Source: a virus. Taken from it: 64,000 nucleotides of DNA. A program made the position numbers and the translations under genes. Under the pieces are notes generated by a model. It saw only the letters and a list, made by a program, of their open reading frames with translations. It did no database searches and was not told where the DNA came from. This document shows positions 1 through 64,000 of this stretch, in pieces. The stretch covers positions 1 through 64,000 of the IMG/VR virus record IMGVR_UViG_3300042691_038651; one strand, written 5' to 3'. Every line of letters begins with the position of its first letter. Position 1 is the first letter of the stretch.

Positions 1-2
1 GG

Positions 3-1352
3 TTTACATTTGACTTAAAGAAAGATGCACTTGCAGTAGGAACTGACGATCCGTTCTACTACAAATACCAGTATGGTGGTGGTGCCAATTTCCGTAACTT
101 TAATGAATTCCGTCCTTGGTATCCTGGTACAGCCACGGTTGGTCCAAATGCTCTTAATTCAAACTATAGAGACAACCTTGGTGCTCTTGGTTGGAACGTT
201 AGTGATGGCTACCAAAACGTAGGTACTATCACTAGTGGAGATAGCATACAATATCCGGATGCTGGAACCGGCTATGGATATACACAACCAAAAGATGGGT
301 CTCCTTATAGTGTATGGAGCGAGACCAGCGGAATAGTTAACGCAAGTGTAACCAATTATGTTGCCCGTTATTGGAATGGAAGAATGAACGATTGGCATGC
401 CAGCCGTTGGTCGGTTTCAAATAGCGCAGCGGCATGGGGCTGGGGTAGCATTACTTCACAGGCTGTAGCAGGTGCTGGACTAAGAAATCCTGTTCATGAT
501 TATGATGCCAGAACACTTGCTCATACAGTAACACACGATCCTGCATTAGGAGCAAGAGAATGGCAAGACTGGGAACGACTTAGTCCAAACTTTACCGTTT
601 GGCCTACTCAAAATGCTTCTGGATACGGAGGCACTGGAGCATACAATAACATTTGGACACCTTGGGTTAATCAATATGCGTATAAACAATACTGGAAATG
701 GTTCTTACCAGTCATAGCTAAACCAAGTCTAGCTTTACCAGCAATGATGATGAACTTCTATGTAGAGCATCCACAAGTAATGGATGACGTAATCTATCGT
801 TCTTTTGGCGATGACGCATGGATAAGAAACTCTGGAATTCAGTGGAGAATAACACCAGTTGCAAACGGTTCTGGAGATAGAATACCACCAGATCCACTTT
901 CAGTAACTCAAACTGCAATTAACTATGGAGAAAATGTTACTTTTGCTGTGGAAGTTATGTTTGACAAACCTCTGTTTGTTAGTGGAAGAACACTTGCAAG
1001 ATGGAATTCAGGTAAATACAATATAGCAGCGTTCAATGGAAATACTAATATCGGCGGAAGAAACGCAGACGGTACTATCGATACATCAACAGGTTCCCCG
1101 ATCGATTCAACTGCTCACGTCAATACACAGAGCGAATTCTTGGGAGGTATAAACGATTTGCAGTGGGCTGCTCAGGCATCACTATTAGGTGGAACTGAGG
1201 TATATTCACCGCTCTCCGATATTACATTGCGAGGACAGTCGGTAATTAAATATCAAGAAACAAATTCGTATGAGTTGACATCTTACGGTATATCCCCTGA
1301 AGAAGGTGGAGGTGGCGGGCCTGCTGGAGGCGGCGGCGGTGAGCTTGGATAA
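3..1352 (+). CDS. virion structural protein, 5' end outside window
   Basis: The reading frame is open from the first bases of the window, so the gene begins upstream; about 449 codons are visible. The protein is rich in Trp, Tyr, Asn and Gly, has no membrane segment, and ends in a Gly-rich tail (GGGGGPAGGGGGELG). This composition is typical of phage tail, baseplate or fibre proteins. I do not recognise the family. It lies upstream of a spanin-like pair and of further structural genes in the same direction. An internal ATG at 384 exists, but coding clearly continues upstream of it, so it is not the start. The structural role is inferred from composition and context. Confidence 0.6.
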   Translation, partial: FTFDLKKDALAVGTDDPFYYKYQYGGGANFRNFNEFRPWYPGTATVGPNALNSNYRDNLGALGWNVSDGYQNVGTITSGDSIQYPDAGTGYGYTQPKDGSPYSVWSETSGIVNASVTNYVARYWNGRMNDWHASRWSVSNSAAAWGWGSITSQAVAGAGLRNPVHDYDARTLAHTVTHDPALGAREWQDWERLSPNFTVWPTQNASGYGGTGAYNNIWTPWVNQYAYKQYWKWFLPVIAKPSLALPAMMMNFYVEHPQVMDDVIYRSFGDDAWIRNSGIQWRITPVANGSGDRIPPDPLSVTQTAINYGENVTFAVEVMFDKPLFVSGRTLARWNSGKYNIAAFNGNTNIGGRNADGTIDTSTGSPIDSTAHVNTQSEFLGGINDLQWAAQASLLGGTEVYSPLSDITLRGQSVIKYQETNSYELTSYGISPEEGGGGGPAGGGGGELG

Positions 1353-1369
1353 CAAACAAAAACAATAGT

Positions 1370-1810
1370 ATGAAAAAAGAAACAAAAATAGTTCTACTCT
1401 CAGATCCACGAAACATCATCATACTGGTGCTACTTCTTGGAGTATTCATCTTTGCAGGAATTGTTTTCTTTGGTGGAGACTCTGCCTACAAAAAAGAGGT
1501 AAAGGCTCTACAGAAAGAGAACAAAATTCTACAGGCACAGCGTGATTCAATTGATCTGGTAATATCCGGGCTGGAAGCAGATTATGAAAAACTGCTTAAA
1601 AAAGAGGCGGCTCTACTTGCGGATATTGCAAAGAGAGACGCGGACATTGCAGCAGCAAAAGCCGCAGCAAGTCGCTCAAAGGCAGAACTGGATCGCTTAA
1701 AGAAAGATCTGGAAAAAACCAGAGAAGAGATCAAAAAGAACGAAGCAAATCCTGCAAATCGAACAGGGGATGATCTTCTAAATTCACTTAAACTCAAAAC
1801 CGGAAAATGA
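1370..1810 (+). CDS. inner-membrane coiled-coil protein, possible i-spanin
   Basis: The 146-residue protein has one hydrophobic segment at about residues 15-35 (NIIILVLLLGVFIFAGIVFF) followed by a long charged coiled coil (residues about 40-130) rich in Lys, Glu and Ala. This is the architecture of an N-in, single-pass inner-membrane spanin that spans the periplasm by its coiled coil. The next gene overlaps its stop by four bases and encodes an exported coiled-coil protein, as in i-spanin/o-spanin pairs. Spanins fuse inner and outer membranes in the last step of lysis of Gram-negative hosts. The assignment rests on architecture and pairing only; a tail chaperone or other membrane protein is possible. 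Confidence 0.45.
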   Translation: MKKETKIVLLSDPRNIIILVLLLGVFIFAGIVFFGGDSAYKKEVKALQKENKILQAQRDSIDLVISGLEADYEKLLKKEAALLADIAKRDADIAAAKAAASRSKAELDRLKKDLEKTREEIKKNEANPANRTGDDLLNSLKLKTGK

Positions 1811-2304
1811 AAAAACTCATAATACTTCTCATAATGTTTTTTGCGCTTGCCGCAAATGCACAGATTAGTTACCCTCGTTACGACCAAGACTCATTAGGAC
1901 AAAAAGTGGTAGTAATGACCGTGGAACAGGCCCAGGCATTAGACAACAGCACAGACCTACTTGCCTTGTTTAGAAAACTTGATGCTCAGCTTGTTGATTA
2001 TGATAGCGTTTGCATTAAGGTTATTGGTGATAAAGACAAAGTTATTGCTGAGCAGACTGTGCAAATAAATAAACTTAAAGAGACTCTCCAAGTAAAAAGC
2101 GATGAGATCGTAAACCTTCAAAAACGATTGGATGGAAACGAAAAGAAAATAATTAGTCTGGAGACTGAAATTGCAAATAAAAACAAGGAGATTGACCTAC
2201 ACTTAGGAGAGGTTGGAAGACTAAAGAGAAACATGTGGATTGGAGGTAGTCTTGGCGGTTTAAGTATAGTAGGTCTAATTATAGCCGTTATAGCAATCAA
2301 ATAA
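1807..2304 (+). CDS. exported coiled-coil protein with C-terminal membrane anchor, possible spanin partner
   Basis: The 165-residue protein begins with a classic signal peptide (MKKLIILLIMFFALAANA, then Q), whose A-N-A-Q ending is common in Bacteroidota exported proteins. The middle is a coiled coil (about residues 75-140) and the C-terminus is a hydrophobic segment (about 143-164, IGGSLGGLSIVGLIIAVIAI). It starts at an ATGA overlap with the preceding membrane coiled-coil gene, so the two are translationally coupled. Together they could form a two-component lysis spanin. The C-terminal transmembrane segment is unusual for a classical lipoprotein o-spanin, and there is no lipobox cysteine, so the role is tentative. 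Confidence 0.45.
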   Translation: MKKLIILLIMFFALAANAQISYPRYDQDSLGQKVVVMTVEQAQALDNSTDLLALFRKLDAQLVDYDSVCIKVIGDKDKVIAEQTVQINKLKETLQVKSDEIVNLQKRLDGNEKKIISLETEIANKNKEIDLHLGEVGRLKRNMWIGGSLGGLSIVGLIIAVIAIK

Positions 2305-2380
2305 TACATAGAGTGTTCATCTCGTCAACCTATGCTATTAGATAAGGTAACCATTAACAAAATAGATATAAGTCACTAGA

Positions 2381-2396
2381 GGTCACCTCTGTACAC
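2381..2396 (+). repeat. 16-base inverted match to 40861-40876
   Basis: GGTCACCTCTGTACAC here is the exact reverse complement of GTGTACAGAGGTGACC at 40861-40876. Both copies lie in intergenic leaders, here 19 bases before the start at 2415. The local sequence also contains the imperfect palindrome AGAGGT-C-ACCTCT. A pair of this length is only marginally unexpected by chance in 64 kb; the shared intergenic location makes it worth recording as a possible protein-binding site. Confidence 0.3.
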
Positions 2397-2414
2397 AAAA
2401 ACAAAAAAGATACA

Positions 2415-4628
2415 ATGCCAGGAACATCTTCATATATCCAGATAAGCAGGTATGCTCTACTTGAATATCAGTACAACAGCGAGGCTATACCAGTCTCGGC
2501 TTCTCCTGGTAGTGCGGGTGCACTTCGATTAGAAAACAAATACACTGGCACTTATCAGTTTCTTAACACAAGCCAGTCTGTCAATTTAACAGGCAACGTA
2601 CTTGACCGTAGCGCTGCAAGAATGAATCCTGTGGGTAACCGCTGGGCATATTTTGATATTGACACAGCGGTGCCAATCTATCAGATCAACTCCAACTTTG
2701 TACTTTCAGATCTTTCAAATACACTGTCTCCTTTAGCTGGAAGATATGACACTGCAAGGCTACACATACTTTCAGGATTTGACTTTCCAGGACTAGACGG
2801 TTTAATCTTACAATTGCAATGGAAACAATGGCAACTTAATGGAGCAATTGGAAATACATTATTTGATGCATGTAACCATGTTTACCTCAAAGGACAAGAA
2901 CAAATACAATTTAATGCAACCCCGCTCTTCCTGGGTGACCGCCTCTATGATCGATACATCGATGTAAAGGTACCATCTCTTTATGATGTTAACCAAGACT
3001 TTTGGAATTCACCTACAGCATCAAATACAATTGGTTACAACTACACATTTGAAAACGTAGGGTTCTTGCAAAATTCACAAATTATTGCAAACCTCTACGA
3101 GATTGACTCTACCGAGGTTGAAAATGGTAATTTGTATCTTATTGCTGGAAATTCATTTAAGACGGCATTCAATGCATCGGATAACTATTCACAGCTTGGT
3201 TTGACTATACAAGAGGATGAAGTAAATGACTACATCGAATACTATCCTACATGGAACGGAGCTTTCCTGGAAACCTATATCAATGACTTAAACTCTGTAG
3301 GCGGAGACTGGGTAGTAATCAACCAATTGGAAGTATATGAACAGGTTGGAACCTCCAGCCGACGCACGGCTAATATGACGATGTTACAGGACAGCAATTT
3401 TGACCAACCAATGGTCTTTCGTCCAGTAATTATGAACTCCGCAGTGGCCTTTTCATATACAATCGACTACACAATGAGATTCTTTAACCGCGTGGATAAC
3501 ACAGAAATTATTCGTAAGTCGGCGTACACTTCTACCAATGTAAAGAAATATGGAAGACAGCTAGAAAAAATCAATGTACTACAAGGATTTGCACCGGTAA
3601 AAGTCTACAATAAGATTGTACAAATGACATCGGATGATACAGAAATACTTAGCGGTGTTAATGTACCAAAAGAGGTCGTAACACAACTTGTAGTAACACC
3701 AGTCTTTTATGACACAAATTTAATTAGCGTTGATAGTGCAACCGACCTTAACCAAAGCTTGGGACAAACCGTTTGGCCGCAAGGAACTAACACAATTTTC
3801 CTGGGTGCTTTTGATAACATGCTCAAGTTCAAAGTCTTTACACTTTCACCGGATAAGAAAGAGAATGTTTCCTTTGATATGTCTTCATTTATTGGAAATG
3901 TTGCATTGGCTTTTGATACAACCGATGGTAACAAACTCTATATTGACTACTACAACGACATCAATTTGGCTGACCCATCTATGGGTGAAGTTGTATTTAG
4001 AGTAGACAGCGCAACTGCTGTCAAAATTTTGGCTAGTGATGACAAGGACTACTACATCATCAATAGAACCAATCCTGAAACTGTGATCTACACGGGTAAA
4101 TGGGAAAACATTACCAAGAAGACCACGACACAGCTCTTATCAGCCAATATGCAATTAGAAAATCTTCAATCAAAGATTTCTACGGCGCAATCAAAATTGG
4201 CATCTATCCAGGAAAGTATCGCTTCGGCAGGTACTATGGTAAATGGAGGAACACAGACCAACAATGTTACTGAAACCGTATCTGGAAATGCTGCTGTTTC
4301 TACAGCGAACGCGGTGTTAACGGCTGAACAGCAAGCACAGCAAATTATATCTCAAGAGGAGCAAGCAAACCTTTCACAGCAGCAAGCAGCAACACAAGCT
4401 GCTATTGAGCAGGCCGCGTCTTCAAATTCTACTAGGCCAAACATCAATTTGATTGACATACCAGGAGTAACACCTAACCTTGGTGCAAACCCGCAAATCA
4501 GTATTAGACCAAACGTGGAAAATCCGGCAGATCCAAACGTTGGCTATAACTCTATCAACAATCCCACAAAATCGGGAAATACCAGGACACCCAGAGTGAA
4601 CAATAACAAGAACTTTGACCAACAATAA
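2415..4628 (+). CDS. large virion structural protein
   Basis: The 737-residue protein is rich in Asn, Thr, Tyr and Gln in its first 570 residues, suggesting beta-rich structure. Its C-terminal part (about residues 575-680) is a Gln/Ala-rich helical stretch with QQAATQAAIEQAA-type sequence, followed by an Asn/Pro-rich tail ending NNNKNFDQQ. It has no signal peptide or membrane segment. It lies four bases upstream of a probable tail tube gene and downstream of the spanin-like pair. It does not look like a tail sheath or major capsid protein. A baseplate, neck or whisker component is plausible; I do not recognise the family. Confidence 0.55.
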   Translation: MPGTSSYIQISRYALLEYQYNSEAIPVSASPGSAGALRLENKYTGTYQFLNTSQSVNLTGNVLDRSAARMNPVGNRWAYFDIDTAVPIYQINSNFVLSDLSNTLSPLAGRYDTARLHILSGFDFPGLDGLILQLQWKQWQLNGAIGNTLFDACNHVYLKGQEQIQFNATPLFLGDRLYDRYIDVKVPSLYDVNQDFWNSPTASNTIGYNYTFENVGFLQNSQIIANLYEIDSTEVENGNLYLIAGNSFKTAFNASDNYSQLGLTIQEDEVNDYIEYYPTWNGAFLETYINDLNSVGGDWVVINQLEVYEQVGTSSRRTANMTMLQDSNFDQPMVFRPVIMNSAVAFSYTIDYTMRFFNRVDNTEIIRKSAYTSTNVKKYGRQLEKINVLQGFAPVKVYNKIVQMTSDDTEILSGVNVPKEVVTQLVVTPVFYDTNLISVDSATDLNQSLGQTVWPQGTNTIFLGAFDNMLKFKVFTLSPDKKENVSFDMSSFIGNVALAFDTTDGNKLYIDYYNDINLADPSMGEVVFRVDSATAVKILASDDKDYYIINRTNPETVIYTGKWENITKKTTTQLLSANMQLENLQSKISTAQSKLASIQESIASAGTMVNGGTQTNNVTETVSGNAAVSTANAVLTAEQQAQQIISQEEQANLSQQQAATQAAIEQAASSNSTRPNINLIDIPGVTPNLGANPQISIRPNVENPADPNVGYNSINNPTKSGNTRTPRVNNNKNFDQQ

Positions 4629-4632
4629 ATAA

Positions 4633-5178
4633 ATGATACTCAATAGTAAAAACAACAACTTTGTTGTCCGCTTTCCAAAAAACTTCTTCTATCCATCAAT
4701 AGTTCAGAAGTACACCACTTATTTGAAGAGGCTGCCTCTTCCTTATGAAAGCATTGCGGACTACATGAGTGCAAGTATTCAATCAATCACATTCCCATCC
4801 CTATCAGCCGAAACGGTAGAGCAGGTTCTCTATGAAGAACCCGTAACTGCAAAAGGCGGTAAGCGCATTGAACGCTATCTTGACCGACAGTTTACAATGA
4901 CTCTCAAATCTTATGAGGGATGGATCAATTATTGGATCTTTTTTGACCAGATGTTTGCCTATTGGGATTTGGATAACAAAGAAAAATATCTTCCTGATTT
5001 GACTCTTTCATTCCTGGATCACACAGGCTTTGAATTTGTAGCAATCAACTTTCATCAAATTACAATGACCGGCATTTCTGAGTTGGAACTCAATTATGCT
5101 TCTAACACAGCAGAATTCCGCAACTTTACAGTTAACTTTAAGTACAACTATATTGAAATTATGAAGAGACTTCAGTAA
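4633..5178 (+). CDS. probable tail tube protein (gp19-like)
   Basis: The 181-residue protein has the size and texture of T4-type tail tube proteins (gp19 is about 163 residues). A region of beta strands ends in ELELNYASNTAEFRNFTVNF and is followed by a short aromatic tail. The central part, with an aromatic-rich helix (residues about 93-112, SYEGWINYWIFFDQMFAYWD), separates two strand-rich halves. It follows the large structural gene by four bases. Tube proteins stack as hexameric rings through which DNA and ejected proteins pass. The call rests on length, predicted fold pattern and position; a tube-like baseplate protein (gp48/gp54 type) is an alternative. Confidence 0.45.
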   Translation: MILNSKNNNFVVRFPKNFFYPSIVQKYTTYLKRLPLPYESIADYMSASIQSITFPSLSAETVEQVLYEEPVTAKGGKRIERYLDRQFTMTLKSYEGWINYWIFFDQMFAYWDLDNKEKYLPDLTLSFLDHTGFEFVAINFHQITMTGISELELNYASNTAEFRNFTVNFKYNYIEIMKRLQ

Positions 5179-5187
5179 GATATATAG
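5179..5187 (+). promoter_or_regulatory. candidate late promoter, GATATATAG motif
   Basis: GATATATAG followed by TTCAAATAGC lies immediately after the stop of the tube-like gene and 15 bases before the ATG at 5203. The same motif recurs before virion or leader-tagged genes at 11832, 23237 (AATATATAG), 28315, 42774, 55482 and 57065. T4 late promoters consist of a lone TATAAATA box read by the gp55 sigma factor; a gp55-like gene is present at 59189. Promoter function is inferred. Confidence 0.5.
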
Positions 5188-5202
5188 TTCAAATAGCAAA
5201 TA

Positions 5203-5541
5203 ATGCATATTGTAATGAAAACATTTGAAGAAGCAAGACGAGTAAAACTCTTACAGGAAAGCGTAGATCTCTCCTACCTGAACGAATCAGAAGTTCTTGA
5301 AGCAGAAAGAATCTACAAAGAACTACAGGAAGCCATCGAAATTCATGGAATTGAAAACATCGATGAAGGCATCTTGGGTACAATCATCGGTGGTGCTGCA
5401 GGTTTCCTACTCGGACCTACCATTGGTAAAATCATTGCAAACGCTCTTGGAATTGAGCGTGGTATTCTCTACGATATGTTCACTTCAAGGCTGGTTTCAA
5501 CCGCTTTAGGTGCATCAATCGCCAAAAACATGGGAAAATGA
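5203..5541 (+). CDS. small protein with possible cleavable leader and glycine-zipper hydrophobic region
   Basis: The 112-residue product can start at 5203 or, more likely, at the in-frame ATG at 5215, giving a leader M-K-T-F-E-E-A-R that resembles the T4 capsid-targeting type. About 50 residues in, the sequence I-D-E-G matches the gp21 protease consensus (I/L-x-E before G/A). The remainder is a Gly/Ala-rich hydrophobic segment (GTIIGGAAGFLLGPTIGKII), suggesting membrane insertion after processing. It follows a candidate late promoter and overlaps the RuvC-like gene by four bases. An injected membrane-active virion protein is a reasonable guess. The leader lacks the usual F-x-x-E ending, so the assignment is weak. 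Confidence 0.5.
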   Translation: MHIVMKTFEEARRVKLLQESVDLSYLNESEVLEAERIYKELQEAIEIHGIENIDEGILGTIIGGAAGFLLGPTIGKIIANALGIERGILYDMFTSRLVSTALGASIAKNMGK

Positions 5542-6176
5542 TCGTAGGCGTTGACTTTAGTATAAAGTCCACTGCTGTTACTGTCATTACTAATCTGGGC
5601 AACATTTACTTCTATACGTTTGCCCGAAAATCCGTAGCAAAAGAAGACTTCTTTTTAACACTCCAAAGTAGTGGAGTGAATGTAATATCTTTGCCTGATG
5701 AGCCACCTCTTCCCAAAACGGCCAATTTAACAGACAAAGAGAGATCATCCATTCGAGATGGCATAATGCTTACCAATTCTATTGCACAAACACTAGCCGC
5801 TCACAGTTTTGCTGAGGAGGATCACGTTGCAATTGAGGGTTTCTCGTTTGCATCAACTGGTAATAGGCTTGCACAAATCAGTGGGTATCAATGGTTGCTA
5901 AGAGCAAAGCTGATGGAAACTTTGAAGATTAGTACAGATCAACTCTCCTTCTATTCTCCCATGACTATTAAGGCAACTGCTGGAAAGGGAAACTTCAAAA
6001 AGGAAGAGATGATCGAGGCATTCATAAACTCTGGTGTAGACTGCAAATTTGCAAGAAGACTAAGAGAAGCTCCTGCTGAATTTCAAAACAAAAAAGGACA
6101 ATGGCTTAAGCCACTAGATGATTTGGTAGATTCATTTTGGATTGCAAAAACTCTAGAGAAAACTCTTTCAAAATAG
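5538..6176 (+). CDS. RuvC-like Holliday junction resolvase or RNase H-fold nuclease
   Basis: The 212-residue protein starts with the RNase H-fold first strand and catalytic Asp (IVGVDFSIKSTAV, D6). It has a central acidic residue in HVAIEGFSFASTG (E100) and a C-terminal cluster D194-D195-x-x-D198 in PLDDLVDSFWIA. This D-E-D(D) order is that of RuvC and related poxvirus/phage resolvases, which cut branched DNA before packaging using two metal ions. T4 uses the unrelated gp49 for this job, so this would be a functional replacement. It overlaps the preceding gene by four bases (ATGA) and is followed by a candidate early promoter. Confidence 0.65.
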   Translation: MIVGVDFSIKSTAVTVITNLGNIYFYTFARKSVAKEDFFLTLQSSGVNVISLPDEPPLPKTANLTDKERSSIRDGIMLTNSIAQTLAAHSFAEEDHVAIEGFSFASTGNRLAQISGYQWLLRAKLMETLKISTDQLSFYSPMTIKATAGKGNFKKEEMIEAFINSGVDCKFARRLREAPAEFQNKKGQWLKPLDDLVDSFWIAKTLEKTLSK

Positions 6177-6185
6177 TGAATATAA
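6177..6185 (+). promoter_or_regulatory. candidate early/middle promoter, TGAATATAA motif
   Basis: TGAATATAA (preceded by AAATAG) lies nine bases before the ATG at 6195. Identical nonamers lie at 6622, 33295, 45059, 47479 and 50977, each between genes and before a replication or other early-type gene. It resembles an extended -10 element. The short distance to the start would give an almost leaderless message. Function is inferred from recurrence and position. Confidence 0.45.
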
Positions 6186-6194
6186 AATAAGGAA

Positions 6195-6359
6195 ATGGAA
6201 TACTACTTCTACATTGCCAAGGATCCGCTAAAGGAAAAAATTGCAAAAGGACGCGCGGATTCTCTAGAAGAAGCCACAAAAATGTTTGCAATACTAAAAG
6301 GACTCGACATCGATGAATTCAGAAAACTCTACACCGTCGCTATCTGGACTCCAGCTTAA
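6195..6359 (+). CDS. small hypothetical protein, 54 aa
   Basis: A 54-residue frame (begins MEYYFYIAKDPLKEKIAKGR, ends YTVAIWTPA) starts nine bases after a TGAATATAA motif and closes the gap between the RuvC-like gene and the next gene, which it overlaps by 47 bases. It looks like a compact alpha/beta protein with no cysteine or membrane segment. Similar short proteins with a Y-x-I-A start occur in phage replication regions, but I cannot name the family. Confidence 0.55.
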   Translation: MEYYFYIAKDPLKEKIAKGRADSLEEATKMFAILKGLDIDEFRKLYTVAIWTPA

Positions 6360-6600
6360 ATCAAATCATTTTGACACCATTAAGCTTTTCGTACAGAAGT
6401 ATGACATACTCTACAAAGATTTAGGAGCACTTGAAAATGACATTCAAAAACTTCTCAAGCGCCAAGAAGTAATTGTTGGTGACTTGGAAAAGACTCGAAT
6501 CGATGAAGAAGCGTTCTTCAAAAATTTATCAGAAGAAACTGGAAAGGACATTCAATATCTTAAAAATTTAGCATCTGCTTGGGTACTCGAAAACAAATAA
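6313..6600 (+). CDS. small coiled-coil hypothetical protein
   Basis: The 95-residue, mainly helical protein has a heptad-like stretch at about residues 25-60 (LYKDLGALENDIQKLLKRQE). It overlaps the previous small gene by 47 bases, and the only ATG for this frame lies inside that overlap. It is followed by a T-rich tract and a candidate promoter. Function is unknown; its place in the replication segment suggests an accessory role there. Confidence 0.6.
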   Translation: MNSENSTPSLSGLQLKSNHFDTIKLFVQKYDILYKDLGALENDIQKLLKRQEVIVGDLEKTRIDEEAFFKNLSEETGKDIQYLKNLASAWVLENK

Positions 6601-6621
6601 CCGAAAACTTTTTTTTCTCAC

Positions 6622-6630
6622 TGAATATAA
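6622..6630 (+). promoter_or_regulatory. candidate early/middle promoter, TGAATATAA motif
   Basis: TGAATATAA lies 27 bases before the lipoprotein start at 6658 and upstream of the SSB gene. It is preceded by an eight-T run. It is one of six identical intergenic copies in this window. Confidence 0.5.
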
Positions 6631-6657
6631 ACTCCGTAAAAACAAAACAAAAACAAA

Positions 6658-6837
6658 ATGAAAAAAACAACAATCCTCGCAGCATTCGCCTTTGTAGCAT
6701 TGGCGTTCACTGCATGTTCCACCGGAACAACCGAAAACACTGAGGCTACCACCGACAGCACTGCTGTAGTAACCGACTCAACTAAATGCGCTACTGATAG
6801 CACATGCGTTGATTCCGCTACTGCACCCGTGAAGTAA
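6658..6837 (+). CDS. small predicted lipoprotein
   Basis: A 59-residue product starts MKKTTILAAFAFVALAFTAC, a signal peptide ending in a lipobox with the acylated Cys at position 20. The mature part is short, Thr/Ser/Asp-rich, and carries two more Cys (in K-C-A-T and T-C-V-D). It would be anchored in a host membrane facing the periplasm or the surface. It sits alone between a candidate early promoter and the SSB gene. Early-expressed phage lipoproteins often block superinfecting phages or receptors, so an exclusion role is possible but unproven. No Shine-Dalgarno is visible; the leader is A-rich (AACAAAAACAAA), as usual in Bacteroidota. Confidence 0.7.
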   Translation: MKKTTILAAFAFVALAFTACSTGTTENTEATTDSTAVVTDSTKCATDSTCVDSATAPVK

Positions 6838-6896
6838 GGCGGCTTCACACTCAAGTCCCTCAAAGCCTAAAAGCAAACTAAAAATCTCAAAGAAAA

Positions 6897-7829
6897 ATGG
6901 AAAATCTAAATGACATCTTCAACCTCTCAGTCGACGACTTCAAAGTAGAAGAAAAAAGAACAACTAACATCTTCAAACCTGATGCAAATGCAGGTCGCGA
7001 CGGCGTCTACAAAGCTGTAGTACGTTTCCTTCCTTGGCACAAGGATCCCAAAAAATCTATCATGAAAAAGTGGTCTTGCTGGTTAGTAAACCCAGCAAAC
7101 GACGAGGCTAAAATGGTAGACTGCCCTTCAACCGTTGGTAAGAAATCTGTTCTCCAGGATATGTTCTGGAAGTTCAAGAAATCTGACTCTGTTGCCGAGC
7201 AGAAATTAGCCGAAAACTTCTCACGTCGTCAACGTTTTGCATCATTGGTGCAGATCATTAAGGACGACAATGCTCCTGAGAACGTAGGTAAAATCATGGT
7301 ATGGCCTTACGGCGTAAAGATCTTCAATAAGCTACAAGCTGAAATGAAGCCTGAGTTCGGAAAGCCACACATTCCGTTTGACCTGTTCGAAGGAAAACCT
7401 TTCCTTGTACACATTACCAAGGTTGCAGGTTACAACAACTACGACAACTGTCGTTTCCTCGACGAACGCGTTCCGGTAAACATCAATGGTTCCGAAATGC
7501 AAAAGACGCAAGAGGACATGGGGAAAATCAAATCTTTCCTTGAGGAATCACCTGACTTGAGTTCTTACGACTACCAAGATTGGGACAGCGCAACCGAAGA
7601 CTTCGTAAATGAGGTTATTCGTAACACTGTACCTGGTGGCCGTATCGTAGCCAGCGTTGAAAAGACCAACCGTGAAACTGTAGCGCCGGCTGCAAAGCCA
7701 ACTGCTTCAGCTCCAGTAGAAAAATCTGAACCACTTCCAAGTATCAACAAGGGCGGCGGTCTAGATGATTTGAATCTGGATGACTTCGACGGAAAATCTT
7801 TCGACGATGAACTATTTGATAGCCTCTAA
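6897..7829 (+). CDS. 32: single-stranded DNA-binding protein, gp32-like
   Basis: The 310-residue protein has the gp32 layout: a short basic N-terminus, an OB-fold core with aromatic and basic residues (about 25-215, including VYKAVVRFLPW, KKWSCWLVNP and GKIMVWPYGVKIF), and an acidic C-terminal tail ending LDDFDGKSFDDELFDSL. Such tails recruit replication partners. It coats ssDNA at the fork and organises UvsX/UvsY recombination. The T4 zinc site (one His and three Cys) is not evident; only the Cys in KWSCW and VDCPS stand near the right place, so metal binding may be lost. The gene is followed by a strong hairpin terminator overlapping the start of primase. Confidence 0.85.
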   Translation: MENLNDIFNLSVDDFKVEEKRTTNIFKPDANAGRDGVYKAVVRFLPWHKDPKKSIMKKWSCWLVNPANDEAKMVDCPSTVGKKSVLQDMFWKFKKSDSVAEQKLAENFSRRQRFASLVQIIKDDNAPENVGKIMVWPYGVKIFNKLQAEMKPEFGKPHIPFDLFEGKPFLVHITKVAGYNNYDNCRFLDERVPVNINGSEMQKTQEDMGKIKSFLEESPDLSSYDYQDWDSATEDFVNEVIRNTVPGGRIVASVEKTNRETVAPAAKPTASAPVEKSEPLPSINKGGGLDDLNLDDFDGKSFDDELFDSL

Positions 7830-7842
7830 TCAAACCCAACCT

Positions 7843-8925
7843 ATGAAGGAGAATGAGTCTAACTCATTCTCCTTTTCTTTTAATTCGCGCGAGATTAACC
7901 CAGCGGAGCTCAACGCAAAAATCTACAAACTTTTACAAGAGATACTGGACTCTCGTTTTTCCGAATTTGAGAAAAGGAGAATCGCGGAAAAAGCCGGTAG
8001 GCTTAATTTTGCATGTCCATACTGTGGGGATTCCTACAGCGAGCTTCACAAGAAGCGTGGCAACATCTATCTGGAAAACTACGGATATCACTGCTACAAC
8101 TGTGGTAAACACACTACAGTTCGTGGCATATTTCGTGATTTCTCCAAGCAGCTGGACTCTGATGAGATCGTCTACATACAGACTCAACAAACTGACCACG
8201 TCCCTTCCACAAAAACCATCGATCCATTTGTCTTCCTGGACAAAGGCCTAATTGAGAAAGTTTCACTTAGCCGAAAGTCTTTGGATGAATTTTATGAAGC
8301 GGTACCGGTCGACCATGCACGAATCTTTAGTTATCTAAAGAAGCGTTTGCAGCCGGAGTTTACCAAGTTTTCTTGGAATGCGGAAAAGGAAAAGCTTTTC
8401 ATCTATCACATGGTGCCTGGCACTGACCGTGCACTTGGGTTTCAGGTAAGAAACTTTAAGGCTTCTCCAAAGTATATGACATGGAAGCTGACACGGATCT
8501 ATGAAGATTTAGGCATCCAACCCACTGAAGAGGTAATTGAGATTGACAAAATCTCTACAACCTTTGGTATTCTACAACTGGATTTCAAGCAACCAATCAC
8601 GGTATTTGAAGGCCCACTGGATAGTTTTCTCTTCAAAAATTCTGTTGCTACATGTTCTTCCAAGATGGACTTTCCGTTAGAAATGGGAAACATTCGCTAT
8701 ATGTATGATTATGATATTGCAGGCCGAGACGCTGCAATGGAAAAGCTACAAAATGGTTATCCAGTCTTTCTGTGGAAAAAATACCTGGAAGATGCTGGAA
8801 TACCATACAGCAATAAAAAAATTGACTTAACCGACCTACTAGTCTATGCAAAACGAAAAGGAATACAATTGCCAAGATTCGGAGAATACTTCTCAAAAGA
8901 CAGATTCGACGCATACTGGCTCTGA
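7843..8925 (+). CDS. 61: DNA primase, gp61-like
   Basis: The protein of about 360 residues has an N-terminal zinc-binding domain (C58-x2-C61 and C84-x2-C87 in CPYCG and HCYNCGKH), followed by a TOPRIM-like catalytic core with FEGPLDSFLF and an acidic YDYDIAGRDAA motif. It makes RNA primers for lagging-strand synthesis together with the gp41-like helicase at 50992. Start 7843 (MKENESNSFS) is preferred because more upstream starts lie within the SSB gene; the start codons lie in the terminator hairpin. It overlaps the next small gene by 80 bases. Confidence 0.85.
   Translation: MKENESNSFSFSFNSREINPAELNAKIYKLLQEILDSRFSEFEKRRIAEKAGRLNFACPYCGDSYSELHKKRGNIYLENYGYHCYNCGKHTTVRGIFRDFSKQLDSDEIVYIQTQQTDHVPSTKTIDPFVFLDKGLIEKVSLSRKSLDEFYEAVPVDHARIFSYLKKRLQPEFTKFSWNAEKEKLFIYHMVPGTDRALGFQVRNFKASPKYMTWKLTRIYEDLGIQPTEEVIEIDKISTTFGILQLDFKQPITVFEGPLDSFLFKNSVATCSSKMDFPLEMGNIRYMYDYDIAGRDAAMEKLQNGYPVFLWKKYLEDAGIPYSNKKIDLTDLLVYAKRKGIQLPRFGEYFSKDRFDAYWL
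7846..7880 (+). terminator. intrinsic terminator after SSB, overlapping primase start
   Basis: A 13-bp perfect stem, AAGGAGAATGAGT (7846-7858) with ACTCATTCTCCTT (7862-7874), a three-base loop and a following TTCTTTT run form a strong Rho-independent terminator 17 bases after the SSB stop. It also encodes residues 2-12 of the primase if primase starts at 7843, so it may act as an attenuator that lets SSB be made in excess. Confidence 0.7.
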
Positions 8926-9094
8926 CCAAATTTGGCTGGAAGCACCGGAAAAGCTGAAAGGCTTGGCCAGTTTTCAAACAGATTTGCAAGAAATAAATAT
9001 ACTAACCGACTTCACGGCGACACCGCCAAAAAAGAAGTCAAATAAAATAGAAGTGCATGTCAGAAGAAAAGACACCAATGGAAGCCTCTTCTAA
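8846..9094 (+). CDS. small hypothetical protein between primase and UvsY
   Basis: The 82-residue hydrophilic protein overlaps the end of the primase gene by 80 bases and the start of the UvsY-like gene by 38 bases. It is polar, with a Lys-rich C-terminal third (TPPKKKSNKIEVHVRRKDTNG). The overlaps on both sides fit the compact operon, but no domain is recognised and the start could lie later, for example within the non-overlapping part. Confidence 0.5.
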   Translation: MQNEKEYNCQDSENTSQKTDSTHTGSDQIWLEAPEKLKGLASFQTDLQEINILTDFTATPPKKKSNKIEVHVRRKDTNGSLF

Positions 9095-9515
9095 AAATGA
9101 AGGCCTACACACTCGGTTTCATGCCGAGCGGGACGAATGGACTCTTAAAGTTCAGTCTCTAACAGAGCGCCTAAAGAGTATTTATGATTGTGCTGAGCTG
9201 CTCACTGACCTCTATAGCCAGCGACAAATTGCAGGCGACTACATTCATGAACTGGTGGCTCATTCTTCCAAGCTGAACCGCGTTTACCGGGAACGGAAGC
9301 GAGAACGCTACTTGCACTATACGCAAAATTACGATCTAAGGCTTGACAAAGATCCAAAGATGTTGTTTATTGACGTTGATTTAGCCGACCTGGTTGAACG
9401 CCGAGAAATACTGCAAAATCATTTGGACTTTATGCGTGAAACTCTTCGCAGTATTGATACAATCTGTTATGGAGTTAAACACAGGATAGCCTTGGAGGAA
9501 TACCGAAGAGGATGA
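9057..9515 (+). CDS. uvsY: UvsY-like recombination mediator
   Basis: The 152-residue, highly charged helical protein matches the T4 UvsY pattern (137 residues). A basic central helix (NRVYRERKRERYLHYTQNY) is followed by a segment with D-K-D-P-K-M-L-F-I-D-V-D, and the C-terminal helix ends SIDTICYGVKHRIALEEYRRG, like the T4 I-K-S-R-x-F-A-I-K-H ending. UvsY loads UvsX recombinase onto SSB-coated ssDNA. It is close to UvsW, as in T4, and overlaps the next gene by four bases. The assignment is by pattern and context rather than an active-site signature. Confidence 0.65.
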   Translation: MSEEKTPMEASSKNEGLHTRFHAERDEWTLKVQSLTERLKSIYDCAELLTDLYSQRQIAGDYIHELVAHSSKLNRVYRERKRERYLHYTQNYDLRLDKDPKMLFIDVDLADLVERREILQNHLDFMRETLRSIDTICYGVKHRIALEEYRRG

Positions 9516-10315
9516 CAAACAAAATAAAAAGAGTAGACACACCACATGGCCGAGTGTACATGGTCAAAGATGGAGAAGAGATAAAGATCTATCCATCTGT
9601 AACAACCGTGCTTTCATCAGAGGCCAACCCCTGGTTAGACAAACTTGCCCAAGATATTGGTGAGGCTGAACTTGCCAAGATTTCTCAAAGAGCTGCTAAT
9701 CGTGGAACGGTAATGCACACCTACCTGGAAAACTACCTCATCTGCATCGGTTACCGTGGTAACGGCGACGAATGTCTTCTCTATTCTCAAAAGAAGAGTA
9801 TAAAAGATTTAGCAGGAAAGTACGACCCTGAGACCATCGAAAAAGGAAGACTCCTATTTTACACAATGTTAGAGTCTGACCTCTTTAGAAAGATGAAAAA
9901 GCCGCTCTTCTCAGAAAAGTTTTTGTGGTCACACCAGTACGGCTTTGCCGGAACTGCTGACTTTGGTTATTCCGAAGTAATTGAAACAGAAGATGGAGAC
10001 ATCTTGGGAGATTTCAAAAGCGCCAATTCACCAAGAGGCGAAGATCAAGTAGGCAAATACAAAAAACAGCTCGGAGCATATTCTATTGCATATGAAGAGA
10101 GAACAGGGCGTAAAGTCAAACGGGCTGAAGTATGGATTGCTCACCCACAAGGCATACAGGAAATTGTTTTACAAGGCGATGATCTAGAAAGTGCCAAAAG
10201 TAACTTTGCAGCACTTTGCGAAAACTATCATCAAAACTGGAATAAAAAACCTATACTCGAATACTTAAAGTCTCTCAAAGATACTAAAATGACTGCTCAT
10301 GGAAGTGAAAGCTGA
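9512..10315 (+). CDS. PD-(D/E)XK family exonuclease, RecB/Cas4-like
   Basis: The 267-residue protein has the nuclease core G-T-A-D-F-G followed by DILGDFKSA, which fits the Asp...(D/E)-x-K catalytic strand pair. A later Q-V-G-K-Y-K-K-Q-L-G-A-Y motif matches the RecB-family motif Q...Y, and an early R-G-T-V-M-H motif the family's RG-x-x-x-H. Such enzymes degrade DNA ends during recombination or host DNA breakdown. No Cas4 cysteine cluster is apparent. It overlaps UvsY-like and UvsW-like genes on either side, indicating a recombination operon. Confidence 0.75.
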   Translation: MTNKIKRVDTPHGRVYMVKDGEEIKIYPSVTTVLSSEANPWLDKLAQDIGEAELAKISQRAANRGTVMHTYLENYLICIGYRGNGDECLLYSQKKSIKDLAGKYDPETIEKGRLLFYTMLESDLFRKMKKPLFSEKFLWSHQYGFAGTADFGYSEVIETEDGDILGDFKSANSPRGEDQVGKYKKQLGAYSIAYEERTGRKVKRAEVWIAHPQGIQEIVLQGDDLESAKSNFAALCENYHQNWNKKPILEYLKSLKDTKMTAHGSES

Positions 10316-11828
10316 AGTAACACCAGATAAGAGGTTCATACAGATTGTAGATGCCTCAGAGCTTGAGATGGATCAAATACGCCACTCATTTAAGAAACGC
10401 ATCAGTAACTGGAGGTTTCATCCACTGGTTAAAAAGCGTGTGTGGGATGGTTATATCTCTTTTATTGACCGATACAATCGTATACCGATTGGTCTTTGGA
10501 ACGAGCTCAATCAGACATGCGCTAAATATCATTTCAAATTAGAGGTTGCCGGGTTTGAAACTGTAGTTGATAACGAGTTTGATGAAGAAGACTTTCGCTC
10601 TTGGGTGGATGAATTCTTTGGTGATCACCCAAAAATTACACCAAGAGATTACCAGGTTGATGCCTGCATTCCAATCCTCAAATATCGCCGAAACATCAGT
10701 GAGATTGCTACATCGGCAGGAAAGACTCTTATCATGTTTATGTTGTTTGCATATATGATAGATCGTAAGAAAGCCAAGCGTCTTATGATTGTGGTACCAA
10801 ACACAAACCTCATCATACAGACTAACGAGGACTTTGAGATCTACAACAACAATAAGATGGACTTCAAAACCCAACTGATTCATGGAGGAACGGATAAAAC
10901 CAAGAAAGAGGTTGACCTTATCATTGGTACTTACCAATCCTTGGTGAAACGAGAACTACATTTCTTTGAAGGAATTGACGCTGTCCTGGTAGATGAGGCG
11001 CATCATACAAACGCAAGTTCAATCAAAAAGATCTTGGTGAACTGTATGGATGCCACCTACGCAGTCGGACTTTCAGGTACCATGTTACAAAATGGTAGCA
11101 CCGAGGCTTTAACTATCCAGGCATATCTGGGTCCGCAGGTAAACAATATCAGCGCATCGTTCCTTACTGAGAACAAATATGCCACTCCTATTCAGGTGAA
11201 AATTGTACAGATGGACTACATCGGTCATGAGATCCGTGAAAAGCTGGAAAGTCTTCGTGAACAAAAGAACAGCGGTGAATTTGATGGAGCAAAACTTCTA
11301 GAAGTTGAAAAGCGCTTGGTGGTCGAAAACCGCCCAAGGTTTCTCTACATTGCAAACTTCATCTGTAAAACTACCAAAAACTCATTGGTTTTGTATCAAA
11401 ATGTGAAAGATTCCTATGGCAGAAGAATCTACGACTACATTCGTGAAAATACCACCGATAAGGAAGTGTTTTATGTAGACGGTTCAACTCCGCCAGATTT
11501 GCGAGAAGACTACATCAATCGAATGGAGGAAGGCAGCAATAAAATCTTGGTAGCATCCTTTGGCACGTTCTCTACAGGTATCTCTATCAACAATATCCAT
11601 AACGTATTCTTTGTGGAATCCTACAAGAGCGAAAAGATTGTACGTCAATCAATCGGTCGAGGTATGCGTTTATGCGAAGGCAAAGAAAAGGTTAACATCA
11701 TTGACTTTGTAGATGACTTTTCTCTCAATTCACGAAACAAGAATTACCTGCTAAAACATGGAGAAGACCGCATGAAGATTTACAAGCAGCAAGGATTCCC
11801 CTATAAGCTATATAAAGTAACATTCTAA
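10299..11828 (+). CDS. uvsW: UvsW-like DNA/RNA helicase
   Basis: The 509-residue superfamily 2 helicase has an N-terminal accessory domain, then a Q-like motif (ITPRDYQVDAC), Walker A (ATSAGKTLIM, around residue 140), DEAH box (VLVDEAHH, around 232), motif III (GLSGTM), and the second RecA domain with FGTFSTGISINNI and motif VI (RQSIGRGMRL). Length equals T4 UvsW (503). UvsW unwinds R-loops and branched DNA, switching T4 from origin-dependent to recombination-dependent replication. It overlaps the upstream nuclease gene by 17 bases and is the last gene before the first block of leader-tagged genes. Confidence 0.9.
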   Translation: MEVKAEVTPDKRFIQIVDASELEMDQIRHSFKKRISNWRFHPLVKKRVWDGYISFIDRYNRIPIGLWNELNQTCAKYHFKLEVAGFETVVDNEFDEEDFRSWVDEFFGDHPKITPRDYQVDACIPILKYRRNISEIATSAGKTLIMFMLFAYMIDRKKAKRLMIVVPNTNLIIQTNEDFEIYNNNKMDFKTQLIHGGTDKTKKEVDLIIGTYQSLVKRELHFFEGIDAVLVDEAHHTNASSIKKILVNCMDATYAVGLSGTMLQNGSTEALTIQAYLGPQVNNISASFLTENKYATPIQVKIVQMDYIGHEIREKLESLREQKNSGEFDGAKLLEVEKRLVVENRPRFLYIANFICKTTKNSLVLYQNVKDSYGRRIYDYIRENTTDKEVFYVDGSTPPDLREDYINRMEEGSNKILVASFGTFSTGISINNIHNVFFVESYKSEKIVRQSIGRGMRLCEGKEKVNIIDFVDDFSLNSRNKNYLLKHGEDRMKIYKQQGFPYKLYKVTF

Positions 11829-11831
11829 GTG

Positions 11832-11840
11832 GATATATAG
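11832..11840 (+). promoter_or_regulatory. candidate late promoter, GATATATAG motif
   Basis: GATATATAGTAAAAA lies just after the UvsW stop and 17 bases before the GTG at 11858, the first gene of the tagged-protein region. It marks the switch from the replication genes to the packaged-protein genes. One of at least seven copies of the nonamer or a single-base variant. Confidence 0.55.
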
Positions 11841-11857
11841 TAAAAATTGTCCACATA

Positions 11858-12238
11858 GTGAAGTCATTCGTAGAATTCCTTACTGAAGCAAAAGGCGCTG
11901 GAAACATTAAAAACTCCAAGACGCTCGAAATGCCGCTTGGCGACAATCCTCTTACAATAGGAATGAACCATGCGGATCCTACTATTGACGGGCTTCGCAC
12001 ACATTTACTTGACATTTTTTGGCCAAAAGCTAATGGCGACAAAAAATTAGAGACCAAGATCAATCAATGTATTACTACATTTGCTCACGCAATGGACAAA
12101 AAGCTAAGGATTGATGAGGATATCATCATTCTATTAGCAAAATGTGCAAATATGAGCCAGGATGAAGTGACCAAAATACTCAGCGAGGAGCTGGATAAAT
12201 ACTACGGTCAATTTCAAAACATATATGGAATGACATAA
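11858..12238 (+). CDS. leader-tagged protein, predicted packaged (CTS)
   Basis: The 126-residue product starts at GTG with leader M-K-S-F-V-E-F-L-T-E-A, matching a T4-type capsid-targeting sequence with predicted cleavage after Glu10. The mature part is helical and hydrophilic, with no recognised domain. It is the first gene after a candidate late promoter. By analogy with T4 internal proteins it would enter the prohead with the scaffold, be trimmed by the prohead protease, and be ejected with the DNA. Confidence 0.65.
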   Translation: MKSFVEFLTEAKGAGNIKNSKTLEMPLGDNPLTIGMNHADPTIDGLRTHLLDIFWPKANGDKKLETKINQCITTFAHAMDKKLRIDEDIIILLAKCANMSQDEVTKILSEELDKYYGQFQNIYGMT

Positions 12239-12250
12239 AAATAAAGCAAC

Positions 12251-12592
12251 ATGATGAAAAAGTTTAGCGAATGGATTGGTTCAGTAAGAGAAGCAGAAGA
12301 GAAAGAGCTTTCTCCTCTACAGAAATCTTACCGTGAATACTTTCAAGCAAAATTGTCAAAATTTGGAGTTGAGTCTCCTGCTGACCTCGACGACGAAAAG
12401 AAGAAAGAGTTCTTCAACGAAATCTCTGCTGATTGGGAAGCTGGAAAAGGCGTAAAACCTGCAGCAAAAGAAGAGATTGAGAAAGAGAAAGAAGAGGCTA
12501 AAGAGAAGGAGAAAGAAGAGCCTTCAAAAGATGTAGCAGACCTTGAGGGAAGCCCCGAGGACAAAATGGAAGACCTAACAAAAACCAAATAA
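12251..12592 (+). CDS. leader-tagged acidic/basic repeat protein, paralogue of next gene
   Basis: The 113-residue protein has leader M-(M)-K-K-F-S-E-W-I-G-S-V-R-E-A and a conserved core (QKSYREYFQAKLSKFGVESP, then a segment with E-K-K-K-E-F-F-N-E-I-S-A-D-W). The C-terminal half is almost entirely Lys/Glu (KEKEEAKEKEKEE) and probably disordered. The next gene repeats the same plan, so the pair arose by tandem duplication. Highly charged packaged proteins could neutralise or condense DNA in the head. Start is 12251 or the adjacent ATG at 12254. Confidence 0.65.
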   Translation: MMKKFSEWIGSVREAEEKELSPLQKSYREYFQAKLSKFGVESPADLDDEKKKEFFNEISADWEAGKGVKPAAKEEIEKEKEEAKEKEKEEPSKDVADLEGSPEDKMEDLTKTK

Positions 12593-12595
12593 GAT

Positions 12596-13021
12596 ATGAA
12601 AAAATTTAGCGAATGGATTGGAACAGTCCGCGAAGCAGCCGAAGCAAAAAAATCTGAGCTTCAGAAGTCTTACCAAGACTATTTTCAAGCCAAGTTAGCA
12701 AAATACGGGGTAGAATCTCCTGCTGACCTTGATGAGGAGAAGAAAAAAGAATTCTTTAACGAGATCTCTGCTGACTGGGATGCTGGTAAAGGTGTTAAGC
12801 CTGCTGCCAAAGAAAAGGTGGAAAAAGAAAAGGAAGAAGCTGGAATTAAAGAAGGCGAAGTTCCTGCTGCAAAACCTGCTGAAGAGACTGCCGAGCTTCC
12901 AAAAGCTGATGAAACTCCGGAAAGTACTGAGGTAAAAGCTGCTGAACCTAAGAAAGAGGAAGAGCAGGGAACCGAGGTTAACAAGGAAGGTGACATCGAC
13001 ACAGAAAAAGAAGTAAAGTAA
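12596..13021 (+). CDS. leader-tagged charged protein, paralogue of 12251 gene
   Basis: The 141-residue protein has leader M-K-K-F-S-E-W-I-G-T-V-R-E-A and the same core as its upstream neighbour (KSYQDYFQAKLAKYGVESP; EFFNEISADWDAGKGVKPAA). The C-terminal extension is longer and rich in Glu, Pro, Ala and Lys. The leader and core are strongly conserved while the tail has diverged, as expected of a disordered cargo tail. It starts four bases after the previous stop. Confidence 0.65.
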   Translation: MKKFSEWIGTVREAAEAKKSELQKSYQDYFQAKLAKYGVESPADLDEEKKKEFFNEISADWDAGKGVKPAAKEKVEKEKEEAGIKEGEVPAAKPAEETAELPKADETPESTEVKAAEPKKEEEQGTEVNKEGDIDTEKEVK

Positions 13022-13022
13022 G

Positions 13023-13268
13023 ATGAACTTTTCAGAATTTGAAAAAGGCATTAACGAAGCTCCTAACTATTCTCCTGAGAGACTAAAAGCACACTCCGAT
13101 AAAGCTGAAAAGCTTCGTCAGGCTGCTTTAGCCGCTTGTTCCAAAAACCAAAAGTTCTTGGATATGAAGAATCTGGGAGGCCAGCAACTAGACAATGCTG
13201 AAGAGGCATTTGAAGATCTGGAATCTGCAATGGAGGCCTACTTTGACCACTTAAAAACTGCACCTTAA
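13023..13268 (+). CDS. small tagged helical protein
   Basis: The 81-residue protein begins M-N-F-S-E-F-E-K-G-I-N-E-A, a variant of the leader with I-N-E-A as the predicted cleavage site. The rest is helical, ending in an acidic helix (NAEEAFEDLESAMEAYFDHL). It lies one base after the preceding stop. The leader lacks the usual M-K start, so tagging is a little less certain than for the neighbours. Confidence 0.6.
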   Translation: MNFSEFEKGINEAPNYSPERLKAHSDKAEKLRQAALAACSKNQKFLDMKNLGGQQLDNAEEAFEDLESAMEAYFDHLKTAP

Positions 13269-13269
13269 T

Positions 13270-13737
13270 ATGAAACACGCAAAAACATTTGAAGCTTTTA
13301 TTGCTGAAAAACTAACTGCAAAAAATCCTAATGAAGTTGTTACCATCGATGCTGATATGGCATATGATAACCCTATGGATGCTAAAGTAGTTTTTAATAA
13401 GTTCAAGCTTAAAGTAAAAGAGGTTAAAGGCGGTCAAGGCACTGAGCACGAGATCACTGGAACCAAGAAAGACATTCTTGCATATCTACAGAGCGAATTC
13501 TATGAAATGGAAGACGAGGATATTAAAGAGTTATATCCCGAGCTGCTTGAAGGAAATGAGCTTGACGAAGCAATGGTACAAATTGCCGGAAAGAGCAAGC
13601 CTTCTGGAGCTAAAGTACTTGCCATAGTTCTTGTTGACTATATGATTGAAAAGGACTATCTTAAACCAGGAATGGATAAGTCGAAGAAAAATCTGGTAGA
13701 TGATCTTCAACAATTCATTATGGATAACACTTTCTAA
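13270..13737 (+). CDS. leader-tagged protein, predicted packaged
   Basis: The 155-residue protein has leader M-K-H-A-K-T-F-E-A-F-I-A-E-K. A central alpha/beta segment (VVFNKFKLKVKEVKGGQGTEHEITGTKKDI) ends in acidic E-D-E-D-I-K-E-L-Y. A second predicted protease site, E-L-D-E-A, lies near residue 97, so the protein may be cut twice. The downstream part is a Lys-rich helical domain (KVLAIVLVDYMIEKDYLKPG) that has the size of a small DNA-binding fold, though I do not recognise it. It is preceded by another tagged gene with one base between. Confidence 0.65.
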   Translation: MKHAKTFEAFIAEKLTAKNPNEVVTIDADMAYDNPMDAKVVFNKFKLKVKEVKGGQGTEHEITGTKKDILAYLQSEFYEMEDEDIKELYPELLEGNELDEAMVQIAGKSKPSGAKVLAIVLVDYMIEKDYLKPGMDKSKKNLVDDLQQFIMDNTF

Positions 13738-13739
13738 GT

Positions 13740-14054
13740 ATGAAACATATAAACACCTTTGAGTCATTCATAAACGAGGCATACCGTCAGGTTCCTTACA
13801 ATGCAAAAATCTCTGGCAAATACGAAATTACCATAGACGGAAAGAACCTGGTTACAAATGTAGCTGGATTCGAGAGACAAGACGATGACAACGATTCTCT
13901 CTATTTTATGGATGATGATCCGCTCAAAGCTGAGCATGGAAGTTTTATCGTTAAAAATAGCGATATGATAAAACTATCAAAAGGTGCTACTGTGAATGCT
14001 GTTTGTTCTAAACACGGTAAACCAGCAAAAATCAAAAGAGTAGGAGATCTGTGA
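13740..14054 (+). CDS. leader-tagged small beta-rich protein
   Basis: The 104-residue protein has leader M-K-H-I-N-T-F-E-S-F-I-N-E-A, with cleavage predicted after Glu13. The mature part appears strand-rich, with acidic D-D-D-N-D-S and D-D-D-P stretches and one Cys. It overlaps the next gene's GTG start by four bases (GTGA), implying coupled translation. No domain is recognised. Confidence 0.65.
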   Translation: MKHINTFESFINEAYRQVPYNAKISGKYEITIDGKNLVTNVAGFERQDDDNDSLYFMDDDPLKAEHGSFIVKNSDMIKLSKGATVNAVCSKHGKPAKIKRVGDL

Positions 14055-14404
14055 AACACATACACACATTTGAAAGCTTTTTGAACGAGGCAAAACTTAA
14101 TGAGTATGGAGCCAAACCATCAGCAGATAACTGGTTAGGTTGGTTTGTGCTAACAGGCAATTTGCGTGGAGATTTGAATGCGTGGAAAAAAGGAGAGCTG
14201 GTTAAGGCACACACATCAGATGACAAAGACTATGTTTTTGTGGTAACAGGCGATACCAATTACGAGGCTTACGATGATATCGCAAAAGCTGACTTTGATA
14301 AAATTGCTGAGCCGCTAAATAAAGACAAGCACAAAAAGTCTTACAACTACGTACAGAAATTGAAAAAGCTAAACCAACTAAAAGATTGGGAAGCAATTGA
14401 CTAA
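14051..14404 (+). CDS. leader-tagged small protein
   Basis: The 117-residue protein starts at GTG with leader M-K-H-I-H-T-F-E-S-F-L-N-E-A. At the DNA level its leader is nearly the same as at 18382 and 30900-31832. The mature part has a Trp-containing segment (NWLGWFVLTGNLRGDLNAW) and a Lys-rich C-terminal helix. No recognised family. It overlaps the preceding gene by four bases. Confidence 0.65.
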   Translation: MKHIHTFESFLNEAKLNEYGAKPSADNWLGWFVLTGNLRGDLNAWKKGELVKAHTSDDKDYVFVVTGDTNYEAYDDIAKADFDKIAEPLNKDKHKKSYNYVQKLKKLNQLKDWEAID

Positions 14405-14419
14405 AAAATATAAGTGAAG

Positions 14420-14860
14420 ATGAAACACGTAAACACGTTTGAAAACTTTCTAGGAGAAGCAAAAGTATTAAAGAAAAATGATACTACCTATGGATGGCAT
14501 ATGGCTATTATAGAGTCAGACATTTTTGGAAAAATCAAGCTTGAGACAAAGATTGTTCCAACAGAAAAAGGAAATCACGAACCCGTTGAAGGATCTGTGA
14601 CTGCGGTGGTAAAGATGGGAATAGGAAATTCTCCTTCAGAAACCATCAAAGAGTACACAATAGATTCTGCTGATGCCAAGAAGCTTTCTACATTGTATGT
14701 TAATGCAACGGAAGAAATGGGAAAAACCGGAAAGTACGTAGGCGTTGAAGATCCTCTTAAAGAAAAGCTGGATAAAGAACTTCATGCGTTTGAATTAGAT
14801 CTTTTTGAAAAGGGCCTATCTGCTCTTGAAGACACTTTCATGAAAAAAGAATACAAATAA
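14420..14860 (+). CDS. leader-tagged protein, predicted packaged
   Basis: The 146-residue protein starts at the ATG at 14420 (M-K-H-V-N-T-F-E-N-F-L-G-E-A); an upstream GTG at 14414 is in frame but would only add two residues. The first half of the mature protein is strand-rich and the second half is helical. Function unknown. Confidence 0.65.
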   Translation: MKHVNTFENFLGEAKVLKKNDTTYGWHMAIIESDIFGKIKLETKIVPTEKGNHEPVEGSVTAVVKMGIGNSPSETIKEYTIDSADAKKLSTLYVNATEEMGKTGKYVGVEDPLKEKLDKELHAFELDLFEKGLSALEDTFMKKEYK

Positions 14861-14861
14861 T

Positions 14862-15458
14862 ATGAAGCATATAAAGACATTTGAGAGCTATGTTGTTAGC
14901 CTAAGTGAAGGACTAAACCCTTCCAAAATGAAAGAGCTGATTGCAGAGGTAGCTGAATTGTTAGCCGGACAACTAGCCGATGAAGGTATGGAATCTGATG
15001 AAGTGGAAAACTTTTTAGAGGAGTACCCAAATGCTGCAGAATCTACGCTGGAAGGCTTGGAGGATAAGTACGGAACTGACCTTGTCAACCTATGGCCCAA
15101 GATGAAAGCTGAGGTTATTAAAAAGGTACAAGAGATGCTAGATGAAAACGTTAATGAAGGCCGTTCAGACTTCCGCGAAATTGAAGGTAAAGACCTTGAA
15201 GACGTTTTGGATGCTGTTGCCTATTTGAATGGACAAGGACTTCCTGAAGTTGAAAAAGCTGTAAAAGGGAAAGCGCCTTACAAATTGATTGGCAGCAAAT
15301 CCGGATCTCCAAAAGGCGGCGGAATGCACATGTCATCAATTGATTTCCAAGAAAATCCAGGTGGCGTTAAAATGAGCGTTGGTGAATTCATCGATGTACT
15401 AAATACGGTATTGGATGACGCAGGCTACGACAAATTCAAAGTAAAAATCTTAAAGTAA
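14862..15458 (+). CDS. leader-tagged acidic protein with second candidate cleavage site
   Basis: The 198-residue protein begins M-K-H-I-K-T-F-E-S-Y-V-V-S-L-S-E-G, with the predicted cut at L-S-E/G. An acidic helical domain (about residues 20-95) is followed by E-N-V-N-E-G near residue 98, a second likely prohead-protease site, then a separate alpha/beta domain (about 100-198) with a Gly/Lys-rich loop (GSKSGSPKGGGMHMSS). It may be matured into two pieces. Its stop overlaps the ATG of the ligase-like gene by one base. Confidence 0.65.
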   Translation: MKHIKTFESYVVSLSEGLNPSKMKELIAEVAELLAGQLADEGMESDEVENFLEEYPNAAESTLEGLEDKYGTDLVNLWPKMKAEVIKKVQEMLDENVNEGRSDFREIEGKDLEDVLDAVAYLNGQGLPEVEKAVKGKAPYKLIGSKSGSPKGGGMHMSSIDFQENPGGVKMSVGEFIDVLNTVLDDAGYDKFKVKILK

Positions 15459-16780
15459 TGGGTCTTAAAAACTACACACAATTCCTCAGAGAATCTGCTC
15501 TCATTGAAATGATGAGATTGGACCAGGAAGCTGGCCTATATGAGGAACATCTTTTTGAAGGCGGCGCATACGGTCACATCAGTCACCCGTTTGAAGACTT
15601 TGGTCTTACAATGGCTGACCTTCAAAATATGATCAATACAACTGTCAACGGTGCTTTTGGTCCTGAGAATTTTGTGCAGGAAAAGACCGATGGACAAAAC
15701 ATACTCATTTCTTGGAAGAACGGTAAGCTGATTGCTGCGAGAAACAAATCTCACTTAAAAAATGCGGGAGAAGCCGCATTGGATTCTTCTGGTATTGCCA
15801 ATATGTTTGCAGGTCGAGGAGACATTGAAACTGCATACAATGCGGCAATGGAAGATCTATCAGCTGCAATCGGAAAGCTTTCTGATGCTGACAAGAAAAA
15901 ATACTTTGAGGAAGGCAAGAAATTTGCTTCGGTTGAAGTAATTACCCCTATCACACAAAATACCGTTCCTTACGGAAAGGACATGTTAGTTCTTCACGGA
16001 GTAGTTGAACACGACGATGCCGGTAATGCGGTAGGTGAAGACAAACAGGCTGGCCGTGATTTAGGAAAACTTATTGCTGACGCAAATGCTGCAGCACAGA
16101 AAAAGTTCTATGTACGCGGTCCTCAAGATATTGCATCTGTGCCGTTCCCAAATACTAAAGCCCGCGCAGCTTATTATGACAAAAAGTTAGCCGAAGTTAT
16201 GGCAGAGAGCGGATCAAATCCCAGCAGTACTGTTGGTGATTATGCTTTAGGCATGGGTAAGCGTATTCTTCTTGAAGAGGCTGCCGCTGCAAAGGTAACA
16301 ATACCTGAAATTGCTGTTGATGGTTTAGCACGTCGCATTGCTGACATTGACAAATCATATAGTGTTCCACAGATCAAAAAAGATCTTGGTGCAGATGCTG
16401 ATTGGTTCATTACACTAGAGAAAGACAAAGGCAAAGCATTGAAGAGAAAGATCTATGCTCCGCTTGAGAGTCTGTTCCTGGAAATTGGAACCGAGATGAT
16501 GAAAAACATTAGCGCTTTCCTATCAGCCAATCCTACTGATGCGGCACAGGCAATGCGTAAAGAAATTGATAGTACAATCTCTAAGGTTCGCACCAACGGA
16601 GATGAAAAGGATGTAGAAAAACTTGAACATGAACTTACCCGAGTTGCTGCTGCCGGAGGATTGGAAAGTATTGTTCCAACTGAAGGCATCACATTCGTAT
16701 TCAATGGCAAGCTGTATAAATATACTGGAATCTTTGCTCCATTACACCAAATAAGAAGCATCCTTGCTTACAAAAAGTAA
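15458..16780 (+). CDS. RNA-ligase-fold nucleotidyltransferase
   Basis: The 440-residue protein carries the covalent nucleotidyltransferase motif K76-T-D-G79 (QEKTDGQNILISW), a motif IIIa/III-like strand (FASVEVITP), a motif IV-like E-G-I-T-F-V-F, and a motif V-like KLYKYTGIFAP near the C-terminus. These fit ATP-dependent RNA/DNA ligases, which join nicks through a lysyl-AMP intermediate. The middle (about 190-360) is an inserted Ala/Lys-rich helical region. The N-terminus, M-G-L-K-N-Y-T-Q-F-L-R-E-S, is a weak version of the packaging leader, and L-F-E-G follows near residue 34. If packaged, it could act on injected DNA or host RNA at once. The substrate cannot be told from sequence. Confidence 0.65.
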   Translation: MGLKNYTQFLRESALIEMMRLDQEAGLYEEHLFEGGAYGHISHPFEDFGLTMADLQNMINTTVNGAFGPENFVQEKTDGQNILISWKNGKLIAARNKSHLKNAGEAALDSSGIANMFAGRGDIETAYNAAMEDLSAAIGKLSDADKKKYFEEGKKFASVEVITPITQNTVPYGKDMLVLHGVVEHDDAGNAVGEDKQAGRDLGKLIADANAAAQKKFYVRGPQDIASVPFPNTKARAAYYDKKLAEVMAESGSNPSSTVGDYALGMGKRILLEEAAAAKVTIPEIAVDGLARRIADIDKSYSVPQIKKDLGADADWFITLEKDKGKALKRKIYAPLESLFLEIGTEMMKNISAFLSANPTDAAQAMRKEIDSTISKVRTNGDEKDVEKLEHELTRVAAAGGLESIVPTEGITFVFNGKLYKYTGIFAPLHQIRSILAYKK

Positions 16781-16781
16781 T

Positions 16782-17180
16782 ATGAACATGAAAAGCATTA
16801 AAACATTCGAAGCCTTCTTGAGAGAAGCTGAGGAAGAAAAACCAAAAGGAAAAGAAGGAGAAGGCGCAGCTCAAGAACCGGAAGGTCCTACCATTGACAA
16901 AGATCAACCTCGAATGAAAGATTTTGAGATTGACGGAAAGAAATATAAAGGCGTTCTTTCTACATTTGCTGCTATTGCTAAAAAACAAGAGGCAATGGGC
17001 GAGACTGAAATAGGAATCCTCACATTACCTGGAGAGGCTGCTGCTTACGAGCTGTTTACTGATGAAGGAGAGAAAGATGAAGAAGGCGAAGGCGAGGAAA
17101 AGAAAGAAGAACCTAAAGAAGAACCAGCAGCTGAAGAGCCAAAAAAGAAGAAAGAGGACGAGCTGGATCTGAATCTCTAA
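16782..17180 (+). CDS. leader-tagged highly acidic protein
   Basis: The protein of 132 residues begins M-N-M-K-S-I-K-T-F-E-A-F-L-R-E-A; the ATG at 16788 is an equally good start. After the leader comes a Lys/Glu/Gly/Pro-rich stretch, a compact folded segment (KDFEIDGKKYKGVLSTFAAI; about 50-90), and a C-terminal tail made mostly of Glu and Lys. It shares this charged, probably disordered composition with the proteins at 12251 and 12596. Confidence 0.65.
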   Translation: MNMKSIKTFEAFLREAEEEKPKGKEGEGAAQEPEGPTIDKDQPRMKDFEIDGKKYKGVLSTFAAIAKKQEAMGETEIGILTLPGEAAAYELFTDEGEKDEEGEGEEKKEEPKEEPAAEEPKKKKEDELDLNL

Positions 17181-17196
17181 AATAACTTTTTGATGT

Positions 17197-17805
17197 ATGT
17201 GCTATACACGTGAACAGATTGAAAAGGCCGTGAAGGCAAAAGGTTACAAATGGTTTGAAGATGCCGCTAACAAAACCTATGATGTAAATATCGTAGGAGT
17301 TCGTAACAATACTCCTTCAGTTGCCGATAAGGTTACCAACGTATTTGATGATTGCCTGACAATCTCTTACAAAGACGAAACAGGTGCATGGCAGTTTTAC
17401 TGCTGGATGGGAACCTGCGATCCTGGTAAAAAAGGCGTAGAACAGTTCCACAATAGCAGAGGAGTTGCTCGACTTGTTCCTGGACAATACCGCGGAGTTT
17501 GGATGATTGATAAACACCAAGGAAAGTACGATGCTCTTTGCCAAAGAGGCGGTAATGTTACTGTGTATCGAGATGCTGACCGCAATGCAACATTCAATGA
17601 AAGCGTGACTGACACGGGAATGTTTGGTATAAACATTCACAAAGCTGGCCAAGATTCAACCTGGGTTGAAAATTGGAGCGAGGGCTGTCAAGTTTTCAAA
17701 AGAGTAAAAGATTTTGATGCTTTTATGTCAATCTGTCGCAAAGCTGCAAAGATTCACGGAAACAAATTTTCTTACACTCTAATAGAATCAACTGATATTG
17801 CATGA
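17197..17805 (+). CDS. L,D-transpeptidase-like peptidoglycan enzyme or lysin
   Basis: The 202-residue protein has GINIHKAGQDS followed by WSEGCQVF near residues 147-170. His followed by S-x-G-C resembles the YkuD L,D-transpeptidase active site, where Cys is the nucleophile. The N-terminal part (YTREQIEKAVKAKGYKWFED) resembles short phage lysin modules, and the middle includes N-I-V-G-V-R-N. Bacteroidota phages encode similar proteins. It carries no packaging leader and no signal peptide, so it could be a cytoplasmic endolysin needing a holin or a virion enzyme. It is flanked by tagged genes and overlaps the next by four bases. Activity is inferred. Confidence 0.5.
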   Translation: MCYTREQIEKAVKAKGYKWFEDAANKTYDVNIVGVRNNTPSVADKVTNVFDDCLTISYKDETGAWQFYCWMGTCDPGKKGVEQFHNSRGVARLVPGQYRGVWMIDKHQGKYDALCQRGGNVTVYRDADRNATFNESVTDTGMFGINIHKAGQDSTWVENWSEGCQVFKRVKDFDAFMSICRKAAKIHGNKFSYTLIESTDIA

Positions 17806-18380
17806 ACTACATAAAGACATTTGAAAGCTTCATTTTTGAAGCGGATGGAAAAAAAGTTGTTTTCTTTCCAGGTAGGTTTCAGCCGTTTCACAATGGCCAC
17901 CTAGCCGCTTTGAAGAGAACTTCAGAAGAGTTTGGCTTGCCGGTTATTCCACTGCAAATTGTTTCCAAAAATGAAGACTCACCGTTTCCCGATGCTCTTC
18001 TCAATAAAATGGCAAAAGATGTGGTAGCTGCAAATAGCTTTATCGCTGACTTTTTCATCTATCCAAAAGGAGAAAAGACCGTCATTCCTATGATGGTACA
18101 ATTTCTTCGCAAACAGGGATACGAACCAATGGGACTGGGCGCCGGCGCTGACCGCATGAAAGACTATCTTCGTCAGGTTGACTACATCACGGGTCCTAAA
18201 ACCGATACACCGGTTGATCCCAGCTTTACAGTAAAAATGGTAGATGCCCGTGAAGGCGATGGACCAAGTGGAACAAAAGTTCGTCAAGCCTTGAAGGACG
18301 ACGACCAGGCAGCATTCAACGCTTTAATGCCAAAAGAACTACATAAATACTATAAGGAACTCCAAAAATACATACGCTAA
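17802..18380 (+). CDS. leader-tagged HxGH adenylyltransferase (NMNAT/PPAT-like)
   Basis: The leader M-N-Y-I-K-T-F-E-S-F-I-F-E-A is followed by a complete nucleotidyltransferase domain: VVFFPGRFQPFHNGHLAAL with H30-N-G-H33, and a C-terminal SGTKVRQAL that matches the (S/T)-x-x-R signature. This family transfers AMP or CMP to a phosphorylated small molecule, as in NAD or CoA synthesis. The 192-residue length matches NMN adenylyltransferases once the leader is removed. The predicted cut leaves D-G-K-K-V-V-F-F as the mature start, directly before the first strand, so the leader is cleanly appended to an enzyme. Its substrate is unknown; NMN is possible given phage NAD metabolism. Confidence 0.75.
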   Translation: MNYIKTFESFIFEADGKKVVFFPGRFQPFHNGHLAALKRTSEEFGLPVIPLQIVSKNEDSPFPDALLNKMAKDVVAANSFIADFFIYPKGEKTVIPMMVQFLRKQGYEPMGLGAGADRMKDYLRQVDYITGPKTDTPVDPSFTVKMVDAREGDGPSGTKVRQALKDDDQAAFNALMPKELHKYYKELQKYIR

Positions 18381-18381
18381 T

Positions 18382-18720
18382 ATGAAACACATACACACAT
18401 TTGAAAGCTACATAAATGAATCTCATTACGCTTTCTTAGGAGGAAATTCCAATTTCACGGATGATGAAATGCGCAAAAATGTAGTCGACAAAGTATTGGG
18501 GAAAAAATATGATGCATACATCATGTTTGACGACGATGCACCAAAAGGAGAATATGACAAGATGAAAGCCAAATACGCTGCAAATACAGATGGGTGGGAA
18601 ACAATTTGGAGATCACAGTCATATCAAGGAGAAGCACGTCTTTCACCTGACAAGAAAGTTATTAAAGCAAGCATTTTTGGAAAAGGCGGAATCATCGGGG
18701 CCATCTATGTAAAGAAATAA
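18382..18720 (+). CDS. leader-tagged small protein
   Basis: The 112-residue protein has leader M-K-H-I-H-T-F-E-S-Y-I-N-E-S. The mature part has an acidic central stretch (YIMFDDDAPKGEYDKMKAKY), one Trp-rich segment (DGWETIWRSQSYQG), and strand-like C-terminal residues. No recognised domain. It lies one base after the adenylyltransferase gene and 18 bases before the amidotransferase-like gene. Confidence 0.6.
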   Translation: MKHIHTFESYINESHYAFLGGNSNFTDDEMRKNVVDKVLGKKYDAYIMFDDDAPKGEYDKMKAKYAANTDGWETIWRSQSYQGEARLSPDKKVIKASIFGKGGIIGAIYVKK

Positions 18721-18738
18721 TTCTATAACCGGTATGCA

Positions 18739-19371
18739 ATGATAGTAGATCTATTCGTACACAAAGACAAAAGCTCTCCCACAACTCAGGTTTGGCAGAG
18801 CTTTTTTAGTGAATACCTGCCGCATTGGAAACTGCGGCTCTGTTTTGCTGATGAAATTCTTAGATCTGACGCAAAACATGTACTATTCCCAGGCGGCTCA
18901 GGTTCAGCCTTTTACAAAGCTCTTGGAGAAGAAAACTCAGCAAGAGTCATTGATTGGGTACACCGTGGAGGATCATACATTGGTGTTTGTGCAGGCGCCT
19001 ACTTGGCATCCAGCCACTTAAAGATTACACCACTGTCCATACCGGACAAGGCATGGGAGCGCGGCTTACACGATGCTGACATACTGATGGATGGCAAGAT
19101 ACAAACCGTAAACTACCATAACGGACCAATCTTTGAGTCACATCCTAATGTGGAAGTATGGGCAACTTTTAAGAGTAATTACCTGGCAGAAGGTGGGTAT
19201 TTTGCAATGGAGGAAACTCCTGCAATTACTCATAATGAATACGGCATGGGCTTAGTTACCCTGTTTAGCCCGCATCTAGAAAAGTCGTCGCACGAAATAA
19301 AGAAAGAATTGGCTCTCATCTTTGAATATATAGAAAGTAAAAATCATCCAAGTCTCACATGCAATACGTAA
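18739..19371 (+). CDS. class I glutamine amidotransferase-like protein (BPL_N type)
   Basis: The 210-residue protein has the nucleophile elbow G-V-C84-A-G-A-Y, preceded by HVLFPGGSG (oxyanion region), and a downstream S-P-H179-L-E181 pair completing a Cys-His-Glu triad. This fits the class I glutamine amidotransferase fold, closest in feel to the N-terminal domain of biotin-protein ligases, which acts in an unknown reaction. It has no packaging leader. The next two genes encode an ATP-grasp enzyme and an amino-acid dehydrogenase-like enzyme, and overlaps of 13 and 4 bases tie all three together, suggesting a small metabolic module. The donor (ammonia from Gln?) and acceptor are unknown. Confidence 0.65.
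   Translation: MIVDLFVHKDKSSPTTQVWQSFFSEYLPHWKLRLCFADEILRSDAKHVLFPGGSGSAFYKALGEENSARVIDWVHRGGSYIGVCAGAYLASSHLKITPLSIPDKAWERGLHDADILMDGKIQTVNYHNGPIFESHPNVEVWATFKSNYLAEGGYFAMEETPAITHNEYGMGLVTLFSPHLEKSSHEIKKELALIFEYIESKNHPSLTCNT
19325..19333 (+). promoter_or_regulatory. candidate late promoter inside upstream gene
   Basis: GAATATATAGAAAGTAAAAA (from 19324) lies within the 3' end of the amidotransferase-like gene and 25 bases before the tagged ATP-grasp start. It matches the AATATATAG variant seen at 23237. Coding constraint may explain part of the match, so confidence is lower. Confidence 0.35.
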
Positions 19372-20450
19372 AACTCTTCGAGGAATTCATCTACGAGGAA
19401 AACTTCAAAAGCAAATATGCCAAAAAAGTGGCATGGATCATGCAGTCACACGACATTCATTCCACATCAGGAAATGTAAATGCTCGTGAAAAGAAATACA
19501 ATGTGGCTGCCAAAGGCAATCTCTTCCTTAATTTTGCAACTAAAGAGGAGTTTGACAAGGATGACATTATAGTTCCTAACAACGTTCCTATCCTCTACTA
19601 TGGTGGATCTAAGGACGAGGAATCAGCAACTTTTATCAAAAACAAAAAGATTGTAGTAGATAACCTCTACAATAAGAGAGACTTGCTAATGATTTCTGGA
19701 GATAAAACCCAGTTTGCTGAAAAAGCCAACAAGTTCAACTGGTTGCCAAAGACCGTATTTTCCAAGAAGGAAGCTGTTGACGGCGCGGTAGGATTCCCGG
19801 TAATTGCCAAGATCAAAAACGGTCACAGTGGAAAAGGAATTCAAAAGTTTGACACAGCAGAAGAATTAGAAAAGAGCAAAGAGACGTTTGACCTCTTTTG
19901 CCAGTTTATTGATTTTGACCGTGAGTACCGTGTAATGTTCTGCCGTGACAAGATCATCGTGATCAACGAAAGAGTCCCGACCATCGAGGACAACCGCTCC
20001 ATCCGCACCAAGAAAGCGGATGAAAAAATTAGCTTCACTTATGTCTACCAAGACCAAAATAAAGTTGACAAAAGCTTTATTGAGCAGGTATTGTCAATAT
20101 GTAAAGACGTCAAAACATTCCTCGATTTGGACCTTTGGGCCCTTGATGTGGTGGTAGACAAAAAAGGAAAACTCTGGGTGATGGAAACATCATCTGCGAC
20201 AGGATTGGGTAGCGTGAAAATGTGCGAAGTCTATAAAGCAATCTATGAAGACTTCTACAAGGAGCCGCTTCCCGATGAATTTTTGCAAGACATCTACTTA
20301 AACTATGTAGTTCCCGGACATCAAAACTACTATCCCAAGTACAAAAAAGAAATACAGTCATCGCAGTGGCCGATGGACTATGAAATACTAACCAACCCTA
20401 AAGCCAAAGATGGCTATAGGTACTTTTTCAATCTAGACGTTAAAAAATGA
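19359..20450 (+). CDS. leader-tagged ATP-grasp enzyme
   Basis: The 363-residue protein has leader M-Q-Y-V-K-L-F-E-E-F-I-Y-E-E. It shows ATP-grasp features: FPVIAKIKNGHSGKGIQKF (ATP-binding strand and glycine loop), a pair of hinge strands (FDLFCQFIDFDREYRVMF), and a C-terminal metal-binding segment (LWALDVVVDKKGKLWVMETS). The family joins an acid to an amine through acyl phosphate, as in RimK or D-Ala-D-Ala ligase. The usual final Asn of the E-x-N pair is replaced by Ser in M-E-T-S-S. It lies between the amidotransferase-like and dehydrogenase-like genes and overlaps both. Substrate unknown. Confidence 0.7.
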   Translation: MQYVKLFEEFIYEENFKSKYAKKVAWIMQSHDIHSTSGNVNAREKKYNVAAKGNLFLNFATKEEFDKDDIIVPNNVPILYYGGSKDEESATFIKNKKIVVDNLYNKRDLLMISGDKTQFAEKANKFNWLPKTVFSKKEAVDGAVGFPVIAKIKNGHSGKGIQKFDTAEELEKSKETFDLFCQFIDFDREYRVMFCRDKIIVINERVPTIEDNRSIRTKKADEKISFTYVYQDQNKVDKSFIEQVLSICKDVKTFLDLDLWALDVVVDKKGKLWVMETSSATGLGSVKMCEVYKAIYEDFYKEPLPDEFLQDIYLNYVVPGHQNYYPKYKKEIQSSQWPMDYEILTNPKAKDGYRYFFNLDVKK

Positions 20451-21505
20451 GAACCGGAGTTTTTAAGACATCATACAAGGAAAACGAAAAGCGCATTCCA
20501 ATCTATCCTGAGCACATTCGCAAAATCAAGAGAAGTGTTCGTGAACAATTAGTATTTGAAGAAGGTTATGGTCTTGACTATGGATATTCTGATGAAGATC
20601 TAAGAGATCTAGGATGCAGCCTGGCAACAAGAGAAGAACTATATCAATGCGATACGGTCATTCTTCCTAAACCAGTTGCTGCTGACTTGGAAAAACTTAA
20701 GGACGGCGCAGTACTCTGCGGATGGACACATGCTGTTCAGCAGAGAGATATCGCTGACCTGGCTATTGAAAAAGGTCTGACCCTGTTGGCATGGGAAGAG
20801 ATGAACCTAGTCAATAAGCACGGTAAAATGCACATTTTTTACCGTAACAATGAATTGGCCGGGTACGCGGGAATCTTACATTTCCTAGAACTTAAAGGAC
20901 TGGATGGCCACTATGGACCACGCAAAAATGTAGTAATCTTGGGCTATGGCTCGGTTAGTCGCGGGGCAATTTATGCTCTGCAAGGCCGCGGATTCAATAA
21001 TATCGTGGTTTATACACAAAGGCCTTCGCACCTGGTAGTTGACAAAAATCCGGATGTATGGTACAAGTCGTTTAGTACTGACAATTTGATGGAAGACTTG
21101 ATGGGTGCTGACATCATTTTCAATGGAATCTTACAAGACGTAAATGCTCCACTGACCTACATAAAGAACGAGGCGGAACTCAATGCTCTAAAGAATAACA
21201 CTGCTATTATTGACATTAGCTGTGATAAAGGCATGGGATTCTATTTTGCTGAACCTACATCATTTGAAAGTCCTATCATTGAAATGGGTCGTGGAATTTC
21301 ATACTACTCGGTAGACCATACACCTACCTATCTGTGGAATGCAGCATCCCGTGAAATCTCAAGTGCATTGCTTCCATATTTGGAAACTATCGTGGATTCC
21401 AGCAAATGGATCAATGACGCGGTGATCTATAATTCAATTGATATTCTCAATGGTAAAGTGATCAACCAAAATATAAACAAGTTCCAAGGACGTGAAGCAC
21501 ATTAA
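20447..21505 (+). CDS. alanine dehydrogenase / carboxyethylornithine synthase-like NAD(P) enzyme
   Basis: The 352-residue protein has the N-terminal AlaDH/PNT motif (FKTSYKENEKRIPIYPEHI) and a Rossmann NAD(P) site (VVILGYGSVSRGAIYALQG, around 163-181). Length and this combination fit N5-(carboxyethyl)ornithine synthase or saccharopine/alanine dehydrogenase relatives, which form or break C-N bonds between keto acids and amino acids. It has no leader. ATGA overlaps with the ATP-grasp gene couple the two. An opine-type dehydrogenase followed by an ATP-grasp ligase suggests that a modified amino acid is made and then joined to something. The product is inference only. Confidence 0.65.
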   Translation: MRTGVFKTSYKENEKRIPIYPEHIRKIKRSVREQLVFEEGYGLDYGYSDEDLRDLGCSLATREELYQCDTVILPKPVAADLEKLKDGAVLCGWTHAVQQRDIADLAIEKGLTLLAWEEMNLVNKHGKMHIFYRNNELAGYAGILHFLELKGLDGHYGPRKNVVILGYGSVSRGAIYALQGRGFNNIVVYTQRPSHLVVDKNPDVWYKSFSTDNLMEDLMGADIIFNGILQDVNAPLTYIKNEAELNALKNNTAIIDISCDKGMGFYFAEPTSFESPIIEMGRGISYYSVDHTPTYLWNAASREISSALLPYLETIVDSSKWINDAVIYNSIDILNGKVINQNINKFQGREAH

Positions 21506-22163
21506 GACATATGAAAGCTACCTATATGAGCAAGCCATTAATGAAATAGGCGAAGGCGTAACTCCATTTGCTTGGAAGCGAGTGGGCTCAGCTAAAGTGG
21601 ATGGCTGGATGGCTGATATGTCTCAACACGACAGAAGCAGCTCGAGCCAAAACATTAGGCTCCCTGACCTAGAATATGAATTTAAGAGTGACAAGACGGA
21701 GTATCTTGTAAAAATTGCTGGTTGGTTTAGCCCTTATACATACATTAATTTTGGTGCCAAAAATCCAAATTGGAAAAAGCCGCATGATTACGATGTATTG
21801 ATTAGTGTTGCTTTTGTTGATAAACACGGCGGAATCGGAACCGACAAAGAAAAGCTCACAAACTATGGCGAACAATTCAAGGTAATTTCAACAGTTTCTG
21901 CCATATTACAAGAAGTAATGAAAGAGTTGCAGGAGATAGAGTGGATCAAAGTTAAAGAAATCTACATAGCTCCTAAATTGGAAGATGCTGATGAAGGCAA
22001 ACCAATTACTCAAACCAAGCGTGGCAGACTCTATCTGGAATACATAAAGAAACAAGGAAGCAAGCTTAAAGGGGATTGGACTGCTTCTATTGAAAAAGAC
22101 TCTTTTGTGATAAGGAGCGGAAAATGGAGTGGTGGCTCACCAGGACAGTTTATACAACTATGA
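21492..22163 (+). CDS. leader-tagged protein, predicted packaged
   Basis: The 223-residue protein starts at GTG with leader M-K-H-I-K-T-Y-E-S-Y-L-Y-E-Q-A-I-N-E-I-G-E-G; cleavage could follow I-N-E or I-G-E. It overlaps the dehydrogenase-like gene by 14 bases. The mature part shows alternating strands and helices with several Trp and Lys (GWMADMSQHD, WKKPHDYDVLISVAFVD). No family recognised. Confidence 0.65.
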   Translation: MKHIKTYESYLYEQAINEIGEGVTPFAWKRVGSAKVDGWMADMSQHDRSSSSQNIRLPDLEYEFKSDKTEYLVKIAGWFSPYTYINFGAKNPNWKKPHDYDVLISVAFVDKHGGIGTDKEKLTNYGEQFKVISTVSAILQEVMKELQEIEWIKVKEIYIAPKLEDADEGKPITQTKRGRLYLEYIKKQGSKLKGDWTASIEKDSFVIRSGKWSGGSPGQFIQL

Positions 22164-22714
22164 AATACGTAAAGACATATGAGAGTTTTGTCCATGAAAT
22201 GGAAATACCTTCAGGCAAATGGGTTGAGTATGACTTATCCAAACTTGGTGAAGAAGAGATGAAACTTATTTGGGATATGTACACTGAAACATACGCCAAA
22301 CAAGGTATGGACTTATCGGCCGATGATTGGAAAGAATTGCAGAGTAAATATAAAGCAACTGCTCTTAAAGATGTTGATCGCGATACTGAACCTGATGCAT
22401 TCATAATCTATAAACCAACCAAATGGGGCAACAAGATTGCACTATTAGGAACCAACAATAAGAAGGAAGCTAAATCTGATGTTGTTAAGAAACTTCTAGA
22501 TCTTGTAAAAACTAAAGGTTGGTTTCTTGAGGCAAGTCTCAAAATGGAAGAAATCTTATCAAGCAACAATGCTCCGGTTATTACTGATGAAAAGATGATA
22601 CGCGATGTTGTTGGTGCGGATAAGAAGCCTGAGTTTGAAGAAGATGGTTACTATACAAGGTTCTTATCTAAAGCAGGAAAAAGAATACGTAAAAGAATGT
22701 ACGGCATATTATGA
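22160..22714 (+). CDS. leader-tagged protein, predicted packaged
   Basis: The 184-residue protein starts at 22160 with leader M-K-Y-V-K-T-Y-E-S-F-V-H-E-M; the in-frame ATG at 22124 would hide the leader inside the previous gene and is rejected. The mature part has an N-terminal segment KWVEYDLSKLGEEEMKLIWD, then a strand region (AFIIYKPTKWGNKIALLG), and a basic C-terminal end (KAGKRIRKRMYGIL). The compact alpha/beta look resembles small acetyltransferases or nucleases, but no diagnostic motif is visible. ATGA overlaps join it to both neighbours. Confidence 0.65.
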   Translation: MKYVKTYESFVHEMEIPSGKWVEYDLSKLGEEEMKLIWDMYTETYAKQGMDLSADDWKELQSKYKATALKDVDRDTEPDAFIIYKPTKWGNKIALLGTNNKKEAKSDVVKKLLDLVKTKGWFLEASLKMEEILSSNNAPVITDEKMIRDVVGADKKPEFEEDGYYTRFLSKAGKRIRKRMYGIL

Positions 22715-23238
22715 AATACGTAAAGACATTTGAAGACTTTCAGGTTTCCGAAGGATTCCACTACCACATGGAAAACGGGTTGGACATTACTAACAGTGTC
22801 TACCGAATTGGTAGTGATGCCTATAAGCAACTCTTTGAAGAGACTAAAAAGTACTGGGATGAAGGCAATGTAATCTTGAAAGATAAGGCTGCCTGGATGG
22901 CTGCTAATCTGGAAGTTGGAAAGCCTGCCGTTAACAAAGATGGTCGTAAGGTTGAACTTGATACGCCAAGACGCGGTGGAGACAAGAAGTTTGTAGTTTA
23001 CCACAACAGCGGTAAGAAAGATGATGATGGAAACATCATTGCAAACGAAATTACATGGGGTGACACTAGCGGACTTAGCATTAAGAACGATGACCCGAAG
23101 GCTTCTGCCTCTTTCTGGTCTCGCCAACAGTGTGACCTTAAAAAGAAAATGGACCCAAGCACCGCAGGGTTTTGGGCATGCTATGCGCCTTCTCTGTTTG
23201 GTAAACAACTCGGTTTAAGCTCCGAAGAACCTTGGTAA
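22711..23238 (+). CDS. leader-tagged protein, DUF5872-like
   Basis: The 175-residue protein has leader M-K-Y-V-K-T-F-E-D-F-Q-V-S-E-G. The mature region contains DTPRRGGDKKFVVYHNSGKK, then ITWGDTSGLSIKNDDPKAS and a Lys-rich segment (SRQQCDLKKKMDPSTAGFWA) ending in C-Y-A-P-S. Related sequences with RRG-x-KKF and W-x-CY-x-P are widespread in phages as a domain of unknown function. It overlaps the upstream tagged gene by four bases and is the last gene before the next candidate late promoter. Confidence 0.6.
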   Translation: MKYVKTFEDFQVSEGFHYHMENGLDITNSVYRIGSDAYKQLFEETKKYWDEGNVILKDKAAWMAANLEVGKPAVNKDGRKVELDTPRRGGDKKFVVYHNSGKKDDDGNIIANEITWGDTSGLSIKNDDPKASASFWSRQQCDLKKKMDPSTAGFWACYAPSLFGKQLGLSSEEPW

Positions 23239-23245
23239 TATATAG
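23237..23245 (+). promoter_or_regulatory. candidate late promoter, AATATATAG motif
   Basis: AATATATAGCAAAAATAC lies directly after the stop of the previous gene and 18 bases before the ferritin-like gene. One-base variant of the GATATATAG motif, with the same A-rich downstream sequence. Confidence 0.5.
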
Positions 23246-23263
23246 CAAAAATACAAAACAATC

Positions 23264-23833
23264 ATGACTCAGGTAAAAACTTTTTCAGAAAGTCTAAAAA
23301 AGAGAAGTATAAATGAAGCAATTACAGTAGGCGGACCTATTGCAAAGCCAAATGCATTACCAGGTGAGGTTGAGAAAACTCTCAATGACCGTTTAGGAGA
23401 TGAGTACACTGCGTACTATTTCTATCAAAATGCAGCTAACTGGTGCAAGAATGCCAATTACAAAAAGGCAGCAGCTTTCTTTGAAGCTGAAGCAGCCGGT
23501 GAACTTGGTCACGCTCAAGGAATTCAGGACTATCTAACATCTTGGAATCTTCTTCCTGCAATTCCGTCAGTGCCAACACAGGTACAATTCTCTAGCCTGG
23601 TTGATATCATCAATAAGGCATACGAATTAGAGTACGCTCTATTGCAAAAGTATTCTGACAATCAGTTAGAACTTGATAAAACGCATCCTGCAGCCTTCAA
23701 CTTCATTCAGAAGTACGTGGACATTCAGGTAGGTGAAGTTACTGAATACTCAGACTACCTAAATGCTCTTGAGCTTGTGAACGTAGACAACCGTCTTGAT
23801 GTTCTCTACTTTGAAAACCAATACTTTGGATAA
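23264..23833 (+). CDS. leader-tagged ferritin-like protein
   Basis: The N-terminus M-T-Q-V-K-T-F-S-E-S-L-K-K-R-S-I-N-E-A has I-N-E/A as predicted cleavage site. The rest is a four-helix ferritin-like domain: E47 (GDEYTAYYFYQN), E80-x-x-H83 (EAAGELGHAQGIQDYL), and later acidic positions in AYELEYALLQ (around 120-124) and VGEVTEY (around 158). These supply a di-iron centre in ferritins and bacterioferritins, which oxidise Fe(II) and store or detoxify iron. A packaged ferritin could protect virion DNA from oxidation or be delivered to the host. Cage assembly cannot be judged from the sequence. Confidence 0.75.
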   Translation: MTQVKTFSESLKKRSINEAITVGGPIAKPNALPGEVEKTLNDRLGDEYTAYYFYQNAANWCKNANYKKAAAFFEAEAAGELGHAQGIQDYLTSWNLLPAIPSVPTQVQFSSLVDIINKAYELEYALLQKYSDNQLELDKTHPAAFNFIQKYVDIQVGEVTEYSDYLNALELVNVDNRLDVLYFENQYFG

Positions 23834-23834
23834 G

Positions 23835-24548
23835 ATGAAACACATCAAAACATTTGAAAGCTTCGTTAACGAAGCACAAGACCTGGTAACATTTACCATT
23901 GACGATGATAAGCTCGACCAGCTTCTTCATGATTTTCATAAGAGAGAACTGGACTATGTAGATGTTAAAGGCGACCAGTATTACACACTGCCTCGTAGAG
24001 AATTCGATAGATTTATGGATGCTGCGGACAGCAAAGGATTCGATGTAGACTATGAAGGGTCTGAAGACTCCGTTGTCTATGTGATGGAATCTTCTATGAC
24101 AAAACTGAGTGAAGGGTATATGAGCGAACTTGATATCATACGTCAAGAGAGCAAGACTCTTGAAGAGTTCATCAAAAAAGGAAAAGCTGCTTTCCCGAAA
24201 ATTGCAAAGATGCATCATGCTGATGATTTCTTCAAAGAACTTTGGAATATGGCTCAGCAGATAAAAGAAGGTTTAAACGAATCCACCAACAGATGGTACA
24301 ATAAGATGTTGAGTCTTGGTAAATTAGGCGTTCAATTCAAATGGGTTAGTGATTTGGTCTCTCAGTCAGAAGGACTTAAAGATTCAGTAAAGAAGCACTT
24401 TTCCGGTGTAAATGAAAGAGATTTGGCAATAATTTTCAAAAGAGAAGCTGGTGCCAAATGGGATAAAGCATGCGAAATTTTTGGTGGAGTTCTCGGCAAT
24501 GATAAATCATCAGGAGAATTTGCAATTGTAAATGTAAGAACTGCATAA
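23835..24548 (+). CDS. leader-tagged protein with several candidate cleavage sites
   Basis: The 237-residue protein starts at the ATG 23835 (M-K-H-I-K-T-F-E-S-F-V-N-E-A); the in-frame ATG at 23796 lies in the preceding gene. Further E-G or E-S sites follow leader-like hydrophobics (M-T-K-L-S-E-G near residue 95; I-K-E-G-L-N-E-S near 148), so the protein may be processed into two or three pieces. The first part is a small alpha/beta domain; the rest is mainly helical and basic. It overlaps the next gene by one base (TAATG). Confidence 0.6.
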   Translation: MKHIKTFESFVNEAQDLVTFTIDDDKLDQLLHDFHKRELDYVDVKGDQYYTLPRREFDRFMDAADSKGFDVDYEGSEDSVVYVMESSMTKLSEGYMSELDIIRQESKTLEEFIKKGKAAFPKIAKMHHADDFFKELWNMAQQIKEGLNESTNRWYNKMLSLGKLGVQFKWVSDLVSQSEGLKDSVKKHFSGVNERDLAIIFKREAGAKWDKACEIFGGVLGNDKSSGEFAIVNVRTA

Positions 24549-24835
24549 TGAAACCTTTCAAAGAGGAGAAACTAGAAGAGACCGTCTACGTAAGGACATT
24601 TTCTTCGGAAACTCCAGAATCCGAGCTAAAGTGGCATTGGGACGAGGAGGATAGAATTGTAGAAGCAATTGAACCAACTGACTGGAAGTTTCAGTTTGAC
24701 AATCAACTGCCGATAGCGTTTGACAAGCCAATACGAGTGGATGCCGGAGATTTTCACAGAGTCATTAAGGGATCTGGAAATCTAGTTGTAAAGGTCACAA
24801 AACTTCCTACAGCGGAGAGGATAAATAGACTGTAA
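24548..24835 (+). CDS. small hypothetical protein
   Basis: The 95-residue protein starts at a TAATG overlap. It begins M-K-P-F-K-E-E-K-L-E-E, which is not a convincing leader. It contains Trp-rich W-H-W-D-E-E-D and WKFQFDNQLPIAFD, followed by a strand-rich C-terminal half; similar small proteins occur in T4-like phages near structural genes. Function unknown. Confidence 0.6.
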   Translation: MKPFKEEKLEETVYVRTFSSETPESELKWHWDEEDRIVEAIEPTDWKFQFDNQLPIAFDKPIRVDAGDFHRVIKGSGNLVVKVTKLPTAERINRL

Positions 24836-24850
24836 AAAATCACATTAGAA

Positions 24851-25384
24851 ATGAAACACGTAAATAACTATGAAGGCTATTTGAAGGAAAGCAATTCCTT
24901 TGACGGCATGTTAAATGAGGGTACTACTCTCTATATTAGCGATCCTAAATTTAAGGATGTTGAAACTCTGAAAGCTGACATTCTTAAAAATGCAGGTCCT
25001 GCACTTAATGATTTGCTAAGTCGCCAAGGTATCAAGTACAATCCGTTGACCGCTGCTGATAGAAGAGGAACCCGCATTACATTTGAAAGTAAGCCACTAA
25101 CTGGCAACGATCTTGGTGTTATGCAATACGGATTCAAAGAGGTTTACATCAATATCTTTAATGGTGGAGATTACCCGCAAATCAACAAGGCTGCTGGTGA
25201 AAACTTTGAGTTCTCTCCTTACATCTGGGCTACTCTAAACTATATGTACCAGCATGTGCTTGGTGGATCTAATGGATGCGGTTTGGTATTTCCAGGAGAA
25301 GACCGTGATTCAATCTACTATGATGTGGTAGGTGGAAAATGGTTAACAGCAACAGAAGCTAGCAAACGCAAAGACTGGAAATAA
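24851..25384 (+). CDS. leader-tagged protein, predicted packaged
   Basis: The 177-residue protein has an extended leader (M-K-H-V-N-N-Y-E-G-Y-L-K-E-S, then F-D-G-M-L-N-E-G), so cleavage may occur at M-L-N-E/G after 24 or so residues. The mature protein has a central Asn/Gly-rich alpha/beta domain and a single Cys in GGSNGCGLVFPGEDRDSIYY. Not assigned to a family. Confidence 0.6.
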   Translation: MKHVNNYEGYLKESNSFDGMLNEGTTLYISDPKFKDVETLKADILKNAGPALNDLLSRQGIKYNPLTAADRRGTRITFESKPLTGNDLGVMQYGFKEVYINIFNGGDYPQINKAAGENFEFSPYIWATLNYMYQHVLGGSNGCGLVFPGEDRDSIYYDVVGGKWLTATEASKRKDWK

Positions 25385-25401
25385 TGAACTTCTTTTTCAA
25401 T

Positions 25402-25755
25402 ATGAAACACATCAAACTCTTCGAAGAATATCGATACGAGACTCGTGATATGTCATATTGGACATCCCAAAAGTCAGAGGATGAATACTTAAAAGGCCGC
25501 TTTCCTTGGTTAGCTACTAGCATAACAAAAGAATCTGAGCTTTCTGCGTTCGTAACCAAATGTATTGAAAGATGGAATCGTGAAGGCGAAAAGAACGAAC
25601 AGGTTACCAAGAAAGCCGCTGATACTGTTCAGAAGATTGCGCTAAAATACTTTCAACAATTTAATACCATTGATGGCTTTATCATAAATGCAATGATTAG
25701 AGAATTGCCAAAAACTGGAATAAAACTAAAAGATCTTGCAAATGAAGTACGTTAA
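25402..25755 (+). CDS. leader-tagged protein with DMSYW domain
   Basis: The 117-residue protein starts at 25402 with M-K-H-I-K-L-F-E-E-Y-R-Y-E-T; an in-frame ATG at 25384 would add six residues. Its body starts D-M-S-Y-W and ends KYFQQFNTIDGFIINAMI. The C-terminal domain of the protein at 43224 has the same frame (DMSYW ... DYFNQFKTINGNVISAMI), so the two share a small helical domain. It overlaps the next gene by 14 bases. Confidence 0.65.
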   Translation: MKHIKLFEEYRYETRDMSYWTSQKSEDEYLKGRFPWLATSITKESELSAFVTKCIERWNREGEKNEQVTKKAADTVQKIALKYFQQFNTIDGFIINAMIRELPKTGIKLKDLANEVR

Positions 25756-26626
25756 GCTATTTGAGCAATTCATATTGGAAAGTGGTAATAGCGTAGACGG
25801 AGCAATTCCGTTTAAGCAAGACCAGGTAATGCCTACCGTTGATTGGGTAGTCAAAAACATTTTTCCGGAGCTTGGTCTTGTAGGACTTGACGATGATTCA
25901 GCAATTCTTGGTAGCGCTGGAAAAAAATTAGCTGACCAGACCAGCGGAGACGTTGATTTGGCAGTATCGGCTGACAAGATTGCAGGACACTTAGGCGTAT
26001 CTCTAGATAAAACATTATTTGCTCTAAACGATAAACTAAAGAGCATGGGATATTCTACCAAAATGGCGGTAGGATTCAACCAGGTGAGTATTGGCGTTCC
26101 TATTGCAGGAGATCCTAAAAATGGAGTTGGCCAATTAGACTTTATGCTATCCACTGACCTGGATTGGAGCAAATTCATTTATCATTCACCCGACTTCCGC
26201 GCTGCGGAGTCAAAATACAAAGGAGCTTACCGTAACCTGTTGCTCATGGCAACAATTGGCAAGTCATTCTTTGAAATCACCAAATCAACAGATAAAGGCG
26301 AGGTTGCTGAATACAAAGCATACGTTGTCCGCCTTAATCAGGGTATTGTGGAAGTTCGTAAGTCTTTCGAAGGAAAAAAAGGACTTGTGAAAACTGCACA
26401 GCTACTTAAACAATACGACAAAGAAATCACACGAGAACCACAAAAAGTGGTAGACCTTCTATTTAATGGAGGGCACAAGCCGTCTGACATCGATACCTAC
26501 GAAAAGCTATTGTCATTACTACAATCCGGAGACTTCAAATATCCGAACGTAATGAATGATATCTTATCCGACTTCAAAGGTAAGCTGGAAGACGCTGGGC
26601 TTCCTCTACCTGAAGGCCTCGGATAA
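25742..26626 (+). CDS. leader-tagged Pol-beta-type nucleotidyltransferase
   Basis: The 294-residue protein has leader M-K-Y-V-K-L-F-E-Q-F-I-L-E-S. After it, L-G-S-A-G-K-K-L followed by S-G-D-V-D-L-A-V fits the Pol-beta superfamily G-S ... D-x-D motif, and G-Q-L-D-F-M-L supplies the third carboxylate strand. Such enzymes transfer nucleotides or nucleotidyl groups to RNA 3' ends, DNA, proteins or small molecules. The C-terminal part is helical. It appears with an RNA-ligase-fold protein at 15458 in the same tagged array, which suggests RNA or DNA end repair or modification soon after entry. Substrate unknown. Confidence 0.65.
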   Translation: MKYVKLFEQFILESGNSVDGAIPFKQDQVMPTVDWVVKNIFPELGLVGLDDDSAILGSAGKKLADQTSGDVDLAVSADKIAGHLGVSLDKTLFALNDKLKSMGYSTKMAVGFNQVSIGVPIAGDPKNGVGQLDFMLSTDLDWSKFIYHSPDFRAAESKYKGAYRNLLLMATIGKSFFEITKSTDKGEVAEYKAYVVRLNQGIVEVRKSFEGKKGLVKTAQLLKQYDKEITREPQKVVDLLFNGGHKPSDIDTYEKLLSLLQSGDFKYPNVMNDILSDFKGKLEDAGLPLPEGLG

Positions 26627-26636
26627 ATAAGATATC

Positions 26637-28313
26637 ATGGCAGGAATCAACACACTACAAGAGGTTTACAAAAAGCGAGGAGAAGAATGGACAAGAGAAT
26701 TCTTGTCATCTGAACTACGCATCACAGAAAAAGCAGAGGCATACCGCTTCTCTTTTGAGTTGTCAAAAAACGGGAAGCTGCGTTTCTATGGAAAGAACGC
26801 GGAAGATCCGTTAAATAGAATTGACAGAACAGTTAGCGATTTGTATGAGAGCGCCATCGGCAAAATTGAAAAGTTGCCCGACGCAATCATAGGCAACCTG
26901 CCTCGCAGTCATAGATTTGGCTTTAATTGGGCTCCGGATAACGGGCTTACTCTAACCGACATCACAGTACGTCAACATGGCAAAGTCACCAAACAGATTC
27001 ACGAGAAAACTGTATTGGAGAGATGGGCATCGCTGTTACACGTAAAGTACGGTGAAGAGGTCTACAAAGGAAAGCTGGAAGAGACCAAGGTAGAAACCTT
27101 AATGGAAAGCCTTCGTCGAGGGGAATCTCCTCTATTTGAAACTATCAGCAATCAAAAGACTTACATTATTCGTGGTGAAGAAGGTATTGCCAAAATTACG
27201 CCATCACAGCCAAGACAGATTCGTGAACAAAAAAGTCACGGATTTGATCTCTTGCTATTGCAGATCTATGAACACCTAGAAGGAATTGATTTTGAAAAAT
27301 TTGTGTTTAGGTCAGAACGTCCAGACGAGAGATACCTAGAAATTGTATGCGAAGCTTTTAATCACTTTGTTGCTGAACGAGGCGTAGAATTCCTGGAGAT
27401 GGGAATCAAAAAGCCAACGTTCCTGGAAAAATCTGGTAAGTTTAACCCAAAATGGATCCGCAATAATCGTACACTTTCATACATTAGCGAGAGCAAAGAC
27501 TATGAGTATTTGCTTAGCATATTCATCACAAACTTAAGAAAACCCAAGAAGGCAACTGGGTTATTGACAGAATCTTTTGTTGACAACTACAACAAAACAA
27601 TTCACAGCATTGACGAGGCTGTTCGAAATGCAGATGACTATGAATTCCCAGAGTTTAACAGCATCTTGGAAAAGGAAAACGATCTGAGAACAGACAATGG
27701 ATTCTCGGAAGACGATTCCATGAAAGCCGTTGCAATGATGCAAGCAGTTTTTGCTCTTCCATATCGCGGAACACACGAAGAGGAAGAACCCGAAGTAAAA
27801 CATGAATGCAATGTATTGGCAATGAACATGGGACAGTTTACCAATAAGGTTCTTAATGAATGCGAACGTATTCTCAAGCTTACTGGTAAAGGCTTTACAT
27901 TGATACACGATATCAATGCAGGAGAAAACTGTAAATGGGGTATGGCAAAAGAGGATGGTGCCCGAGCTGCAAATCAGCTAGTCAAAGATTATCCTCATAT
28001 TTTTGAATGTTCCGAGTCTCTATCAAATCCTACAATTGCAGCAATACAAAAAGCTGCAGGACCGAGAGATGTAAAGAGAATATACACAGGAAGATCATGT
28101 GATTCATTAGTAAAGGAATGCGACCTACAAAATACCATCAGTGGAAAGAAACTGGACCTTGAGATAACAAAGGTTGCCGGCAACTCTGACCGTGAAATTG
28201 AGGAATGCATGGACCGTGAAGATTACAAAACTTTCAAGGAGATTTTCCCTGACAGCATACAAAAGTTTTGGGAACCTATGAGAACTCAATGGAACTCTAA
28301 GGCATACCTCTAA
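26637..28313 (+). CDS. large protein, possible degenerate RNA-ligase-fold enzyme
   Basis: The 558-residue protein has no packaging leader. Near the N-terminus, EKAEAYRFSFELSKNGKLRF followed by DPLNRIDRTV resembles the core of RNA-ligase-fold nucleotidyltransferases, with K32 at the motif I position but A-E-A in place of x-D-G. C-terminal to this are several charged helical stretches and Cys-containing segments (HECNVLAMNM, ENCKWGMAKED, GRSCDSLVKECDL). The similarity is weak, and the altered motif would argue against normal adenylylation. It is the last gene of its block before the candidate promoter at 28315. Otherwise unrecognised. Confidence 0.5.
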   Translation: MAGINTLQEVYKKRGEEWTREFLSSELRITEKAEAYRFSFELSKNGKLRFYGKNAEDPLNRIDRTVSDLYESAIGKIEKLPDAIIGNLPRSHRFGFNWAPDNGLTLTDITVRQHGKVTKQIHEKTVLERWASLLHVKYGEEVYKGKLEETKVETLMESLRRGESPLFETISNQKTYIIRGEEGIAKITPSQPRQIREQKSHGFDLLLLQIYEHLEGIDFEKFVFRSERPDERYLEIVCEAFNHFVAERGVEFLEMGIKKPTFLEKSGKFNPKWIRNNRTLSYISESKDYEYLLSIFITNLRKPKKATGLLTESFVDNYNKTIHSIDEAVRNADDYEFPEFNSILEKENDLRTDNGFSEDDSMKAVAMMQAVFALPYRGTHEEEEPEVKHECNVLAMNMGQFTNKVLNECERILKLTGKGFTLIHDINAGENCKWGMAKEDGARAANQLVKDYPHIFECSESLSNPTIAAIQKAAGPRDVKRIYTGRSCDSLVKECDLQNTISGKKLDLEITKVAGNSDREIEECMDREDYKTFKEIFPDSIQKFWEPMRTQWNSKAYL

Positions 28314-28314
28314 A

Positions 28315-28323
28315 GATATATAG
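28315..28323 (+). promoter_or_regulatory. candidate late promoter, GATATATAG motif
   Basis: GATATATAGCAAAAATAAAC starts one base after the preceding stop and ends 18 bases before the ATG at 28342, the first gene of a new tagged block. Position and sequence closely match the copies at 23237 and 55482. Confidence 0.5.
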
Positions 28324-28341
28324 CAAAAATAAACTAGACAA

Positions 28342-28677
28342 ATGAGCCAAGTACTTTCATATGATCAATTTTTGAATGAGGCACTTCTTGTTGTAAAGAG
28401 AAAATACACGGACTTGCATCCGGAAAAGAAAGTTTCTAACTATGCTCCAGTAAGAGAACGCGTTCTCTCATTTATCAAGGAAAAAGGATCTGTCTCTGAA
28501 AAAGAGTTGCAGGAATTTCTCCGAATGATGAATGAAGAAACTGGGCGCAAGACAACAATGGGATGGGTGAAGGCCAATGATAAGTTTTTCACTGTCAAAA
28601 ATAACGAGGGTGAAAAAATGTATTCGCTTTCTAAAGATGGACATCGAGTTCACGATAAACTAACCTCAATTAAGTAA
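28342..28677 (+). CDS. leader-tagged winged-helix-like protein
   Basis: The 111-residue protein begins M-S-Q-V-L-S-Y-D-Q-F-L-N-E-A, a divergent leader with the standard F-L-N-E/A end. The body has PVRERVLSFIKEKGSVSEKE followed by helical and strand segments (KKFFTVKNNEGEKMYSLSKD type), the layout of a small winged helix. It could be a packaged DNA-binding protein. The fold is inferred from the pattern only. Confidence 0.6.
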   Translation: MSQVLSYDQFLNEALLVVKRKYTDLHPEKKVSNYAPVRERVLSFIKEKGSVSEKELQEFLRMMNEETGRKTTMGWVKANDKFFTVKNNEGEKMYSLSKDGHRVHDKLTSIK

Positions 28678-28859
28678 TGAAAAGTTTTGGAGAGTTCAAA
28701 GAAAAAATTGCAATTGAGGAAGCTCTAATTCCTGAGCTTAAAGAAATCCTCAAACATTTTGATGAAGCAGCAAACAAGGCCGAAGAGATGAACATGAAAC
28801 AGACTTTACAGGCTATTGAAAATGCTCGTCAAGAAATCATAACATTAAGCGGTAAATAA
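28677..28859 (+). CDS. small tagged helical protein
   Basis: The 60-residue protein starts at a TAATG overlap and begins M-K-S-F-G-E-F-K-E-K-I-A-I-E-E-A, similar to the leader type seen at 11858 but without the F-x-x-E ending. The remainder is one amphipathic helical hairpin with many Glu, Lys and Ala. Next gene overlaps by one base. Confidence 0.55.
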   Translation: MKSFGEFKEKIAIEEALIPELKEILKHFDEAANKAEEMNMKQTLQAIENARQEIITLSGK

Positions 28860-29374
28860 TGCCAGCAGTTTCACAAGCACAGCAAAAGCTCATGGGCATG
28901 GCTTACGCTCTTAAAAAGGGAGAAATGAAGCCGGAAGAAGCCAGCCAAGAGGTAATAGACCTGGCTGACTCTATGACGCTTAAACAGCTGAAAGATTTTG
29001 CAGAAACCAAGCACAAAGGTCTTCCAAAGAAAAAACACGTAGATGAATACGGATTCTTTTGGTGGGACACGCAATCACAACAAGCAGCATACCAAGCTGC
29101 CGCAAGTAAAAGAGACCAAACGGATCCATTAGTTCAAAGCTTTATAGATTTTGTAGCAGGAAAGAATAAAGACAGGGTAAAAGAAGTTGAAGAAAATTTT
29201 GCTGCACCCGCAGCAAGCGTTACAAACACCCCAGGTATGGGTAACGTGGATGCACCAGCCGTAGGCAAGGTGGGAAGCGGTGATACCTTCGGTGCCACAT
29301 CAGGTCGAAAAAAGAAGAAACGTAAAGGATCTACTAACGGCTATGATGAGTGGCTAAAAATCAGAATGTCATGA
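28859..29374 (+). CDS. DUF3008-like phage protein
   Basis: The 171-residue protein has the N-terminal segment PAVSQAQQKLMGMAYALKKG followed by a helical K-P-E-E-A region that matches DUF3008, a small domain common in T4-like phages. The C-terminal half has A-A-P-A-A-S-V-T-N-T-P-G-M-G-N-V followed by Gly-rich GSGDTFGATSGRKKKKRKG, a conserved, probably disordered end seen on virion-associated proteins. It has no leader. Function unknown. Confidence 0.65.
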   Translation: MPAVSQAQQKLMGMAYALKKGEMKPEEASQEVIDLADSMTLKQLKDFAETKHKGLPKKKHVDEYGFFWWDTQSQQAAYQAAASKRDQTDPLVQSFIDFVAGKNKDRVKEVEENFAAPAASVTNTPGMGNVDAPAVGKVGSGDTFGATSGRKKKKRKGSTNGYDEWLKIRMS

Positions 29375-29375
29375 G

Positions 29376-29522
29376 ATGGCAAAGGCTGCAAAAAAATCGG
29401 AAGTAAGATCATTTGTTCGTAAGACAAGAAAAAAATTAGGAAGACACGCAAAAAAGGACACTCCTAATAAGAAAGCAAAAAACTACAAAAAAGGCTATGT
29501 AGGCCAAGGAAAAAGAAGATAA
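29376..29522 (+). CDS. small very basic protein
   Basis: The 48-residue protein (begins MAKAAKKSEVRSFVRKTRKK, ends GYVGQGKRR) has about 20 Lys/Arg. It starts one base after the preceding stop. It is likely to bind nucleic acid. Its start within a run of coupled genes supports translation despite small size. Confidence 0.6.
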   Translation: MAKAAKKSEVRSFVRKTRKKLGRHAKKDTPNKKAKNYKKGYVGQGKRR

Positions 29523-29526
29523 GGGA

Positions 29527-30129
29527 GTGGATACATCAATCATATCAACCATCATCACGACCTTTGGGTCAATCATTGTAGCTCTAATCACCGTGGTAGT
29601 GAAGACAAAATTAGACGCAAGAAAAGCCAAGACCGAGAAAGAGAAAGAAGAAGTGATCGATGAGGCTGGCGTTGAAGAAATGGTGTTGGTGCAGGACTGG
29701 CTACACGATTTTCGACAAAAGTACGAGTTTGACCGTGTAGGTATCTTCCAATTTCATAATGGAGGAAAATTCTTTCAAGGCAAGAGCATGAAGAAGTTTT
29801 CCATGACTTATGAATCAGTAGCCCCAGGCTACGAAAAAATCAAGAGGACGCAGCAAAATGTGTTGGCCTCTGAATATCCACAATGGATTAGCAATATGTT
29901 AAAGAAGAAGTGTTTTGCTAACATTGTATCTGAATTAGACCCGCAATCACGAGTAGAGCTTGAAGCTCTTGGAATACAGCAATTTGTAACCGTTCCAATC
30001 TATTGTCTGAAAGGCGCTCTCATCGGGTTTATTGTCGGCTACAATATAGGTGAAATAGATGATGCAATCAAAAGCAAATTTGTGCCTTTAGTAGAAGACT
30101 CAAAATTTGTTTCAGGTTACATCGCATGA
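29527..30129 (+). CDS. membrane-anchored GAF-like protein
   Basis: The 200-residue protein starts at GTG (29527), with a hydrophobic N-terminal segment (SIISTIITTFGSIIVALITVVV; about 4-25) then a charged coiled coil. The soluble part (about 50-200) contains F-D-R-V-G-I-F-Q-F-H-N-G-G and strand-rich GIQQFVTVPIYCLKGALIGF, a GAF/PAS-like layout. It would sit in the host inner membrane with the domain in the cytoplasm. It overlaps the next gene by four bases. Function unknown; the ligand site, if any, is not evident. Confidence 0.55.
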   Translation: MDTSIISTIITTFGSIIVALITVVVKTKLDARKAKTEKEKEEVIDEAGVEEMVLVQDWLHDFRQKYEFDRVGIFQFHNGGKFFQGKSMKKFSMTYESVAPGYEKIKRTQQNVLASEYPQWISNMLKKKCFANIVSELDPQSRVELEALGIQQFVTVPIYCLKGALIGFIVGYNIGEIDDAIKSKFVPLVEDSKFVSGYIA

Positions 30130-30293
30130 AAACACTCCTAAAAAGCAAAAGGCAAAAACTAGTGGATTGGATCAAATCCAAAAGAACTAACAACAAAAAG
30201 ACAGTTGTTAAACAAAAAATAGACGATGAAGGTTTAAGACTCTTGAGAGAGTATTACATCGACAAAGACGACGAAACACATCTGTTCATATGA
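30126..30293 (+). CDS. small basic hypothetical protein
   Basis: The 55-residue protein begins MKTLLKSKRQKLVDWIKSKR and ends ETHLFI. It overlaps the genes on both sides by four bases (ATGA), the coupling typical of this region. Lys/Arg-rich N-terminal half and acidic C-terminal half. No function assigned. Confidence 0.6.
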   Translation: MKTLLKSKRQKLVDWIKSKRTNNKKTVVKQKIDDEGLRLLREYYIDKDDETHLFI

Positions 30294-30541
30294 AACACTT
30301 GCATACATTTGAAAGTTACCTGAATGAAGGTACCACAGCATCGAGTTGGAGCAAAGCTCAGCTCGACAAAGAACTAAGAGAACTTTCACAAGGAGCTAAA
30401 GATGCCGGAGACATCGATGATTCAATGGCTTTTGACATTGCAGATGGGTGGATCATGGATAACCCAGGAGTAGAGATGGCAATCAAAAAACATTACGGTG
30501 CATCTGATGCACAAGGTTTTGTTGCAAATAGAATAGCATAA
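30290..30541 (+). CDS. leader-tagged small protein
   Basis: The 83-residue protein has leader M-K-H-L-H-T-F-E-S-Y-L-N-E-G. The mature part is a compact helical domain (SSWSKAQLDKELRELSQGAK; AFDIADGWIMDN). Overlaps the previous gene by four bases. No family recognised. Confidence 0.65.
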   Translation: MKHLHTFESYLNEGTTASSWSKAQLDKELRELSQGAKDAGDIDDSMAFDIADGWIMDNPGVEMAIKKHYGASDAQGFVANRIA

Positions 30542-30542
30542 T

Positions 30543-30887
30543 ATGAGCCACGTAAAACTATACGAAGAATTCCTTTGGGACCAAATTTGGGAAGCCGAAG
30601 ATGAAGACAAGCAGTCAACCGACCGTTCTCCTCTTGATAGCGAAGAACTTGAGACTGGTCTTAAAAATAAAGCCAAAGAATCTGGCTGTCCTATCGGAAT
30701 CATTCGCGCGGTAATGCGTCGTGGAATGGCTGCCTGGAAAAGTGGTCACCGTCCAGGTGCTGGCCAAGAACAATGGGGATACGCTCGTGTAAACTCATTT
30801 TTAACTGGTGGTAAAGGTACTTGGGGTAAAGCTGACAAGGATCTTGCAAAAGAGGCAAGAGATGCCGGGTTCAATCCAAAAAAGTAA
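30543..30887 (+). CDS. leader-tagged DUF5824-like protein
   Basis: The 114-residue protein has a longer leader (M-S-H-V-K-L-Y-E-E-F-L-W-D-Q-I-W-E-A). The body contains GIIRAVMRRGMAAWKSGHRP followed by QWGYARVNSFLTGGKG, the pattern of the phage domain DUF5824, which often appears as part of larger phage head proteins. Function unknown. The adjacent tagged genes suggest it is packaged too. Confidence 0.65.
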   Translation: MSHVKLYEEFLWDQIWEAEDEDKQSTDRSPLDSEELETGLKNKAKESGCPIGIIRAVMRRGMAAWKSGHRPGAGQEQWGYARVNSFLTGGKGTWGKADKDLAKEARDAGFNPKK

Positions 30888-30941
30888 AAGGATAACACAA
30901 TGAAACACATACACACATTTGAAAACTTCTTGAATGAAGGC
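30885..30941 (+). repeat. 57-bp direct repeat, copy 1 (leader cassette)
   Basis: The 57 bases from 30885 are identical to those at 31509-31565. The repeat starts TAAAAGGATAACACA, spans the upstream gap and start codon, and covers the leader codons up to the predicted cleavage site and the first base of the following codon. Identity ends exactly at the cargo boundary. Confidence 0.9.
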
Positions 30942-31235
30942 GTTAAGTGGAAACCTTCTAGAAATGAAAACGTTGAAGGATTTGTTGCAAAATCTTTTCC
31001 TCACGGAAAAAAAGGTGATGCACTATTATCCCGTGAAGAGTTCATCAAAAAATGGGAAGCGAGAATCGAATCATGGATTGGGGTAAAACCTAATCTGGCT
31101 GCGGTTAAAGAGTTTTTCACTAACAATGGACTAAACTTTGAATTTGTAGGAGCCGACGGCTATACTTACCGCATATACTCTCCAGGTGAAGGCCCTAGAT
31201 CTAAAGAGTACCACATACAAAAACTTAAAAAGTAA
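30900..31235 (+). CDS. leader-tagged small protein
   Basis: The 111-residue protein has leader M-K-H-I-H-T-F-E-N-F-L-N-E-G, DNA-identical through 30941 to the leader at 31524. The mature part has an N-terminal segment with SFPHGKKGDALLSREEFIKK and a C-terminal strand region FEFVGADGYTYRIYSPGEG. No recognised family. Confidence 0.65.
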   Translation: MKHIHTFENFLNEGVKWKPSRNENVEGFVAKSFPHGKKGDALLSREEFIKKWEARIESWIGVKPNLAAVKEFFTNNGLNFEFVGADGYTYRIYSPGEGPRSKEYHIQKLKK

Positions 31236-31238
31236 TAT

Positions 31239-31511
31239 ATGAAACACATACACACATTCGAAAGCTTCTTAAATGAAGGATATTCATCATCAGATATAAA
31301 CAAGTTAAAGGACTTTGCTAAAAAAGTTTCTGATGAAATCATAGCAGACTATGAAGGAGACAGCAAATTTGACAAAGAAGAATTCTCACCAGAGGCTATG
31401 TTTGACTACATATCAGACTGGGGGCAAACAAACAATATGTCAGCAAAAGATGTAATTGATGAATTTGTATGGTCAGAACTAACAGATGAATTAGGTTTGC
31501 CAAGAAATTAA
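31239..31511 (+). CDS. leader-tagged small protein
   Basis: The 90-residue protein has leader M-K-H-I-H-T-F-E-S-F-L-N-E-G. The rest is acidic and helical, with D-Y-E-G-D-S-K-F-D-K-E-E and a Trp-containing segment. Starts three bases after the previous stop. Function unknown. Confidence 0.65.
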   Translation: MKHIHTFESFLNEGYSSSDINKLKDFAKKVSDEIIADYEGDSKFDKEEFSPEAMFDYISDWGQTNNMSAKDVIDEFVWSELTDELGLPRN

Positions 31512-31565
31512 AAGGATAACACAATGAAACACATACACACATTTGAAAACTTCTTGAATGAAGGC
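31509..31565 (+). repeat. 57-bp direct repeat, copy 2 (leader cassette)
   Basis: Identical to 30885-30941, 624 bases upstream. It begins within the stop codon of the previous gene and ends at the leader/cargo boundary. Confidence 0.9.
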
Positions 31566-31835
31566 AAAGCACAAGAATGGATTGTATTTCTTCCCATCGA
31601 AAAAGGAGACATCATCGACATAGAAAGCTCTCTGTTTGGGGTTTACAATGACGAGGAGTATGATAGAATAGCTCCATTTGACAAAGTAGGCAATTACACA
31701 ACTTCTTTATCTTTCCCTGATATGAAAGTTGCTAGAGAATACGCTGATCTTGTTAAAGACGCCAAAGGAGATATGAAATCTCCGGCTTTCAAAAAAGCAG
31801 ATGAGTTTGAAAAGAAAAACAAAATAGTTCGATGA
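31524..31835 (+). CDS. leader-tagged small protein
   Basis: The 103-residue protein has leader M-K-H-I-H-T-F-E-N-F-L-N-E-G. Its mature part begins K-A-Q-E-W-I-V-F-L-P-I-E-K-G-D and looks like a small beta-rich domain with a charged helical end. It overlaps the next gene by four bases. Confidence 0.65.
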   Translation: MKHIHTFENFLNEGKAQEWIVFLPIEKGDIIDIESSLFGVYNDEEYDRIAPFDKVGNYTTSLSFPDMKVAREYADLVKDAKGDMKSPAFKKADEFEKKNKIVR

Positions 31836-32119
31836 AACACATACACACATTCGAAAGCTTTGTAAATGAAGGCGCGCCAACCAATACGGTTGAAGACATA
31901 ATAGACACTATTAAAGACGGCTTAGGATGGGCTACTCCTGATTATGTGCTACAAACTCCACTTAACAGGGCAGGTAGAATAGCATTGGCAATTAGGCTAG
32001 CAGAAATAGGTATTCTTTTTAATGATGATGATCTAGGCGATGATATGAATGTCAATCCGTTAAAAGACAAGAAGATTAAACCTATGTCTGTAGCAGACGC
32101 TAAAAAAGCAATACTGTAA
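31832..32119 (+). CDS. leader-tagged small protein
   Basis: The 95-residue protein has leader M-K-H-I-H-T-F-E-S-F-V-N-E-G. The mature part is helical, with NTVEDIIDTIKDGLGWATPD and a hydrophobic stretch (GRIALAIRLAEIGILFNDDD). Function unknown. Confidence 0.65.
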   Translation: MKHIHTFESFVNEGAPTNTVEDIIDTIKDGLGWATPDYVLQTPLNRAGRIALAIRLAEIGILFNDDDLGDDMNVNPLKDKKIKPMSVADAKKAIL

Positions 32120-32120
32120 G

Positions 32121-32393
32121 ATGAAACACATAAGCACATTTGAAAGCTTTTTGAATGAAGGCAATTATAGCCTACAAAGTATCGACGACGCAACTGTTGA
32201 AGAGTTCGAAAAAGACTGGAACAGTGGATCTAAAATCGGCGGGTTATTAAAGCTGATCAAAGCTGCCACTGGAAAAGACATATCAGATATTCCAGAGAAG
32301 GCTGTAGAAGAGTTTGATAAAATTGTTGGCGGAGGAATAAAGGCTTCGCCAGCAGCAATCAAGATTCTTGATGTTCTAAACAAATACGCATAA
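32121..32393 (+). CDS. leader-tagged small protein
   Basis: The 90-residue protein has leader M-K-H-I-S-T-F-E-S-F-L-N-E-G. The rest forms a small helical domain (DDATVEEFEKDWNSGSKIGG; VEEFDKIVGGGIKASPAAIK). Lies one base after the preceding stop. Confidence 0.65.
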   Translation: MKHISTFESFLNEGNYSLQSIDDATVEEFEKDWNSGSKIGGLLKLIKAATGKDISDIPEKAVEEFDKIVGGGIKASPAAIKILDVLNKYA

Positions 32394-32394
32394 G

Positions 32395-32628
32395 ATGAAA
32401 CACATTAGCACATTTGAGAATTTCCTCAACGAGGAACATCCATACTACAAGGGCATCAGCAAAAGTACTGAGACCAAGAAGAAGGCTCAAATGGCTGACC
32501 AGGCTGCTGCGGATGATGATGATCCCGATGCTTACAAAGAGCTGCCTGGAGATAAAAAAGGAAAGAAGCTCCTAAAAACTTCTAAGCACACCAAGACATA
32601 TCACGAACTTTACGGAGACAAGAAATAG
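32395..32628 (+). CDS. leader-tagged small charged protein
   Basis: The 77-residue protein has leader M-K-H-I-S-T-F-E-N-F-L-N-E-E. The mature part is short and charged: an acidic run (AAADDDDPDAYKELPGDKKG) then a basic end (LLKTSKHTKTYHELYGDKK). It closes the tagged block, immediately before a terminator. Confidence 0.65.
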   Translation: MKHISTFENFLNEEHPYYKGISKSTETKKKAQMADQAAADDDDPDAYKELPGDKKGKKLLKTSKHTKTYHELYGDKK

Positions 32629-32630
32629 AA

Positions 32631-32657
32631 AAGCGGCCCGAAAGCCGCTTCTTTTTT
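32631..32657. terminator. bidirectional intrinsic terminator
   Basis: AAGCGGC and GCCGCTT form a 7-bp stem around CCGAAA, followed by CTTTTTT. It lies between the last tagged gene (plus strand) and the convergent Hsp20 gene (minus strand). The preceding AAAA run offers a T tract in the other direction, so it can serve both. Confidence 0.75.
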
Positions 32658-32672
32658 GTGGTTTGAGAGTTC

Positions 32673-33032
32673 TTACAGAATGCTGATGTTACGAGCATTC
32701 TTCTTTTTCTCGGTCGAGAAATGGATTGAGAGAATGCCAGACTCCAGTTTTGCCTGAACCGTTTCAGCGTCCAGGTATTCAACGTTGTAGCTCTTGCGAA
32801 CTCTCTTATTCAAGAACTTGGGCAGTTCTCTCTCGGTAGATGCTTCCAAAATAAGTTCATCTCCTTCAGTACGAACGGTCACTTCCTCCTTGGTAAAACC
32901 AGGCAGAAGAACATCTAGCGCATAGCCGTTCTCGGTCTGACGGATCTCAGTTTTGGAATAGGTTGACGAGTTGTGGTTTGCAAACTCAAACAAATCGTCC
33001 ATTGCATTGAAGATTGATGTTGTTTTGTACAT
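32673..33032 (-). CDS. small heat-shock protein, Hsp20 family
   Basis: The 119-residue protein is the only minus-strand gene recognised in the window. It has the alpha-crystallin core: Y-A-L-D-V-L-L-P-G-F-T-K-E-E, then G-D-E-L-I-L-E-A-S-T-E-R, and the A-x-x-x-x-G-(I/V)-L-x-(I/V) motif in KLESGILSIHF. Hsp20 proteins form oligomers that hold unfolded proteins. T4-like cyanophages also carry Hsp20 genes. It diverges from dUTPase across about 300 bases and ends at the terminator at 32631. Likely promoter: TATACT (minus strand) inside the palindrome at 33059-33070. Confidence 0.9.
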   Translation of the reverse strand: MYKTTSIFNAMDDLFEFANHNSSTYSKTEIRQTENGYALDVLLPGFTKEEVTVRTEGDELILEASTERELPKFLNKRVRKSYNVEYLDAETVQAKLESGILSIHFSTEKKKNARNISIL

Positions 33033-33331
33033 AGTATTTTTTGTTTTTTGGTTTGTTTACAGTATATTGTAACAAAACTGTGCCAGACCGTTAAACCGGA
33101 AAGATTGTCATATGCAAGTGAACTTGTAGTGACTCTTTGTCATTGCTATAGACTATTTTCCTCCAACCGATCTGATATCTATTTTATACAACCCAGACAA
33201 AAAGTTTCACAGTGATTACTATATTGATCACTACACGGGAAAAAGCCTCACTGTGAACAATATATTGTACATTGAGAAAACCAGTTTCAACCTGTGAATA
33301 TAAGATCAAATTCAAAATAATATAGACATAA
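33033..33331. promoter_or_regulatory. divergent control region, Hsp20 / dUTPase
   Basis: This is the longest non-coding stretch in the window. It contains a perfect 12-base palindrome ACAATATATTGT (33257-33268) and a near copy ACAGTATATTGT (33059-33070), an inverted repeat AGTGAT/ATCACT near 33210-33232, and a TGAATATAA motif (33295-33303) before dUTPase. Two copies of the palindrome, one on each side, look like operators or promoter parts. No small gene or tRNA is seen. Confidence 0.5.
33295..33303 (+). promoter_or_regulatory. candidate early/middle promoter, TGAATATAA motif
   Basis: TGAATATAA 28 bases before the dUTPase start at 33332, at the head of the nucleotide-metabolism and replication genes. 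Confidence 0.5.
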
Positions 33332-33823
33332 ATGATTAAGTACAGCAAACTTCGAGACGTAAAGTCGCCGTCTCGAGGTACATCGCAGTCCGCAGGAGTG
33401 GACTTTTTTGTTCCTAACGATTGGAACGGCGGTGAACCTCGACCAGTATTACCTGGCGACCGTGTCTTGATTCCAAGCGGAATCAAGGTAAGCATCCCAA
33501 CAGGGTATGCGCTAATTGCATTCAATAAGAGTGGAGTGGCATCTAAAACAGGATTGATCGTTGGTGCTTGCGTGGTAGATGAAGACTACCAAGGCGAGGT
33601 TCACATCAATATGATCAATACCAACACGGAGAAGGAATACTTCTCGGATGGCCACTATGTAAAAGACAGCGGAATTGTTACCATAACTCCAGGAGAGAAG
33701 CTGGTTCAGTTCTTGTTAGTACCCATCAATTATGCTGGGCTACAGGAATTGCCAATTGAGGAATTATACACTGCGACAACTGAACGCGGTGACGGAGGAT
33801 TTGGATCAACAGGAACGCTATGA
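33332..33823 (+). CDS. dut: dUTP diphosphatase
   Basis: The 163-residue protein has the five conserved dUTPase motifs in order: motif 1 as Q-S-A-G-V-D-F, motif 2 in PSGIKVSIPTGYAL, motif 3 VDEDYQGEVHINMIN, motif 4 PGEKLVQFLL, and the Gly-rich motif 5 ERGDGGFGSTGTL. It hydrolyses dUTP to dUMP and PPi, keeping uracil out of DNA and feeding dTMP synthesis. It is the first gene of the replication block and overlaps the polymerase gene by four bases. Confidence 0.9.
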   Translation: MIKYSKLRDVKSPSRGTSQSAGVDFFVPNDWNGGEPRPVLPGDRVLIPSGIKVSIPTGYALIAFNKSGVASKTGLIVGACVVDEDYQGEVHINMINTNTEKEYFSDGHYVKDSGIVTITPGEKLVQFLLVPINYAGLQELPIEELYTATTERGDGGFGSTGTL

Positions 33824-35193
33824 TAGACATCGAACAAAGAGACTCAACCCTGCAAATTTCATACTTTGACAGGGAAGGCGAAATTGCCATCAAAAAGTTT
33901 CTCATTCCAGCAAATGAAATGTTTGAATGGGAGTACTGTGATGCCCGTGATAAGTATGCAGAACCTGGCATAACTAGCTGGGATGGCAAACCAGTCCGTA
34001 AACGCAAGACAAAGTTCTTGAGTAAGTGGAGGCTGGAAGAATACCTCTATTCTCTTCCCGAAGAGGAAACAAATGACATTTATGAATTCAACATTCCTAA
34101 AAAGTTCTTTGTGGATATTGAGGTAGAGGTGACTGACGAATGGCCAAAACCGGAAACAGCCAAGTTTCCAGTTACAACGGTTGCTTTCTGTAGAGATAAC
34201 CGTGTAATTGTAATGGGAACCAAGCCGCTGTCGGCTGACCAAATTGCATCAATCGGAAAGCGCATCAATGATTACCTGAAAGAGGAAGTTGACTTTAGCT
34301 ATATGTACTTCAAATCTGAGTATGATATGCTATACACATTCTTCCATAAGGCTCTTCAGAAGATGCCAGTAATTACAGGATGGAACTTCGTAGGTTTCGA
34401 CTGGACGTATCTTATCAATCGCTGTAAGCGTTTAGGTATTGATCCTTCCGTCGCTTCTCCATCTCGTAAACTCTCTGGTCAATCCGAACTTCCACAGCAC
34501 AGGTTGGTAGTCGATTACCTGGATGTCTATAAGAAATGGGACCGCCAAATTGATGTCAAGGAAAACAATACTCTTGACTGGGTTGCTAAAGCAGCGCTTG
34601 GAATTCAAAAGGTAAAATATCCCGGAACATTACAAGAACTCTATGAATCTGACTTTGACCAATACGTATTCTACAATGCGGTGGATGCCAAGTTAGTACA
34701 GATGATTGACCGAAAGTTAAACTCACTGCTTACTTTCCTTAAGCTTGGACATATTTCCAAAGTGGAAGCAACCCGAGCGTATTCACCAATCTGGATGGCG
34801 GAAGGTGCAATGGCAAGAGAAAACTGCCGTCGGAACCGGGTATTTCCAAAAGCCGACACTTCCAAAAAACGCAGAGAAGCCTATGAAGGTGCATTTGTTC
34901 ATGAACCAAAAACTGGATTGTATCAGTGGGTTACATCATTCGACTTTGCTTCTCTATATCCAACGGTAATGAGGCAGTGGAACATTTCACCTGAGAGTTA
35001 CATCAAAAATCTGGCACCTGGCGAAGAGATTGATCTGGAAAAATACATCAAAACTGCATCGGGCGCGGTATTCTCAAGAGAGGAATCCGTCTTTACCAGC
35101 ATCTTGGTGGAATACTACGGAAAGCGTAAACAGGCCAAGAAAATCTCTCAGGACATAGAAAGAGAAATTGCTGAGTTGCAAAAATATATATGA
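33820..35193 (+). CDS. 43A: DNA polymerase B, N-terminal part (exonuclease and motif A), gp43A-like
   Basis: The 457-residue protein holds the 3'-5' exonuclease domain (exo I FFVDIEVEV near residues 90-100; exo II VITGWNFVGFDWTYL near 185) and the first part of the polymerase domain, ending after motif A (SFDFASLYPTVMRQWN, around 372). It stops in what would be the finger helices (KRKQAKKISQDIEREIAELQ). Motifs B and C are missing here but are present at 48261. So this is one half of a split family B replicative polymerase. It overlaps dUTPase by four bases and precedes ribonucleotide reductase. Confidence 0.9.
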   Translation: MIDIEQRDSTLQISYFDREGEIAIKKFLIPANEMFEWEYCDARDKYAEPGITSWDGKPVRKRKTKFLSKWRLEEYLYSLPEEETNDIYEFNIPKKFFVDIEVEVTDEWPKPETAKFPVTTVAFCRDNRVIVMGTKPLSADQIASIGKRINDYLKEEVDFSYMYFKSEYDMLYTFFHKALQKMPVITGWNFVGFDWTYLINRCKRLGIDPSVASPSRKLSGQSELPQHRLVVDYLDVYKKWDRQIDVKENNTLDWVAKAALGIQKVKYPGTLQELYESDFDQYVFYNAVDAKLVQMIDRKLNSLLTFLKLGHISKVEATRAYSPIWMAEGAMARENCRRNRVFPKADTSKKRREAYEGAFVHEPKTGLYQWVTSFDFASLYPTVMRQWNISPESYIKNLAPGEEIDLEKYIKTASGAVFSREESVFTSILVEYYGKRKQAKKISQDIEREIAELQKYI

Positions 35194-35226
35194 TACATCA
35201 CATCCCAAAAATAACCAACAAAAAAT

Positions 35227-36222
35227 ATGAGCAATCTTTTCATCGAGAGGGTCCCTTTCAAACCCTTTGAATACCCTGTCTACTATACCGAAGGCTGGTT
35301 AAAACAAGCACAAGCTTTCTGGTTGCATACTGAAATACCAATGCAGGGCGACGTCAAAGACTGGAATGAATTCTTAACCCCCGCTGAGAAGAATCTTGTA
35401 GGAAACATCTTACTTGGTTTTGCTCAGACGGAATGCGCAGTATCTGACTACTGGACTGGCATGGTTACCAAGTGGTTTCCGAAACATGAAATTCGCCAAA
35501 TGGCAATGATGTTTGGCTCACAGGAAACTATCCATGCTACAGCATATTCATATCTTAACGAAACACTTGGCCTTGAAGACTTTGCTGCTTTTCTACACGA
35601 GCCTGCCATCAAAGAAAAATTTGAGTTGCTTACTGCAACATCTAATGATTGGACTAATGAGGACTTGGTAAGAAATCCGGAAGCACGCATTGAAGTTGCA
35701 AAGAGTTTAGCAATCTTCTCAGCATTTGCTGAAGGAGTTTCTCTCTACTCTTCATTCGCAGTGCTCTACTCGTTCCAAATGAGGAACCTCTTAAAAGGTG
35801 TAGGACAGCAAATGAAATGGAGCGTCCGCGACGAATCGCTACACTCACGCATGGGCTGTATGTTATTCAATCATATGTGCGAAGAGTATCCTGAATTACG
35901 AGGAGACGCTCATGATACTGTGGTTGAAGCAGCACGACTTATACAAAAGCTCGAACATCAATTCATCGATAAGATGTTTGAGATGGGAGACCTGGAAAAC
36001 CTAAAAGCCGCTGACCTGAAAGAATTCATCAATCAGCGCATTAACGAAAAACTCAATGAACTTGGATACGATCCTATCATGGAAGTCAACGAAAAGTCAG
36101 CGGCAAACCTGGAATGGTTCTACCACTTGACTGGCGGTGTAACACACACTGACTTCTTTGCTATACGTCCTACTGACTATTCAAAAGCCGGTGAAGGCGA
36201 AGATTGGGGAGATATATTCTAA
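35227..36222 (+). CDS. nrdB: class I ribonucleotide reductase beta subunit
   Basis: The 331-residue protein is a di-iron NrdB. The motif Q-E-T-I-H-A-T-A-Y supplies a ligand Glu-x-x-His and the radical Tyr four residues later, and E-C-A-V-S-D-Y gives the first ligand region. Later helices carry FSAFAEGVSLYSSF and WSVRDESLHSRMG with the remaining Glu and Glu-x-x-His. It forms the active complex with the alpha subunit in the next gene. A tyrosyl radical (class Ia/Ib type) is expected since the Tyr is kept. Confidence 0.92.
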   Translation: MSNLFIERVPFKPFEYPVYYTEGWLKQAQAFWLHTEIPMQGDVKDWNEFLTPAEKNLVGNILLGFAQTECAVSDYWTGMVTKWFPKHEIRQMAMMFGSQETIHATAYSYLNETLGLEDFAAFLHEPAIKEKFELLTATSNDWTNEDLVRNPEARIEVAKSLAIFSAFAEGVSLYSSFAVLYSFQMRNLLKGVGQQMKWSVRDESLHSRMGCMLFNHMCEEYPELRGDAHDTVVEAARLIQKLEHQFIDKMFEMGDLENLKAADLKEFINQRINEKLNELGYDPIMEVNEKSAANLEWFYHLTGGVTHTDFFAIRPTDYSKAGEGEDWGDIF

Positions 36223-36232
36223 AAGAACAACT

Positions 36233-38014
36233 ATGAAGAATTTTGGAGAAGAACACGGCTGGGAAATCGGCGTAGACTTTCCGGAGTGGGCTAACACCGA
36301 AGTCTATGTAAAGACTATCAGTAAAGGTTACCTACTGCCTGGAGAAAAACCTAAAGATGCCTATTGGCGAGTATGTACAAATGTTGCTCGTCGTCTTGGA
36401 AAACCGCAAATGGCTTCCAAGTTTTTTGACTATATTTGGAAAGGCTGGCTCTGCTTGGCAACACCGGTGCTATCAAACACCGGTTCAGACAGAGGTTTGC
36501 CAATCTCTTGCTTTGGTATTGACGTAGGCGATAGCGTTTATGAAATTGGAAGCAAGAATCTGGAACTAATGCTACTTGCAAAGCATGGTGGTGGCGTGGG
36601 AATTGGAATCAATAAGATTCGTCCTGCTGGCTCCAAGATAACCGACAACGGAACATCTGACGGTGTTGTACCTTTTTGCAAAATCTATGATTCTACTATC
36701 TTGGCAACAAGCCAGGGTTCGGTACGTCGTGGCGCTGCATCGGTAAACATCAATATTGATCACAAAGATTTTGAACAGTGGTTGGAAATCCGTGAACCAA
36801 AAGGCGATGTCAATCGTCAATCCCTCAACCTACACCAATGTGCTGTGGTTGGTGATAAGTTCATGCGTAAGCTACAAGATGGTGATTCAGAAGCTCGTCG
36901 CAAATGGTCAAAGCTTTTACAAAAACGTAAAGCAACTGGCGAACCTTACATCTTGTTCAAAGGAAACGTCAACAAGCAAAATCCTGAAGCATACAAAAAG
37001 AACGGGTTGAAAGTCTTTATGACTAACATCTGTTCAGAGATTGTATTACACACAGATGAATCACATTCATTCGTTTGCTGCCTAAGTTCATTGAACCTTG
37101 CAAAATATGATGAATGGCGAGACACTGACCTGGTATACACAGCAACCTGGTTCCTGGATGGAGTTCTTGAAGAATTCTTACAGAAGGCCAAAAATATGAA
37201 AGGCTTTGAAAACGCCGTAAGATCTGCTGAAAAAGGAAGAGCGCTCGGTCTTGGAGTACTTGGATGGCACACATACCTACAGCAAAAAGGTATTCCTTTT
37301 GAAGGCCTGCCTGCACAGTTTGAGACTCGAAAGATATTCTCCCAAATGAAGATTGAAAGCGAGCGCGCAAGCCGTGATATGGCTTCTGAGTATGGCGAAC
37401 CACTATGGTGCCGTGATACTGGATTCCGTAACACTCACCTGAGAGCAGTTGCTCCTACTGTATCAAACTCAAAACTGAGCGGAAACGTCAGCTCAGGAAT
37501 CGAACCTTGGGCTGCTAACGTATTCACAGAGCAGACTGCTAAAGGCACATTCATTCGTAAGAATCCTGAGTTGGAAAGAGTACTCCGTAAAATAGGTAAG
37601 AACAATAAGGAGGTCTGGGATCAGATCCTCGCCGACGGCGGTTCAGTACAAGGTCTAGATTTCATGGATGACTGGGGATTCCTGGAAGGCAAACTCGTGG
37701 AAAAAGCTACTGTCACAGATCCACTAATGATTGATCGCATCTTTCCAGTTAAAGAAGTCTACAAAACCTTTAAGGAAATCAACCAACTTGATTTGGTAAA
37801 ACAGGCAGGAGTTCGTCAGCAGTACATTGATCAATCATGTTCTTTGAACTTGGCGTTTCCTTCTACTGCCGAGCCAAAATGGATCAACCAGGTTCATATG
37901 GAAGCCTGGAAGCAAGGCGTAAAAACACTTTATTACACTCGCACAGAATCTGTACTTCGTGGTGATATTGCTGCTAAAGCAATGGATCCTGATTGCGTAT
38001 CCTGTGAAGGCTAA
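36233..38014 (+). CDS. nrdA: class I ribonucleotide reductase alpha subunit
   Basis: The protein is about 593 residues from the ATG at 36233 (the in-frame ATG at 36158 lies in nrdB). Features: S-C-F-G-I-D-V (first redox Cys), H-G-G-G-V-G-I-G-I and QGSVRRGAASVNI, N-x-C-S-E-I (thiyl radical Cys region in MTNICSEIVLH), C-C-L-S-S-L-N (second redox Cys), L-G-V-L-G-W, and a C-terminal C-V-S-C-E-G tail that accepts reducing equivalents. It reduces NDPs to dNDPs. No N-terminal ATP-cone is visible, so dATP inhibition is probably absent, as in other short phage NrdA. Confidence 0.92.
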   Translation: MKNFGEEHGWEIGVDFPEWANTEVYVKTISKGYLLPGEKPKDAYWRVCTNVARRLGKPQMASKFFDYIWKGWLCLATPVLSNTGSDRGLPISCFGIDVGDSVYEIGSKNLELMLLAKHGGGVGIGINKIRPAGSKITDNGTSDGVVPFCKIYDSTILATSQGSVRRGAASVNINIDHKDFEQWLEIREPKGDVNRQSLNLHQCAVVGDKFMRKLQDGDSEARRKWSKLLQKRKATGEPYILFKGNVNKQNPEAYKKNGLKVFMTNICSEIVLHTDESHSFVCCLSSLNLAKYDEWRDTDLVYTATWFLDGVLEEFLQKAKNMKGFENAVRSAEKGRALGLGVLGWHTYLQQKGIPFEGLPAQFETRKIFSQMKIESERASRDMASEYGEPLWCRDTGFRNTHLRAVAPTVSNSKLSGNVSSGIEPWAANVFTEQTAKGTFIRKNPELERVLRKIGKNNKEVWDQILADGGSVQGLDFMDDWGFLEGKLVEKATVTDPLMIDRIFPVKEVYKTFKEINQLDLVKQAGVRQQYIDQSCSLNLAFPSTAEPKWINQVHMEAWKQGVKTLYYTRTESVLRGDIAAKAMDPDCVSCEG

Positions 38015-38030
38015 AAATTACACTGAAATC

Positions 38031-38711
38031 ATGGCAATCAAAATTACAACTGACAAAATAGTTAGGCCACTACGACCAGCCAATGGTTCGGTGTTCAATA
38101 TCGACGAACTTAATGATGAAGTCGGTGGTTGGATAGAGCCGTTCAAAGTTGGACCGGTCTGGGTAATGGGCGCTGAAAAATCAAAAGATTTGCCTCTTAA
38201 TGACTTGGCCTCTTTTTTCTTTGAAGTGGCTTTACACGGAGACATCCTGGTAGTTCCGCCTCAACAACTACCAACTGACTGGGACATAATGGAAGACTCT
38301 GATAAGAGGCTGTCTGCTGATATGGTGGATAGCGGATTCCTACTCTCACTGCAAAATGCTCTGATGGTTAAGAGAATACGAGAACAAAACCCGGGAATGG
38401 TTGTTGACCCGACTGAACTATTTCAAAACCAGTTCAACATGCAACCAAAAGAGGAATACACTTACGACCCTCCTGTTGACGAAGAAATTGATGCAAACAC
38501 AGCAGATTTCTTATCCAAAGTTTACGAATACATGACTAAAGCGCCTGCGCAATTCAAAAATGGCATTTTGCTTGATGAGACTCAGGTAACAATCCGTACA
38601 CAAAAAGAAAATCTTAAGAGAATCTTAAGTATGATGAAAGGCATGTATTTGGAGACCGAGGAGTATGAAAAATGCGCAGTCATCCAACAGGTGGAAGAAC
38701 AATGCAAATAA
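38031..38711 (+). CDS. DUF3846-like protein with UVR-like C-terminus
   Basis: The protein is 226 residues from ATG 38031 (37959 lies in nrdA). The N-terminal part (NIDELNDEVGGWIEPFKVGP; then L-P-L-N-D-L-A-S-F) resembles DUF3846, which is common in phages. The C-terminal NLKRILSMMKGMYLETEEYE followed by a K-C-A helix resembles the UvrB/UvrC UVR motif. Function unknown; the operon suggests a link to nucleotide metabolism or replication. Confidence 0.55.
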   Translation: MAIKITTDKIVRPLRPANGSVFNIDELNDEVGGWIEPFKVGPVWVMGAEKSKDLPLNDLASFFFEVALHGDILVVPPQQLPTDWDIMEDSDKRLSADMVDSGFLLSLQNALMVKRIREQNPGMVVDPTELFQNQFNMQPKEEYTYDPPVDEEIDANTADFLSKVYEYMTKAPAQFKNGILLDETQVTIRTQKENLKRILSMMKGMYLETEEYEKCAVIQQVEEQCK

Positions 38712-38737
38712 ATACAAAAACAAAAAACAAAACAAAC

Positions 38738-38935
38738 ATGGAAAACCTAACAGCTTACGACTTGAAAAGAAAAGAGAAGAACGTACCTTTCACAGAATGT
38801 ACTATCGTTAAAACTTCTCGCGGTGGCTACATGGCCAAAGGTGTAAACGCCTATGGCAACAAAATGAACGCTATGCTTTCAGAAGCAAAAGCTCTTGAAG
38901 CTATCGAAAAAGGAATTGCAACAAAAGGATACTAA
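38738..38935 (+). CDS. small conserved hypothetical protein
   Basis: The 65-residue protein begins MENLTAYDLKRKEKNVPFTE and has a strand-rich centre with Gly residues (KTSRGGYMAKGVNAYGNKMN). The ATG at 38738 follows an A-rich leader; the longer in-frame start at 38672 lies inside the previous gene. It is followed by a strong terminator. Function unknown. Confidence 0.6.
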   Translation: MENLTAYDLKRKEKNVPFTECTIVKTSRGGYMAKGVNAYGNKMNAMLSEAKALEAIEKGIATKGY

Positions 38936-38960
38936 TTGTCCATAAGTTGTTAATAACTTT

Positions 38961-38992
38961 AAGCCCAAAGATTTTTTTCTTTGGGCTTTTTT
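38961..38992 (+). terminator. intrinsic terminator
   Basis: AAGCCCAAAG (38961-38970) pairs with CTTTGGGCTT (38979-38988) around a T-rich loop, followed by TTTT. It ends the dUTPase-NrdAB operon. Confidence 0.85.
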
Positions 38993-39023
38993 GGTTAATT
39001 TTATACTATACAATTAAAACTGA

Positions 39024-40853
39024 ATGAGTAACCGATTTGAATTAGAGCAACATTACATAGCTGCAAAAGAGGCGTACTACAGCGGAACACCTCTACTGTC
39101 TGACGACGAGTTTGACCGATTGGAAGCTGATCTGCTTTCTCTTGGATCTGACGTTCCGTATATCGTAGGATCTGACGACCGCAAGGCTAAGTATTCTCAT
39201 CCATCACCAATGCTTTCCCTGGCTAAATACCAGGCAACTATCGACGGAACGCCGCCGACTGAATCTGCCGTGGCGTGGATGAAGAAATTTGGTGCAACCT
39301 CTTTCGAATTTACTCCAAAGTATGATGGTAACGCCGCTAACGCAATCTACGTAGACGGTAAGCTTTCTCAGGTACTCACTCGCGGTAATGGAACTAAAGG
39401 CCGCGACATCACAGACAAGGTAAAACATAATCTGCCTGACACGGTAGGTTTCAATGGAACCGTGGAAGTCCGTGGCGAGGTAGTTATCAAAATTTCTACC
39501 TTCAATGCAAAATATGCCACTTTCAAGAATCCTCGTAACTATGTGGCAGGCGTCCTTAACAGGGACGAAAATCCTGCTGAGGTAATTGCTGACCTGGACT
39601 TCATCCCACTCGAGGTAAGACATCATAATGACGGAGAAATCATTTATATTGCTCCAAGAGTTCCAGGCTTCAAACACACTGCTCATATATTCTATGGTGG
39701 ACCAGAATCTTTCGAGGCTGCTTACCGTGATATGGTGGAATACCGTAAAACATCCGAGTATCAGTTGGATGGTTTTGTAATCAAGGCTCCCGAAGGTCTC
39801 CGACCACAATGGGGAGAAAATTCTCACGACCCTAACTGGGCAGTGGCAATTAAGTTTCCACCAAAGGAAGCAATCACTACTATCAAAAGTATCTCTTGGC
39901 AGTATGGCAAATCCGGGGCGGTAACTCCTGTGGCTGTCATGGAACCAGTAGATCTGGATGGATCTACAGTATCTCGAGCTGCACTATTCAATTACACATA
40001 TCTAAAGAATATCGGCGCGTACCCAGGTGCTCAGGTTATTATTGCAAAATCAGGAGATATCATTCCGCAAATCATATCGGTAATCAAAGCTGGCAACGAA
40101 AAGCATTTTGAACATCCAACACACTGCAAATGCGGATCTGAATTGGTTCAATCAGGCGTCCATCTGATGTGCGAAAATGAAAATTGCGAAATGGGAGAAT
40201 GGCACAAATTCTACCAAGGCGTGGCATGGTTGGATCTGGATGGCGTAGGTGGTTCAATGGTAAAACAGCTCTTTGCGGTAGGTTACCGTAGCGGTTTGGA
40301 ATTGCTCAATCCTACCAAGTTTAACAAGGAAATTCTCTTAAGCAAAGGTTTCAAGGACGGAAAGATCTTGGCAAATATGCTGGAACAGGTTTCCCGCATC
40401 ACCGAAATCACTCCACGCGAAATCTTAATGATTATGGCTTTCCGCAACATGGGTGGAACTACAGCCAAGCAGGTCGGTAACTTCCTATCAGGAATCGAAT
40501 ACAGCTTTCACGGCTTGGAAAAATCCGTAGTATCTGGATTCGGTCCAGGTGAACCAAAAAGAATTGCGTATGAAAATGCAATTGCAGAAATTGGTCAATA
40601 CATCAAAGTAGTTCTTCCTGAAGCAATCTCGGCAGAAAGCATCGGATACGAAATGACGGGTTCTCCAAAGGCTGCGGGGTTCAAAACCAAGCAGGAATTT
40701 GTGGAAGCTGCCAAGGCAAAAGGATATCACCACAGTGGAATAAAAGGCGCAAAAGTCTTATTCACAGATGATCTATCATCAACCAGTAGTAAAATGGCAG
40801 AAGCCCGTAAAAGAGGCATCCAGATATTACCTTATTCAATCATAACCGAGTAA
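39024..40853 (+). CDS. ligA: NAD-dependent DNA ligase
   Basis: The 609-residue protein has the adenylation domain with K99-Y-D-G (FEFTPKYDGNAANAIYV), R-G-N-G-T-K-G, V-E-V-R-G-E-V, N-P-R-N-Y-V-A-G and W-A-V-A-I-K-F-P-P, an OB domain, a four-Cys zinc finger (CKCGSELV ... MCENENC), helix-hairpin-helix repeats (LDLDGVGGSMVKQLF; IMAFRNMGGTTAKQVGNFLS), and a C-terminal BRCT (SPKAAGFKTKQEFVEAAKAK). It seals nicks using NAD. T4 itself uses an ATP ligase, so this is a bacterial-type replacement. Confidence 0.9.
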   Translation: MSNRFELEQHYIAAKEAYYSGTPLLSDDEFDRLEADLLSLGSDVPYIVGSDDRKAKYSHPSPMLSLAKYQATIDGTPPTESAVAWMKKFGATSFEFTPKYDGNAANAIYVDGKLSQVLTRGNGTKGRDITDKVKHNLPDTVGFNGTVEVRGEVVIKISTFNAKYATFKNPRNYVAGVLNRDENPAEVIADLDFIPLEVRHHNDGEIIYIAPRVPGFKHTAHIFYGGPESFEAAYRDMVEYRKTSEYQLDGFVIKAPEGLRPQWGENSHDPNWAVAIKFPPKEAITTIKSISWQYGKSGAVTPVAVMEPVDLDGSTVSRAALFNYTYLKNIGAYPGAQVIIAKSGDIIPQIISVIKAGNEKHFEHPTHCKCGSELVQSGVHLMCENENCEMGEWHKFYQGVAWLDLDGVGGSMVKQLFAVGYRSGLELLNPTKFNKEILLSKGFKDGKILANMLEQVSRITEITPREILMIMAFRNMGGTTAKQVGNFLSGIEYSFHGLEKSVVSGFGPGEPKRIAYENAIAEIGQYIKVVLPEAISAESIGYEMTGSPKAAGFKTKQEFVEAAKAKGYHHSGIKGAKVLFTDDLSSTSSKMAEARKRGIQILPYSIITE

Positions 40854-40860
40854 CCATCTG

Positions 40861-40876
40861 GTGTACAGAGGTGACC
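40861..40876 (-). repeat. 16-base inverted match to 2381-2396
   Basis: GTGTACAGAGGTGACC follows the ligase stop by seven bases. It is the reverse complement of the site before the 2415 gene. Confidence 0.3.
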
Positions 40877-40947
40877 ACTGTGAAACTTTATTCTCCGAGA
40901 TAATATAACTACTGTAAAGAAATCTAAAGTAACTCTAAGATATACTA

Positions 40948-42768
40948 ATGGCAAAGAATAACAATAGCAAAGAAATCGTAGCTCTATCAGATTTTGAGCA
41001 CGTACTACACAGGCCGACCATGTACATTGGTTCGGTAGAACGCTCTGATGAGAAAGTTCAAATCATTGAGGTAGATGAAGGTGGAAAGACCGGAAAAATC
41101 ATAGAAAAACCAAAAGTGATCTCGGTTGGCTTCTACAAAATGCTTAACGAGATCGTGGATAACTCATTCGACGAGGCCAAGCGTATGAAAGGCGCGATGC
41201 CAAAAATCCGTGTAGAAATCAACTCTAAAACCAACCAGGTAAAAGTCACTGATACTGGCGGCGGTTTCATCAATGCAGAAAAGCCAAACAGCAAAACCGG
41301 GACCAGCAATGTGGAAACAGCGCTTTCCATGCTACGAGCAGGCTCAAACTTCTACAATGAAAGCTCGACAGACAGCCTCATTGGTACAAACGGAGTAGGT
41401 GCTGCCTTGGTAAATATGCTTTCTGATGAGTTTGAGGTACACACAGTTAACGGCGAAGTTGACTACAAAATTAGTTGGAAAAGATTTGTCAAAGACAAGG
41501 AGGAATGCAAGCCTGCTGGTAAAGCAACCAAAGGAACAACAATTACATACACTCCGCGAAAAGATACATTCAAAGGATGCACATGGGACATGGAATACCT
41601 ACACACCATGTTTGTATTCAGACAGTTTCTCATCAAGCGCGATCCGCAGTTGCAAAACATGGTATTGGAATTTGTGTTTGATGGCAAATTGCTTAATTTG
41701 AATCTGCCTTTCCTGCCTGAGCAATATCTGGAAGTTCACAATGACCTGGGAACTTTCTTCCTCTGGGAAGGGTATGCAAATGGTACATCCGTATCGTTCA
41801 TCAACGGTGCTAACTGTAGCGGTATTCACCAACGTATCATGTATGACTGGGTCAATGATATGTTTGACTATCCACAGGCACATATGTTTTACGGAACATT
41901 CTTTGTACTCAACCTGCCTCCAAAGCTGGTAAAGTTTGGTGACCAAAATAAGACCAAGTATGCAGGAGGCCGCTGGGAAATTCAACCGCTCTTAGAAAAG
42001 AAGTTTTTTGCTAAGCTAAAGCGACAATTGCTAGGTTCGGAAATCTTTCAAATCATCAAAAAGAAAATTGACGAACGCAATCTCAAACAAGACCTAAACA
42101 CTCTAAAGTCCAAGAAGAAAGCTGCTGCCAAGAAAGTTAGCGACAAGTACTTTCCGCCATCACAGGCCAAAGGTACATTGTTTATTGTGGAAGGTTCTTC
42201 GGCGATGGGATCAATCCTACAAAAGCGAGATCCTCGCACGGATGGCGTCTACTCGTTAAAGGGAAAGATCAAAAATGCTCGTACAGTTCGTGACCTGGGT
42301 ACTAACGCGGAAATCATCGACTTAATGAACATCCTCAATTTGGAACCCGGAAACGGAAAAGGCTGTACATTTGCAAACGTAGCCATTGCAACTGACTGGG
42401 ACCCAGATGGTATCGGTCACATTGCATCCTTGGTAATTAACCTCTTCTACAAATGGTTCCCACAAGTCATCGACTCTGGCAAGCTCAATATCCTCATTAC
42501 GCCACTTGCATCCATTGATGTAAACAGCAAACGTCAATACTTCTATTCGCTAGAAGAATTTGGTGCGTACGAAAAAGCTGGCAACAAGATGAGTAACGTC
42601 CGATACCTTAAAGGTCTGGGTTCACTCAGCATTCAGGACTGGGAAGTGGTAATGTCTGAGCGAGCAATGTTCAAAATCAAGAACGACCGCTCTTCCGGTA
42701 AGTACATCGACATTGCATTTGGTCTTAACTCCAACAAACGTAAGAAGTGGTTGGAAGGACAACTCTAA
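40948..42768 (+). CDS. 39: type II DNA topoisomerase, large subunit (gp39/gp60-like)
   Basis: The 606-residue protein fuses GHKL ATPase, transducer and TOPRIM domains: E-I-V-D-N-S-F-D-E-A (Glu/Asn of the ATP site, around 65-74), D-T-G-G-G-F, L-I-G-T-N-G-V-G-A-A, the K-x-K transducer region, and TOPRIM with F-I-V-E-G-S-S-A (around 411) and T-D-W-D-P-D-G (around 485). In T4 this chain is split into gp39 and gp60; here it is one gene. The partner is at 45092. Upstream, ATAATATAACT (40900-40910) is a variant of the TGAATATAA motif. Confidence 0.9.
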   Translation: MAKNNNSKEIVALSDFEHVLHRPTMYIGSVERSDEKVQIIEVDEGGKTGKIIEKPKVISVGFYKMLNEIVDNSFDEAKRMKGAMPKIRVEINSKTNQVKVTDTGGGFINAEKPNSKTGTSNVETALSMLRAGSNFYNESSTDSLIGTNGVGAALVNMLSDEFEVHTVNGEVDYKISWKRFVKDKEECKPAGKATKGTTITYTPRKDTFKGCTWDMEYLHTMFVFRQFLIKRDPQLQNMVLEFVFDGKLLNLNLPFLPEQYLEVHNDLGTFFLWEGYANGTSVSFINGANCSGIHQRIMYDWVNDMFDYPQAHMFYGTFFVLNLPPKLVKFGDQNKTKYAGGRWEIQPLLEKKFFAKLKRQLLGSEIFQIIKKKIDERNLKQDLNTLKSKKKAAAKKVSDKYFPPSQAKGTLFIVEGSSAMGSILQKRDPRTDGVYSLKGKIKNARTVRDLGTNAEIIDLMNILNLEPGNGKGCTFANVAIATDWDPDGIGHIASLVINLFYKWFPQVIDSGKLNILITPLASIDVNSKRQYFYSLEEFGAYEKAGNKMSNVRYLKGLGSLSIQDWEVVMSERAMFKIKNDRSSGKYIDIAFGLNSNKRKKWLEGQL

Positions 42769-42773
42769 GCCTT

Positions 42774-42782
42774 GATATATAG
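42774..42782 (+). promoter_or_regulatory. candidate late promoter, GATATATAG motif
   Basis: GATATATAGAAGGTAAAAA lies after the topoisomerase stop and 23 bases before the tagged gene at 42806. It is a late-type motif inside an otherwise early-type region, exactly where tagged genes reappear. Confidence 0.55.
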
Positions 42783-42805
42783 AAGGTAAAAAATAAGAGA
42801 GCGTA

Positions 42806-43222
42806 ATGAAGCACACAAAAACATTTAGTCAATTCATCGACGAAAAGAAAGACGAAAAGTACATTGCACATGTCAACGACGGTAGAGAGCCGGGCGGTTC
42901 TGACAAAGACATCAAAAAAGACTACAATCTCGATGTAGAGAACAGAGACAACGACGGTTTTGATATCGTTGGTTCAAAAGAAGATGTACAGGCTTTTATC
43001 GATGACTACGGCATCATTTTAGATGATGAAATTGCATTGGTCGAAAGCGCAGGATACATTGAGGTTATGGATCTTACACGAGTAGCAAACGCTTTAGGAG
43101 AAGTTCAAAGAGTATGGACTGAGTGGAAATCTGGTCCTGCAACCGAGCCAAGCGATATTAAACCAGCACAGAAAGATCTGAAAGGATGGATCGACCGTTG
43201 GTTCAAAGATAACATTAAGTAA
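42806..43222 (+). CDS. leader-tagged protein, predicted packaged
   Basis: The 138-residue protein has leader M-K-H-T-K-T-F-S-Q-F-I-D-E-K. Body is acidic alpha/beta (DLDVENRDNDGFDIVGSKED type), with VIGSKEDVQAFID-like and Trp-rich C-terminal helices (VQRVWTEWKSGPA; LKGWIDRWF). Function unknown. It forms a short island with the gene at 43224. Confidence 0.65.
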   Translation: MKHTKTFSQFIDEKKDEKYIAHVNDGREPGGSDKDIKKDYNLDVENRDNDGFDIVGSKEDVQAFIDDYGIILDDEIALVESAGYIEVMDLTRVANALGEVQRVWTEWKSGPATEPSDIKPAQKDLKGWIDRWFKDNIK

Positions 43223-43223
43223 T

Positions 43224-44009
43224 ATGAAGCACATAAGCACATTTGAAAATTTCCTGAATGAGGGTAATGCCTCAATGTACAAGAGCACGGTTCAAAATGC
43301 TCTTAAACTTTTAGGGTATGACTTAAAGCAGTCTGAACTTAAGGTTGGCGTTAAGAAAGAAAAGTTATATGACTTGATTACGCTTAACGGAGAACTTCTT
43401 TGTTCTTCTTCTGACTATGCTCAAATGGTAACCTGGATTCAAAACGCGGTAAAAGAAGATCCTGCAAAATATGGTCTGGATCCAAGAGTATTAGAATCGG
43501 AAGACGTGAATGAAGGCGACATGACAAAAGACTATGACGGCTTCATTGTAATTGACTACAAAACAAAGAAGAACTACAAGTTTAGATACATCAAGGGGAC
43601 TAACAACGTTAAAGTTGAAGACGAGGCAATTGCAAAACTTATGAAAGACACAAGACAGCCTCGAGCAACCTTTGCAGTAAACGGGTTGGTTAGAAAAGGT
43701 GAGTGGGATAAGTCTGACGCTCAAGTACTTGAATCAGCAAATGAGGCAAAGGACATGTCATACTGGAAACAATACGCTGAAGGCCATCATTCATCACCAA
43801 AGTGGTACAACGAAGAAGTAAAGAACGCGTCAGAAATTGCTGACCTCGTTGACGAGGTTATTAAGAATGACCAGGCTGAAGCGGAAATTCCTTTTGAGAT
43901 TGATGCAAAAGACGAGAAGGCTCTCGTTAAAATGGCAACCGATTATTTCAATCAATTCAAAACTATCAACGGCAACGTCATCAGCGCGATGATATTCCAA
44001 GGAGCATAA
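43224..44009 (+). CDS. leader-tagged probable polyprotein
   Basis: The 261-residue protein has leader M-K-H-I-S-T-F-E-N-F-L-N-E-G followed by three domain-sized segments. The junctions carry further cleavage-like sites: E-D-V-N-E-G (near residue 96) and E-S-A-N-E-A (near 174). The final segment begins K-D-M-S-Y-W and matches the mature protein at 25402 (DMSYW ... FNQFKTINGNVISAMI). Each segment is about the size of single-domain tagged proteins elsewhere. So one precursor could deliver three packaged domains. The protease itself is not in the window. Confidence 0.65.
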   Translation: MKHISTFENFLNEGNASMYKSTVQNALKLLGYDLKQSELKVGVKKEKLYDLITLNGELLCSSSDYAQMVTWIQNAVKEDPAKYGLDPRVLESEDVNEGDMTKDYDGFIVIDYKTKKNYKFRYIKGTNNVKVEDEAIAKLMKDTRQPRATFAVNGLVRKGEWDKSDAQVLESANEAKDMSYWKQYAEGHHSSPKWYNEEVKNASEIADLVDEVIKNDQAEAEIPFEIDAKDEKALVKMATDYFNQFKTINGNVISAMIFQGA

Positions 44010-44026
44010 AAACAAAACACACATAA

Positions 44027-44386
44027 ATGGAAAAGGAACTACTCAATAACGTCCTACAGATCCAGTCGCAATTAAAGGTGCTTCACTGGCAGACAGAGAG
44101 CTACGCTGAACACAATGCGTTTGGCATGACTTACGATACATTAGATGACCTGTTCGACCAAATCATTGAAGTATACAGCGGTAAATACGGCCGTCCTAAA
44201 TTTGACGGCATGAAGAACATTGCTCTTGCTGATTATGAAAACATCAAGGTAGATGCGTTCATCGACGGTGCATTAAACTTCTTTGAAAATGCTTTCATGG
44301 CAGAGAGCGACAGCGAACTTGGAAACATCTGCGACGAGATCAAAGCTGCTCTTGACAAGCTGAAGTATTTGCTGACTCTAAAATAA
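44027..44386 (+). CDS. DUF5856 / Dps-ferritin-like helical protein
   Basis: The 119-residue protein consists of four probable helices: LNNVLQIQSQLKVLHWQTES, then AEHNAFGMTYDTLDDLFDQI, a middle segment, and LGNICDEIKAALDKLKYL. The H-W-Q-T-x-S-Y-x-x-H layout is similar to Dps ferroxidase helices, and such phage proteins are known under DUF5856. The metal site would be made at a dimer interface. It has no leader. A ferritin-like tagged protein also occurs at 23264. Confidence 0.6.
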   Translation: MEKELLNNVLQIQSQLKVLHWQTESYAEHNAFGMTYDTLDDLFDQIIEVYSGKYGRPKFDGMKNIALADYENIKVDAFIDGALNFFENAFMAESDSELGNICDEIKAALDKLKYLLTLK

Positions 44387-44398
44387 GTCTAGCAAAAA

Positions 44399-44737
44399 TT
44401 GGCAGCGTACATCGGAACCATTAGGCAGATCAATTCTGCCAAGTTTGGGCCTCCATTAAAAGAAGGCTATACACAGATTGATGTAATTGTTGATGTAAAC
44501 AAAGATTATCCTAGAGCAATAGTATCAATCCCTTCGTATAGCGTGTCACAACTACAGGCTGTAGTAGACGGGCTTGATGGTGAGGTTTCAACTTACATTT
44601 CTGATGGGGTTATCAAAGCATCTCGCGGCGAATATCAGTTAGCCAAAGGTGAGGAGCCACCCAAAATTGCTGAGATACTTATGCCATCCGGCTCTGTGCT
44701 CTTTAGAATCATATATCAAATTATGTCAACCAGATAA
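44399..44737 (+). CDS. hypothetical protein, TTG start
   Basis: The 112-residue frame starts at TTG (44399), nine bases after an in-frame TAG; no ATG is available before residue 94. It looks strand-rich (YIGTIRQINSAKFGPPLKEG; YTQIDVIVDVNKDYPRAIVS). The region fits the gap between the Dps-like and next tagged gene. Function unknown. Confidence 0.55.
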   Translation: MAAYIGTIRQINSAKFGPPLKEGYTQIDVIVDVNKDYPRAIVSIPSYSVSQLQAVVDGLDGEVSTYISDGVIKASRGEYQLAKGEEPPKIAEILMPSGSVLFRIIYQIMSTR

Positions 44738-44738
44738 C

Positions 44739-44990
44739 ATGAAACACGTTAAAGAATACTACGAATACATCACTGAAGGCAAGAAGCAGATTCAGTTCAC
44801 ACTAAAGACCGATAAGAAGTTCAATCTATTTGATCTCTTAAATGCTCTCAAGCCGCTTGGTGGAGAAGTCTTGGACGGTCAACCAAACGGGGATGCCAAG
44901 GACGAGCTGATTGTCACAGTTGCTGTAGATGATTCCAAGAAAAAGAAGATTGAGGAAGAAATTGCAAAGTATGCAAAGATCCTAAAGTAA
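44739..44990 (+). CDS. leader-tagged small protein
   Basis: The 83-residue protein starts at 44739 (M-K-H-V-K-E-Y-Y-E-Y-I-T-E-G); the longer in-frame ATG at 44649 is inside the previous gene. The body is a small alpha/beta fold with a basic, ferredoxin-like alternation (FTLKTDKKFNLFDLLNALKP; VTVAVDDSKKKKIEEEIAKY). A single base separates it from the previous gene. Confidence 0.65.
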   Translation: MKHVKEYYEYITEGKKQIQFTLKTDKKFNLFDLLNALKPLGGEVLDGQPNGDAKDELIVTVAVDDSKKKKIEEEIAKYAKILK

Positions 44991-45010
44991 ATTTACTTAC
45001 ACATATTGTT

Positions 45011-45037
45011 AACAAGGGGGCCTCGGTCCCCTTTGTT
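45011..45037 (+). other. strong hairpin without U tract
   Basis: AACAAGGGGG pairs with TCCCC-TTTGTT region (45028-45037) to give about 10 bp with one G-T pair and a seven-base loop. The downstream sequence is GATGAAACC, not T-rich, so Rho-independent termination is not certain. It separates the tagged island from the second topoisomerase gene and could be a processing or insulating stem. Confidence 0.5.
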
Positions 45038-45058
45038 GATGAAACCTTGTTCACTCAT

Positions 45059-45067
45059 TGAATATAA
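45059..45067 (+). promoter_or_regulatory. candidate early/middle promoter, TGAATATAA motif
   Basis: TGAATATAACTATAAATG lies 24 bases before the topoisomerase gene at 45092, directly after the hairpin at 45011. Confidence 0.5.
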
Positions 45068-45091
45068 CTATAAATGCTCTAAATATACTGC

Positions 45092-46489
45092 ATGGCAAAG
45101 AAGATCTATAACTTACCTATTTCGAAGCAAATTAACACAAACTTCCGCAACTACGCACTCTATGTACTGGAAAATCGCGGAATACCATCTTTCTATGATG
45201 GTCTTACAAACGTTCAACGCTTCATCTTGGTGAATGCACCAAGCAACTATCACAAAACAATTTCTGTCGTGGGTTCCTGCATTTCTGACGGATATCACCA
45301 CGGCGACAAATCTCTAACTGGCGCGGTTAACAAACTGGCTCGTCCGTTTGGTTGCTCTGAGCAACTATTGCTTGGCGATGGATTCTTTGGAACGCCAGTT
45401 CAGCAGGAACCTTCTGCTGCTCGTTACACCTCTGTAAAGATTGCTCCTGGGATTTCCGATATGATTCGGAAGAACACATTCCTTAACACACGCAATGACG
45501 AAACTGGCTGGGATCCGCTCTGGGTTGATCTGCCAATTGGTCTTTCTACTACAATCATCGGTATTGCGGTTGGTTACAAAACCACGGTTCTGCCTCGTAG
45601 CATGAAAGATGTTCAAAAGTACCTGGATGGAAAACTCAAAGAGGTCAAGCCGTACTTCAAAGACTTTAGCGGAAAAATCACTCGCTTCAAGGGAATGGAC
45701 AAGTCTTGGTTGATTGAAGGGGTTGCCGAGAAAAACGTATCTGAGCGTTGGATTCGAGTAACTGAGCTTCCACCTCTTATGAAGTATGGTTCTTTCCTAA
45801 AGAAACTCGATGCAATCTTAAATTACCACCCAGGCGTAAAGGTAACCAACAACTCTTCTACAAACGTAGATATTCATCTGCGCTATAGCGGTAACGAGGA
45901 AGGCTGGGTTGCTTTTTCTGAAGCAATTGAACGCTCAATCAAAATGTTGGTAACGGAAACTCCGGTCTTTGTAAAAGATGGATTGGTGTTGGAATACGAC
46001 CGCATTGAGGACTATATCGAGGATTTCAAATATCGCCGTGCACAGCTACGCGTTGAACGCGCCAAACACTTCTTACGGGAAGCCAATGATGAATTGGAAT
46101 TTGCACGATGCAAAGAAAAGTACTTAATGTATATGTTGGAAACTCAACGAAAAGAAAATGAAGTTGAGAAGTTCCTTAATGGTGTTACCAAGAATCCAAG
46201 AGTTAAACGTCGACTGGAGTCTATATACCTCAAATCTCTAAATGAACAAGAGTTGGAAAGAACTCGTAAAGAAATCAAGAGGTTAGAAGAATTACAGGCC
46301 CAGCAAACTATAGAACTCGCCGAGGCTACCAAAATTCTAGAATCAATGGTAGATACCGCTACATCGCGCGGTACATCTAGTAAAACATCAAGTGCCGCAA
46401 ATCTGTTTGAAGACGAAGAGGAAATTGATGGAATAGCTGTTTGGGATGGCGATCTCGAACCCGAGGAAGAAACAACAAACCAAGAATAA
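45092..46489 (+). CDS. 52: type II DNA topoisomerase, medium subunit (gp52-like)
   Basis: The 465-residue protein is the breakage-reunion subunit. It has the winged-helix CAP domain with the G-x-x-x-x-x-G-Y-H-H-G-D signature and the catalytic Tyr in AARYTSVKI (Y112), which attacks DNA. The C-terminal third is a coiled coil (EFARCKEKYLMYMLETQRKE; LERTRKEIKRLEEL) as in T4 gp52 (442 residues), followed by an acidic tail. With the product of 40948 it makes a T4-type topoisomerase that relieves supercoils ahead of replication. Confidence 0.9.
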   Translation: MAKKIYNLPISKQINTNFRNYALYVLENRGIPSFYDGLTNVQRFILVNAPSNYHKTISVVGSCISDGYHHGDKSLTGAVNKLARPFGCSEQLLLGDGFFGTPVQQEPSAARYTSVKIAPGISDMIRKNTFLNTRNDETGWDPLWVDLPIGLSTTIIGIAVGYKTTVLPRSMKDVQKYLDGKLKEVKPYFKDFSGKITRFKGMDKSWLIEGVAEKNVSERWIRVTELPPLMKYGSFLKKLDAILNYHPGVKVTNNSSTNVDIHLRYSGNEEGWVAFSEAIERSIKMLVTETPVFVKDGLVLEYDRIEDYIEDFKYRRAQLRVERAKHFLREANDELEFARCKEKYLMYMLETQRKENEVEKFLNGVTKNPRVKRRLESIYLKSLNEQELERTRKEIKRLEELQAQQTIELAEATKILESMVDTATSRGTSSKTSSAANLFEDEEEIDGIAVWDGDLEPEEETTNQE

Positions 46490-46864
46490 ATGAGAATCAT
46501 CAAAGCAACAGAAAACGCTTCAGGCAATCTTACCGACGCACAGCTCAAGTTTATGCGTGAGCTAAACACAAACCCTACATTCAACCGCAAAGAAAAGCCT
46601 TGGACGCTAGTCAAGATTCCAAAGTCAACTACTCGAAACGTTGCATGGCACATTCGCTTAGGCAATGAAAACTTCCACGCGCTGCAAATGTACTCTCACG
46701 GAGAGTTTGTAAAGATTTACAGAGCAGACGAAAAAGGAAAGCCGATGGGTTGGAGTCATTTAGTAAAAGAATATCTAAGCTATGTGGATCTGGAAGCGGC
46801 TGTTGACAGATTCTACGAAGAATACTCAAAAACACAAACAAATGAAGAGACTAAATCAATCTAG
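46490..46864 (+). CDS. conserved hypothetical protein
   Basis: The 124-residue protein starts directly after the topoisomerase stop and overlaps the protease gene by 23 bases. It has a helical start with L-T-D-A-Q-L-K-F-M-R-E, then a basic strand-rich body (TRNVAWHIRLGNENFHALQM). No recognised domain. Confidence 0.6.
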   Translation: MRIIKATENASGNLTDAQLKFMRELNTNPTFNRKEKPWTLVKIPKSTTRNVAWHIRLGNENFHALQMYSHGEFVKIYRADEKGKPMGWSHLVKEYLSYVDLEAAVDRFYEEYSKTQTNEETKSI

Positions 46865-47462
46865 AGAAGACCTGGAAAACAAGAAAGACAACGAAGAGTT
46901 TTCTGACACCAGCCTCATCTCCGTGCATGGAGATCACATCTACTTTTACGCCCCGGTAAACCAGGAATCTGCACTGATTCTTAATCAAAAACTGCATCAG
47001 GTATCGATGCAAAGCCTGGGTGGCATTTTCAATAGCATGTACGAGGTAAACCCACCACCACCAATCTGGCTACACATCAATTCCTATGGCGGAGAGGTGT
47101 TTGCTGCTTTTGCAATTGCTGACACTATCGAACGTATCAAGACAACCGTTCCAATCGTTACAGTCGTGGAAGGCTGTGCTGCTTCTGCTGCAACCATCAT
47201 TTCTACGGCGGGAACAAGACGCCTCATGCGAAAGAATTCATATATGCTCATACACGAGCTTAGTGATATGGCATGGGGAAAACAGTCGGAGTTGGAGGAC
47301 CACATACAGAGCAATAAGGACATCATGAAGACCATGAAAGACTGGTATGCGCAGCGCACCAAGATCAAACCCGAAGATCTTGAAGAAATCTTAAAGCGCG
47401 ACCGTTGGTGGAACTCAAAACTGTGTAAGACCAAATATGGTCTAGTTGATGACATCATCTAA
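46842..47462 (+). CDS. ClpP-family serine protease
   Basis: The 206-residue protein has the ClpP fold signature: N-S-Y-G-G-E-V-F-A (oxyanion strand), catalytic Ser in EGCAASAATII (S115), and catalytic His in SYMLIHEL (H138). A third residue near the end of the domain is not identified with certainty. ClpP-type enzymes form barrels and may process phage precursors, as prohead protease in some phages, or degrade host proteins. It sits among replication genes, which makes a prohead role uncertain. Start at 46842 is favoured by the overlap with the upstream gene. Confidence 0.8.
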   Translation: MKRLNQSREDLENKKDNEEFSDTSLISVHGDHIYFYAPVNQESALILNQKLHQVSMQSLGGIFNSMYEVNPPPPIWLHINSYGGEVFAAFAIADTIERIKTTVPIVTVVEGCAASAATIISTAGTRRLMRKNSYMLIHELSDMAWGKQSELEDHIQSNKDIMKTMKDWYAQRTKIKPEDLEEILKRDRWWNSKLCKTKYGLVDDII

Positions 47463-47478
47463 AACCAAAATCACCCTG

Positions 47479-47487
47479 TGAATATAA
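47479..47487 (+). promoter_or_regulatory. candidate early/middle promoter, TGAATATAA motif
   Basis: TGAATATAACTATC, preceded by CACCCTG, lies 23 bases before the sliding-clamp start. Confidence 0.5.
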
Positions 47488-47510
47488 CTATCAAATCTTA
47501 AAAATCTAAA

Positions 47511-48260
47511 ATGGAAAAAGTAACACTGAAAGTAAAGTCAGCTTCCGAGTTTACCAACTTCTTGAAGCGATTCTCGCCAATCGAAAGCACGTTATTGCTC
47601 GAAATCGAGAACGGGTATTTGAAAGCCAAAACCCACACACCTGAGCGCAGCGTAGTAAAATCTTCCAAGATCGACATGAGTCAGATCTTCGACATGGAAG
47701 GCGTAATTACAACTGGCCAAAACATCCTGTTTGGAATCTTCAGCGTCGACAAATTGACTGAAGCGTTCAAACACTTCTCTGAGACTGATGTAGAATTTAC
47801 ATTGTCTTATGAAAACACCACTGATGGAATGGTTGGTACTGAGGTAATTCTATCAAGTCCAAGCTTAACAATCAACTTCCAATGCGCAAGCTTGAGATTG
47901 TTTACGCACATCACTGATGAAATGATGGACCGCATCAGCAACACCGAAGCTGCTCCAATCAACTTTGTTCTTACTAAAGAACATCAGAAAAGAATCTCTT
48001 CAATCTCAACTATCGACAGCGACCACAAGCTTTTGACAGTCAATGTTAAAGAAGGAAATGTAAACGTAACTGGAAGAAGTTACGATCTTTCCCTAATGAG
48101 CATCGACGATAAAGCTGCTGATGATGTATCAATTTCAATTTACAAGAACCAATTTAGCTTCTTGGATCGCGAGGATGCTGTGGCTCACTTATCAGGTGAC
48201 CGTATCGTATTTTCTTCAATTGAAACTGAAACAAAGACAATCATCGGCAAAGCAGAGTAA
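47511..48260 (+). CDS. 45: sliding clamp, gp45-like
   Basis: The 249-residue protein (T4 gp45 has 228) has the clamp pattern of repeated strand-rich halves: TLKVKSASEFTNFLKRFSPI, then LLEIENGYLKAKTHTPERSV, and a second half with NFVLTKEHQKRISSISTIDS. It encircles DNA and holds the polymerase to the template and also mobilises late transcription in T4 with gp55. It is directly followed by the C-terminal polymerase gene. Clamp loader genes (gp44/62) are not seen in the window. Confidence 0.8.
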   Translation: MEKVTLKVKSASEFTNFLKRFSPIESTLLLEIENGYLKAKTHTPERSVVKSSKIDMSQIFDMEGVITTGQNILFGIFSVDKLTEAFKHFSETDVEFTLSYENTTDGMVGTEVILSSPSLTINFQCASLRLFTHITDEMMDRISNTEAAPINFVLTKEHQKRISSISTIDSDHKLLTVNVKEGNVNVTGRSYDLSLMSIDDKAADDVSISIYKNQFSFLDREDAVAHLSGDRIVFSSIETETKTIIGKAE

Positions 48261-49445
48261 ATGGTGAGTACATACAAACATTGTCAAATTGACCCAAAGA
48301 CCGCATCAAGGGATGAGATCCTGGCTGAAATTGCCAGGCTCAATGCCCTGATGAATGAGAAGGGTAATGAGGAACAGGCAATCAAGATCTTCATTAACTC
48401 TATCTATGGTGCAACGGCTTCACCCTACTTTGTTGGTTACAACGTTCGGGTAGCGGAAGCTATTACGCTTCAGGGACAGGACATCATTAAGTTTGTATCA
48501 AAAACCATCAACCGTTACTTTCATGAATTTTGGCATCGTGATACTGAGCTTCATACCAAGCTGGGTATCACGAAAGTCGAAAAGGTAAAAGATGAAGTAA
48601 CAATCTACGGCGACACCGACTCCGCCTATGTATCGTTCCAGGAGCCTCTCTTTGGTTCAGATTGGAAAGGCGAGGATCCCACTGAATTTGTACTTGGCGT
48701 TTACAACCACCGTCTAAAAGACTACCTCAAAAAGGCTTTTGATAAATATGGCCAAATGTGGGGTACGGAAAACATTCAGGATTTGGAAATGGAAACCATC
48801 TCATATTCCGCAATCTTCCTTCGCAAGAAGAAGTATGTATTGGATTTGCGATGGAAAGATCCTGGCGTATTCTTTGAACCACAGTCCAAGATCAAGGCCA
48901 AAGGCGTGGAAATTGCACAGTCATCCACACCAAGTTTCATTCGTCTCAGAATGAAAAAGCTCTTGGAGTATATTTTCAGGGAAAAAGACAAACTGAACCT
49001 TCGCACTTTTGCAGATCTTCTTAAAGAAGAAAAGCGGGCGTTCACCGTAGAAAACATCGAAAACGTAGCATTCTCATCATCCATCAGCGATTATGAAAAA
49101 GGCATTTCCGATGACCGTAAAAAGTTGGTGATTAATGCACACTGTCCGATACACGTCCGGGCCGCAGGTTACCACAACTACTTGCTCAACAATTCAAAGT
49201 GGAAGAACAAGTATCAACTCATCAAATCAGGAGACAAAGTTCGTTATTACTACGCAAAAGCCGAACGCGGCGAAGAAAATGTATTTGCATTCCTGCCCGG
49301 TAACTTCCCGGTAGAACTGGCACCTGCTGTAGATTATGATACTCAATTTTCAAAAGGATTGATTGAACCTCTAAACCGGTTTATCTCGGCTATTGGTCTT
49401 CCTCCAATCTCTTCTGAAATCATTGTTCGAACACAACTCTTCTAA
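48261..49445 (+). CDS. 43B: DNA polymerase B, C-terminal part (motifs B and C), gp43B-like
   Basis: The 394-residue protein starts one base after the clamp gene. A short helix (PKTASRDEILAEIARLNALM) leads into motif B (KIFINSIYGATASPYFVGYN, around 42-61) and motif C (IYGDTDSAYVS, around 112-122) with catalytic Asp. The C-terminal thumb follows, ending in V-R-T-Q-L-F, a probable clamp-binding end. It complements the 33820 gene, which holds exonuclease and motif A. The break falls in the finger domain. Both halves must associate to make an active enzyme. No intein or intron is seen near either end. Confidence 0.9.
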   Translation: MVSTYKHCQIDPKTASRDEILAEIARLNALMNEKGNEEQAIKIFINSIYGATASPYFVGYNVRVAEAITLQGQDIIKFVSKTINRYFHEFWHRDTELHTKLGITKVEKVKDEVTIYGDTDSAYVSFQEPLFGSDWKGEDPTEFVLGVYNHRLKDYLKKAFDKYGQMWGTENIQDLEMETISYSAIFLRKKKYVLDLRWKDPGVFFEPQSKIKAKGVEIAQSSTPSFIRLRMKKLLEYIFREKDKLNLRTFADLLKEEKRAFTVENIENVAFSSSISDYEKGISDDRKKLVINAHCPIHVRAAGYHNYLLNNSKWKNKYQLIKSGDKVRYYYAKAERGEENVFAFLPGNFPVELAPAVDYDTQFSKGLIEPLNRFISAIGLPPISSEIIVRTQLF

Positions 49446-49460
49446 AATAAAGTAAAACAA

Positions 49461-50693
49461 ATGGCAAAAGAATTCTCTTTCAATGATCTCGACGAACAGC
49501 TCACCAAGATTAGTCCTAAAGGCTCTGTAATCTCCGCAAACTCTTACTCAAGAATTGACGAATGGATTAGCACGGGTAACTACCTGCTTAATGCACAATT
49601 AAGCGGTTCGCTCTTTGGTGGCATTCCAAACAGTCGTTCAATCTGCTTGGCCGGTGAATCCGGAACAGGCAAAACTTTCTTGGCTCTCAACATCTGTCGC
49701 GAGGCTCAACTCATGGGTTACAATATCATCTATTGCGACTCCGAGGCTGCGGTTGACCAGGACGTAATTCAAAACTTTGGCGTGGATCCGGATTCATTCC
49801 GTTACCAACCAGTAAGTACACCACTTGAAGTAAGACAATTTGTTGCACACCTTTGCGACCAATTGAAAAAGGCAAAAGACGCAGGCAAAGCTCTGCCAAA
49901 GGTTATGCTGGTACTCGACTCACTTGGAAACCTGGCCACTACAAAGGAACGTGCTGATGCAATCAGCGGATCCGATAAACGCGATATGACCAAGCAACAA
50001 GAACTTCGTTCATTGTTCCGCGTAATCACAGCTGACTTGGCCGAGCTAAAGATTCCTTTCGTCTTTACCAACCACACATATGCAACCATCGGTTCATACG
50101 TACCTGGCCAAACAATCTCAGGTGGTGGTGGCGCAATCTATAACGCGTCAGTTATTCTACAGCTTTCTAAGGCTGGATTGAAGGAAGATGGTACCAATAA
50201 GACTGGTATCATTGTAACCTCTAAACCCGCAAAGAATCGTTTTGCTCGTCCGCTTCCTATCAAGTTTCACATCAGTTTCTACAAAGGTATGAATCCCTAT
50301 GTTGGTCTTGAACAATTCCTTAGCTGGAAAAATTGTGGAGTTCAACGTGGTAAGTTGCTTACTGAGAAGGAATTCCAAAAGTACTACAAGGAGGACAATC
50401 CAAAGTACCAAGAGGTTCTTGAGACAGAAATCAGCAGAACTGCCGAGGACGGTACAGTTGAAAAGTTCTACCTCGAGGCAAAAGAAACTGCACGAACTAT
50501 CGCAGTTGCTCACCTGTTCGACGTAATCAAGCCACAAGAACTCTTTTCTTCAAAGGTGTTCACCAAGGATATGCTTAAGAAACTGGATGAAAACTTTATC
50601 CAAACAATGTTTAAGCTTCCAAATGTATCCACACTCGGCGACATTGAAAATGACGAAATCTCTGAAATGATATCCGATGAGTCTGAAGATTGA
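49461..50693 (+). CDS. uvsX: UvsX/RecA-like recombinase
   Basis: The 410-residue RecA-fold ATPase has Walker A G-E-S-G-T-G-K-T (65-72), the catalytic Glu region (YCDSEAAVD), Walker B (VMLVLDSLGNL), and L1/L2-like loops (SDKRDMTKQQELRSLF; GGGGAIYNAS). It forms filaments on ssDNA and exchanges strands for recombination-dependent replication. UvsY-like and gp32-like partners are encoded at 9057 and 6897. Size is close to T4 UvsX (391). Confidence 0.9.
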   Translation: MAKEFSFNDLDEQLTKISPKGSVISANSYSRIDEWISTGNYLLNAQLSGSLFGGIPNSRSICLAGESGTGKTFLALNICREAQLMGYNIIYCDSEAAVDQDVIQNFGVDPDSFRYQPVSTPLEVRQFVAHLCDQLKKAKDAGKALPKVMLVLDSLGNLATTKERADAISGSDKRDMTKQQELRSLFRVITADLAELKIPFVFTNHTYATIGSYVPGQTISGGGGAIYNASVILQLSKAGLKEDGTNKTGIIVTSKPAKNRFARPLPIKFHISFYKGMNPYVGLEQFLSWKNCGVQRGKLLTEKEFQKYYKEDNPKYQEVLETEISRTAEDGTVEKFYLEAKETARTIAVAHLFDVIKPQELFSSKVFTKDMLKKLDENFIQTMFKLPNVSTLGDIENDEISEMISDESED

Positions 50694-50979
50694 TAGAAAA
50701 AGGCTTCCTGCCAAGTATGCATTGGAGGTCTACAAAATGGTTGATGGCTATCCGTCAACCATTGATCTTTTATATGAGGTTGTAACTATATTGGAGGAGC
50801 GTAAAGCTCTGGAAGAAAAGTTCACAGCAAAATCTATGATGCGTGAAGTAAGCGTTAGGGTTGATGATAAAGATCTGGAAGATAGCATGGACGAAATGGT
50901 AGTAGAAGGATGGCTCCGAAGAGTCGATGATGGTTACCAATTAGCCAAACATCCGTGGGAAACCAATGACAAACCGTGA
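50677..50979 (+). CDS. small hypothetical protein, possible winged helix
   Basis: The 100-residue protein overlaps UvsX by 17 bases. Helices (YKMVDGYPSTIDLLYEVVTI; MREVSVRVDDKDLEDSMDEM) and a basic end with W-L-R-R-V-D-D-G-Y resemble a small winged-helix domain. It lies between recombinase and helicase genes. Function unknown. Confidence 0.6.
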   Translation: MSLKIDRKRLPAKYALEVYKMVDGYPSTIDLLYEVVTILEERKALEEKFTAKSMMREVSVRVDDKDLEDSMDEMVVEGWLRRVDDGYQLAKHPWETNDKP

Positions 50980-50985
50980 ATATAA
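50977..50985 (+). promoter_or_regulatory. TGAATATAA motif directly before helicase start
   Basis: TGAATATAACTTAATATG overlaps the preceding stop codon and ends only six bases before the helicase ATG at 50992. If it is a -10 type element, transcription would begin at about the start codon, giving a leaderless message. Confidence 0.45.
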
Positions 50986-50991
50986 CTTAAT

Positions 50992-52293
50992 ATGACATCT
51001 ACCCACTTAGAAAAAATCTTCTTTCATTACCTACAGGCAAACCGTGAATTGCAAGGTATTGTAGAACCACGCTTTTTTGAATCTACTCTGATTCGAAAGG
51101 TATACGAACTCTCTCGTGAGTTCTCACAAAAGTACAGCGACGCTCCAACTCGCAACCAAATCTTGGAAATTGCCAAGATGAAAAACATGGAGGAGGACGT
51201 CACAGAAACTGCTCTAGTTCCGCTGTACGACATCAACCTTTCCGAATACGAGGAAGAGTGGTTGAAGGAAACTGCTGAGTCATGGATTGAATACAAGAAT
51301 CTTGATACTTCAATCTTCGATGTCATCAACTACTTAAAAACTACCAAGGTTTCTGCGGAAAACATCAAGGATGTGGTAGAAAAAGTAAAAGGAATTGTCA
51401 ATGACAGGAACTCAATCGAGTTTGGTTTTGATGAAGGCCTTGACTTTTTCAATCCAGATTCACACATACAGCCGACCAACGATACCTTTTCTACCGGCTA
51501 TAACTACATCGACCTGGTTCTAGGTGGCGGTTTCTATTCCAAAGCTCTTTTCTGTTTTATTGGCGAAATGAAGATTGGTAAGTCAATTTGGCTTGCTAAT
51601 TTGGCTGCCAATAGCGTCCGCCAAGGTTTCAATACCGCAGTCATCTCTCTCGAGATGCGAGACAGAAAACTTATCAAACGTCTAGGCGCAAACCTTCTTG
51701 GTATTTCCATGCGAGATTACGGAAATGCTGCAACTGATAAAGTTGCGATGAAGAAAAAGCTTGGCAATATGGGATACGATAGTTTGGTTATGCCAGGTAA
51801 ACTCTTCGTAAAAGAATTCCCAACATCTTCAGCAGGCGTACCTGATATCGAAAAGTATCTCAAGAAAATGGAGGAAACCAAAGGCATAAAGTTCAAGGTA
51901 GTGGTTCTCGACTACATCAATATTTTGAAGAACTGGCGGAATCCAAATACTGAGAATATGTACATGAAGATCAAACAAATTGCCGAAGACCTTCGGGCGA
52001 TGGCAATGCGTAATGATTGGGCGATAGTAACTGCTACACAGGTCAACCGCTCGGGTTTTGGAAGTACCGACTTAAGTATTACAAACATTTCCGAATCTGC
52101 TGCGTTAGGCCACACGGTGGATGCAATGTTTGGTATCATCCAGGATGAAATTATGCACGCCAACCGCGAATATACCCTAAAGTTGCTAGCCAACCGTGAT
52201 GATGGCTATAAAAATAGCAGAAAGAAATTCAACATTGACTATGACTATATGCGCATCACTGAGGATACAACAACTGAAATAATAACCGAATAA
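50992..52293 (+). CDS. 41: replicative DNA helicase, gp41/DnaB-like
   Basis: The 433-residue protein has an N-terminal helical domain and a RecA-type motor: Walker A-like G-E-M-K-I-G-K-S (around 190), the DnaB motif VISLEMRDRKLIKRLG, Walker B (KVVVLDYINIL), and motif H4 (WAIVTATQVNRSG). It unwinds the lagging-strand template as a hexamer with the gp61-like primase. T4 gp41 is 475 residues. Confidence 0.88.
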   Translation: MTSTHLEKIFFHYLQANRELQGIVEPRFFESTLIRKVYELSREFSQKYSDAPTRNQILEIAKMKNMEEDVTETALVPLYDINLSEYEEEWLKETAESWIEYKNLDTSIFDVINYLKTTKVSAENIKDVVEKVKGIVNDRNSIEFGFDEGLDFFNPDSHIQPTNDTFSTGYNYIDLVLGGGFYSKALFCFIGEMKIGKSIWLANLAANSVRQGFNTAVISLEMRDRKLIKRLGANLLGISMRDYGNAATDKVAMKKKLGNMGYDSLVMPGKLFVKEFPTSSAGVPDIEKYLKKMEETKGIKFKVVVLDYINILKNWRNPNTENMYMKIKQIAEDLRAMAMRNDWAIVTATQVNRSGFGSTDLSITNISESAALGHTVDAMFGIIQDEIMHANREYTLKLLANRDDGYKNSRKKFNIDYDYMRITEDTTTEIITE

Positions 52294-52294
52294 C

Positions 52295-52720
52295 ATGGCA
52301 AAAGAAGACAAAATCTTTAACAACCGGTACAACACTGGTGAAATCAGCTACGAGCCGTTTCCCAAAATGCGTATCGATCTGCCTGAGAACTTCGACATAT
52401 TGGAAGAATATCAAGCTCACGAGCTACAAAAAGTATTGCTGGAAATCTTCCAAGCTGCTCCATTTTTTGAAACGCTTACCAATAATCGCAAAGTTCCCAA
52501 AGGCGAATCTTGCAAAATCTTCTATCACTTTGAAGATGAACTAAATAAAAGAGCGGATATGCGACTGATGGATAAGTTCATCATAGTAGCCGACTTTATG
52601 GAAATGAGTTACGAAGTACTCTACAAAGAAATCAGTATCAAACACAAAGAAACTCTTCTCAAAGAAATGGACGACGAATACGGCATATTCAAGAAGAGAA
52701 ACATACACAGATTGTTCTAA
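52295..52720 (+). CDS. conserved hypothetical protein between helicase and gp47
   Basis: The 141-residue, acidic helical protein starts one base after the helicase stop and overlaps the gp47-like gene by one base. It contains PFPKMRIDLPENFDILEEYQ and a Lys/Glu-rich end (GIFKKRNIHRLF). Helicase loader or accessory roles fit the position but no gp59 similarity is visible. Confidence 0.6.
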   Translation: MAKEDKIFNNRYNTGEISYEPFPKMRIDLPENFDILEEYQAHELQKVLLEIFQAAPFFETLTNNRKVPKGESCKIFYHFEDELNKRADMRLMDKFIIVADFMEMSYEVLYKEISIKHKETLLKEMDDEYGIFKKRNIHRLF

Positions 52721-53808
52721 TGAAAATTGACGCAAAAAGAATTTGGCTAGTTAGTGATACCCATCTGGGTGTCAGGTCCAACTCGAGAGAGTGGATGGAT
52801 AACATTGAGTCGTACTTCCGTGAATTCTTTATGCCCACAATTAAGAAGCATTATCAGCCTGGAGATGTGGTGGTACACTGCGGCGATGTATTTGATTCGC
52901 GGCAGTCCATCAACCTCTACATCATGAACAAAGGAATTTCCATTTTCGAAGACTTGGCAGAAATCTTGCCGGTCTATATGATTATTGGAAACCATGACAT
53001 CTTTATGAAGAGTTCAAATGAAATCAATTCGTTGAAAGTCTTCAAGAACAGCAAGAACATTACCATTTTTGAGGAACCGCAAAAGGTAAAGTTTGGTCCA
53101 CGGACTGCTCTAATGATGCCGTGGCGAGAAAATCACCACGCGGAAGCTGAGGTGCTTAACGACCCAGCCAATTTTGCTGACCTGGTATTTTGTCACACTG
53201 ATGTAAAAGGCTTTACTTTTAACAAGATGCAGAGAATTGAAGACGGTAATGATGCTGACACATATGAAAAGTATCAACGCGTCTACTCAGGGCATATTCA
53301 CTGGGCACAGAAGTTTAAGAACATACGAATGCTGGGTTCTCCTTATCAGCTCACGAGAAGCGATAACGGAAATACCAAAAGCATTTGGCTGCTTGACCTG
53401 GAAACTCTAGAAGAAACCCAGTTTGAAAACACGCATTCTCCAAAGTTTGTTCGTTTCAAACTTGATTGGTTGCTGGAACAGCCAATGGAACACATACAGT
53501 CTCTGTTTGAAAACAATTATGTAGATATCATGGTTGATGCAACCTGGTCTACATGGTTCCCGTTCTCAATTTTCACAGAGGCGTTTACAGGCTATCGCAA
53601 AATCAACTACATCATTACTACCACTGATTCAGAATCAGAAGATGGCGATCTACCAGTAGAAAATGAGGAAATCAATCTCCTGAAAATGATTGAGCTTCAT
53701 ATTGAAAGTCTTCCTTACAATGAAGGTTTGAAAGAAAAGCTCACAAAAGTATCAACACAGATCTACAATAAGATCTCACAAAACCTAAGCAGAGGCTCAA
53801 CCGAATGA
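52720..53808 (+). CDS. 47: recombination endonuclease, gp47/Mre11-like
   Basis: The 362-residue calcineurin-type phosphoesterase has the metal motifs in order: D13-T-H15 (LVSDTHLG), G-D-V-F-D, G-N-H-D, F-C-H-T-D, and S-G-H-I-H (YSGHIHWAQ). It pairs with the gp46-like ATPase in the next gene to resect double-strand breaks and host DNA. The two genes overlap by four bases. Confidence 0.92.
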   Translation: MKIDAKRIWLVSDTHLGVRSNSREWMDNIESYFREFFMPTIKKHYQPGDVVVHCGDVFDSRQSINLYIMNKGISIFEDLAEILPVYMIIGNHDIFMKSSNEINSLKVFKNSKNITIFEEPQKVKFGPRTALMMPWRENHHAEAEVLNDPANFADLVFCHTDVKGFTFNKMQRIEDGNDADTYEKYQRVYSGHIHWAQKFKNIRMLGSPYQLTRSDNGNTKSIWLLDLETLEETQFENTHSPKFVRFKLDWLLEQPMEHIQSLFENNYVDIMVDATWSTWFPFSIFTEAFTGYRKINYIITTTDSESEDGDLPVENEEINLLKMIELHIESLPYNEGLKEKLTKVSTQIYNKISQNLSRGSTE

Positions 53809-55481
53809 AGATAAAAAGCATAGAGTGGAAAAACTTTAACTCGTACGGAAACCGTATGCAGAAAATTGCATTTGATGCAAATCAAGGCGCATTTTATGTA
53901 GTGACGGGACATAACGGCGCAGGTAAGTCTACTATCTCAGACGTCATCAAATATGGATTGTACGGAAGACTCGATAACAAGAAAAACCGTGACATTCCAA
54001 ACCGCTTCAACGGAAATATGTTTGTCCGTGTAGTGGTAGAAAAAATGCCAGGTGTTGAGGCAACCATTGAACGTGGATTGGCCCCAAACTTCTTTAGGCT
54101 TTACATCAACGGCAAGGAATATGACCAGGCCGGTAAAAGAAATGTACAAGACTACCTTGAAGAGGAAATCTTGGGAATGCCATACTACATTTTCAACAAC
54201 ATCGTTTCACTCTCAATCAATGACTTTAAGTCATTCCTGGGAATGAGCCCGGCAGACAAGCGCCAAATCATTGATAAGCTATTTGGATTGGAAATGCTTG
54301 CTCACCTACGTTGGTATGTGAAAGAGCACCTCAAAGGAATCCGTGAAGGCATTTCCAATGTGGAAACTGAGATTGCCGTTTTGGAACGCACAATTGAAAA
54401 GTCCAACTCGGAATTAGAACTTCTATATGAAAAACTTAAGTCAGCTGATGAAGAAAAGAAAGTTCAGCTTATTGAAGGTATTCAAAAAGTTCAAGGATAC
54501 ATTGCCGAGGCTGACAAACGCCTGAGTGAAATTGAGGAAAAAGATGGATCCCTACGAGATGCACTACGGGAATGGAATAAAAAACTTACAGACAAGCAGT
54601 ATGAGTTAAGAGCAAAACGCGAAAAGGACTCCCTCTACAAAAATGATTGCTGTCCTACCTGTGGTTCTGACCTGCACACCGACTATCACAAAACCTTAAT
54701 GGAGGAAAACGCCGAAGAAATCAAAATGATTGAAGGTGAACTTGTTTCTATCAAGGAGTCTGTGAAAACTCTGGAAGAAAACGGTAAGAAGATAACCGAG
54801 ATTCGTACCGACCTCAGTGGAAAGAAATCTGCGGCCAAGCAAAAAATAGCAACTCTGCAAAGAGACCTAAGTCTCCTGTCCGATGATGATGTAAAGGATG
54901 AGCAAACCGGTTCTCTGAAAAGCATTATCGATGATTCCGAAACCAAGAAAATTGATGCTTTAAAGAAGAAGGACGAAGAAGAGAAGAAATCAAACTTCTA
55001 CAAAATCATTGAAGAGATATTTGGCGACCGTGGCGTAAAACTGTCTGCTATCAAAAGAATTGTACCAGTGCTCAATCAGGAAATACGCAAAGTTTTGAAA
55101 GAATTGAACGTGGACTACCGTGTATCTTTTGAGGAAGACTTCAGCGTAAAGATTCTACACATGGGATATGATGTATCGGCTGACCAGCTGAGCACTGGCG
55201 AAAGAAAGAAGATCGACTTTGCTGTAATCATTGCTCTGATTCGCATCATGAAGATTAAGTTTCATGGCCTAAACCTCATCTTCCTAGATGAAATCTTCTC
55301 CTCAATTGATAGCGATGGTATTTGGCACATCCTTAAAGTACTATCCAATGCTTCCAAGGAGCTTGGCCTACATACCTTTGTAATTAACCACAGCAATCTA
55401 CCAACCGAAGTATTTGACTACAGAGTAGAAATTGAGAAGAAAAACGGCTTTTCTGAACTAAATGTTGAGGCAGTAAGCTAA
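53805..55481 (+). CDS. 46: recombination ATPase, gp46/Rad50-like
   Basis: The 558-residue SMC-type protein has Walker A (GHNGAGKST, 35-43), long coiled-coil arms interrupted by a zinc-hook C-P-T-C-G (around 285), the ABC signature L-S-T-G-E-R-K-K (around 463), and Walker B (LIFLDEIFSSID, around 491). Together with gp47 it makes the MR-type exonuclease complex. T4 gp46 is 560 residues. It is the last gene before the structural block. Confidence 0.93.
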   Translation: MKIKSIEWKNFNSYGNRMQKIAFDANQGAFYVVTGHNGAGKSTISDVIKYGLYGRLDNKKNRDIPNRFNGNMFVRVVVEKMPGVEATIERGLAPNFFRLYINGKEYDQAGKRNVQDYLEEEILGMPYYIFNNIVSLSINDFKSFLGMSPADKRQIIDKLFGLEMLAHLRWYVKEHLKGIREGISNVETEIAVLERTIEKSNSELELLYEKLKSADEEKKVQLIEGIQKVQGYIAEADKRLSEIEEKDGSLRDALREWNKKLTDKQYELRAKREKDSLYKNDCCPTCGSDLHTDYHKTLMEENAEEIKMIEGELVSIKESVKTLEENGKKITEIRTDLSGKKSAAKQKIATLQRDLSLLSDDDVKDEQTGSLKSIIDDSETKKIDALKKKDEEEKKSNFYKIIEEIFGDRGVKLSAIKRIVPVLNQEIRKVLKELNVDYRVSFEEDFSVKILHMGYDVSADQLSTGERKKIDFAVIIALIRIMKIKFHGLNLIFLDEIFSSIDSDGIWHILKVLSNASKELGLHTFVINHSNLPTEVFDYRVEIEKKNGFSELNVEAVS

Positions 55482-55490
55482 GATATATAG
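55482..55490 (+). promoter_or_regulatory. candidate late promoter, GATATATAG motif
   Basis: GATATATAGTAAAACAAAAC overlaps the gp46 stop region and ends 18 bases before the GTG at 55509, marking the switch to structural genes. Confidence 0.55.
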
Positions 55491-55508
55491 TAAAACAAAA
55501 CAACCTTA

Positions 55509-57038
55509 GTGCCTTCAAACTATCTACATAAGTTCAACACTGACAATGTTCACGCAAGAGCAGTGATTGTAGGGCTGGTGAACTTGCTCAATAGCAAGAT
55601 CCAGTTCGAAAACATCTACTCTGATACTGACACTCAGATTGTAGAGGTTCCGTTCTACTACAATTTTGGTGGAGATGAGCGTTTCTTACAGGACTATTTC
55701 CTGCAATGGAATGAGTGTCTTACTCCCAAAATGGTGGATGGAAACGTCGATCCCATACCTCGAGGTATTGTAACACTAGAATCCAGCGCTATCAATACCA
55801 ATATGATGACTAATCGCTTTATACGCGGAAACTATGTCAAGCAGGTTGGGAATGATGTGCTAACATACAATGCCTTTCTCAACCCTATACCTCTGACCAT
55901 GAACTTTACAGTGAAGATTGTTACAGATACTTCACTTGATGCGTTCAAAGTACAGCAGGCTGTGTTAGAGACATTCTACAAAACCCAAGTGTTTTCTGTA
56001 GAGTTCAAAGGATTCCGTGTTCCTTGTCAGGTTGGATTCCCAGAAGACCAGGGAATTGAGAAGACATTTGAGTTTACATACCAGACCGAGACTGAGATCT
56101 CATTCAATTGTCCGCTACAACTCGAGACATACTTCCCGGTTACCGACCCTACAACAGAAAGATTTGGTGGAAACCGCATGAACTATCCAGGAGGACCTAA
56201 CATTGAATGGAGTTCTGATGAGACTTACGCAAAACCAAGATTTAACATCTCAGCGCCCTCTCATCAAGAAACATACTTTTCATCAGGTACGATGCCAATC
56301 GAGTGGACAAATACAGGACCAATTACCAGAGTAAACATTTACTGGAGATTGGTAGGAAATGTTGATTGGACTCCAATTGTAAAGAACTATCAAAACTCCG
56401 GTTCTTATGTCTGGGAAGTGCCTTTCCTCAATGCTTCCGGTACTATTGTACCTAAAGAGACTACAAAAGCCTTTGTACAAACTGCCACTGGAGAATCGGC
56501 TAGGCTACGCGCTATCATAGATGCATTAGGAAGCGTAGACAATATCATTGTACTCGACGGCGGATATGCATATGAAGGCACAGACACCATCATTGTTAAT
56601 GATGAGACGCTCACAGTCACAGCACCTACCATTTCACCTAACGTGGTAGCAGGTACTATCACAGGTTCTACAATATATGCGGTAGGATCTGGGTTTACGC
56701 CATCGCCAGTAAACCTAATTGAGATTAAAGTGGAGAATGCTAACAATGAAAGGGTTTACGAAATAATGAAAAGAGAGATAACATATCAGGCCCAGGTATC
56801 ATCTGGATCAAATCTTCTAACCAACATCGTACCAGACATTTCAGTTTCACAAAACTTAACAGATTTGGCTCTCTATGTAGGGATGCCTGTCGCCGGTGCC
56901 GGCATTCCAGCTGGCGCATACATTACGCAAATACTTTCTGGAACGAACCAGATACAAATATCAACCAACGCTAACGTTTCATCTGCTTTGACCCTAATCA
57001 ATGGCGGAAAACTTGATGGATCTATTACAATCAAGTAA
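55509..57038 (+). CDS. 15: tail terminator / sheath stabiliser, gp15-like with C-terminal extension
   Basis: The 509-residue protein starts at GTG. The first 220 residues follow the T4 gp15 pattern: ARAVIVGLVNLLNSKIQFEN, EVPFYYNFGGDERFLQDYFL, P-R-G-I-V-T-L-E, a T-Y-N-A-F-L-N-P-I-P-L-T-M-N-F segment, and AVLETFYKTQVFSVEFKG. Gp15 caps the tail tube and sheath and joins them to the head. Beyond it, an Ig-like or fibronectin-like segment (TETYFSSG-type, 'MPIEWTNTGPITRVNIYWRL' at about 258-277) and a strand-rich Gly/Ser/Thr tail extend to 509, nearly twice gp15's length (272). The extra domains may be surface exposed and bind carbohydrate. Confidence 0.6.
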   Translation: MPSNYLHKFNTDNVHARAVIVGLVNLLNSKIQFENIYSDTDTQIVEVPFYYNFGGDERFLQDYFLQWNECLTPKMVDGNVDPIPRGIVTLESSAINTNMMTNRFIRGNYVKQVGNDVLTYNAFLNPIPLTMNFTVKIVTDTSLDAFKVQQAVLETFYKTQVFSVEFKGFRVPCQVGFPEDQGIEKTFEFTYQTETEISFNCPLQLETYFPVTDPTTERFGGNRMNYPGGPNIEWSSDETYAKPRFNISAPSHQETYFSSGTMPIEWTNTGPITRVNIYWRLVGNVDWTPIVKNYQNSGSYVWEVPFLNASGTIVPKETTKAFVQTATGESARLRAIIDALGSVDNIIVLDGGYAYEGTDTIIVNDETLTVTAPTISPNVVAGTITGSTIYAVGSGFTPSPVNLIEIKVENANNERVYEIMKREITYQAQVSSGSNLLTNIVPDISVSQNLTDLALYVGMPVAGAGIPAGAYITQILSGTNQIQISTNANVSSALTLINGGKLDGSITIK

Positions 57039-57064
57039 CTTTCACAGAATCATGGAGAAGAAGA

Positions 57065-57073
57065 GATATATAG
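57065..57073 (+). promoter_or_regulatory. candidate late promoter, GATATATAG motif
   Basis: GATATATAGTTAGGAAGAAAATAAAC lies after the gp15-like gene, 26 bases before the ATG at 57100. Confidence 0.5.
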
Positions 57074-57099
57074 TTAGGAAGAAAATAAACTAAAGTAAC

Positions 57100-58644
57100 A
57101 TGTCTAAACTAAGAAATAGAATTGAAGCTCTACAAGCAAGCGCCACTTCAGCAGCGGTTCTTGAAGCCTGTAACGAAGCAATTCTTCGTATTGAGCCAAA
57201 CAAATCTACGGAAGGCGAGATTTTGGAAAGCCTTTTGGAAAATCTTTCAAAAGTAGATGACGAGGTAGCAAAGCAGTTTGTCTCCATGAATGTGGTAGAA
57301 AAACGAGTTCAGGCTCTCAATGATCTAGGAGTAAAGAAATCTTTCTCTACAATTGCTGAGTCGGAAATTGCAAAGCACCCTGCGTTTTCATACATGTTTG
57401 AAAAACTACAGGCAAGCGCCAATTCACCTGAATGGATGGTAATTGAAAGCGTAATTGCAGCACTCTCTCCTTTTAACTGGGATTCAACTGTTAATGAGTG
57501 TTTGAAAAATCTTACTGCAAATGCAGATAAGTACAGAGAGGAAATCTCTATCTACAAAATTGTTGAAAACCTAAAGAATTCTACTTCTAACTACTTATTG
57601 CCAGGAGTTTCTACATTGTTAGAAAACTACCTTGATACACGCAGCGCAGCTGACCGTGTTAAATTGATGGAGAAGACTTCACAGTATATTTTCGATCCGC
57701 ATATGAAAAATCTTTACAACTTCCTTGGAGAAGCTGAAAGAACTTTCCACATTGCAACAATCGACAACAGCTGTTCTATTAACCGTGTTTACTCTCCTGT
57801 ATTTTTAGGAGAAGGCTTCGAACTATTCGCAGCCGGTGGTAAAATCTATAGAAAAGAAGGTGAGGTTATCACCGTAGCAAATGAAGAAGAAATCAATTCT
57901 CTTCCTGCTAATTTCTTGGCTGTATCATCTGTTCTTGGAAAAGAAAACGTGGTAGTTGCTGAAGGGTCTGTAAAAATCTACTCTGGAGACAAGAAAGTAG
58001 AAATCAGCGAATCAGAAGTAAAGATCAACGGAAAAGTCGTTGATACTGCTGATATTCACAAGGTGTACTTGAACGCAGGCGTTTTCAAAATGACTGAGCG
58101 CGAGAACATCAACCACATCTATACAATCAAAGAAAACTGGGACAGCCTTTGCGAAATGGACTTTGCAAAAGTAATCACATCAAAAGCTGAGCCGCATAAA
58201 ACCATGACCGTATTCTTCATCGGCGAAAACATTTTCTTAAACAAGACAAATCGCTTAATGAATGAAAACGTATTCTACGCTGATTGCAACGCAACTCAGA
58301 CCAAGAACCTGGTTATGGAATACATGAAATTCGACATCTCTTCTACATTCTCTTCGCTTCTTACCGAAGAGACAAAAGTAATCAAAGAATCTAACGCTTT
58401 GAAAGCAGAAATGATGACTGCAATCTCTCACCTAAACGAACAAAAAGCTAAATTGGAAACTCTTCCTAAAGAGATTTCTGAGAATGCTGAAGTTAAAGAT
58501 TTGATTGCTGCTATTGATGAAGAGATTAACTTCCTCAAATCTGAGTATTCAAAAGTCGACAGCGCCGAGCGTTCAACTACCAAGGTAGATGAAGGTATGG
58601 GATTCAACGTTGGAGATGAAGCGGAACTTGGAAAAAAAAAGTGA
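57100..58644 (+). CDS. virion-region protein, 514 aa, with slippery 3' end
   Basis: The protein has an N-terminal helical region (about 1-190), a strand-rich middle (about 200-360, GEGFELFAAGGKIYRKEGEV), and a C-terminal helical coiled coil. It ends ...GKKK at A_AAA_AAG followed by TGA. The next frame opens at the same place in the -1 phase. It is preceded by a candidate late promoter and followed by late sigma and head genes, so a head, scaffold or tail role is likely. I do not recognise the family. Confidence 0.55.
   Translation: MSKLRNRIEALQASATSAAVLEACNEAILRIEPNKSTEGEILESLLENLSKVDDEVAKQFVSMNVVEKRVQALNDLGVKKSFSTIAESEIAKHPAFSYMFEKLQASANSPEWMVIESVIAALSPFNWDSTVNECLKNLTANADKYREEISIYKIVENLKNSTSNYLLPGVSTLLENYLDTRSAADRVKLMEKTSQYIFDPHMKNLYNFLGEAERTFHIATIDNSCSINRVYSPVFLGEGFELFAAGGKIYRKEGEVITVANEEEINSLPANFLAVSSVLGKENVVVAEGSVKIYSGDKKVEISESEVKINGKVVDTADIHKVYLNAGVFKMTERENINHIYTIKENWDSLCEMDFAKVITSKAEPHKTMTVFFIGENIFLNKTNRLMNENVFYADCNATQTKNLVMEYMKFDISSTFSSLLTEETKVIKESNALKAEMMTAISHLNEQKAKLETLPKEISENAEVKDLIAAIDEEINFLKSEYSKVDSAERSTTKVDEGMGFNVGDEAELGKKK
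58635..58641 (+). other. candidate -1 ribosomal frameshift site A_AAA_AAG
   Basis: The zero frame reads GGA AAA AAA AAG TGA; the heptamer A AAA AAG is the best known -1 slippery sequence, the type used in E. coli dnaX. A slip would continue into the next gene as V-S-V-T, giving a fusion of 514 + 209 residues. The zero-frame stop follows immediately, as in programmed sites. Confidence 0.45.
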
Positions 58645-59270
58645 GCGTAACTGCGGTTGATTCCGCAGGCAAGACAATCACTGTCGTAGACGAGGAAGGT
58701 AACACTTCTAAAGTTTCTCCTACTGAACTTAAGGCAACGGACAAAAAACACCGTGCCAAACCTGGTAACCCTGTTGAGATCAACTCACAGGGTGACGGTG
58801 CTACTGTGGCCATTAAGGAAGAAAAGGAGGAAGGCTACGTCAATGCCCAAATAGAGGTTGAAGTGCAAGGCGTTCCTGCCGGTACTACAGTACAAATCAA
58901 AGCTCTTGACTTTACATCCAAGGCCGACAACGACAATATCGACATCATTCTTCCAAACAAGAAACTTGCTCAAGTAAAGAAGAAAGATGTGAAACTTTTT
59001 GAAGCTGGTGTATACAATTCTGAAACGGATATTAAAAACAATCCAAAAACAAAAGAAAACCAACCAGATGAAGTAACCGGTAAAATTGACACAGTGTTGG
59101 ACGGCGTGGAAAATCTGCTAGCAGAACTTACCGAACTTAAAAACGTTGTAGACAACAACACCAAATTTTCATCAGAGACACTAGAAAAATGCATAGCAGA
59201 ACTAAACACTTACAAGAAGAGTCTATCGGAGGAGAAAACTCTGTCGAACTCGGCGACGGTGGAAGCGTAA
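58641..59270 (+). CDS. hypothetical virion-region protein
   Basis: The 209-residue frame starts at GTG, overlapping the preceding stop by four bases (GTGA). The N-terminal part looks like a small beta-barrel (AVDSAGKTITVVDEEGNTSK; KVSPTELKATDKKHRAKPGN), followed by a strand region with VNAQIEVEVQGVPAGTTVQI, and a C-terminal coiled coil (TVLDGVENLLAELTELKNVV). It may be made separately by coupling or as an extension of the upstream protein by frameshift. It overlaps the sigma-factor gene by 82 bases. Confidence 0.6.
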   Translation: MSVTAVDSAGKTITVVDEEGNTSKVSPTELKATDKKHRAKPGNPVEINSQGDGATVAIKEEKEEGYVNAQIEVEVQGVPAGTTVQIKALDFTSKADNDNIDIILPNKKLAQVKKKDVKLFEAGVYNSETDIKNNPKTKENQPDEVTGKIDTVLDGVENLLAELTELKNVVDNNTKFSSETLEKCIAELNTYKKSLSEEKTLSNSATVEA

Positions 59271-59632
59271 AGAAAAAGAAGACTCCGGTCAACTACTACG
59301 TAGATCCCAAAGAACTTAGAGAAGAGCTGGTCAAATCCAAAGAATTAAACGAGCTAACTCCACGTGCCATAAAGATATTCCAAACTATGGCAAACGAGGC
59401 TTCTAAAAAATTGCGTTATCGCGATGAGGAAGATCGAAAAGATTGCATAGCTTTTGCAATGATGGATGTTGTCCGTTATTGGCGTAGCTACAATCCTGAA
59501 AAATCCAACAACCCTTTTGCCTATTTTACCCAGATGATTAAGAATGGGTTTGCTAAAGGATGGAGAAAATTGCATCCACTATCTGCAGGCGAAAAGGTCT
59601 CATTGAGTCACGATAACGTCTACACGATCTGA
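59189..59632 (+). CDS. 55: late transcription sigma factor, gp55-like
   Basis: The 147-residue protein has K-K-T-P-V-N-Y-Y-V-D-P-K-E-L, then R-A-I-K-I-F-Q-T-M-A-N-E-A-S-K-K, YRDEEDRKDCIAFAMMDVVR and Y-N-P-E-K-S-N-N-P-F-A-Y-F-T-Q-M-I. This is the region 2-like core of T4 gp55 and its relatives, which direct host RNA polymerase to late promoters that consist of a lone -10-like box. It therefore probably reads the GATATATAG motifs seen in this window. The coding start overlaps the previous gene by 82 bases; later starts are possible, since the conserved part begins around residue 28. Confidence 0.8.
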   Translation: MHSRTKHLQEESIGGENSVELGDGGSVKKKKTPVNYYVDPKELREELVKSKELNELTPRAIKIFQTMANEASKKLRYRDEEDRKDCIAFAMMDVVRYWRSYNPEKSNNPFAYFTQMIKNGFAKGWRKLHPLSAGEKVSLSHDNVYTI

Positions 59633-60129
59633 TGCAAAAGACCAACAAAACAAATCCACCTCACAAGAGGAGCAGATTTAGGCAAGGCTACTATGTGCCA
59701 TCCAATCCGGAGAAGTACATTGGTGATCCTTCCAAAATCATCTATCGCTCTTCTTGGGAGTTTAGGTTTTGCAAGTATTGCGATACCACTCCGGAAATTC
59801 TTTGTTGGTCCTCTGAGCCAGTTGGTATTCCCTATCTAAGTCCTATTGACCAGAAGCAGCACACATATTTTGTAGACTTCTATATGAAGCTTCAAAAACC
59901 TGATGAGGTACTAGAATACCTGGTAGAAATCAAACCTTCAAAAGCTCTCAAAGCACCGGTAATGAAGGAAGGCCTTACCACTGTTAAGCGTTTGAAAGAA
60001 TACAATCAACAGGCAACAGATTGGTTAGTCAACCGTGCCAAGTTTCAGGCAGCACAAGAATTTGCTCGTATCAATCACAAGCACTTTATCATTGTAACCG
60101 AGGAGTTCTTATTCAAAAGAGTTAGATAG
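59632..60129 (+). CDS. 4: head completion protein, gp4/gp50-like nuclease fold
   Basis: The 165-residue protein matches gp4 of T4-like phages: QGYYVPSNPEKYIGDPSKII, then Y-R-S-S-W-E43-F, V-D82-F, and V-E99-I-K101. The E...D...E-x-K arrangement is a PD-(D/E)XK nuclease-like core. Gp4 acts late in head filling, before tail joining. It overlaps the sigma-factor stop by one base. Confidence 0.85.
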   Translation: MQKTNKTNPPHKRSRFRQGYYVPSNPEKYIGDPSKIIYRSSWEFRFCKYCDTTPEILCWSSEPVGIPYLSPIDQKQHTYFVDFYMKLQKPDEVLEYLVEIKPSKALKAPVMKEGLTTVKRLKEYNQQATDWLVNRAKFQAAQEFARINHKHFIIVTEEFLFKRVR

Positions 60130-60131
60130 TT

Positions 60132-60863
60132 ATGGAAAGTCCAGCAAAACAATATCAAGAAAATATGAAGTCGCGTCCTCAAATAAAAAAGGAGGCGTAC
60201 CCATACTTTATGGATAAGTACATCAAAGATCCGTACAATACATCCAACGATAGTCTATTTAGCACTTCTGAAAGAATTTCTGCAAAAACTCTTAGGCAGT
60301 TTGTACCTGGAAAAATCTACACATTTAGATATGATCCAATACACAAAGACATATTGGCGTACTATGATAAGCAGCCAATCATTTTGGTGTGTGGTCAGTG
60401 GGTTGCGGAGTCTACTGGAAATCAAATTGTGACTGGGATCAACCTCAACTTCTTACCTGAGGTTGAAAGAGTAAATACTCTGGAATACTACTATCAATCT
60501 GTAAAGTCTGACCTTGATAAAGCATATAATGAAACTGAGAAGAAAAGTCAAGTGTCTTTTATTAAGCGGGCTCTGATAGTTTTACAAGACTTGGTACAAA
60601 TCTTTAATGTATTTGGAAAGGCTGGAAAGATTGGTTACCAGTATGCCATGCGAAATTACATCATTGGAGGAAATATGCAAAAAGTTTCTCTTGTAGAATA
60701 TGATGATTGGCAATACATACCTTTTATCCAAACCAAAGACATTGTGGGAGCAAGCCTTGGAGAAATACACAAAGCATATAACGATAGCAAAAACCAACTT
60801 CTAAGAAAACAGCCACCAATGATGATGTCGGCTGAGAAGAAAAGGAAGTACAACAACAGATAA
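60132..60863 (+). CDS. conserved phage virion-assembly protein
   Basis: The 243-residue protein contains VPGKIYTFRYDPIHKDILAY and Y-Y-D-K-Q-P-I-I-L-V, then I-N-L-N-F-L-P. A 'P-G-K-x-Y-x-F-x-Y-D-P-K-x-K-D-x-L-x-Y-Y-D' core like this is found in many large phages next to head genes. The C-terminal end is basic (PPMMMSAEKKRKYNNR). Function not known to me; possible DNA-end protector (gp2) or neck role is suggested only by position. Confidence 0.55.
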   Translation: MESPAKQYQENMKSRPQIKKEAYPYFMDKYIKDPYNTSNDSLFSTSERISAKTLRQFVPGKIYTFRYDPIHKDILAYYDKQPIILVCGQWVAESTGNQIVTGINLNFLPEVERVNTLEYYYQSVKSDLDKAYNETEKKSQVSFIKRALIVLQDLVQIFNVFGKAGKIGYQYAMRNYIIGGNMQKVSLVEYDDWQYIPFIQTKDIVGASLGEIHKAYNDSKNQLLRKQPPMMMSAEKKRKYNNR

Positions 60864-60886
60864 ATAATCAAACAAAAGATAAAGAC

Positions 60887-62491
60887 ATGGCAGGTTTTAT
60901 TGATAGAGTAGGAGCAAATCCCATATTCGGCCAGATATCTAAGAGTCTAAAAACTCTGTCTTCGCTTGGAATGAAGTATGAAGACATGGTAGTAAAACAA
61001 TCTCGTGCTGTCGGTGTTACCGAGGCAGAGTTTGGATTGCAAGGATATCTACCCGAGGAGTTTCTCTACTCCTTAGCACTCACCGACGTAGGTCATAAGA
61101 AGTTTATTGCTTATTTTGACAAGGACTACAAATCACGCAGGGACTACCTTCGTAAATTTGCAATGAACCCAGAAATTGAGTTCATTCTTGATACCGTTGC
61201 TGATGAGGCGGTTGTTTATGATGATAACAACTACTTTGCAGAAATTGATACAACTCTTCTTAAAGGCATCCTTGATCCTGAGAATGCAAAAGATGTAGTA
61301 GACGAGATCAATACAACATTCAAAAAAGTATACGCGCACTTCCACTTTAACGAAGGCCATGACGGCTGGGCATATTTCCGACAAATGCTTATTGACGGAT
61401 TTCTTGCCTTTGAAATCATTTATGATCCAGCTGGAAAGAATGTAATCGGTTTCAAAGAACTAGATGCTACATCACTTCGACCTGGCGTTGAAAAGAGCGG
61501 CGACGGTGTCTACAGAAAAATCTGGGTACAGTACGAAGATATACCTGCTATGAAACGCGTACTGCTCGATTCACAAATCATTTACATCTCATACGCTAAA
61601 GGAAACTTTACAGGCCGTATCTCATACGCGGAACGCTTGGTTCGTTCATTCAACCTATTGCGTATTATGGAGAACAGCCGTGTAATTTGGAACATTATGA
61701 ACTCAAGCTTCCGCTTGAAAATGGTGGTTCCAATTGGTACAAAATCTCCGCAAAAAGCCAAGGAAAGTTTAGCAGAAATGATGGCCATCTATAAAGAGGA
61801 CATTAACTTGAACTACGACTCCGGTGAACTTTCTGTAAACGGTAAGCCTGCAATGCAGTTCTACAAAAACTACCTCTTCCCTTCTAAAAACGGTGAACAA
61901 CCTGAAATCGAAACAATCGGAGGAGATGGATATGACCTAAGCGATACCGAGGCGCTAAAATACTTTGAGGATAAGCTGAAAACTGACTCAAAAATTCCAT
62001 TTAGCAGATTTGACCGCACACAGGACGGTGGATCTTTCAGTATCAATGCCGATGGAATGACCCGCGACGAAATACGCTTTAATCGCTTTATTGTTCGTCT
62101 GCGCTCAATCTTCCAGGAAATACTTATTAAGCCTGTTTACATTCAGGTAGGACTTAATCACCCTGACCTTGCCGAGGATGAATTGTTCAAATCCGCTCTT
62201 GCACTCAAGTACAGATCTGACAATTTGTTCGAAGAGATCAAGGAAATGGATGTAATGGAAAAGCGTTCAAACTTCATTACCACAATGATGGGTATTATGG
62301 AAAAGCAACCGGATTCTTCAGGTATGCTACAGGACGTACCTTACTTCGATCCAAAGTTCTTGATAGAAAAGTATCTTGGTTTGACCAACACAGATATTGC
62401 ACGCAACGAGGCATACAAGGAGGAACAGAAGATCAAAAACGACGCCGCAATGAAAGCCGCACAGGCATCAGGTGGAGGCATGGGCTTCTAA
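60887..62491 (+). CDS. 20: portal protein, gp20-like
   Basis: The 534-residue protein has T4 portal features: E-F-I-L-D-T-V-A-D-E-A-V, F-N-E-G-H-D-G-W-A-Y-F, L-R-P-G-V-E-K-S, SSFRLKMVVPIGTKSPQKAK, and KIPFSRFDRTQDGGSFSINA (the P-x-S-R-x-D motif of gp20). It forms the dodecameric ring through which DNA is packaged, and it starts prohead assembly. Length equals T4 gp20 (524). The end is Gly-rich (ASGGGMGF). Confidence 0.9.
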   Translation: MAGFIDRVGANPIFGQISKSLKTLSSLGMKYEDMVVKQSRAVGVTEAEFGLQGYLPEEFLYSLALTDVGHKKFIAYFDKDYKSRRDYLRKFAMNPEIEFILDTVADEAVVYDDNNYFAEIDTTLLKGILDPENAKDVVDEINTTFKKVYAHFHFNEGHDGWAYFRQMLIDGFLAFEIIYDPAGKNVIGFKELDATSLRPGVEKSGDGVYRKIWVQYEDIPAMKRVLLDSQIIYISYAKGNFTGRISYAERLVRSFNLLRIMENSRVIWNIMNSSFRLKMVVPIGTKSPQKAKESLAEMMAIYKEDINLNYDSGELSVNGKPAMQFYKNYLFPSKNGEQPEIETIGGDGYDLSDTEALKYFEDKLKTDSKIPFSRFDRTQDGGSFSINADGMTRDEIRFNRFIVRLRSIFQEILIKPVYIQVGLNHPDLAEDELFKSALALKYRSDNLFEEIKEMDVMEKRSNFITTMMGIMEKQPDSSGMLQDVPYFDPKFLIEKYLGLTNTDIARNEAYKEEQKIKNDAAMKAAQASGGGMGF

Positions 62492-62501
62492 AACTCTCCG
62501 A

Positions 62502-62945
62502 ATGGATCACACAGCTAAAGACGAAAATTTACAACCACTCTTTCCAGGACTGCTCCCCTATGGCCACACCATAGGGGCTCCTGCTTTTAGACCTAATGAA
62601 ATGGGTGTGATACTCGGCAAATCTGTCGAGGCAATGAATGAGCAGGTGGAAATGCAAAAGGCACAGATACTTCAACAGGTAGAGTTGTTGAAAAAGCAAT
62701 ACATGGAATTGGAAGAACGTCGAGCAATATCCTTACTTATCTACCAGGCAGATTTTAAGTTTAAGCCTGTTACTGGTCATACATACCACCTCTATCTAAG
62801 AGATGACCATACTCTTTTCCTATCACTTATAGAACCAGGATCCTGGAACCAAACACACGTTGCAACCGTAAAACACCTAGCAGATATGACCTGGTCAGTG
62901 ATAGAAAAATCCTCGGCTTTTGAGGATATATATGCTAGAAAATAA
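62502..62945 (+). CDS. DUF2452-like protein
   Basis: The protein is 147 residues from ATG 62502; the in-frame ATG at 62472 is inside the portal gene. It contains YGHTIGAPAFRPNEMGVI, a helical middle with coiled-coil repeats (EAMNEQVEMQKAQILQQVEL), and IYQADFKFKPVTGHTYHLYL then LSLIEPGSWN, matching the DUF2452 pattern found in Bacteroidota and their phages. Function unknown. Confidence 0.7.
   Translation: MDHTAKDENLQPLFPGLLPYGHTIGAPAFRPNEMGVILGKSVEAMNEQVEMQKAQILQQVELLKKQYMELEERRAISLLIYQADFKFKPVTGHTYHLYLRDDHTLFLSLIEPGSWNQTHVATVKHLADMTWSVIEKSSAFEDIYARK
62925..62933 (+). promoter_or_regulatory. possible late promoter, GATATATAT variant
   Basis: GATATATATGCTAGAAAATAAG at the end of the DUF2452 gene, 23 bases before the fibre start at 62957. 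One base off the motif and inside coding sequence, so weak. Confidence 0.3.
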
Positions 62946-62956
62946 GTTCATGAGGA

Positions 62957-64000
62957 ATGCCACTAATTACGAGAGAATACGGTCCTAACGCCAAAGGTAA
63001 AAAGCTCACCATTAAAGAGATGGATGACAACCTTCTCTACTTGGAATCGATTGCTACATCAGGAACTGCTGGAACCGGCGGAACTGCAGGTACATCAGGA
63101 ACTTCAGGAAGCAGCGGAACATCTGGAGCTACAGGAGCTAGCGGCTCAAGTGGAACTTCAGGAAGCAGCGGAACATCTGGAGCTACAGGAGCTAGCGGCT
63201 CAAGTGGAACTTCAGGAAGCAGCGGAACCTCAGGTTCTTCAGGTACAAGTGGCATTTCTATCGGAGGAGCTCTCGGCTACTATGGAGTTTTCTATGGAGC
63301 ATCAACGCAACCTATTGTTACGGCGTCTACGCCACAAAAAGTCTCCTTCACAAACACTGACCAGGCAACGGGCATCTCAATCAACGGTAGTAATCAGATT
63401 GTAATAGCAAATCCTGGCACATATCATATGTCAGTCACGGTCTTGGTAGCAAATGGTAACAATTCCTTAGAGGATGTTGAATTATGGCTAGCGTTTAATG
63501 GAAGCCCGTATCCTAATTCTAGGCATCACTTAACGGTCCCTTCACAGAAAACTCCAAGTCTTCCTTCTGAGACCGTTGTAAACTTTGAATTTATTGGAAC
63601 ATCTGTAAATCCCGGAGACTATGTAGAAATCTATTGGCAGGCTTCTAATACAAACATTTCACTTATTGCAGAACCCGCAGCGGGTGGTTTGCCTGCATCT
63701 AACGCGGTCAGCGTGGACATTGCACAAGTAATGAATACTCAATCCGGTACCAACGGAACTTCCGGAAGCAGCGGAACCAGTGGCGGCCAATCTACTATCA
63801 AGGCAGGTGGTTGGTCATGGACTACAAACTATGCAAATCTTACAAATGGCGTTGAAAACTACTTACCTTTTGATACAGAGATTTTCAATAATGATAGCGC
63901 TGTTTATGAGCTTATTAACTCTGGTTCTGGTGGTAGCACCGGTGCACGAATACACATTAAGCAATCTGGATATTATGAAATAACCTCTCAAATGCACTTT
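62957..64000 (+). CDS. collagen-like fibre with C1q/TNF-like domains, 3' end outside window
   Basis: Open from ATG 62957 to the window end (348 codons, no stop). The N-terminus (MPLITREYGPNAKGKKLTIK; EMDDNLLYLESIA) is a typical fibre attachment segment. Residues about 36-102 are (Gly-x-y)n, built from GTS, GSS, GAT and GAS triplets, the pattern of a collagen triple helix. A strand-rich domain (about 105-250, Y-G-V-F-Y-G-A ... N-P-G-T-Y-H-M-S-V-T-V ... D-V-E-L-W-L-A-F-N-G) has the C1q/TNF-like jelly roll layout, then a second short collagen run (GTNGTSGSSGTSG) and the start of a second similar domain. It is likely a trimeric host-binding fibre. Confidence 0.75.
   Translation, partial: MPLITREYGPNAKGKKLTIKEMDDNLLYLESIATSGTAGTGGTAGTSGTSGSSGTSGATGASGSSGTSGSSGTSGATGASGSSGTSGSSGTSGSSGTSGISIGGALGYYGVFYGASTQPIVTASTPQKVSFTNTDQATGISINGSNQIVIANPGTYHMSVTVLVANGNNSLEDVELWLAFNGSPYPNSRHHLTVPSQKTPSLPSETVVNFEFIGTSVNPGDYVEIYWQASNTNISLIAEPAAGGLPASNAVSVDIAQVMNTQSGTNGTSGSSGTSGGQSTIKAGGWSWTTNYANLTNGVENYLPFDTEIFNNDSAVYELINSGSGGSTGARIHIKQSGYYEITSQMHF
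63098..63228 (+). repeat. 54-bp tandem repeats coding collagen-like segment
   Basis: Two identical 54-base units (63098-63151 and 63152-63205) and a partial third (from 63206) encode GTSGSSGTSGATGASGSS. Such repeats change in number by slippage or recombination, altering fibre length. Confidence 0.85.

Follow-up and report, generated by a model that had tools for sequence, protein, structure and literature searches.

A conserved pair of ATP-grasp ligase and dehydrogenase genes in phages, with a capsid-targeting-type leader on the predicted ligase

An ATP-grasp ligase gene and the dehydrogenase gene directly behind it form a conserved unit of two genes, not three, across viral contigs. These genes possibly encode a pathway for amino-acid conjugation, in which a third gene is optional and the ligase would be carried in the virion. 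This is the reading that we prefer, and it is put forward tentatively. The folds, catalytic residues, leader and linkage are established at the level of sequence comparison; we infer the substrates, the product, the packaging and the target.

The genes lie in the window, which is the whole stretch of 64,000 nucleotides that was analysed. The IMG/VR virus record that holds it has 100,842 bases and is incomplete. Three genes overlap end to end (Table 1), the amidotransferase-like and ATP-grasp genes by 13 nt and the ATP-grasp and dehydrogenase genes by 4 nt. A preliminary description of this DNA had proposed three overlapping genes and had named an enzyme family for each. The open reading frame positions bear out the former, residue alignments show the catalytic motifs to be intact, and family matches, folds and conserved residues bear out the enzyme families. 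A loss of active-site residues was looked for, and the catalytic residues are kept in all three proteins. None of the three matched a defence-system family. A Shine-Dalgarno signal is absent from the window's genes (10 of 83 start sites against 15 of 83 control positions), which would fit a Bacteroidota host.

Table 1. Positions of the three genes and of the leader in the window.
Feature	Positions	Strand	Length	Remarks
BPL_N amidotransferase-like protein	18739..19371	+	210 aa	No leader; optional neighbour, outside the conserved core
ATP-grasp carboxylate-amine ligase (predicted), core gene 1	19359..20450	+	363 aa	N-terminal capsid-targeting-type leader
Capsid-targeting-type leader MQYVKLFEEFIYEEN	19359..19403	+		Start of the ATP-grasp gene
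NAD(P)H-dependent dehydrogenase (predicted), carboxyethylornithine-synthase/saccharopine-dehydrogenase-like, core gene 2	20447..21505	+	352 aa	No leader

At all 18 viral loci with the dehydrogenase gene (17 contigs and the window), the gene immediately before it is that of the ATP-grasp protein. Of the 20 ATP-grasp genes that could be tested, that of the window among them, 18 have the dehydrogenase. The ATP-grasp gene was counted on 20 contigs besides the window, with the 462 kb phage LR756500 and its IMG/VR copy counted once, and one contig that is cut at its end lies outside the 20 testable cases. In the two exceptions, no dehydrogenase was found within 5 kb beside the ATP-grasp gene of contig L111, nor in the whole record of LR756500. 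The two genes often overlap, and they stay adjacent while the flanking genes vary. In the window, L002 and L004 the pair is part of an island of cargo genes, and it is often found among replication genes. In L006 there is a ribonucleotide reductase upstream and, by eye, a sliding-clamp-like gene downstream. All of the phage loci belong to one lineage group, made up of large phages, and common descent therefore accounts for part of the linkage. The co-occurrence of three families that the preliminary description had proposed to look for is thus present for the two-gene core, at every dehydrogenase locus, and is lacking for the amidotransferase-like gene, which is present in 2 of 18.

The product of this gene is a BPL_N protein (PF09825, 60.8 bits against a cut-off of 24.2) with a class-I-amidotransferase-like fold. 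The fold and its Cys-His-Glu set had been correctly recognized, as the PF09825 match and the conserved triad indicate. A scan of the whole collection yielded one relative, on contig L001, and Cys84, His179 and Glu181 are kept in it. A ferritin-like gene occupies the position upstream of the ATP-grasp gene in L002, L004 and L015, and the BPL_N gene was not seen beside bacterial pairs of dehydrogenase and ATP-grasp genes. Its presence at so few loci, window included, makes the gene optional, and it was dropped from the conserved core. The three-gene module therefore did not hold, and this one gene shows the independent distribution that had been named as evidence against it.

The second gene is predicted to encode a canonical carboxylate-amine ligase of the ATP-grasp fold, in the amide-forming clade. 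Its matches to ATP-grasp families in NCBIfam, Pfam and PHROG are all weak. In an alignment of ten diverse copies, K116, K151, a GHSGxGI loop, E189, R191, D263 and E276 are invariant, and this reaches to the LR756500 copy at 36% identity. The loop takes the form GHSG(K/L/I/V)G(I/V) in the phage copies. The ExN position reads E276-x-S/N278, with E276-T-S278 in the window and a true ExN in LR756500. The canonical hallmarks (linker Lys, strand-2 Lys, ssxGbGl loop, Arg in the kinase-like domain, Asp, and ExN) are all present. The template for the clades and the hallmarks of R2K ligases were taken from the literature; the latter are the lack of a linker Lys and of an ssxGbGl motif, and a second Lys/Arg in the loop (PMC4431377). 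Pfam hinted at R2K membership, and this was ruled out because K116 and GHSGxGI are both invariant. With PF18299, the window protein scores 20.5 against a cut-off of 26.2, and the LR756500 relative is above the cut-off at 29.3. RimK was also rejected, at 18.6 bits against a curated cut-off of 143.4 (NCBIfam TIGR00768). The AlphaFold model of the protein is poor (pLDDT 51). The best Foldseek match of this low-confidence model was Ddl, with RimK, ArgX, PsnB and the L-amino acid ligase RizA also matched, and these ranks were taken only as support for the fold because the model is poor. A search of the PDB with the ATP-grasp profile gave chance-level matches only.

The third gene encodes a protein with AlaDh_PNT N and C domains (PF05222/PF01262). 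Its AlphaFold (AF2) model has a pLDDT of 90, and alanine dehydrogenase is the top structural match (E=1e-22). R16, K75, H95 and D260 are invariant in phage and bacterial members and align with the catalytic set of Mycobacterium tuberculosis AlaDH, which places the protein in the AlaDH/PNT superfamily. It is not an alanine dehydrogenase itself. The score with TIGR00518 (68.1 bits, curated cut-off 391.85), the missing 12-residue AlaDH loop insert before the Rossmann domain, and the cofactor residue all argue against it. The second Rossmann strand ends in T190-Q-R192 and has no acidic NAD-selecting residue. Arg192 in its stead suggests NADPH, which the enzyme probably uses.

N5-(carboxyethyl)ornithine synthase performs an NADPH-dependent condensation of pyruvate and ornithine. 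The Lactococcus enzyme and the lysine-forming saccharopine dehydrogenase have the same fold and Arg/Lys/His/Asp set as the phage dehydrogenase, and likewise no AlaDH loop. At the NAD-selecting position the Lactococcus-type enzyme, too, is without an acidic residue; its catalytic Lys is present and, by eye, is one column off in the alignment because of a gap. However, the phage protein is only 28% identical to it, falls in a different clade (support 97/99), and has its own conserved FYRNNELAG and VDHTP motifs, so grouping the two was rejected. The family to which the dehydrogenase belongs is bacterial, uncharacterised and next to carboxyethylornithine synthase, and the protein has the full catalytic set. 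The phage dehydrogenases come together in a single clade of the tree (100/99), which excludes the bacterial dehydrogenases that adjoin an ATP-grasp gene. Matches to phage records labelled Staphylococcus, Listeria and Synechococcus were weak (21-23% identity) and were set aside. The Synechococcus and Staphylococcus matches show AlaDH-type motifs, and the Staphylococcus match sits amid metabolic genes of the host, in what appears to be host DNA.

Every viral copy of the ATP-grasp protein starts with an MKxIKLFEEFxxE-type leader, down to 36% identity, and L008 has the variant NLHTYESFLNEA. None of the viral dehydrogenases carries one. The leader had been described as confined to the ATP-grasp protein within the three-gene set, and MQYVKLFEEFIYEEN is indeed on that gene only. 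In the window, 23 of 87 open reading frames have the leader motif, against a mean of 0.5 in shuffled N-termini and 0.5 in internal stretches. The leader resembles the capsid-targeting sequence (CTS) of T4, and all viral ATP-grasp copies have a short N-terminal leader of this type. Ten residues of the T4 sequence suffice for entry into the head, and CTS-dependent packaging and ejection at infection are established in T4 (PMC9026906). The ATP-grasp protein is apparently packed in the head. In L111, only one gene separates the ATP-grasp gene from two head genes before it, which code for a maturation protease (E=4e-43) and the major head protein (E=2e-30). An S77/T4-type head protease is above the cut-off in three relatives and LR756500, and was recognized through PHROG in L111. 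A search of the window's own 100 kb record, which is incomplete, found no head maturation protease.

Among bacteria, the dehydrogenase family is uncommon, with a scattered occurrence. It was found in 5 of 246 Planctomycetota-group, 8 of 349 Bacillota-group, 3 of 150 Gemmatimonadota-group and 2 of 201 Chloroflexota-group genomes, with the genome taken as the centre of each sampled group included in these counts. It is also present on Escherichia coli and Streptomyces plasmids. Most copies are solitary or beside a saccharopine-dehydrogenase-like gene. This gene is directly upstream in a Planctomycetota locus (L042:4545-5966) and a Gemmatimonadota locus (L065:122-1486); it is a second recurring neighbourhood, perhaps for opine or lysine metabolism. 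A minority of bacterial copies adjoin an ATP-grasp gene. An ATP-grasp and carboxyethylornithine-synthase-like pair is in a capsule-type locus on an E. coli plasmid (L046:4849-15086, NZ_AP027746), and the same type of pair is amid insertion sequences on the chromosome of another E. coli strain (L069:8962-11078, NZ_CP148570). Two Firmicutes (L057 and L058) have the dehydrogenase family with an adjacent ATP-grasp gene, and Merdimonas has it with a TupA-type ATP-grasp gene in an exopolysaccharide cluster.

These bacterial pairs (NZ_AP027746, NZ_CP148570 and the Firmicutes) share with the phage pair the dehydrogenase superfamily branch and an ATP-grasp gene directly upstream. They differ in having ATP-grasp proteins of the RimK/LysX type and no head-targeting leader, and the plasmid pair has a polysaccharide setting, unlike the phage pair. 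The E. coli and Firmicutes ATP-grasp proteins are interrelated (26-28%), and no relatedness to the phage protein was detectable beyond the fold. Unrelated partners and separate dehydrogenase branches suggest that the pairing probably had more than one origin, and such recurrence speaks for a functional link. The preliminary description knew of no phage pathway with this combination. The pair does occur in phages, but it is not unique to them, since bacterial members of this dehydrogenase family are found next to other ATP-grasp proteins. O-antigens are known to contain N-epsilon-(1-carboxyethyl)-lysine and alanopine, amide-linked and joined to sugars (PMC10609480). A route that first forms an opine and then couples it as an amide is therefore real chemistry, to which the genes here may be linked. 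The bacterial pairs predict a route to surface polysaccharides decorated with opines, and sugar-linked opines are known (PMC10609480). A search of the literature on ATP-grasp/carboxyethyl chemistry in capsules, or on the dehydrogenase in phages, found nothing relevant.

In the proposed conjugation pathway, the dehydrogenase would reductively condense a 2-oxoacid (pyruvate or 2-oxoglutarate) with an amine, using NADPH. The amine would probably be the side chain or alpha-amine of an amino acid, and the product an opine-type (N-carboxyalkyl) or other non-standard amino acid. The ligase would convert a carboxylate to an acyl phosphate and then form an amide bond, and so join the amino acid to a macromolecule of the host or the phage, for which a protein is the likeliest candidate. 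The leader would draw the ligase into the prohead, the head protease would trim it, and the packaged ligase would be ejected into the next cell, where it would act at the start of infection, like T4 Alt. The dehydrogenase would remain and work in the producing cell. That a modified amino acid is joined by the ligase was suggested earlier, and as an idea it is supported. Where the dehydrogenase is absent, the ligase and its leader are still kept. This points to the ligase as the effector and to the dehydrogenase as a helper, which would supply it with a better or different substrate.

Some points stand against this pathway. The ligase is without the dehydrogenase in two phages (L111 and LR756500), so the product is not strictly needed. 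The solitary or saccharopine-type-linked bacterial relatives indicate that the dehydrogenase family is not only for conjugation. If the dehydrogenase gene were expressed late only, there would be no product when the injected ligase first acts. A narrower form of the proposal, that the phage makes an opine-type amino acid which a virion-delivered, dedicated ligase attaches to host proteins at the start of infection, is speculative and somewhat doubtful. If true, it would be a new type of post-translational modification serving takeover. No description of a virion-carried amino-acid ligase with its own substrate-making enzyme was found in the literature searched.

ADP-ribosylation by T4 Alt is a known case of injected phage enzymes modifying host proteins. 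T4 Alt and the internal proteins IPI-III have an N-terminal capsid-targeting leader in common with the ligase, and packaging, cleavage and ejection would be expected here; Alt is an injected modifier of host RNA polymerase (PMC9026906). T4 Alt is an ADP-ribosyltransferase, whereas the protein here is a predicted ATP-grasp ligase with a partner synthase. The R2K peptide ligases, which are also phage ATP-grasp proteins, are predicted to tag host proteins with amino acids (PMC4431377, PMC7824862), but their sequence hallmarks are absent from this protein. In Clostridium difficile flagellin type B, an ATP-grasp gene and a neighbouring amino-acid-enzyme gene (CDR20291_0245/0246) are both needed for a peptidylamido-glycan (PMC5207246). 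There, 0246 is of the ornithine cyclodeaminase family and the target is a bacterial glycoprotein, whereas the phage partner is a dehydrogenase.

The pair could instead make a free dipeptide- or opine-like small molecule and modify no macromolecule; such a molecule might, for example, be the counter-ion of the DNA packed in the head, act as an osmolyte or carry a signal. Free dipeptide ligases are among the ATP-grasp proteins, the low-confidence model is closest to Ddl and also matches RizA, and a ligase enclosed in the head could use small molecules there. Only the ligase has a leader, and phages that lack the dehydrogenase keep it, as would be expected of a delivered modifier more than of a free metabolic enzyme; we consider this explanation unlikely, if a serious one. 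A little less probable again is that there is no joint pathway. The ATP-grasp protein would then be cargo, the dehydrogenase would serve amino-acid supply or redox balance, and the two would be neighbours by common descent in a gene-dense genome. The single phage lineage group, the two solitary ATP-grasp genes and the many solitary bacterial dehydrogenases agree with this, but the pair stays adjacent, and often overlapping, despite changing neighbours, and in bacteria the dehydrogenase family has partners from unrelated ATP-grasp families.

Phage DNA could also be the target, with the amino acid coupled to a modified base. Related phages have a divergent second thymidylate-synthase-like gene, and the pair's frequent place among replication genes would suit this. 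However, searches identified no family of hydroxymethylases or of base-modifying enzymes, the matches in PHROG and NCBIfam being to plain thymidylate synthase, and the window's 100 kb record yielded no such gene. We know of no precedent for a DNA-modifying ligase packed in the head, and this target seems improbable. Slightly more improbable still is a pathway of all three genes, in which the BPL_N protein would supply ammonia or trim a glutamine-linked product. Its Cys-His-Glu set is intact and its gene overlaps the ATP-grasp gene in the window, but its rarity among the pair loci, the ferritin-like gene found instead in L002, L004 and L015, and its absence beside bacterial pairs all speak against such a role.

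The divergent thymidylate-synthase-like genes are at L079:5545-6399, L080:5302-6204 and L082:4598-5479, and some of these genomes also have a canonical copy elsewhere. The L080 gene overlaps a dNMP-kinase-like gene. A role in nucleotide or base modification is possible. Around the three genes of the window is an island of mostly small genes (11858-32628), at least 22 of which have the T4-type capsid-targeting leader, and it is predicted to be a large set of head cargo. Genes with the leader include a nucleotidyltransferase (17802-18380), and most of those scanned have no known family. A leaderless gene in the island (17197-17805) has a weak match to L,D-transpeptidase (YkuD-like) and a match to an endolysin-family PHROG. 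The ferritin-like gene appears to be mobile among the cargo genes, as it is at 23264-23833 in the window and at about 4340-4905 in L002, L004 and L015.

Follow-up and report, generated by a model that had tools for sequence, protein, structure and literature searches.

The tagged protein and its locus

The window analysed here comprises the first 64 kb (64,000 nucleotides) of a 100,842-bp IMG/VR record. Between both topoisomerase genes of this large, uncultured T4-like phage, a gp39 homologue (40948-42768) and a gp52 homologue (45092-46489), lies an intact plus-strand ORF (43224..44009) encoding a tagged protein of 261 amino acids, whose three parts were delineated using the ORF list, domain comparison and an AlphaFold model. 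No Shine-Dalgarno sequence was detected at its start by the pattern used. The portal protein is encoded at 60887-62491, and genes for an S77 prohead protease and a capsid protein are absent from the 100.8 kb record. Relatives of 202 and 238 kb are collinear with this record, which spans roughly 40% of the ~238 kb one. Since the capsid gene and the S77 protease gene of the 238-kb relative fall outside the stretch that matches it, the record is regarded as a fragment of a larger genome and thus lacks both genes.

Some 25-35 tagged genes are present in the window, at 11.8-33 kb and 42.8-45 kb, with leaders of the type MKHIxTFExFLNE/G (the slash marks the predicted cut). The gap between the topoisomerase genes (42800-45000) is a place of fast cargo turnover, and differing tagged genes stand there in the close relatives G001, G002 and G003. 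The 261-residue protein is missing from the nearest relatives at the same locus, and is therefore accessory.

The protein begins with a capsid-targeting-type leader, MKHISTFENFLNE (43224..43262, plus strand, as are all features of the ORF), which is common to about 25-35 tagged genes of the window and is modelled with low pLDDT. Its FLNE/G end predicts a cut at E13/G14, leaving a 13-residue leader. Such a short N-terminal tag, MKHISTFENFLNE/G, with an aromatic/hydrophobic core and a hydrophobic-x-Glu end and found across the cargo cluster, resembles the tags of the gp21-processed T4 proteins IPI, IPII, IPIII and Alt. Domain A follows (GNASMYKSTV..., 43263..43514; 84 amino acids, 9.4 kDa), then the first internal site, LESEDVNE/GD (43491..43520; predicted cut 43514/43515, E97/G98), domain B (GDMTKDYDGF..., 43515..43745; 77 amino acids, 8.9 kDa), the second internal site, LESANE/AK (43728..43751; predicted cut 43745/43746, E174/A175), and domain C (AKDMSYW...SAMIFQGA, 43746..44006; 87 amino acids, 9.9 kDa), with the C-terminal site linkers counted into domains A and B. 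The first-pass annotation had proposed a leader site FLNE/G and internal sites DVNE/G and SANE/A; all are present and bound the segments of 84, 77 and 87 residues. The sites thus stand, but the new N-termini that it placed at DMTKD and KDMSYW are corrected here to a predicted GDMTKD and AKDMSYW.

In an AlphaFold model of the whole chain, built from an alignment of only seven rows that is partly misaligned for domain C, three folded units were predicted with a mean pLDDT of 76.5. Values below 50 were confined to residues 1-14, 91-95 and 171-189, which correspond to the leader and to the stretches around both sites. The whole-chain pTM was low (0.36), as expected of units without a fixed orientation. 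Modelled alone, domain C forms a compact helical fold (pLDDT 87.8, pTM 0.81). The protein had no PHROG match, no Pfam match over the cut-off and no Foldseek match at E <= 0.001 among PDB and viral models, and neither domain B nor domain C had a solved relative with a meaningful E-value. The best VIA match of domain C alone, HdeA (Z 5.7, rmsd 3.5, 69 aligned residues, 6% identity), was given no weight, as a common arrangement can score as high. Internal translation starts were set aside: a Met occurs soon after the site in domains B and C, but relatives of domain C are without it (AFDA, GFDA), and the gene start itself has no Shine-Dalgarno sequence by the pattern used.

Domains shared between separate genes and chains

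Each of the three segments is found elsewhere, and the edges of the shared homology coincide with leader-type sites, which supports the three-part polyprotein suggested by the first-pass annotation. A unit 60% identical to domain A is C-terminal in another protein, as its second part (L031, 8436-8891, in G012, IMGVR 3300032092_000023), where an internal MAESFLDE/GNISFYKSTV stands in the place of the leader TFENFLNE/GNASMYKSTV of the window. This copy stops at KYGLDPK, precisely where the window protein enters its first internal site.

A search with domain B alone retrieved a 347-aa protein (L123) and a 757-aa protein (L124), whose units are 55-65% identical to it. The sites align both before the domain (LESEDVNE/G in the window, KESEEVNE/G in L123, YEGEVNE/A in L124) and after it (LESANE/A, LESVSVNE/A and FESTVNE/A, respectively). 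Domain B is also located between sites in polyproteins L144 and L148, so that in total five polyproteins hold it with NE/(G/A) sites on both sides and with five differing pairs of neighbours. The spacing of ES and NE differs from site to site, but ES and NE/(G/A) themselves are mostly kept.

Domain C had been claimed to match a separate tagged gene of the window (25402..25755, plus strand), and the match holds: the mature part of that gene's product and domain C are 33% identical across some 85 residues (E 2e-9). The leader of this gene is atypical (LFEEYRYE/TRDMSYW, with a YRYE/T site), and therefore its own cut site is uncertain. Another standalone tagged copy occurs in L123 (611-931), with FVNE/GFDAKYWEDY, and domain C is the last unit of the L124 polyprotein (3693-3941), after GESVVTE/AFDANYWEDY. 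Among the polyproteins that hold domain C, the window protein included, it stands last in 13 of 13 (L142-L199). Separate scans of viral contigs with alignments of domains A and C found nothing new.

A scan with the 757-aa protein returned 58 IMG/VR loci, among which are 19 non-identical polyproteins; these are 447-1029 residues long, have 2-11 internal sites and in many cases begin MAQVNKISSFKSFTE. Neither the window protein nor the 757-aa polyprotein had a match among isolates in the phage record collection. The collected sites follow the consensus E-S-x-V-(N/T)-E/(A/G), although they were chosen by motif and its invariant positions are so by construction. When the polyproteins were split at the sites, the order of units varied, and four unit clusters also held separate tagged genes, including domain C and the unit of window gene 31832; the clustering used reciprocal coverage, without which multi-unit segments merged everything. 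In L124 (717-3944), a 308-aa tagged ORF stops 28 bases ahead of the 757-aa polyprotein, and relatives have a single chain of about 820-1030 residues that starts in the same way. A frameshift or an assembly error may therefore have divided what is really one chain.

The window holds two further tagged multi-domain proteins, both on the plus strand. In the product of 13270..13737, ELDE/AMVQIAGK (site 13569/13570) lies between two domains, the second of which stands alone as a tagged gene in G001 (FVAE/AAVQVAGK) and recurs as one unit of a polyprotein in L123 (SVNE/ASVQVAGK). The protein encoded at 23835..24548 has KLSE/GYMS at about 24113/24114 and GLNE/STNR at about 24281/24282, and its first domain is a separate 93-aa tagged gene in G012.

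Several other genes were noted beside these. A tagged protein (FESFIFE/A) encoded at 17802-18380 matches the cytidylyltransferase-like family (PF01467, E 2.5e-7; VVFFPGRFQPFHNGH), which places it near the nicotinamide-nucleotide adenylyltransferases; it would be of note as a packaged enzyme acting on nucleotides or NAD. The cargo cluster also contains an alanine dehydrogenase or pyridine nucleotide transhydrogenase-like protein (20447-21505; PF05222, PF01262) with no obvious tag and with a close homologue in G001. A DUF3008 protein (28859-29374) has NTPGMGNV in its C-terminal part, a string that also occurs in the mature N-terminal region of the relatives' major capsid proteins (LLNTPGMGNVAPAS). 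In G003 (174543-182315, L080-L081), repeated paralogous tagged proteins are clustered (MKNLKTFDQFLNEA...) and contain internal repeats.

Cleavage-like sites and the head protease

The short motif [LIVA][ND]E[GA] arose twice or more in 0.7% of 100,000 shuffles of the body of the window protein, and the longer ES-x(0-2)-[LIVA][ND]E[GAS] never twice. Across nine related genomes, the longer motif was found 11 times in 22,008 amino acids of tagged-protein interior vs. 7 times in 290,439 amino acids of other proteins; it was framed after the data were seen, and its enrichment is therefore taken as support and not as proof. In two later records, all but at most one of 10 motif sites lie within tagged cargo cluster proteins, a count that is not fully independent because these records came via domain B.

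A rule-based test compared the mature parts of all canonically tagged proteins in 11 records with homologous stretches starting inside other proteins. Glu occupied the aligned P1 position in 12 of 20 junctions; at each of the 20 remaining offsets between P12 and P9' it did so in 0-7 of 20. Several of the other eight junctions have a nearby site a few residues off (e.g., TNE/G, LLE/A, IVEE/G). In a position-weight scan derived from leaders, internal sites were only mildly enriched over untagged proteins, and P4 is more variable at internal sites than in leaders.

T4 gp21 cuts after L/I-x-E, with a preference for Leu or Ile at P3 (PMC9026906), while the two internal sites of the window protein have Val and Ala at this position. 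Among the collected internal sites Val is the commonest P3 residue and Ala is rare. A hydrophobic-x-Glu precedes the predicted cut in both DVNE/G and SANE/A (P3 Ala), as expected of S77 protease substrates and as in the capsid sites HSLNE/G and HKLYE/D of the clade. In the T4 IPIII leader, targeting depends mainly on residues 4 and 7 and processing on residues 8 and 10, and the two functions are separable (PMC9026906), so an internal site would need only the cleavage half of a leader. This is the half that the internal sites have kept, whereas the targeting half is lost, which fits a cut site inside a chain.

The protease itself was found in relatives. Matches to the S77 family occur in 7 of 18 related records and in 7 of 11 polyprotein-bearing records, and the enzyme is encoded in the close relative G002 and the collinear G003. 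In the records read, the protease is joined to a long scaffold-like region; for example, a single 631-aa protein of G002 (L071, 137092-138987, minus strand) comprises the prohead protease and a long repetitive scaffold-like region with YAEYLAEK repeats. The capsid protein shares about 40% identity with its counterpart in the Lak megaphages. Major capsid proteins have a conserved hydrophobic-x-Glu site ahead of the mature region: HSLNE/G in G002 and G003, HSLNE/A in G006, HKLYE/D in the polyprotein-bearing records, and HELYE/N and AKLNE/D among an uncultured huge phage and Lak. A capsid start at MSKYAHYHSLNE was ruled out, as the frame stays open for about another 33 residues upstream, as far as a likely start, and SLNE/G therefore ends a propeptide of about 45 residues.

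Cargo chains as a proposed explanation

We consider it probable that the 261-residue protein is a cargo polyprotein that is targeted once and packed into the prohead, where the prohead protease would divide it into individual internal proteins. What is observed is the layout of the chain, the agreement of sites with domain edges, the exchange of domains between separate tagged genes and polyproteins, and the protease and capsid sites of relatives; that the chain is cut, and that its products stay in the virion and are delivered, is inferred. The chain would most likely be made late, and a single leader at its N-terminus, of the T4 capsid-targeting type, would carry the entire chain into the prohead core. 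The S77 protease, with a hydrophobic-x-Glu specificity predicted from the capsid and leader sites of the clade, would then cut FLNE/G, DVNE/G and SANE/A, and three internal proteins of about 9-10 kDa would remain inside the head and be delivered together with the DNA. In T4, the internal proteins are described as diverse defence proteins with only the tag in common (PMC3012670), and by analogy, a role of the products in counter-defence is a reasonable guess.

Alternatively, only the leader might be removed and the cargo otherwise remain uncut, with ES..NE as flexible acidic linkers and the domains acting as one chain. Polyvalent proteins, which are packaged multidomain chains, may act whole or be processed (PMC5512222), and the predicted disorder of the linkers fits a plain linker too. 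This alternative is unlikely in our view, since the linkers retain the exact P3-P1' pattern of the leader and capsid sites despite their varying length (ES-AN-E, ES-VSVN-E, ES-TVN-E, ES-EDVN-E), with Glu on the aligned P1, and the same domains occur elsewhere as separate tagged genes. Separate genes also bear on the idea of a core-type protein like T4 gp22 or gp67, cut to clear space. T4 core proteins are cut by gp21 into multiple fragments, most of which exit the head (PMC9026906), and the long polyproteins with their many sites look like such a substrate. However, the sites lie between predicted folded domains and not within them, and several units exist as single-domain tagged genes from which only the leader would be removed, as expected of retained cargo, which makes disposal a still less probable reading.

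The internal sites might instead be decayed leaders without present function, left by gene fusion through recombination at leader-coding DNA. Some of them do resemble a whole leader, e.g., FQTFEEFVNE/K in G001 and DFESFLSE/N, and fusion of neighbouring tagged genes is therefore their likely origin. That they are functionless relics, however, seems very improbable, as most lack the MKHIxTF half yet have kept the E-S-x-[LIV]-[NT]-E/[AG] half, and domains B and C retain their site in proteins whose remaining parts are all different.

The cargo polyprotein proposed here resembles the T4 internal head proteins in its setting, namely a T4-like phage with an S77 protease in its relatives and many unrelated small proteins that have only the tag in common. 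The accounts of T4 consulted describe one leader giving one mature protein. In the window protein, by contrast, a single leader is followed by three predicted domains and two internal leader-type sites, and in relatives by as many as about twelve units joined by such sites. With more than one predicted domain per leader, the protein is thus a variant and not a plain T4-type internal protein. T4 Alt is cut at both ends, with an LTE site near the C-terminus (PMC5694885). The giant phages SPN3US and phiKZ have inner head proteins with long propeptides, and their prohead protease cleaves certain substrates at several x-x-Glu motifs (PMC10052503), but these multiple cuts break up a propeptide thought to be cleared from the head, whereas here the pieces between the predicted cuts are predicted folded domains that also occur as separate tagged genes. 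The polyvalent proteins of phages and conjugative elements similarly have several domains per packaged chain; they were likened by the authors to RNA-virus polyproteins, and release of domains by a peptidase was proposed (PMC5512222). In the chains described here the domains are permuted. The domains of polyvalent proteins appear to be different and their peptidase lies within the chain, whereas no embedded peptidase domain was recognised in the window protein by the Pfam, PHROG and Foldseek searches, and release would fall to the head-maturation protease.

Single-leader internal proteins, a multiply cut scaffold, Alt cut at both ends, giant-phage propeptides and polyvalent proteins are thus already published. 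No account of cargo chains released by a head protease was found in the open-access library searched; as this lacks most subscription papers and preprints, the negative is no proof, but within that scope the loading of many proteins at once as joined units would be previously unreported. Taken together, we lean towards the view that a T4-like clade of large phages from environmental viromes uses cargo chains of up to about twelve units, with one tag and ESxV(N/T)E/(A/G) sites, released by the prohead protease, and that units are shuffled between chains and separate genes, with domain C always last.

This raises the testable question of whether the prohead protease, besides clearing the scaffold, also releases internal proteins from one another. 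If so, the capsid-maturation protease would double as the enzyme that frees cargo in a polyprotein system of tailed phages, and a single leader on a single chain would bring several proteins into the head in equal numbers. Because every mature protein would be delimited by the sites, sequence alone would suffice to read what uncultured large phages deliver, and the units could be cloned singly for testing.
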